Assembly: GCA_900299205.1 (NCBI GenBank)
Contig: OMIW01000182.1
Span: forward strand, 1 to 18,745
Source of the DNA: Pseudomonadota bacterium
GTDB lineage: Bacteria; Bdellovibrionota_C; UBA2361; OMIW01
DNA length: 18,745 bases
Direction of reading: 5' to 3'
Part shown: piece by piece, positions 1 through 18,745 of the stretch
Layout of the letters: each line of letters begins with the position of its first letter
Position numbering within the stretch: the stretch's first letter is position 1
Position numbers and translations under genes: made by a program
The notes under the pieces: generated by a model
Databases searched by the model: none
Told to the model about the DNA's origin: nothing
What the model saw: only the letters and a program-made list of their open reading frames with translations

Positions 1-381
1 CAGCTCTCAGTCCCCGATATGCGAGGTCCTATTGGGTACGCGATGGGATATCCAGAGCCGCGATTAACCGGGATGATGACTCCCCTTCAACTCGAAGAGG
101 TGGGAGCCCTGACATTTGCCCCTCTCGACGATGAGAGATTTCCAGCCCCCCAGCTGGCTCGGTCGTGCCTCCGTTCGGGAGGAAACGCTCCAGCGGTGTT
201 CAATCTAATAAATGAACGTGCGGTATCGCTGTTTTTGCAAGAGGCTATCGGATTTACTGAGATTGTGCCGCTTATTGAACGGGGGTTATCGGTCTTCTTT
301 GACCCCAGATCGCCCGAACCTCGGGAGATTCAGCACCTTGAATCACGCTTGTGGGAGTGGATGGAACACAGTCTTTCGTAA
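1..381 (+). CDS. dxr: 1-deoxy-D-xylulose 5-phosphate reductoisomerase, C-terminal part (runs off left edge)
   Basis: Frame 1 is open from the first base and ends at TAA 379-381, giving about 126 residues of a C-terminal domain. The stretch DMRGPIGYAMGYPEPR, then a segment with F-x-x-x-D-x-x-R-F-P, then GGNAPAVFNLINERAV matches the C-terminal alpha-helical domain of Dxr (IspC), which has D-M-R/K-x-P-I-x-Y-A-L, ERFP and GG-x-x-P-A-x-x-N-A-A-N-E at these points. Dxr makes 2-C-methyl-D-erythritol 4-phosphate from DXP with NADPH, the first committed step of the MEP isoprenoid pathway, in the cytoplasm. The NADPH-binding and catalytic domains lie outside the window. The next gene is rseP, and dxr-rseP adjacency is common in bacteria, which supports the call. 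The ATG at 19 is internal and not the real start. Confidence 0.93.
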   Translation, partial: QLSVPDMRGPIGYAMGYPEPRLTGMMTPLQLEEVGALTFAPLDDERFPAPQLARSCLRSGGNAPAVFNLINERAVSLFLQEAIGFTEIVPLIERGLSVFFDPRSPEPREIQHLESRLWEWMEHSLS

Positions 382-523
382 AAGAGGAGCGAGACAGCAG
401 AGCCACTTTCCCTCTCGGGGCGACTTTCGCATAATGCCAGTGATAATAACGAGTCAGGCGGTCTGCCCGTGGTGAGCCCTGCACCGCGTTTCGAGACAAG
501 AAGCCTTTTTTACGAGGAATGCT

Positions 524-1678
524 ATGGGTGCCCTTACCAACGCCGCCGTCGTTATAGCCGCGATCGGCGTTATTATCTTTGTTCACGAGCTGGGTCACTT
601 TCTCCTCGCCCGATGGAACAAGGTCGAGGTGCTTGAGTTCGCAATCGGTTTTGGACCAAAACTATTAGCGATGCGACGAGGAGGTACTCAGTACTCCCTT
701 CGCATTATTCCGTTCGGTGGCTACGTTCGGATGAGTGGTGATGACCGAAACCTCGTCTTTGGCTCTCCAAAAGATCGAGAGGGAGAGGAGGGGTTTGACG
801 AGGAGACCCTGGCAACCCTCGCTCGACCAGAGGGGTGGTTCCTTACAAAGGGATACTTTGCAAAATGTAGCATCGTCCTCGCAGGACCCCTTTTTAATGT
901 TGCCTTTGCATTCGTCCTGGCAATTATCTCGTTTGCGACGTTCGGCGGAATCGTCCTTCAGAATGCACCGGTCATCGGAGATGTGCAACCGGGATATCCT
1001 GCGGCGAAGGCTGGTATACAGCCAGGTGATACCGTTGTATCGATAGATGGTGCCCCGATAGATAGCTGGACCCAGATAGCAAAGACGGTGCGAGGAAGTG
1101 GAGGAAAAGATCTGTCATTTGTGCTTTCACGAAAGGGGGATATCGAAGGGGCACCCCAGGCGACGGTCCAGATTCACGTTCAGCCGATACCTGACTCTGC
1201 AGAGCTCGAGGTCATGACGGGGGTCAAAACCTCGGGACACGTGATTGGAATTGCTCCCTCGTACTCATACGAACCAATGCCGAAGGGAGAGGTGATAACC
1301 GCAGCAGCATCCCAGGTATGGAACGTCAGTGTCATGACGGTTCGCGGCTTTTGGGGGCTTCTCTCGGGGAGAGTATCCCGCAAAAATGTGGGAGGGCCAA
1401 TATTAATGTTTCAGGAAGCCTCTCGTTCGGCAAAGCGAGGCAGTGGGACCCTCCTCAACTTTATGATCTTTATCAATGTAACGCTGGCGATCCTGAATCT
1501 GCTTCCGATCCCCGTCCTCGATGGCGGACACCTCGTTATCTTTTCAATAGAAGTAATCAAAGGATCCGCACTCTCGTTGCGCGCCTTTCAACGGATGACC
1601 ACGATGGGGATGTTGTTTCTTCTCAGTTTGATGGCCCTCGCGCTTACCAACGATCTCGGTCGGGTGTTTGGGATGTAA
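524..1678 (+). CDS. rseP: RseP-type site-2 intramembrane zinc metalloprotease
   Basis: 384 residues. The first transmembrane helix carries the zinc motif HELGH (H21, E22, H25) in VHELGHFLLARW. A second conserved element, N-L-L-P-I-P-V-L-D-G-G-H (about residues 325-336), supplies the third zinc ligand D333 in a late membrane helix. Between them, residues about 148-205 form one PDZ domain (PVIGDVQPGYPAAKAG). Membrane segments are visible near residues 7-28, 113-140, 313-345 and 355-378. The family cuts membrane-spanning substrates such as anti-sigma factors after an initial periplasmic cleavage. The protein is shorter than the roughly 450-residue E. coli RseP, which has two PDZ domains; one PDZ is common elsewhere. 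The ATG at 524 follows a GAGGA ribosome-binding site at 514-518. It lies 142 bases after dxr, in the same orientation. The substrate cannot be inferred, as no anti-sigma gene is nearby. Confidence 0.95.
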   Translation: MGALTNAAVVIAAIGVIIFVHELGHFLLARWNKVEVLEFAIGFGPKLLAMRRGGTQYSLRIIPFGGYVRMSGDDRNLVFGSPKDREGEEGFDEETLATLARPEGWFLTKGYFAKCSIVLAGPLFNVAFAFVLAIISFATFGGIVLQNAPVIGDVQPGYPAAKAGIQPGDTVVSIDGAPIDSWTQIAKTVRGSGGKDLSFVLSRKGDIEGAPQATVQIHVQPIPDSAELEVMTGVKTSGHVIGIAPSYSYEPMPKGEVITAAASQVWNVSVMTVRGFWGLLSGRVSRKNVGGPILMFQEASRSAKRGSGTLLNFMIFINVTLAILNLLPIPVLDGGHLVIFSIEVIKGSALSLRAFQRMTTMGMLFLLSLMALALTNDLGRVFGM

Positions 1679-1741
1679 GGGGCTTTTACTGTGGTCGGGG
1701 TATATCCTCCGGTCATCTGCCCACTGAGGCGCCGAATATCT

Positions 1742-2659
1742 ATGATACTCATTCTCGATTCTGCTGAGGGACCACTTGAGATCGGTGCCGTAAACTCCTT
1801 GGATGGTACAGTAGTATCCAGATGGCGCGGTTCGGCCGCTGGATCGACGGTTGAGGATCTTGAAGAGGGTTTAAGTGCGGTCATATCGGGAATAGAAGGA
1901 GCCGGAGGGGATGGGAAACCCATCCTCGGCAACAGATTCCAAAAGTGCCCCTTTCAAGCTATTGTGATTGCGCAAGGTCCCGGCTCGTTCACCGGTCTTC
2001 GTATAGGATACGCTTTTGCTACGGGGCTGGCCTCAGTTTGGGGGATACCCGTGATCGAAGTTCCCTCGCTTGATGCATATGCGGCATCATCACGTTCAAT
2101 CGCCAGTGGTTTGAGGACAAGAGTGCCGAATGCACTCAGCGAAGAGCAGACACCATGGTGGGGAATCGTCGTTTCTGATGCTCGACGGGGGGAATGGTTT
2201 ACTAAATATTTTTGGTGGAGTGGGAACAAGTTGCTCGGCGATGATGAGCCGGTGATTCGTTCGATGCACGAGATCAAAATTCTCTTACGTAACGGCTTCC
2301 GAGATCGGAATGGCAAAGCCTCAAAGGCGATAGACTGCGAGGAATTAGCACGCGCCAACCTCATGGCGCCGATGATAATTACCCCGGGAGACCTTCTTCC
2401 TTTGGCGTTACTTGTCGAGAACGAAGCTGACGAGGGCGAGAGCTCTGCGAGTAAGGAGGTCTTTGCGCTGCAACTTCACCGCGTTCCATGCCGCATCACG
2501 GCGATTTGCTCATGGATCATCACCAGACAGCCGTTCGGTGCCAGTGCCTGCCCTGTTGAATCTCCCTCTCGGATGTTGGCAGCACTCCAGCCCCTCTATG
2601 TCCGTTCGGTAGCAGCAAAAACAATCGAGGAGCGAGACAGGGATAAGGATATTGGGTAA
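1742..2659 (+). CDS. tsaB: TsaB, tRNA t6A threonylcarbamoyltransferase complex component
   Basis: 305 residues from the ATG at 1742, which gives the family N-terminus MILILDSAEGPLEIG. A GTG at 1691 would add 17 residues of non-family sequence. The diagnostic ASKHA-fold signature AQGPGSFTGLRIGYAFATG is at residues 78-96. TsaB pairs with TsaD (and TsaE) to put threonylcarbamoyl on A37 of ANN-decoding tRNAs; it is a catalytically inactive paralogue that scaffolds TsaD. It lies 63 bases after rseP on the same strand and may be co-transcribed. It is longer than the usual 220-230 residues: there is an insertion before the signature (about residues 52-68, rich in G and charged residues), and the C-terminal half is long and diverged, with a segment near 205-290 I cannot align from memory. 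A weak GAGG lies 12 bases before the start. Confidence in the family is high; the start is moderately sure. Confidence 0.9.
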   Translation: MILILDSAEGPLEIGAVNSLDGTVVSRWRGSAAGSTVEDLEEGLSAVISGIEGAGGDGKPILGNRFQKCPFQAIVIAQGPGSFTGLRIGYAFATGLASVWGIPVIEVPSLDAYAASSRSIASGLRTRVPNALSEEQTPWWGIVVSDARRGEWFTKYFWWSGNKLLGDDEPVIRSMHEIKILLRNGFRDRNGKASKAIDCEELARANLMAPMIITPGDLLPLALLVENEADEGESSASKEVFALQLHRVPCRITAICSWIITRQPFGASACPVESPSRMLAALQPLYVRSVAAKTIEERDRDKDIG

Positions 2660-2708
2660 ACGGAAGGTCACCCGGGGTCATCTCTATGATGCTCGGTTGT
2701 ACTAACTC

Positions 2709-2747
2709 GTTGGTCCTGAAAACCAAAAGGGCCTCTTGAGGACCAAC
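2709..2747. terminator. Inverted repeat between convergent tsaB and FrhB-like genes; possible bidirectional terminator
   Basis: GTTGGTCCT at 2709-2717 and its exact complement AGGACCAAC at 2739-2747 form a perfect 9-bp stem around a 21-base loop. It sits between the stop codons of two genes running towards each other (2659 and 2793). No T-run follows directly on either strand (the nearest on + is at 2757-2765), so it is not a textbook intrinsic terminator. Its role as a transcript end or RNA-stability hairpin is inferred from position. Confidence 0.4.
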
Positions 2748-2792
2748 TAAAGGTTACTTATTTTTGAGGAAGCACTAAATAGTTATTGCTCC

Positions 2793-4268
2793 CTATTCAA
2801 TACATCCCCCTGAACGAGATTCACCCTTTTTACCCGCATCAGGATGACAGCTCGATGGGATAATCCGCGGCTTTTGCGGCTCAGCATAGGTCGCTGTCAG
2901 GCGTGCGCCATTAGCCTGGCGATAATTAGTAAGGCGACGACGGACTCCCCCACTCAGATGGACATATCGGAGGGGAAGGAGTTGATAGAAAGCCCGAACA
3001 AGGGGATGTGGGGCGACCTTCCAAAAGAGAACAAAGAAGAAGCTACTGACAAGGGTCGGAATGTTGTTCCGCTCAAACCGACGTCTGACTGGTTCGTCTT
3101 TCGGCACATAGGTCACCCCATACGACGGTATCGAGAACGAGAGCGGGCGTTGCAGGAGTGCAAGGTTTCTTATCGCCAACTTCTTCTCTGATGGTTTTGT
3201 GCTCACGACCAGGTCGCTCCACGCCATCTCTTGAACCGTTAAGATCCCTCGCGCTACGGCATCTTCGATCAGGGAAAGCCCCCGATCAGTCCGAGCGACA
3301 ATATCTGATTGACCAGGATTATTACCCCCTTCAGCATCGCGCAAGCTCTGTTTCCCGTAGACCCATGGAACCCGACAATCACCGAAGCTAACATCGGAAA
3401 ACTCGTTGAGCTTGTCAGTGCACGAGAGGCAGCGCAATTGAGCGAAGTAGTCGCGGGGCCCAGTCCGGCTCAAACCACCTGAGAGATCAATAGTTTTTCC
3501 CGAGGTGGTCGTTATCCTCAGATCCGCAGGCCATCCTCGCCACTCCTTGCTCCTGAGGTTAAACGAGCTTACCTCATCTGGTTGGAGATTGTGCTTTTTA
3601 AGAAGGTAATCGAAGAAATGGGTCGAATAAATTCCCTTACAGTGTAGGCCAAAATAGGCGTAGATCTTTTTGCCGAGCGTTTTGCTGAACTCCTCTGCTT
3701 TGCGGAATGCGTGAATCTGGCAGCTCACACCCACAAACACAAATGGCCCCTGTTCATTCTTGATAAGAGCAATTGCCTCAGCGGCCGATACTGGCCCATA
3801 TTTCGAGCCGACACACGAAAGCACATCGGCACGAGTTCGTGCGATAAAGGTAACCGGTTTGGTCGGTGCCTCGGCGGGTACCCGGGTAACAACCGCCCCC
3901 TGAATTACTCCTCGCTCAATCAGATCGATCAGCAATGCCGATATGACCCCTCCGCTCTGTCCCTGCCATTGAATCTCTTTGTCCGAAGCAAAGCCCGCAT
4001 AGATTTTCCGGTAAGAGCCGACCTCGGGGTGATCCGGGAATTCCCCGTGAAGCTTTTTCTGAAAATAGGGGATATTGAACTCGTGCCCCGGACAGACGCT
4101 AAAACAGAGCCCACAGTTTGTGCAGTCGTCGAGATGAATATCGGGAGCGAGGGTCCCCTGCGGGGTGGGCTTCATCGTGATCGCACGGGTCGGACAAACC
4201 CCGCTGCAACCACCACATCCGTGACACAACCCTTGAGTGGGAACATCGATGAGGAACGAAGGTTTCAT
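2793..4268 (-). CDS. FrhB-family iron-sulfur protein (coenzyme F420 hydrogenase/dehydrogenase beta-subunit-like), polysaccharide-associated type
   Basis: 491 residues from the ATG at 4268. The N-terminus holds two [4Fe-4S] ferredoxin motifs: C15-x2-C18-x2-C21-x3-C25-P and C49-x2-C52-x2-C55-x3-C59-P. The FrhB N domain follows (FASDKEIQWQGQSGGVISAL, about residues 93-112), then the FrhB C domain with further cysteines in GVSCQIHAF, GLHCKGIYS, RCLSCTDKLNEFSDVSFGDC. The family transfers electrons between flavin or F420 and iron-sulfur partners. Stand-alone members are often encoded beside polysaccharide pyruvyl transferases, and the gene just upstream on this strand is one; the reaction of this subgroup is not established. 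Residues about 375-450 may be membrane-associated (SSFFFVLFWKVAPHPLVRAF). The last 20-30 residues (SSCHPDAGKKGESRSGG) look like translated intergenic repeat, so the natural end may have been shorter. Confidence 0.85.
   Translation of the reverse strand: MKPSFLIDVPTQGLCHGCGGCSGVCPTRAITMKPTPQGTLAPDIHLDDCTNCGLCFSVCPGHEFNIPYFQKKLHGEFPDHPEVGSYRKIYAGFASDKEIQWQGQSGGVISALLIDLIERGVIQGAVVTRVPAEAPTKPVTFIARTRADVLSCVGSKYGPVSAAEAIALIKNEQGPFVFVGVSCQIHAFRKAEEFSKTLGKKIYAYFGLHCKGIYSTHFFDYLLKKHNLQPDEVSSFNLRSKEWRGWPADLRITTTSGKTIDLSGGLSRTGPRDYFAQLRCLSCTDKLNEFSDVSFGDCRVPWVYGKQSLRDAEGGNNPGQSDIVARTDRGLSLIEDAVARGILTVQEMAWSDLVVSTKPSEKKLAIRNLALLQRPLSFSIPSYGVTYVPKDEPVRRRFERNNIPTLVSSFFFVLFWKVAPHPLVRAFYQLLPLRYVHLSGGVRRRLTNYRQANGARLTATYAEPQKPRIIPSSCHPDAGKKGESRSGGCIE
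2807..2850. repeat. Fragment resembling the common dispersed repeat whose translation reads CHxERSEESR
   Basis: On the + strand GAGATTC (2816-2822) is followed 18 bases later by AGGATGACAG (2841-2850). On the - strand it reads in frame as C-H-P-D-A-G-K-K-G-E-S-R-S-G-G. Many bacterial genomes carry a dispersed intergenic repeat with GAGATTC at one end and CAGAATGACA or CAGGATGACA at the other, whose translation is C-H-S/P-E-R-S-E-E-S-R. The resemblance in ends, spacing and reading frame is from memory; only one copy is in the window. Here it forms the last 20 or so codons of the FrhB-like gene. Confidence 0.35.
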
Positions 4269-4324
4269 AATCTGTACCTATTCACCCCTGTAATTCCAAA
4301 ACCTCCCACAACCCCTTCCAGGTT

Positions 4325-4340
4325 GCGGGCGAACGCCCGC
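4325..4340 (-). other. GC-rich hairpin in the leader of the FrhB-like gene
   Basis: GCGGGCG at 4325-4331 and CGCCCGC at 4334-4340 are perfect complements two bases apart (6-bp stem with a GAAC or GTTC tetraloop). It lies 57-72 bases upstream of the FrhB-like start, in the 238-base gap after the pyruvyl transferase stop. No T-run follows on either strand. A second GGCGGGC at 4455-4461 is complementary to 4335-4341, so an alternative pairing of the leader is possible. A regulatory role is speculation. Confidence 0.35.
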
Positions 4341-4506
4341 CGGGGGGAGACACCTCATTATTCAGCAGCAAAAACACAAACGAGGGCCGGGCGAGTCGAG
4401 CCACCAAAATCACCCCAGGTGCTTTTGATGCCTTTCGAATAACTCCCTCAAAAAGGCGGGCTGAATAGTGAGCACGATCTTTTATTCTGAAGGGCAGTCA
4501 TTATAT

Positions 4507-5751
4507 TCACGCGACCTTTCGCAGGACTGCCTCCACTTCATCAAAGGCTGTTTGCGCTGATGATATGAGGTGACTGTGCCGGTTTCGCAACTGCACCCGA
4601 GTCGCTTCCCGCTGATCCCAGGCCATCGCAAACATCGGAATAAATCGCTCAAGCTCAAGCTCCTCGGCATCGAACACGAAACCCTCGAGACCCGCCTCGG
4701 CGAATAATTCATGATATTTGTGTGCCCATGCTATCGCAATCGACGGAACAGCAAGAGAAAGCGCAGCAACGAGTGAGTGAAATCGGGAGGCCACCAAAAA
4801 GTCGAGCTCACCGATCATCTTTTTGAGGGTCTCCGCCGAATTGTTTCCGCTCACTACCGTGATGGTATCAGCGTGACTGCTCGCCGCAATTACCTGACGA
4901 GCAACCCACGCATCATCCTTTCGCTCTTCGTATATCTCATGACAGATAAAGACTGGACGCGCTCCGTAGTTTTCAACGAGGTGATCGACAATTCCGGCGA
5001 GAAGTCGAATGTAGTTATTGTGAGCGCCTTCACCGGCGGTCCTCTCGACGATATTGCTATTCGTCACGATCCCTATTACTGGTCCCGATGAACATTTTGC
5101 GACAGGGAGAGTAGGTGAAGCATCCGACCCTGATGATACCGGAAAAAGATAGGCACTGTCGGCGCATCGAATCACTTTCGTCCGATTCACCACCCCGAGA
5201 CCGGCCAGGTACCCCACGGTGCTCTCCCCCCGCGCGCAGACGAGCGTGGCATAGGGCAAACAGAGACGGGCGAGGAGCCGCGATGTTGCCTGTTTGAATG
5301 GGCCCAGAGCTTGCGTAAAGACAACGAAGGGTACCCCAAATAGTCGCGCGGTGAGGATCTCTGCCGCATATACTAACCGTCTCGAGACCGGACGCTTATC
5401 AGTCATCGCAAAACCGCTTAGGTCAACGACGAGGTCGGCATTGAGAAGCTCCCGAAGATACTCGTTCGTGCGAACAAGCCTCTCGCGCCACGCGCGGGGC
5501 CGGATAAAGAGAGAGGCGAATAGCTGCAAGGCCGTGACAAGGTCTTTCCGATTTTTAATAAACCTGAACGAACACTTCGTGCCTCCCACCATCGCATGTT
5601 GCTCACCGAAGGCGATTGATTCTCGGGAAGCGTACGAGGCGACGATGAGCTTCGCATCGGGAAACCTCCGCGAGAACTGGAGAAGCGATGTGAGAATCAT
5701 CGCCTCCGCGCCCTTATTTTTGAAATTACCGCCGATAAAGAGGATGTTCAT
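4507..5751 (-). CDS. Polysaccharide pyruvyl transferase family protein (CsaB/WcaK type)
   Basis: 414 residues from the ATG at 5751, which starts MNILFIGGNFKNKGAEAM, the glycine-rich N-terminal signature of the family. A TTG at 5814 would add 21 unconserved residues. The C-terminal signature LDFLVASRFHSLVAALSLAV (about 316-335), followed by A-W-A-H-K-Y-H-E-L, is the GT-B-like substrate and PEP-binding end seen in PssM, CsaB and WcaK. The family adds a pyruvate ketal from phosphoenolpyruvate to sugars of exopolysaccharide or cell-wall glycans in the cytoplasm. It is the first gene of a two-gene - strand unit with the FrhB-like gene 238 bases downstream, and is divergent from the flippase-like gene. 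The sugar acceptor cannot be predicted. No strong Shine-Dalgarno sequence precedes the ATG. Some family members have other roles (for example WcaK-like), so the exact reaction is inferred. Confidence 0.85.
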   Translation of the reverse strand: MNILFIGGNFKNKGAEAMILTSLLQFSRRFPDAKLIVASYASRESIAFGEQHAMVGGTKCSFRFIKNRKDLVTALQLFASLFIRPRAWRERLVRTNEYLRELLNADLVVDLSGFAMTDKRPVSRRLVYAAEILTARLFGVPFVVFTQALGPFKQATSRLLARLCLPYATLVCARGESTVGYLAGLGVVNRTKVIRCADSAYLFPVSSGSDASPTLPVAKCSSGPVIGIVTNSNIVERTAGEGAHNNYIRLLAGIVDHLVENYGARPVFICHEIYEERKDDAWVARQVIAASSHADTITVVSGNNSAETLKKMIGELDFLVASRFHSLVAALSLAVPSIAIAWAHKYHELFAEAGLEGFVFDAEELELERFIPMFAMAWDQREATRVQLRNRHSHLISSAQTAFDEVEAVLRKVA

Positions 5752-5854
5752 GGTGTGATCAAAGGGGAAAATAAGTACCGCGGATGAGGGAGGAAAGCGT
5801 AGCACGAAGACCAAATATTTGCATCTCGGGCTTATGTCCCCATGTTCCCATCAG

Positions 5855-5883
5855 TTGCCGGGCAGTCATATCCCCGATACCAT
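5855..5883 (+). promoter_or_regulatory. Candidate sigma70-type promoter for the flippase-like gene
   Basis: TTGCCG at 5855-5860, a 17-base spacer and TACCAT at 5878-5883 each match 4 of 6 consensus positions. It lies in the 167-base gap between divergent genes, with the ATG 36 bases beyond the -10. If it is used, it rules out the upstream ATG at 5784 as the start. Weak hexamers; prediction only. Confidence 0.35.
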
Positions 5884-5918
5884 GCAAATTTATCCCCCTT
5901 TCGCCTCAAGGTTCCTGC

Positions 5919-6968
5919 ATGTCCCGCCACTTCATTACCCATGCCCAGCGGCTCTTCAAGATATCCCTTGCGGTAATTACCATCGTTTACATTATACAGG
6001 CCCTCGCTCGCGATAGGACGGCGTTAATCGCTGCGCTTGCCCTCTCACCGAGCTCCCTTGCTGGAATCGTGGGGCTGTTAGTGCTCTATTTTATTCTCTA
6101 CTCGTACCGCTTCCTGCTTCTCATTGCCAAGCACTGTGGCTGCTCAATCCCTTTGATTCCTTGGATCCGAATGCTAGTCGTTGTTCGGTTTATGAATAAC
6201 CTCGTCCCCCAGATGGGGAGTGTTTATCGCGGAGTCACCCTCAAGCGGGATTTTTCGGTTTCCTATACCGATTACGTATCCGCCAATATCTTCTTTATCT
6301 GGATAGACACCTTCCTCAACTTCTCCCTGGCTGCTTTTTTGCTGTGGTTCTTTCATACCGATCTGATTCTTTTTGGCGTGCCGGCAAGTGCTGGGCTCGC
6401 GACGGGTGCAGTGGGCCTTCTACTCACCCCCCTTGTGAGTCACCTCATCGTTCAGCGGATGGCCGATCGCTCTTCAGGAGAAGAGGAACAGGCTGTTCTC
6501 AAATCAAATGTAAAGGCGGCCCGATATTTACCAACGCTGATAAAAAAATGTGCTGAGGTTTCGACAAATCTCATGCTCGGCCTCCGCGACCTTCCGTACA
6601 TGGTGATGACCGTCCTGATTGCGCTGGGCTCATTTCTTTGTATGGTCGGCGTTTTCAATCTACTGCTTGCAGGGGTCGATGCACGGGCGTCGTTTTCAAC
6701 CCTCGCGGTGTTCTATGCCCTGTATCGCCTCACATTTCATGTCAGTATTACCCCTGGCAACATAGGCATCCGCGAGGTTGCTTACGGCTTGCTGTGTGCT
6801 GAGGCGCAGATCGGGATGTCGAAAGGATTAGTTGTCGCGGCGGAGCTTCGCGTTCTCTCTATTGTCACCCTGCTTCTTCTTGGAATTATATTCGCGGGCG
6901 GGGATCTAAAAAAAGGTTTACGGCTTATTCGCCGAGAGGAGCCAAAGGAAAGGGTGATTGAAAGGTAA
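5919..6968 (+). CDS. Flippase-like / lysylphosphatidylglycerol synthase TM-domain (UPF0104) membrane protein
   Basis: 349 residues from the ATG at 5919 (MSRHFITHAQRLFKISLAVI). An in-frame ATG at 5784 would add 45 residues of Cys/Pro-rich sequence with no membrane or family character. About seven or eight hydrophobic helices are visible (near residues 13-30, 40-62, 75-95, 120-145, 148-172, 225-255, 260-285, 305-325). The family hallmarks are R-F-x-N-N-L-V-P-Q-M-G in the first third and PGNIGIREVAYG near residue 283. The same fold forms the flippase half of MprF and the AglD/UPF0104 group, and members often sit in glycan or glycolipid loci as presumed lipid-linked substrate transporters. It is divergent from the pyruvyl transferase and 132 bases before the LysM/M23 gene. 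There is no aminoacyl-transferase domain, so it is not a full MprF. The substrate is unknown. Confidence 0.85.
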   Translation: MSRHFITHAQRLFKISLAVITIVYIIQALARDRTALIAALALSPSSLAGIVGLLVLYFILYSYRFLLLIAKHCGCSIPLIPWIRMLVVVRFMNNLVPQMGSVYRGVTLKRDFSVSYTDYVSANIFFIWIDTFLNFSLAAFLLWFFHTDLILFGVPASAGLATGAVGLLLTPLVSHLIVQRMADRSSGEEEQAVLKSNVKAARYLPTLIKKCAEVSTNLMLGLRDLPYMVMTVLIALGSFLCMVGVFNLLLAGVDARASFSTLAVFYALYRLTFHVSITPGNIGIREVAYGLLCAEAQIGMSKGLVVAAELRVLSIVTLLLLGIIFAGGDLKKGLRLIRREEPKERVIER

Positions 6969-6976
6969 CAGATGAT

Positions 6977-7019
6977 TCAGGACTATCCCCCGCGAGTTTT
7001 TGCGGGTATTGTCTCCTGA
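6977..7019 (+). other. Two-part stem-loop between the flippase-like and LysM/M23 genes
   Basis: Outer arms TCAGGA (6977-6982) and TCCTGA (7014-7019) enclose inner arms CCCGC (6989-6993) and GCGGG (7002-7006) around an eight-base loop GAGTTTTT. It begins 9 bases after the TAA at 6966-6968. No T-run follows, so it could be a weak terminator, a processing or stability hairpin, or chance. The downstream gene is on the same strand. Confidence 0.35.
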
Positions 7020-7100
7020 TCGAAAACAGGCTCTGCGGACTGGAATCCAAGATCGGCGCAGTTTTTCCCTGTTCAAAATCATTTCCTCTGGCTCTCAACA

Positions 7101-7820
7101 ATGATCTCCTCAGCTCGCCTTCCCCTCGTTTTTGCAAGCCTTGGCCTGCTCCTTCTTGCTGCGTGTACCCGGATTGTACCGCCTGCTCCCCAGAGAGAGC
7201 CGCTCCAGGGTAATATCAAGAACCATTTCCACTACGATCTATACCGTCCTCATCCGAAAGATACCCTTTCCTCGGTGAGTCGCGAATTTGGCATTCCGGT
7301 GGGGGTTCTTGCGTATGTAAACGGCCTCCATCCCACTGATACATTAGTTAAGGGGAAGCCCATCAAGGTGCCATTTTGGGAGGAGCTATTCAAAGGAAAG
7401 CCTATCAGAGCGGGATTGCCTTTGCTCATGTGGCCGGTCCTTGGCGGGGGTATTACCTCCCGGTATGGACCTCGGTGGCGACGATTTCACTCTGGAATAG
7501 ACATACGCGCTGCCCGCGGGGAGCCGATTTTCGCCGCTCATCGGGGAAAGGTTGTCTTCGCCGATACCAATGGTGGATATGGAAGGGTGATTCAACTCGA
7601 AGGGAAGGTAGTGACGACGCTGTATGCACACCTCTCGCGATACGTCGCTCGAAAGGGTCAGGTAGTGGCGCAGGGGGATCTCATCGGATTTGCTGGTGAC
7701 TCGGGTAACGTTACCGGCCCGCATTGTCACTTTGAAACCAGGATGAAAAGTGATCGCGGAAAAGTAAAACCGCGCAATCCTCTCGCATTTTTTCCCCGAG
7801 CACCCACGATCCTCCGCTAA
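7101..7820 (+). CDS. LysM/M23-domain lipoprotein (NlpD/EnvC-like peptidoglycan endopeptidase)
   Basis: 239 residues. A lipoprotein signal peptide is clear: MISSARLPLVFASLGLLLLA then A-C, with the lipobox cysteine at residue 22. A diverged LysM-like module spans about 44-91 (KDTLSSVSREFGIPVGVLAYVNG). Residues 108-235 are a peptidase M23 domain with the expected zinc and catalytic residues: H130 and D134 in RFHSGIDIRA, H177 in LYAHLS, and H208 and H210 in GPHCHFE. Because these residues are intact the protein may be an active D,D-endopeptidase, unlike NlpD or EnvC of E. coli, which are degenerate amidase activators. It should be anchored in the outer or inner membrane and act on septal or side-wall peptidoglycan. 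It lies between the flippase-like gene and the tRNA. The ATG gives a complete signal peptide, so the start is reliable although no strong Shine-Dalgarno sequence is seen. Confidence 0.92.
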   Translation: MISSARLPLVFASLGLLLLAACTRIVPPAPQREPLQGNIKNHFHYDLYRPHPKDTLSSVSREFGIPVGVLAYVNGLHPTDTLVKGKPIKVPFWEELFKGKPIRAGLPLLMWPVLGGGITSRYGPRWRRFHSGIDIRAARGEPIFAAHRGKVVFADTNGGYGRVIQLEGKVVTTLYAHLSRYVARKGQVVAQGDLIGFAGDSGNVTGPHCHFETRMKSDRGKVKPRNPLAFFPRAPTILR

Positions 7821-7858
7821 TCTCGAGGAGGCTAAAGTTGCGTGCCTTACGAGCGAGG

Positions 7859-7920
7859 ACGACGCCCACGGGTGCTTGGGTTGACAGTCGGCACCGAGTG
7901 GCGAATACTTTGGGCGTCGT
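7859..7920. repeat. Perfect 10-bp inverted repeat bracketing the tRNA promoter
   Basis: ACGACGCCCA at 7859-7868 and TGGGCGTCGT at 7911-7920 are exact complements, 42 bases apart. The left arm ends 12 bases before the -35 box; the right arm begins one base after the -10 box and covers the expected transcription start. The arm centres are 52 bp apart, close to five helical turns. This could be a regulator site or the GC-rich start region with a chance partner. Confidence 0.5.
7881..7909 (+). promoter_or_regulatory. Sigma70-type promoter of the tRNA-Arg gene
   Basis: The -35 box TTGACA (7881-7886) is a perfect consensus match, followed by a 17-base spacer and the -10 box AATACT (7904-7909, 4 of 6 matches). 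The tRNA begins 40 bases beyond the -10. The sequence after the -10 (TTGGGCGTCG) is GC-rich, as in discriminators of stable-RNA promoters under growth-rate and ppGpp control in proteobacteria; that control is inferred. Confidence 0.75.
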
Positions 7921-7949
7921 TGCGGGCCCTCGCGTCTCGCTTCCGATCT

Positions 7950-8023
7950 GCCCCTGTAGCTCAGCTGGATAGAGCACAGGTTTCCTAAACCTGGGGTCGC
8001 AAGTTCGAACCTTGCCGGGGGCG
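7950..8023 (+). tRNA. tRNA-Arg, anticodon CCU
   Basis: A complete 74-base cloverleaf can be drawn by hand. The acceptor stem GCCCCTG (7950-7956) pairs with CGGGGGC (8016-8022), with one T-G pair, and G8023 is the discriminator. The D arm is GCTC...GAGC. The anticodon stem CAGGT/ACCTG holds the loop TTCCTAA, with CCT at 7984-7986. The T arm is GCAAG TTCGAAC CTTGC. The variable loop is 5 bases. Anticodon CCU reads AGG, and A20 in the D loop is an arginine identity element. The CCA end is not encoded. A T-rich tail (GTTTTTGTTATTTT, 8024-8037) follows and may help terminate the transcript. No integrase or repeated 3' end is seen, so there is no sign of its use as an attachment site. Confidence 0.96.
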
Positions 8024-8064
8024 TTTTTGTTATTTTCGAGTATGCGTGCATCTTCACTCTGACC

Positions 8065-8102
8065 GAGGGTTGTATCGCTCGCTTATCGCTCGTACATCCC
8101 TC
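8065..8102. terminator. Imperfect inverted repeat at the end of the PhnP-like gene; possible terminator
   Basis: GAGGGTTGTA (8065-8074) and TACATCCCTC (8093-8102) pair at 9 of 10 positions around an 18-base loop that contains TCGCTCG twice. It ends one base from the stop codon of the - strand gene at 8104 and lies downstream of the + strand tRNA, so it separates convergent units. No T-run follows. Confidence 0.35.
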
Positions 8103-8103
8103 C

Positions 8104-8931
8104 TCAGACCCGCCAACTAACCTCGAGCCCATCATATCCGAGCTCGACACCCGTTGGTAGCTTGGCTGATATTTCGTTGTAATCAAGAGAGTGCGAAAGG
8201 TGGATCAGAATGGTTCGCCGAATTCCAAGCCGGTGAGCTACCTCACATGCTTGGTCTATAGTGAAATGACTCGGTGAAGGCTCTGAGCGGAGCGCATCGA
8301 GAAAAAGAACCTCTACGCCCGCCAAGGACTCTGCTGTTGCGGGAGGAATCTGGCTGCAATCTGTTGCATAGGCTACCGGTCCGCAGCGATACATCGTAAC
8401 CGCGAGATGTCCATGGACTATCTCAAGCGGGAGTATTTCGAGCCCTCGGATCGAGAACGGATTCCCGTGCTCAATAGTGTGGAACGTCAGCTGGGGAACG
8501 CTGCCTCGGTACGCAGGATCGGGATTAATGACATAGTCAAATAGAGAAAAAATTCCCGACATTGTTAACTCCGAGGCATAACACGACATCGGGCGTCGGG
8601 AGGAAAAATTAAAACCGCGGAGGTCATCTATTCCGAGTATGTGGTCTGCGTGCGCATGGGTAAAAATAACGCCGTCCAGATGAGTGATATCTGCCTCGAG
8701 GGCCTGACGACGCAGGTCTGGCCCTGCATCAATCGCAAGAGAGATCCCCGATGACGTGCGGAGGTGAGCAGCGGTTCGAAGCCGTTTGTTTCTTGGATCG
8801 GTTGAGGTACATACCCGACAGCGACACCCGAGAACAGGTACTCCGGTCGAGGTGCCGCACCCGAGAAGCGTCAGGGTGCAGGTGACAGCTTCAAGCGATG
8901 AACTCGATTCGGGAACAGAAGATGGAGTCAT
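8104..8931 (-). CDS. Metallo-beta-lactamase-fold hydrolase of the PhnP (cyclic phosphodiesterase) type
   Basis: 275 residues from the ATG at 8931, which is preceded by AAAGGAG four bases away; a TTG at 8967 lacks such a site. The N-terminal signature GCGTSTGVPVLGCRCRVC gives C36, C38 and C41, the structural zinc cysteines of PhnP. The metal-binding motif THAHADH provides H92, H94, D96 and H97. Later ligands sit in PLEIVHGH, AYATDCS and ILIHLSHS. PhnP hydrolyses phosphoribosyl 1,2-cyclic phosphate in the C-P lyase pathway, and the wider family acts on other cyclic phosphates and nucleotides. No other phn gene is visible, so the PhnP-type fold is well supported but the substrate is not. It is the last gene of a - strand run after the AlgJ- and AlgI-like genes, 91 bases after the AlgJ-like stop, and may be expressed separately. 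Confidence 0.88.
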   Translation of the reverse strand: MTPSSVPESSSSLEAVTCTLTLLGCGTSTGVPVLGCRCRVCTSTDPRNKRLRTAAHLRTSSGISLAIDAGPDLRRQALEADITHLDGVIFTHAHADHILGIDDLRGFNFSSRRPMSCYASELTMSGIFSLFDYVINPDPAYRGSVPQLTFHTIEHGNPFSIRGLEILPLEIVHGHLAVTMYRCGPVAYATDCSQIPPATAESLAGVEVLFLDALRSEPSPSHFTIDQACEVAHRLGIRRTILIHLSHSLDYNEISAKLPTGVELGYDGLEVSWRV

Positions 8932-9022
8932 GCATCTCCTTTTCGGCAAACGGAGGGAAAAAAACAAGAGGCAAATCGGGAGAGCCCAGGAAAAGGGAGA
9001 AATATCGGCAAAATAATCGCTC

Positions 9023-10240
9023 TTAATTTTCCTTCTTTAGCGCATCAAGGGCAGCCTTCACAAATCCATGACCTGCACCGGTGAGTGAGGCCTGATTTAT
9101 TTCTAGCACCACCGCATCGTACTTCCAAATATCATCCCACGGGACTCGGGTAAGGGGAAGCGCTCGAAGTCGATCCTTGGAGGTTCGACGGATCGACTTC
9201 GCATAGAAGAAGAGACTTGCCTCCTCCACTGCTTGCGAGCGCTCAAGGTGATTCTGAATTGCGAACAAGAAGCTGGTTCCGACCAAAAACATTTTTGGCT
9301 TCAGACCCATCGACTTTTGATTCAATTCGGCTTTATGAGTAACCGTGATCCCCTCCCGCATATATCGGGCGGGGAAGAGAAGATTTGCGATATCGAGGAG
9401 GTCGGTGTCCTCGCTAGGGGGTGGATGTGACCAGGCGATGTTATCGCACGAAATGGACGGCCAGCGTTTTTGATCCTCGGTTTGTCGACCACCAATTGTG
9501 GTTAACAGCTGTTGCGTCGCAATGCACGAGGCATAATCGTTCCAATGAGAGCCGGTTAACGGAAAGACGCCTCCGTGAAATTCGCCCCGATGGCTGGCGG
9601 CATAGTCGAAAAAATCAATTATCGGGATGCCCGCCTTTTTGAAATGGGGGAGGGCTCGTTCGTAGCTGTTCTCCCGCGACAATCGGGTAGGGTCGGTTAA
9701 TGATGATGGAACAATCTCAGGTGACAGTGCGATGGCATTAGGACTTATCATCAGCACCAGAGGAACTCCTCGTTCTCTTAATCGGTTTTCGAGCTTTCGC
9801 AGTCGCTGGGCTGCTCGAACTGCGTCCTCTTTCTTCACCGGCCGCGAACGATTAAAGGATCTGAGATACATTGGTTGAAAGAGTGCTCCGTTTTGACCAA
9901 CCAAAATCGAGGGACTTGGGCTCGTGCCGATCTGGTTACACATCGAGAAGGTAAGTTGATTCGCCGTCCTGACTAAGAGGGGCCAAACCCTGATACCTCT
10001 CGACATATACTGCTCGACCTCTTTTTGAAATCGCCCCGACATTACCCGACTCCACGATGGGAGCCCCGGTCGAGGTGGTGTGGCTACTCCTTGAATGGGT
10101 GGCACAGAGATAGGGCGAGGAATCCACGGAATAATCGGTATAAGAAGAATACTCTGGAAAAAGATGAAGAAAATCAGATGCCGACGACTTGAGGAAGAAG
10201 CCGTATCGGGGCACAGTTGGGGAGAGAGAGGTGATCTCAT
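9023..10240 (-). CDS. AlgJ/AlgX-like SGNH-fold polysaccharide O-acetylation protein
   Basis: 405 residues from the ATG at 10240. A single membrane anchor or uncleaved signal lies at about 21-40 (HLIFFIFFQSILLIPIIPWI), so the rest should be periplasmic. The body matches the ALGX/ALGJ SGNH hydrolase-like domain: VLVGQNG-type segment near 113-118 (ILVGQNGALF), VPLVLMISPNAIAL near 159-172, TGSHWNDY at 229-236 and the nucleophile block LVGTSFLF with S323. H232 and S323 are 91 residues apart, close to the 93 between H176 and S269 of Pseudomonas AlgX. The expected Asp two residues before the His is Gly230 here. These proteins move acetyl groups onto exported polysaccharide, working with the MBOAT protein AlgI, which is encoded 73 bases upstream on the same strand. 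The polysaccharide is unknown; alginate itself is not implied. Confidence 0.8.
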   Translation of the reverse strand: MRSPLSPQLCPDTASSSSRRHLIFFIFFQSILLIPIIPWIPRPISVPPIQGVATPPRPGLPSWSRVMSGRFQKEVEQYMSRGIRVWPLLVRTANQLTFSMCNQIGTSPSPSILVGQNGALFQPMYLRSFNRSRPVKKEDAVRAAQRLRKLENRLRERGVPLVLMISPNAIALSPEIVPSSLTDPTRLSRENSYERALPHFKKAGIPIIDFFDYAASHRGEFHGGVFPLTGSHWNDYASCIATQQLLTTIGGRQTEDQKRWPSISCDNIAWSHPPPSEDTDLLDIANLLFPARYMREGITVTHKAELNQKSMGLKPKMFLVGTSFLFAIQNHLERSQAVEEASLFFYAKSIRRTSKDRLRALPLTRVPWDDIWKYDAVVLEINQASLTGAGHGFVKAALDALKKEN

Positions 10241-10313
10241 AATCTCGTCAAAAACAAGGCAAAACGAGGCATTAATAACATATTTACACCGAACAACTGA
10301 GCTCCGAGGAGGT

Positions 10314-11753
10314 CTAAAACTGGAAGTATATAAAGGGGCTATAGGATGATACCGCCATCGATAAAGCAGAGAGGATTAAAAGAAGTACGACGCCGATAAA
10401 ACGGAGGGTATCGACATATCTCTCAGAGATAGAGGAGCGAATTGAGCCCCTGACTTCGTCGAACAAGGGAAATGCGGGAAGAAAGCAGGATCCCGCAGCT
10501 ATCAGAAGGATCCAATTGGCAAACGGGGTCAATACCAGACCATACGGCACCTGTTGAGGCGCAGACCACCAGCTGAACGGATTGATCATCCTTCCAAGAT
10601 AGAGAAGAGAAGCGGGTAGATTGTCAGCTCGAAAAAGAACCCAGCTAAAGAGGATAAGAACAAATGTTATGACTGTCGACGCCAACCGACCTATGCGTTC
10701 TGCGAATGAAAGAAACCACAGACGATCGAGGACAAGAAATACCCCGTGGTAAACGCCCCACACAACATAGTGCCAACTTGCGCCGTGCCAGAACCCGGAG
10801 ACGAGAAAAACGATCCACAAATTGATGTACTGACGGATAACCCCGACCCTGTTGCCTCCGAGCGGAATATACAGATAGTCGCGCATCCAGCGAGAGAGAG
10901 ATATATGCCATCTACGCCAAAATTCGGTCATGGAAGCAGAAATGTAGGGACGATCGAAATTCTCGAGGAAGGTAAAACCAAAGATACGCGCAAGCCCAAT
11001 TGCCATGTCCGAGTATCCAGAGAAATCAAAATAGATCTGGAACGCGTAAACAATCGCTCCCATCCATGCCCAGGAGAACGATAACTGGCTCGGATTCATT
11101 CCAAATATCACATCAGCGGCCGAACCCAGCGTATCCGCGATAATAACTTTTTTTCCGAGACCGATTGAAAAACGGCAAAATCCCTCAAAACATTCCCGGG
11201 ACGATTGGCTCCGACGTGCGAGAAATCGTTCGATATCGTGATATCTTATGATCGGGCCTGCAATAAGTTGGGGGAAGAAGAGAATGTAGAGGCCATAATC
11301 GATCAAATTCTTCGTCGGAGCGACAGTTCGCCGGTAAATATCAACGATATAGCTGATCTTGTGGAAGGTGAAAAAAGAGATCCCGATGGGTAGCACAATA
11401 GCCCCGAAGGAGAGAGGGCGGATATCAAAGCCGATGAGAACACGGTTCACTTCATGAAGAAGAAAGTGAGTATACTTGTAGTAAACCAGAGCGCCGACGT
11501 TGATGAACAAAGAAAGCAGGAGCAGGCCCCGACGTACCCGCAATTTTTGCGTACGGTCAAGGTAGTGGGCGATGATATAGTCAATGAGACAAGAAGCAAT
11601 AAGGAGCCCTAATACTCGGGGAGCGCCCCATCCATAAAAAACTATGCTCATAAGGAGCAGAAAGCCATTTCTAGCCCCTCCAGGGAGGGAGAAATAGGCT
11701 ATCACCGTGAAGGGGAGGAACAGGTACAGGAACAGGGGGGCGCTGAATACCAT
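10314..11753 (-). CDS. AlgI-like MBOAT-family membrane O-acyltransferase
   Basis: 479 residues from the ATG at 11753, giving the typical MVFSAPLFLYLFLPF start; a TTG nine bases earlier would add three residues. There are ten or more hydrophobic helices. MBOAT hallmarks are present: PIGISFFTFHKISYIVD-type segment near residue 125, FFPQLIAGPI near 160, YFDFSGYSDMAIGLA near 244, EFWRRWHISLSRWMRDYLYI near 277-296 (H283), and SGFWHGASW with the presumed catalytic H323. AlgI-type proteins pass acetyl groups from a cytoplasmic donor across the inner membrane for O-acetylation of exopolysaccharide, cellulose or peptidoglycan. The AlgJ/AlgX-like partner is 73 bases downstream, so the two form a two-gene acetylation unit. 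No polymerase, synthase or c-di-GMP-binding gene is adjacent, and the glycan could be the one modified by the pyruvyl transferase in this window (inference). Confidence 0.93.
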   Translation of the reverse strand: MVFSAPLFLYLFLPFTVIAYFSLPGGARNGFLLLMSIVFYGWGAPRVLGLLIASCLIDYIIAHYLDRTQKLRVRRGLLLLSLFINVGALVYYKYTHFLLHEVNRVLIGFDIRPLSFGAIVLPIGISFFTFHKISYIVDIYRRTVAPTKNLIDYGLYILFFPQLIAGPIIRYHDIERFLARRSQSSRECFEGFCRFSIGLGKKVIIADTLGSAADVIFGMNPSQLSFSWAWMGAIVYAFQIYFDFSGYSDMAIGLARIFGFTFLENFDRPYISASMTEFWRRWHISLSRWMRDYLYIPLGGNRVGVIRQYINLWIVFLVSGFWHGASWHYVVWGVYHGVFLVLDRLWFLSFAERIGRLASTVITFVLILFSWVLFRADNLPASLLYLGRMINPFSWWSAPQQVPYGLVLTPFANWILLIAAGSCFLPAFPLFDEVRGSIRSSISERYVDTLRFIGVVLLLILSALSMAVSSYSPFIYFQF

Positions 11754-12124
11754 TGAGGACAACGTGGGAACACAAAAGAGTGCTCAAACCTAACACTATG
11801 TCGTACTCCACTCAACTACCCGTCAGCCAGGGTATAACGGCCAATCGAAGACGACGTGATATCCATTTTTCCGGGCCGAGAGATCACACCAGCATCCACT
11901 AAAACAAAAACTCATAGGCGCAATCGCAAGTGAGAGACACCTGAGGAGCAACCGTCTTCCCCGAACGGCGTTTTCAGACGGTGATATTCCGTAAGCCAAT
12001 CCTCAAGCCATCTGATGCTCGCGTGCACCTCTGCCCAAGGCACCTTTTTTCTTAAGTTATACTCGCACAGTGCCGATCTCCCACGAAGCAATCGGTATGA
12101 AACCACTCGTGAGGGACGGATTTT
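11754..12124. other. Divergent intergenic region between the AlgI-like and cache/CheW genes
   Basis: 371 bases with no convincing gene. It must hold promoters in both directions. For the + strand gene the best -10-like element is TATACT at 12058-12063 in an AT-rich patch (CCTTTTTTCTTAAG just before it), but I see no good -35 at the right distance. For the - strand unit only weak candidates exist (TTGAGT with a poor -10). A - strand open frame from 12178 to 11912 runs through it, but it starts inside the CheW-protein gene antisense and has no recognisable family. Confidence 0.5.
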
Positions 12125-14725
12125 ATGGGTGTTTACAAGGATATCAGCATACCTGATGAGCTCGACTGCGTCATTCACCAGATGCGCGAGGTCGATGGAT
12201 ATCGTGAAGAGCTCTCATCACTCGGACAACAGTGGGACCTGTTGACGATTCTCGGCCAAATGAGTGGTGACGGAATCGACATGTCGGCCACGCGCGAGGC
12301 TTTTAAACAGCTTACGGGCGATCTCCTGAGCAATCTTGGTCTTGAAACCCTGCGCAAAGTATTGCGAAAACTGACTGCAAAAGCGCAAGTCGCCGTTGAT
12401 ATCGTCGTTAGAAATCTATTTGAACGAACTGCCGATATCGGATTTCTGGCCACCGACCACAATATCAGGGACTATTTGCGGGATGGAGGGGAGCAGGCAG
12501 TCCTTGAGGCTCGGTTCAGAGAGTACATCGCCAAGTATTCTGTCTACGATAACGTCATACTTATTGGAATCGACGGCTCGATCCGGGCTCAGATTGACCA
12601 TACGAACGGGCTCACCTCGACCACCGACCCGATAGTCGGCGATTGTCTGCGAACGAGTAACGCCTATGTAGAATGTTATCGAGAGACTGAGCTCGCTCCA
12701 CAGTTTCACCGCAAGCTTTTGTATGCCTTTCGGGTCACTGAAACGGACGATCCTCGGTCTAAAGCCCTCGGGGTCCTCGTGCTCTGTTTTCGGTTCGAAA
12801 ACGAAATGGAGGGCGTCTTCAAAAATTTGATGGGCGCGAATGACTGGGAATGTATCACCCTGCTCGACGGAGAAGGGGAGGTTATCGCCAGTGGCGATAA
12901 ATACCAGATTCCGGTCGGAGCGAAGGTCGAATTTGTCCTCGACCAGCCGTTCAAGGTCGTTAAATTTGCCGGACGAGAGTACCTCTCGAAAAGCTGCGCA
13001 ACGAAGGGCTATCAGGGCTACATGGGGCCTGGATGGTACGGTCACGTCATGGTGGCACTTGACCAAGCGTTCGATGTTCGAGCCGACCCCTCTCATGCAA
13101 TCGCCGCTCCGCCGGTGATGCGGGCCGTACTTGCCTCACAGCGGCTGTTCTCGCCCGATATCCGCCGAATCCCTCGCGATGCTGAACGTATCCAGCGGGA
13201 CCTCGATCGGTCGGTATGGAACGGAAACGTCAGACAGGAATCGATAGCTCACGAAGAAAATGATCAGGGCCAGGCGAATGCGAACAAGGTGCTCTTGTGG
13301 GAAATTAGCAAGACGGGAGCCCGAACAAAGAGCGTATTCGAGCGTTCGATCACAAATTTGCGGACAACTGTTGTTTCGTCGATCCTGCACGATGTCCACT
13401 TCATGGCATCGCTTGCGATCGATATCATGGACCGCAACCTCTATGAGCGGGCGAACGATTGTCGATGGTGGGCTCTCACCCAGTCTTTTCGATCGATAAT
13501 GAGTAAGCACACGATTACTGCGGGTGATCAGAAATCAATGACGGAAACCCTCAGCTACATCAACAGCCTGTATACCGTGTACTCTAACATTTTCGTCTTC
13601 GACAGAAGCGGGACAGTTCTTGCAGTTTCAAATCCGGAAAACCAAGGTCTCGTTGGGCGTCCCGTCGAAGGACGGTGGGTCCAAGATACACTTTCTAACC
13701 ACCAATCGCAGTGGTACACCGCTTCATCGTTCGAGGAGAGCAACCTCTATAACGAGCAACGGACCTACATTTACGCGGCTCCAATCACTGCAGCGCACGA
13801 TGTTCGGCGAAATGTGGGTGGTATCGGGGTCGTGTTCGACAGCACCCCCCAGTTTCATGCGATGCTCGATGATTGCTTGCCACGAACCGACGATGGGGTT
13901 GTGATTGCCGATGCATTCGCCCTGTTTATGGATCGACTTGGTCACGTTATAGCATCCACCCGGCCTGACATCGCCATCGGTGAAAAATTTGCCATAGACT
14001 CCGCGACCCTTAATTTACCCGCCGGTCAGGGCAGTTCATCGATATTCCCCTTCAAGGGCCACTACTATGCAATGGGGGTTCACGCAAGCAGTGGGTATCG
14101 AGAATACAAGGGTCCGAACGACCCCTACACTAATGACGTTCGAGCAGTGGTATTTATTCCGTTGAGTGAGGCGGTGGAGATGGTTGAGCGAGCAGGCTCC
14201 AAAGACGCCCTGGCCTCGAGCGTCAAGACAAGTAATCGAGTCGCGGGAGCAAAACAGGTTGAAATCGCCACCTTCTTCATCGGAGAGCACTGGATCGGGG
14301 TCAATGCCCAGTGGGTGCTCGAAGCGGTCAGCATGGATTTCATCAGCAGGGTTCCTCACGCACCTTCAGGCTTGAAGGGGGTGATGAAGCTGCGGGATAC
14401 TGTACTTCCCGTGATGAGCGTTCACGAGAAAGTTGGTCGGAACATCAAATTCGAGGATGAAGAGACACAGATCGTTGTCATTAACACATCACTCGGTCCA
14501 TGGGGGATGATAGTCGACCGTTTGGGACCAATTCCCACGGTGGATCCGAACCAGATCGATACCGACAGCGCGGTCGTCAAGAGGGCCGGAAGCTACGTGT
14601 CGGGTCTTGTCAAACCAGCTCCTGGCTCTGCGTGGCCACGGTTACTAATTGTAGTCGACCCTCAAGAGCTGCGGAAAACACTTCTCTCGTTAGAGGGAGA
14701 GGAATTCTTGGCAAATCTCGAGTGA
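12125..14725 (+). CDS. Soluble double cache-like sensor protein with C-terminal CheW domain
   Basis: 866 residues. The ATG at 12125 follows GAGGG at 12111-12115. Order: a helical N-terminus (1-85); a first sensor unit (about 86-345) with AVDIVVRNLFERTADIGFLA at 90-109, Y-S-V-Y-D-N-V-I-L-I-G at 138-148 and W-E-C-I-T-L-L-D-G-E-G-E-V-I-A-S near 241; a second, related unit (about 425-690) with LAIDIMDRNLYERANDCRW at 430-448, Y-T-V-Y-S-N-I-F-V-F-D-R-S-G near 483 and F-M-D-R-L-G-H-V-I-A-S near 601; and a CheW domain (about 708-855) with FFIGEHWIGVNAQWVLE, RVPHAPSGLKGVMKLRDTVL and WGMIVDRLG. The two units are an internal duplication of dCache character. No membrane helix or signal peptide is visible, nor any HAMP, MCP signalling hairpin or kinase domain. 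CheW domains dock to CheA and receptor tips, so the protein may feed a cytosolic signal into a chemosensory array; ligand and partner are unknown. No che gene is nearby. Confidence 0.85.
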   Translation: MGVYKDISIPDELDCVIHQMREVDGYREELSSLGQQWDLLTILGQMSGDGIDMSATREAFKQLTGDLLSNLGLETLRKVLRKLTAKAQVAVDIVVRNLFERTADIGFLATDHNIRDYLRDGGEQAVLEARFREYIAKYSVYDNVILIGIDGSIRAQIDHTNGLTSTTDPIVGDCLRTSNAYVECYRETELAPQFHRKLLYAFRVTETDDPRSKALGVLVLCFRFENEMEGVFKNLMGANDWECITLLDGEGEVIASGDKYQIPVGAKVEFVLDQPFKVVKFAGREYLSKSCATKGYQGYMGPGWYGHVMVALDQAFDVRADPSHAIAAPPVMRAVLASQRLFSPDIRRIPRDAERIQRDLDRSVWNGNVRQESIAHEENDQGQANANKVLLWEISKTGARTKSVFERSITNLRTTVVSSILHDVHFMASLAIDIMDRNLYERANDCRWWALTQSFRSIMSKHTITAGDQKSMTETLSYINSLYTVYSNIFVFDRSGTVLAVSNPENQGLVGRPVEGRWVQDTLSNHQSQWYTASSFEESNLYNEQRTYIYAAPITAAHDVRRNVGGIGVVFDSTPQFHAMLDDCLPRTDDGVVIADAFALFMDRLGHVIASTRPDIAIGEKFAIDSATLNLPAGQGSSSIFPFKGHYYAMGVHASSGYREYKGPNDPYTNDVRAVVFIPLSEAVEMVERAGSKDALASSVKTSNRVAGAKQVEIATFFIGEHWIGVNAQWVLEAVSMDFISRVPHAPSGLKGVMKLRDTVLPVMSVHEKVGRNIKFEDEETQIVVINTSLGPWGMIVDRLGPIPTVDPNQIDTDSAVVKRAGSYVSGLVKPAPGSAWPRLLIVVDPQELRKTLLSLEGEEFLANLE

Positions 14726-14728
14726 TGC

Positions 14729-14761
14729 GTTGGGGTGAGAAGCACTGCTTCTTACCCCAAC
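14729..14761. terminator. Long near-perfect hairpin at the convergent CheW-protein/SNF2 junction
   Basis: Bases 14729-14743 and 14747-14761 form a 15-bp stem (one G-T pair, the rest Watson-Crick) closed by a three-base loop. It starts four bases after the TGA of the + strand gene and overlaps the stop codon and last two to three codons of the - strand gene. It is by far the strongest hairpin noticed in the window and should stop or protect both convergent transcripts. No T-run follows on either strand, so Rho-independent release of the classical type is not assured. Confidence 0.65.
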
Positions 14762-17700
14762 AATTCAAGCAACTCCTCCCTACTAACGGATAGCGCTCCG
14801 GCACGTCCACCAGACGATGCGTCAGCCACCATACTGGCCTCCCCGGCCCCCCCCCCCTCAATAAGAGATCGGGCTAGCTCCCTTTTTCGTGCCTGAAGTT
14901 CAAGAATCCGATCTTCAATCGTATCTGCTGCGATAATTCGGTACACGAATACCGGGTTTGCTTGGCCGATCCGGTGAGCTCGATCGGTTGCCTGTTCCTC
15001 CACCGCGGGGTTCCACCACGGATCAAGAACGAAAACGTGGTCAGCGGCCGTGAGGGTGAGCCCCACGCCTCCTGCTTTCAGACTAATCAGGAATACCGGA
15101 GGTCCTTCTGCGGATTGAAACTCAGCAACAGCACCTCCCCGATCTCTTGTTGTTCCATCAAGACGCAGATATCGAATATTTGCCGAATCGAGCTCCTCCC
15201 CGACAAGATCGAGCATGGATGTCCACTGAGAAAACACGAGGCACCGATGATTATTAGCGATCGCTTCGTCAAGCGATTCCATCAGAGCCTCTATCTTCGA
15301 TGACGCGACCGGAGGGCTCGAATTGGTCACAAGACGGGTATCGCAGCACGACTGACGAAGTCGCAATATCGCCTCGAGCACCGCCATCACGGGGATATCA
15401 CCTCCAACCTTTTCGAGAAGCTCCGAGCGAGCAGCGGTCATAATACTCTGATAGACCGCCCGCTCATCATCTCGGAGAGGAATCCGGAGGGTGACCTCGG
15501 TCTTTGGCGGCAAATCCGTCAGAACATCTCGTTTAGTTCGCCGAAGCAGGAACGGACGAACAACTCTTGCGAGCCGCTCGACCGTTTTCGTCGTATCTTG
15601 GGCGAGCTGCTCCTGAAAATCATCGAGCGAGGGAAGGAGTCCGGGTATCGCAAAACGGATCTGCGACCAGAGGTCGATGGGGCTATTCTCGAGGGGAGTA
15701 CCGGTCATCGCCAGTCGCCAACGGGCGGAGAGCCGATACGCCGCATTCGCCGTCTGACTAAGTGGGTTTTTTATTGCCTGTGATTCATCTAATATCACGC
15801 AATCCCACTCACGATCCGTAAATTGTTCGCTATCTCGCCGCAACAATCCGTAGGTTGTTATTACAACAGAGTCCCCTTCGGGCATCGTTCGAGATTGCCC
15901 GTGATACAAGAAAACCCGGAGTGATGGACGAAAGGTTTCGAGGTGGTCACACCAACTTCGTACAACACTGGTGGGACATACCACCAAGCTGCGTCCTGTC
16001 AGGGTAAGGAGCGCCTGCACCGTTTTTCCGAGTCCCATATCATCCGCGAGGATTCCACCCACCTGCGCTTGCTGGAGCCGCTTAAGCCACTCAAATCCGA
16101 CCCGCTGATAATCTCGCAGCGAGACGTGCGCATCCGAGGGCAGGGGGTAGTGGTTTACGTTCGTCCCCCCGATAAGTTCAGCAAGCTCAGCAAGCCTCCC
16201 CGAGAGTGTGCCACCCGCGGTCTCGACGAGGGAGGCAAGCTCAGGAACACGATGCGTCGGCAGCCGATCGCTCTTTTTGAGATCATCCAAGATTGCGCGC
16301 ACCTGCTCGTGGTGTATCGCAAGCCAATCACGAGGGATAGCAATCACCCCGTGGCCATCAGGAGAGGAGAGAAACGAACGCCCCTGTTCCCACGCCCCGA
16401 TCACCGTAGTCGCGGGAAGAGTGGCGGATGCGGTGAACGGGGCAGCCTGGTCAGATGCTCGCTCGGGCAACGGAAGCGAGAAGACAAGCGATACCCCATC
16501 GTTGGAGCCGACGACCTGAAGCGTCGCTGCTCCCCGAACCGCGAACCCCTCGGGTGTTACCACCCCTTCTTTTGATAACCGTTGACAAAGCGTGACTGCG
16601 CCATCCCCATCGCGGATAACAGGAGTACCTGCGCGCGCCGAAAACTGGCGCATGAGAGTGCGACGGAGCACCGCCTCCTGGTCGCGGTCGCGAGCGGGAA
16701 GCTCACCCGTTCTTCCCCCTCGGCGAGGAGAATGAAGAATCCATTGTTCTCCGTCGGCGGTATCGCGGAGGGTCGCGCAGGGGGGCTCGCCGTAGACGAT
16801 CTCGGGGAGTGCCCACAGCTCGCCTCTGCCGCGACTTTCGACGGTCCACGTGATGCGAGGAGTCATCGGGACGATTAACGGGAGATCGACGGCCGTCATC
16901 CGAATCTCGAACCGCCGCTCGAGCGCTGGGATTAGCTCGGTAATCAGCCTATACACCGCCGCAATCTCGGCACGGGGTACCACCATTCCTTGCCCGAGCA
17001 ACGCGCGCCGTTCGTCGGAGGAGAGGGAGAGATCCGTCAGCGAAACCTCGGGAAGGGGGCACAGCTCCCAGCGCGCATCCCCCTTCATCAGCGCGAGTCC
17101 GTTCTGAAAACGCTCCCCCCCGCTATTACCCATCACCAGCTGCACCCGCAGGTCGCCCCCGACATCTCGCACCTCGACCCACATCGGCGGGGGGGCCACC
17201 CGTGCGGTAATCGGCTCTCCATCAAGACTCACCCCAGCACATCGCGAGAGAGGCTCGCAGATCCACCGAAGCGACCCACGGAAGGCGGAGCCCTCACCGA
17301 GCGCCAAATCTATCGCGAAGTCATCCTTGGTAAAGCGGTGGGGCACAGAGGGACGCCGACCCGACTGCATACCTCCCACAATCTCGCGGAGGGTCGAGGT
17401 CAGCCGGGTCTCGGGTAAGCCTCCTCCCACCAACCACCGCTCGAACATCAGCGTATCTCCCCCCGGCACCCGAAAAAAGCGATAGCTGACGCTCAGCGGC
17501 ACGCTCACCCCGAGCGCCTCCTGCTTTGCACATTGATCGTTGCGCACCGCAATCACTGCCGCTGCTACATGCTCGCACGGATCTGCCCCCCCGCAGGTGC
17601 ACTCCCAGCTTCCCTCCTCAGGGAAAAGGGTAACCCGATGAGGGATTACCTCTCGTTGTTGCGAGCGCACCTGGAGAACCAGCTCTCCCTCAGGGGAGGC

Positions 17701-17853
17701 GATATGAGGGGAGACTGCATCGATCGATACCAACCCGCCACGCGCCGCCTCTACCCCCCGAGACCAGAGTGAGGGGGAACAATCCACCCGAACGAGGGCA
17801 AAGGTATCATCGAGACGAGTAGCAAGCGGGGAGGGTGACACCTGAGAAATCAC
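14752..17853 (-). CDS. SWIM zinc-finger SNF2-family helicase/ATPase
   Basis: About 1033 residues if it starts at GTG 17851-17853, whose last bases overlap the upstream gene's TGA (GTGA). A TTG at 17940 would lie deep inside the upstream gene, and no ATG occurs in the first 160 codons. A SWIM zinc finger is at about residues 83-98 (C85-x-C87...C93-x-H95). A long linking region follows (about 110-570) with no motif I recognise. The SNF2 ATPase core begins near 580: ILADDMGLGKT (Walker A, about 601-611), VVITTYGLL, ILDESQAIKN (DEAH-like box at about 689-692) and MTGTPLEN. The C-terminal helicase lobe has CLVFSQWTSML, YLRLDGTTRDRGGAV, LKAGGVGLTLTAADHVF and DRAHRIGQ. It is a DNA translocase of the RapA/SNF2 type; bacterial members with SWIM fingers have no settled role. 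An 11-G run lies 31 codons before the stop. Confidence 0.93.
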   Translation of the reverse strand: MISQVSPSPLATRLDDTFALVRVDCSPSLWSRGVEAARGGLVSIDAVSPHIASPEGELVLQVRSQQREVIPHRVTLFPEEGSWECTCGGADPCEHVAAAVIAVRNDQCAKQEALGVSVPLSVSYRFFRVPGGDTLMFERWLVGGGLPETRLTSTLREIVGGMQSGRRPSVPHRFTKDDFAIDLALGEGSAFRGSLRWICEPLSRCAGVSLDGEPITARVAPPPMWVEVRDVGGDLRVQLVMGNSGGERFQNGLALMKGDARWELCPLPEVSLTDLSLSSDERRALLGQGMVVPRAEIAAVYRLITELIPALERRFEIRMTAVDLPLIVPMTPRITWTVESRGRGELWALPEIVYGEPPCATLRDTADGEQWILHSPRRGGRTGELPARDRDQEAVLRRTLMRQFSARAGTPVIRDGDGAVTLCQRLSKEGVVTPEGFAVRGAATLQVVGSNDGVSLVFSLPLPERASDQAAPFTASATLPATTVIGAWEQGRSFLSSPDGHGVIAIPRDWLAIHHEQVRAILDDLKKSDRLPTHRVPELASLVETAGGTLSGRLAELAELIGGTNVNHYPLPSDAHVSLRDYQRVGFEWLKRLQQAQVGGILADDMGLGKTVQALLTLTGRSLVVCPTSVVRSWCDHLETFRPSLRVFLYHGQSRTMPEGDSVVITTYGLLRRDSEQFTDREWDCVILDESQAIKNPLSQTANAAYRLSARWRLAMTGTPLENSPIDLWSQIRFAIPGLLPSLDDFQEQLAQDTTKTVERLARVVRPFLLRRTKRDVLTDLPPKTEVTLRIPLRDDERAVYQSIMTAARSELLEKVGGDIPVMAVLEAILRLRQSCCDTRLVTNSSPPVASSKIEALMESLDEAIANNHRCLVFSQWTSMLDLVGEELDSANIRYLRLDGTTRDRGGAVAEFQSAEGPPVFLISLKAGGVGLTLTAADHVFVLDPWWNPAVEEQATDRAHRIGQANPVFVYRIIAADTIEDRILELQARKRELARSLIEGGGAGEASMVADASSGGRAGALSVSREELLELLG
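14847..14857 (-). repeat. Homopolymer of 11 G in the coding strand of the SNF2 gene
   Basis: Eleven C on the + strand (G on the coding strand), falling on the codons E-G-G-G-A just after the helicase C-terminal lobe. Other G or C runs I noticed in the window reach 7. One base lost would replace the last 31 residues with about 78 others, ending at 14610; one gained would end the protein after 8 residues. Such tracts are classical slippage sites, though also prone to sequencing error. Confidence 0.9.
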
Positions 17854-18745
17854 TCGGCAGAATTTTTCTTTACAACCGGGGCCACAATCGCCCCATATAA
17901 ATCGGGCCGTCGATTCCGAATAAATCCCCACTCTTCGCAAACCGTGGGACCATGATTCCGATCAATCGTTGCCATCACGATTTCATCCGCAACCCCTCCT
18001 TTTGCGAGAATCTTGCCGAAAGCATCGCACACAAACGATCCCCCCCAGAATCGGGATTCCCCCTCTGAACCAACCCGATTTGCGACCGCAACAGGCACTG
18101 AGTTTGCTATCGCGTGAGCCCGTTGAGAGATCTCCCACGCCTCCTGCCAGTTACCCGTGGGCTGTCCACAGCTATCAACATTCCCGATGGCGGTCGGATA
18201 CACCAGAAGCTCAGCCCCCTGAAGCGCCGCACACCGCGCCGCCTCAGGAAACCATTGGTCAAAACAGATTAATACCGATAATCGCAATTTGGACGTATCA
18301 AAAACCATAAAGCCAGTATCACCTGGCTGGAAGTACTCTTGCTCATAAAAACCGGGGTCCTGTGGAATATGGGACTTTCTGTAAGTGCCGCTCAGAGATC
18401 CATCAACATCGAACACCGCCGCAGTATTATATCGGCCCGCTTCGTAAAACGAACCAGCAACGATAACCACCCCCAATTCACCGGCGAGCTTCCCGACTGC
18501 CGTCATTGCCCGATCCGACATCAGCTCGCCATAACGCTCACCGAGCCGAGCCTCTTGCTGAAAGTTCTGAACACAAAAATATGGTGTCCGAAACAGCTCA
18601 GGCAGCACCACGACCTCAGCACCCGCAGCCACAGCAACCCGAATCCGCTCGCACGCACGGGTGAGATTGCCGGAAAGGTCATCGCTCATCGCCATTTGGA
18701 TAAGACCAATGGTGACGGGGGAGGTGGGGGAGAGAGGTGTCGGGG
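17850..18745 (-). CDS. aguB: Nitrilase-superfamily amidase, probably N-carbamoylputrescine amidase (start beyond right edge)
   Basis: The frame is open to the right edge, and the family N-terminus continues upstream of the ATG at 18695 (V-T-I-G-L-I-Q-M before A-M-S-D-D), with no ATG, GTG or TTG in the remaining in-window codons, so the real start is outside. Counting from that ATG, the catalytic triad is E33 (LPELF), K107 (YRKSHIPQDPGFYEQEYF) and C144 (LICFDQWFPE), all intact. The block around GFYEQEYFQPG and the C-terminal W-G-F-I-R-N-R-R-P-D-L-Y are as in AguB, which hydrolyses N-carbamoylputrescine to putrescine, CO2 and ammonia. AguA (agmatine deiminase) would be expected just beyond the edge; that is untested. 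The stop TGA overlaps the SNF2 gene's GTG, implying translational coupling. Another carbon-nitrogen hydrolase specificity is possible; superfamily membership is near certain. Confidence 0.85.
   Translation of the reverse strand, partial: PTPLSPTSPVTIGLIQMAMSDDLSGNLTRACERIRVAVAAGAEVVVLPELFRTPYFCVQNFQQEARLGERYGELMSDRAMTAVGKLAGELGVVIVAGSFYEAGRYNTAAVFDVDGSLSGTYRKSHIPQDPGFYEQEYFQPGDTGFMVFDTSKLRLSVLICFDQWFPEAARCAALQGAELLVYPTAIGNVDSCGQPTGNWQEAWEISQRAHAIANSVPVAVANRVGSEGESRFWGGSFVCDAFGKILAKGGVADEIVMATIDRNHGPTVCEEWGFIRNRRPDLYGAIVAPVVKKNSAE

Follow-up and report, generated by a model that had tools for sequence, protein, structure and literature searches.

A soluble protein with two predicted dCache units and a CheW domain, and its family in mostly nitrogen-fixing bacteria

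CheW was long regarded as a passive linker. The window studied here (the whole stretch of 18,745 nucleotides, contig OMIW01000182.1) carries a gene (12125..14725, + strand, as for all features below unless stated; ATG start) that encodes an 866-aa soluble protein, in which two dCache units precede a CheW domain. Cache domains have been described as principally extracellular, 78% of them confidently so (PMC4822843). What might a pair of such sensors do in the cytosol, joined to a chemotaxis adaptor, and what kind of signal might they read?

Domain architecture and predicted fold

The protein was modelled with AlphaFold2 from an alignment of 50 sequences (the window protein and 49 relatives), with a mean pLDDT of 84.7 and a pTM of 0.80. 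From the N-terminus, the alignment and the model delimit a helical cap (residues 1-75; 12125..12349), which is conserved in the family, comprises a helix at residues 21-47 and the start of a long helix at 54-109, and stands where a membrane anchor would be. It is followed by dCache unit 1 (residues 76-317; 12350..13075), predicted to adopt a fold like that of the PctA and CtaA ligand-binding domains. With VIA-align, the region from about residue 75 to 317 was aligned with a histidine-kinase sensor domain (Z 18.4, rmsd 2.7, 225 aligned residues) and with PctA, PctB and CtaA (Z about 17, rmsd 3.3-3.5). A helical linker (residues 318-410; 13076..13354), which in the model holds helices at 329-337 and 344-377 and the start of one at 381-449, leads to dCache unit 2 (residues 411-682; 13355..14170), delimited with Pfam, VIA-align and hhalign and resembling the sensor domain of DctB (Z 19-20, rmsd 2.5-2.8, 212-226 aligned residues). 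According to the model and the structural alignments, a long N-terminal helix leads into two Cache subdomains in each unit; both of the cache-like units claimed for this gene in the initial annotation were thus placed on predicted dCache folds.

In the Pfam search, dCache_1 (PF02743) matched only unit 2 of the window protein (residues 421-574, E 8e-8), with a score below threshold (32.5 bits against a gathering score of 45); among relatives, E-values went down to 2e-17. In hhalign, the two units were recognized as homologues of each other (probability 99%, E 4e-19, 233 columns), and a tandem duplication is the suggested origin. The structural matches and this homology ruled out a chance likeness to Cache. 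Inspection of both units by eye did not reveal R-x-W-Y, the distal-pocket signature of amino-acid-sensing dCache domains (dCache_1AA).

Each unit carries the helix motif R-N-L-F/Y-E-R-x-x-D, which had been reported at residues 96 and 437 and was found there, as RNLFERTAD at residues 96-104 (12410..12436) and as RNLYERAND at residues 437-445 (13433..13459), from the sequence and the alignment. Across the 50 aligned members, the R, N, L, E, R and D of the motif were invariant in both units, and so was Cys446, which directly follows RNLYERAND (50 out of 50). A similar helix, DRNLFERYGD, is present in the window genome's own transmembrane dCache MCP, so the motif does not single this protein out.

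Beyond unit 2, a poorly conserved linker modelled with low confidence (residues 683-708; 14171..14248; pLDDT < 50 at residues 688-705; mean entropy 3.4 bits) connects to the CheW domain (residues 709-857; 14249..14695). This domain had been described as complete, and indeed it was matched by Pfam (PF01584, residues 715-849, E 7.4e-20) above the gathering score (71.4 versus 23.5 bits) and exhibited the full fold in the model, where residues 709-857 were aligned with CheW structures (VIA-align, Z 17-18, rmsd 2.2-2.6 over 139-142 residues).

The protein was also described as membrane-free, and the transmembrane check agreed: the maximum Kyte-Doolittle mean over 19 residues reached 1.52 for the window protein and did not exceed 2.07 in any of 71 family members, in none of which a signal peptide or membrane helix was seen. 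Since no hydrophobic segment was both long and strong enough, a membrane or secreted protein was ruled out, and the usual, though not obligatory, extracytoplasmic placement of dCache_1 between two membrane helices is absent here. No HAMP or MCP domain was matched by Pfam, as had been anticipated. Moreover, neither the window protein nor the other 49 members gave a match to the MCP signalling domain (PF00015), to a receiver domain, so the protein is not a CheV, or to CheR, so the architecture is not that of CheWS. Overall, a soluble protein with predicted dCache folds and a complete CheW fold was borne out by model, alignment and hydropathy, and the anatomy given in the initial annotation proved right wherever it was checked.

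Family members and conservation

In a scan of contigs from public genomes, at least 587 loci were found to encode a relative. The best 80 of these (at least 587) loci were fetched, with best segments 40-48% identical to the window protein; in 75 of the 80, as in the window, the gene was a single long open reading frame, belonging to the same cluster. Identity to the window protein was 39-49% for the other members of the 50-sequence alignment, and each of the 50 scanned members matched both dCache_1 and CheW (CheW at E 0.001 or better).

Conservation was stronger in the sensors than in the CheW domain (mean column entropy of 1.43 and 1.53 versus 2.28 bits), as would be expected if one kind of ligand had been kept while the arrays differed. 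In the 50-sequence alignment, GYREYK (residues 657-662), the RNL[FY]ER..D helices and many neighbouring residues were invariant or nearly so. In the CheW domain, the positions aligned with V36, E38, V45 and G57 of E. coli CheW were conserved (V731, E733, I740 and G752 in the window protein), and that of R62 (position 757) was occupied by R in 11 and by K in 10 of the 50 members. The canonical NLRG motif was altered in most relatives; the window protein retains Arg757. We take V36, E38, V45, G57 and R62/NLRG of E. coli CheW to be kinase- or receptor-facing positions.

Homologues without CheW, about 640-680 aa long and ending after unit 2, were found in Campylobacterota, which indicates that the double sensor forms an independent module. 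Some of these CheW-less double-dCache genes (loci L106-L112) adjoin genes that, by eye, are AmtB-like or heme-oxygenase-like. The earlier reading missed the size of the family, its strong association with nitrogenase genes and these CheW-less versions of the sensor. Neither a dCache-CheW family nor CheW in nif clusters was found in the open-access literature, and the tandem-dCache CheW family, its breadth and its nitrogenase link are apparently undescribed in what can be searched.

Of 45 genomes of the organism's class, only that of the window (2.45 Mb, about 90% complete) holds a copy; relatives yielded no more than partial matches, either to the CheW domain or to the sensor region. In the protein tree, the window protein belongs to a small branch, on which it forms a pair with one from Verrucomicrobia (support 99/94), with proteins of Glaciecola and Cellvibrionaceae nearby, all from nifD-less genomes and on long branches. 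This tree position and the isolation of the copy within its class indicate that the gene probably either came in by horizontal transfer or was retained while relatives lost it; spread by plasmid was rejected, as there was no match in the plasmid collection. No nifD was found in this genome at its roughly 90% completeness, on which ground a nif-related function in the window organism was rejected; the organism does not seem to be a nitrogen fixer, and the protein probably has no role in nitrogen fixation there. Near the sensor gene, AlgX-like and MBOAT genes lie side by side (9023-11762, - strand) and probably serve polysaccharide O-acetylation.

Chemosensory and nitrogenase genes in carrier genomes

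The gene had been said to stand alone, far from che genes. This holds within the window, but the genome has a che cluster on contig C74, encoding CheY, a CheX-like ORF, CheW, a transmembrane dCache MCP and CheA (CheX and CheY recognized by eye), as well as a second MCP on C157 and a CheV-like protein on C194. The CheA gene (L103:16424-19278, on C74 of the window genome, G000) lies in two frames, a stretch of 552 aa and then an open frame running from 18124 up to the end of the contig; a frameshift, due to sequencing error or mutation, is the apparent reason.

Among 300 genomes of the order around Dechloromonas (which we infer to be Burkholderiales in GTDB), 36 carry the family. CheA (PF02895) was detected in 35 of these 36 carriers versus 180 of the 264 non-carriers (68%; Fisher p 6e-5), a pattern that would be expected of an array component, although it falls short of proof. 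A conserved che neighbourhood was not found at the fetched loci, where the neighbours were mostly unrelated and nif-related genes were the recurrent exception. At one locus (L018), an MCP gene lies 3 bp downstream of the cache-CheW gene and is followed by nifE; this MCP (L018:10664-12292) has no Pfam sensor-domain match, and a similar MCP-type ORF comes after the gene in L025 and L046. ORFs of one cluster that, by eye, look like GGDEF/EAL proteins directly adjoin members in L066, L083, L067, L071, L044 and L076, which hints at a link with c-di-GMP.

Several of the fetched relatives have nif genes nearby. Overall, the family occurs mostly in nitrogen-fixing bacteria: 41 of the 50 other carrier genomes matched the nifD model (38 above the cut-off, the remaining matches being partial nifD or nifE-type) and 9 had no match. 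In the Dechloromonas order, nifD was present in 20 of the 36 carriers versus 26 of the 264 non-carriers (p 1e-9; this p-value and those that follow overstate the evidence, because genomes cluster by descent and the statistics ignore kinship), and the association was also seen among CheA-positive genomes only (20 out of 35 versus 25 out of 180, p 2e-7). A second survey covered 248 genomes of the order around Sulfuricurvum, presumably Campylobacterales, and gave nifD in 34 of the 40 carriers versus 25 of the 208 non-carriers (p 7e-20).

In 9 of 41 and 11 of 34 nif-positive carriers, no more than 20 kb separates the gene from a nifD/E-type gene, with about 1 such case expected from a simple length estimate (p 3e-6 and 5e-8). 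In profile searches, its neighbours included NifE-, NifX-, NifS- and NifA-type genes, those of NifX and NifA scoring just under the cut-offs; in L048, for example, a NifA-type gene lies 63 bp upstream of the family member, and AmtB and ADP-ribosylglycohydrolase genes adjoin members at other loci. That two phyla agree, and that the gene is physically linked to different nif genes, speaks for a real association. In Sulfurimonas-type nif clusters, a conserved protein of 187-188 aa is encoded between nifS and the cache-CheW gene (L055:7322-7885, L063:3012-3572 and L078:1916-2476); the L055 copy had no match in Pfam or NCBIfam.

Candidate roles and related systems

Domains, solubility, conservation, co-occurrence with CheA and nifD, and nif synteny were observed, and with these in hand we lean, by a little more than an even chance, towards a cytosolic CheW-fused metabolite sensor that feeds a CheA array. 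The two tandem dCache units would bind one or more intracellular small molecules, and a change in ligand would pass through the long helices and the flexible linker to the CheW domain. This domain would sit in CheA-receptor rings in the place of ordinary CheW and shift CheA activity; the array would then be informed of the internal metabolic state with no need for a membrane receptor. Ligand binding, array insertion, the direction of the effect and the nature of the signal are what we infer. Across the family, the sensed state may often be relevant to nitrogen fixation, such as fixed-nitrogen, carbon or redox status; in the window organism, with its chemosensory system and no nifD found, the signal would have to be more general. 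By analogy, the DctB-like unit 2 and the PctA-like unit 1 may hint at dicarboxylates and amino acids as candidate ligands. The erosion of NLRG, the CheW-less homologues, the R-x-W-Y signature that was not seen and the nifD-less window genome were counted against the sensor-adaptor reading.

A possibility compatible with a sensor-adaptor, and one to be taken seriously although it stands below even chances, is that the nif link reflects only a shared lifestyle (motile, microoxic or anaerobic) and linked inheritance, with no functional tie and a general metabolite being sensed. The window genome and nine of the 50 other carriers have no nifD match, the nif-negative carriers cluster on the protein tree, so that genomes are not independent events, and only the minority of nif-positive carriers given above have the gene close to a nifD/E-type gene. 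Against this, the association is repeated in two orders of different phyla and within CheA-positive genomes, and linkage to several nif genes exceeds the simple chance estimate. At the other extreme, the family might be a dedicated cytosolic nitrogen-status chemosensor. Its dCache units would then respond to C/N signals inside the cell, the DctB-like one perhaps to a dicarboxylate such as 2-oxoglutarate and the PctA-like one perhaps to an amino acid such as glutamine, and would adjust swimming or array output to the need for N2 fixation, with the window protein as a non-diazotroph branch for general C/N status; we hold this to be quite unlikely.

A regulator outside chemotaxis, in which the CheW domain would relay the dCache signal not to CheA but to another target, such as nif or c-di-GMP control, would fit with the CheW-less double sensors of Campylobacterota, the eroded NLRG motif and the several members that adjoin nifA-, nifE-, nifS-type, ADP-ribosylglycohydrolase or amtB genes rather than che genes. 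We nevertheless consider it unlikely, given the near-universal presence of CheA in carriers, the CheW domain retained in 50 out of 50 members, the conserved positions that align with kinase-binding residues of E. coli CheW, and the operon-like MCP neighbour in L018. CheW-only ring positions tune arrays, and the alteration of the NLRG region in most members might likewise suggest a competitor or structural spacer, which would occupy adaptor positions in the ring and tune coupling while the dCache units served as ligand-free dimerising bulk. However, these units are the best conserved part of the protein, with many invariant polar and aromatic residues that a mere spacer would not need, and we find this explanation very improbable.

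If the sensor-adaptor reading holds, a family of at least hundreds of members would show the commonest bacterial extracellular sensor fold re-used in the cytosol and wired straight to the chemotaxis adaptor. The co-distribution and linkage with nitrogenase genes, moreover, raise the testable question of whether diazotrophs are steered by an internal signal of nitrogen fixation.

Among known systems, PctA, CtaA, Tlp3 and DctB share the dCache fold of both units (VIA-align, Z about 17-20), but in them the domain lies outside the cytoplasm, in membrane proteins whose output is an MCP or a kinase, whereas the window protein has no membrane helix and a CheW output. Like CheV, it is a multi-domain CheW-type adaptor; unlike CheV, which has a phosphorylatable receiver domain, it has two dCache units and no receiver, and the window genome encodes a separate CheV-like protein. 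CheWS of Treponema denticola, in which CheW is fused to a CheR-like SAM sensor within the array, was presented by its authors as the first reported characterised CheW-fused chemotaxis sensor (PMC10653840). That study also lists CheW-CZB and CheW-PAS fusions and puts the number of unstudied CheW architectures at 30; dCache is not mentioned in its main text, and dCache-CheW may be among the architectures of its Fig. S10. As in the CZB and PAS fusions, a sensor domain and CheW are united here in one protein, with a different sensor fold. The direct precedent, though only for the proposed way of working, is CheWS, a soluble sensor joined to CheW that feeds the level of an internal metabolite to the CheA ring, as we propose by analogy for the window protein, which differs in having two N-terminal dCache units instead of a C-terminal CheR-like SAM-binding domain. 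CheW-fused sensors are already a known kind, of which the soluble tandem-dCache version appears to be new.
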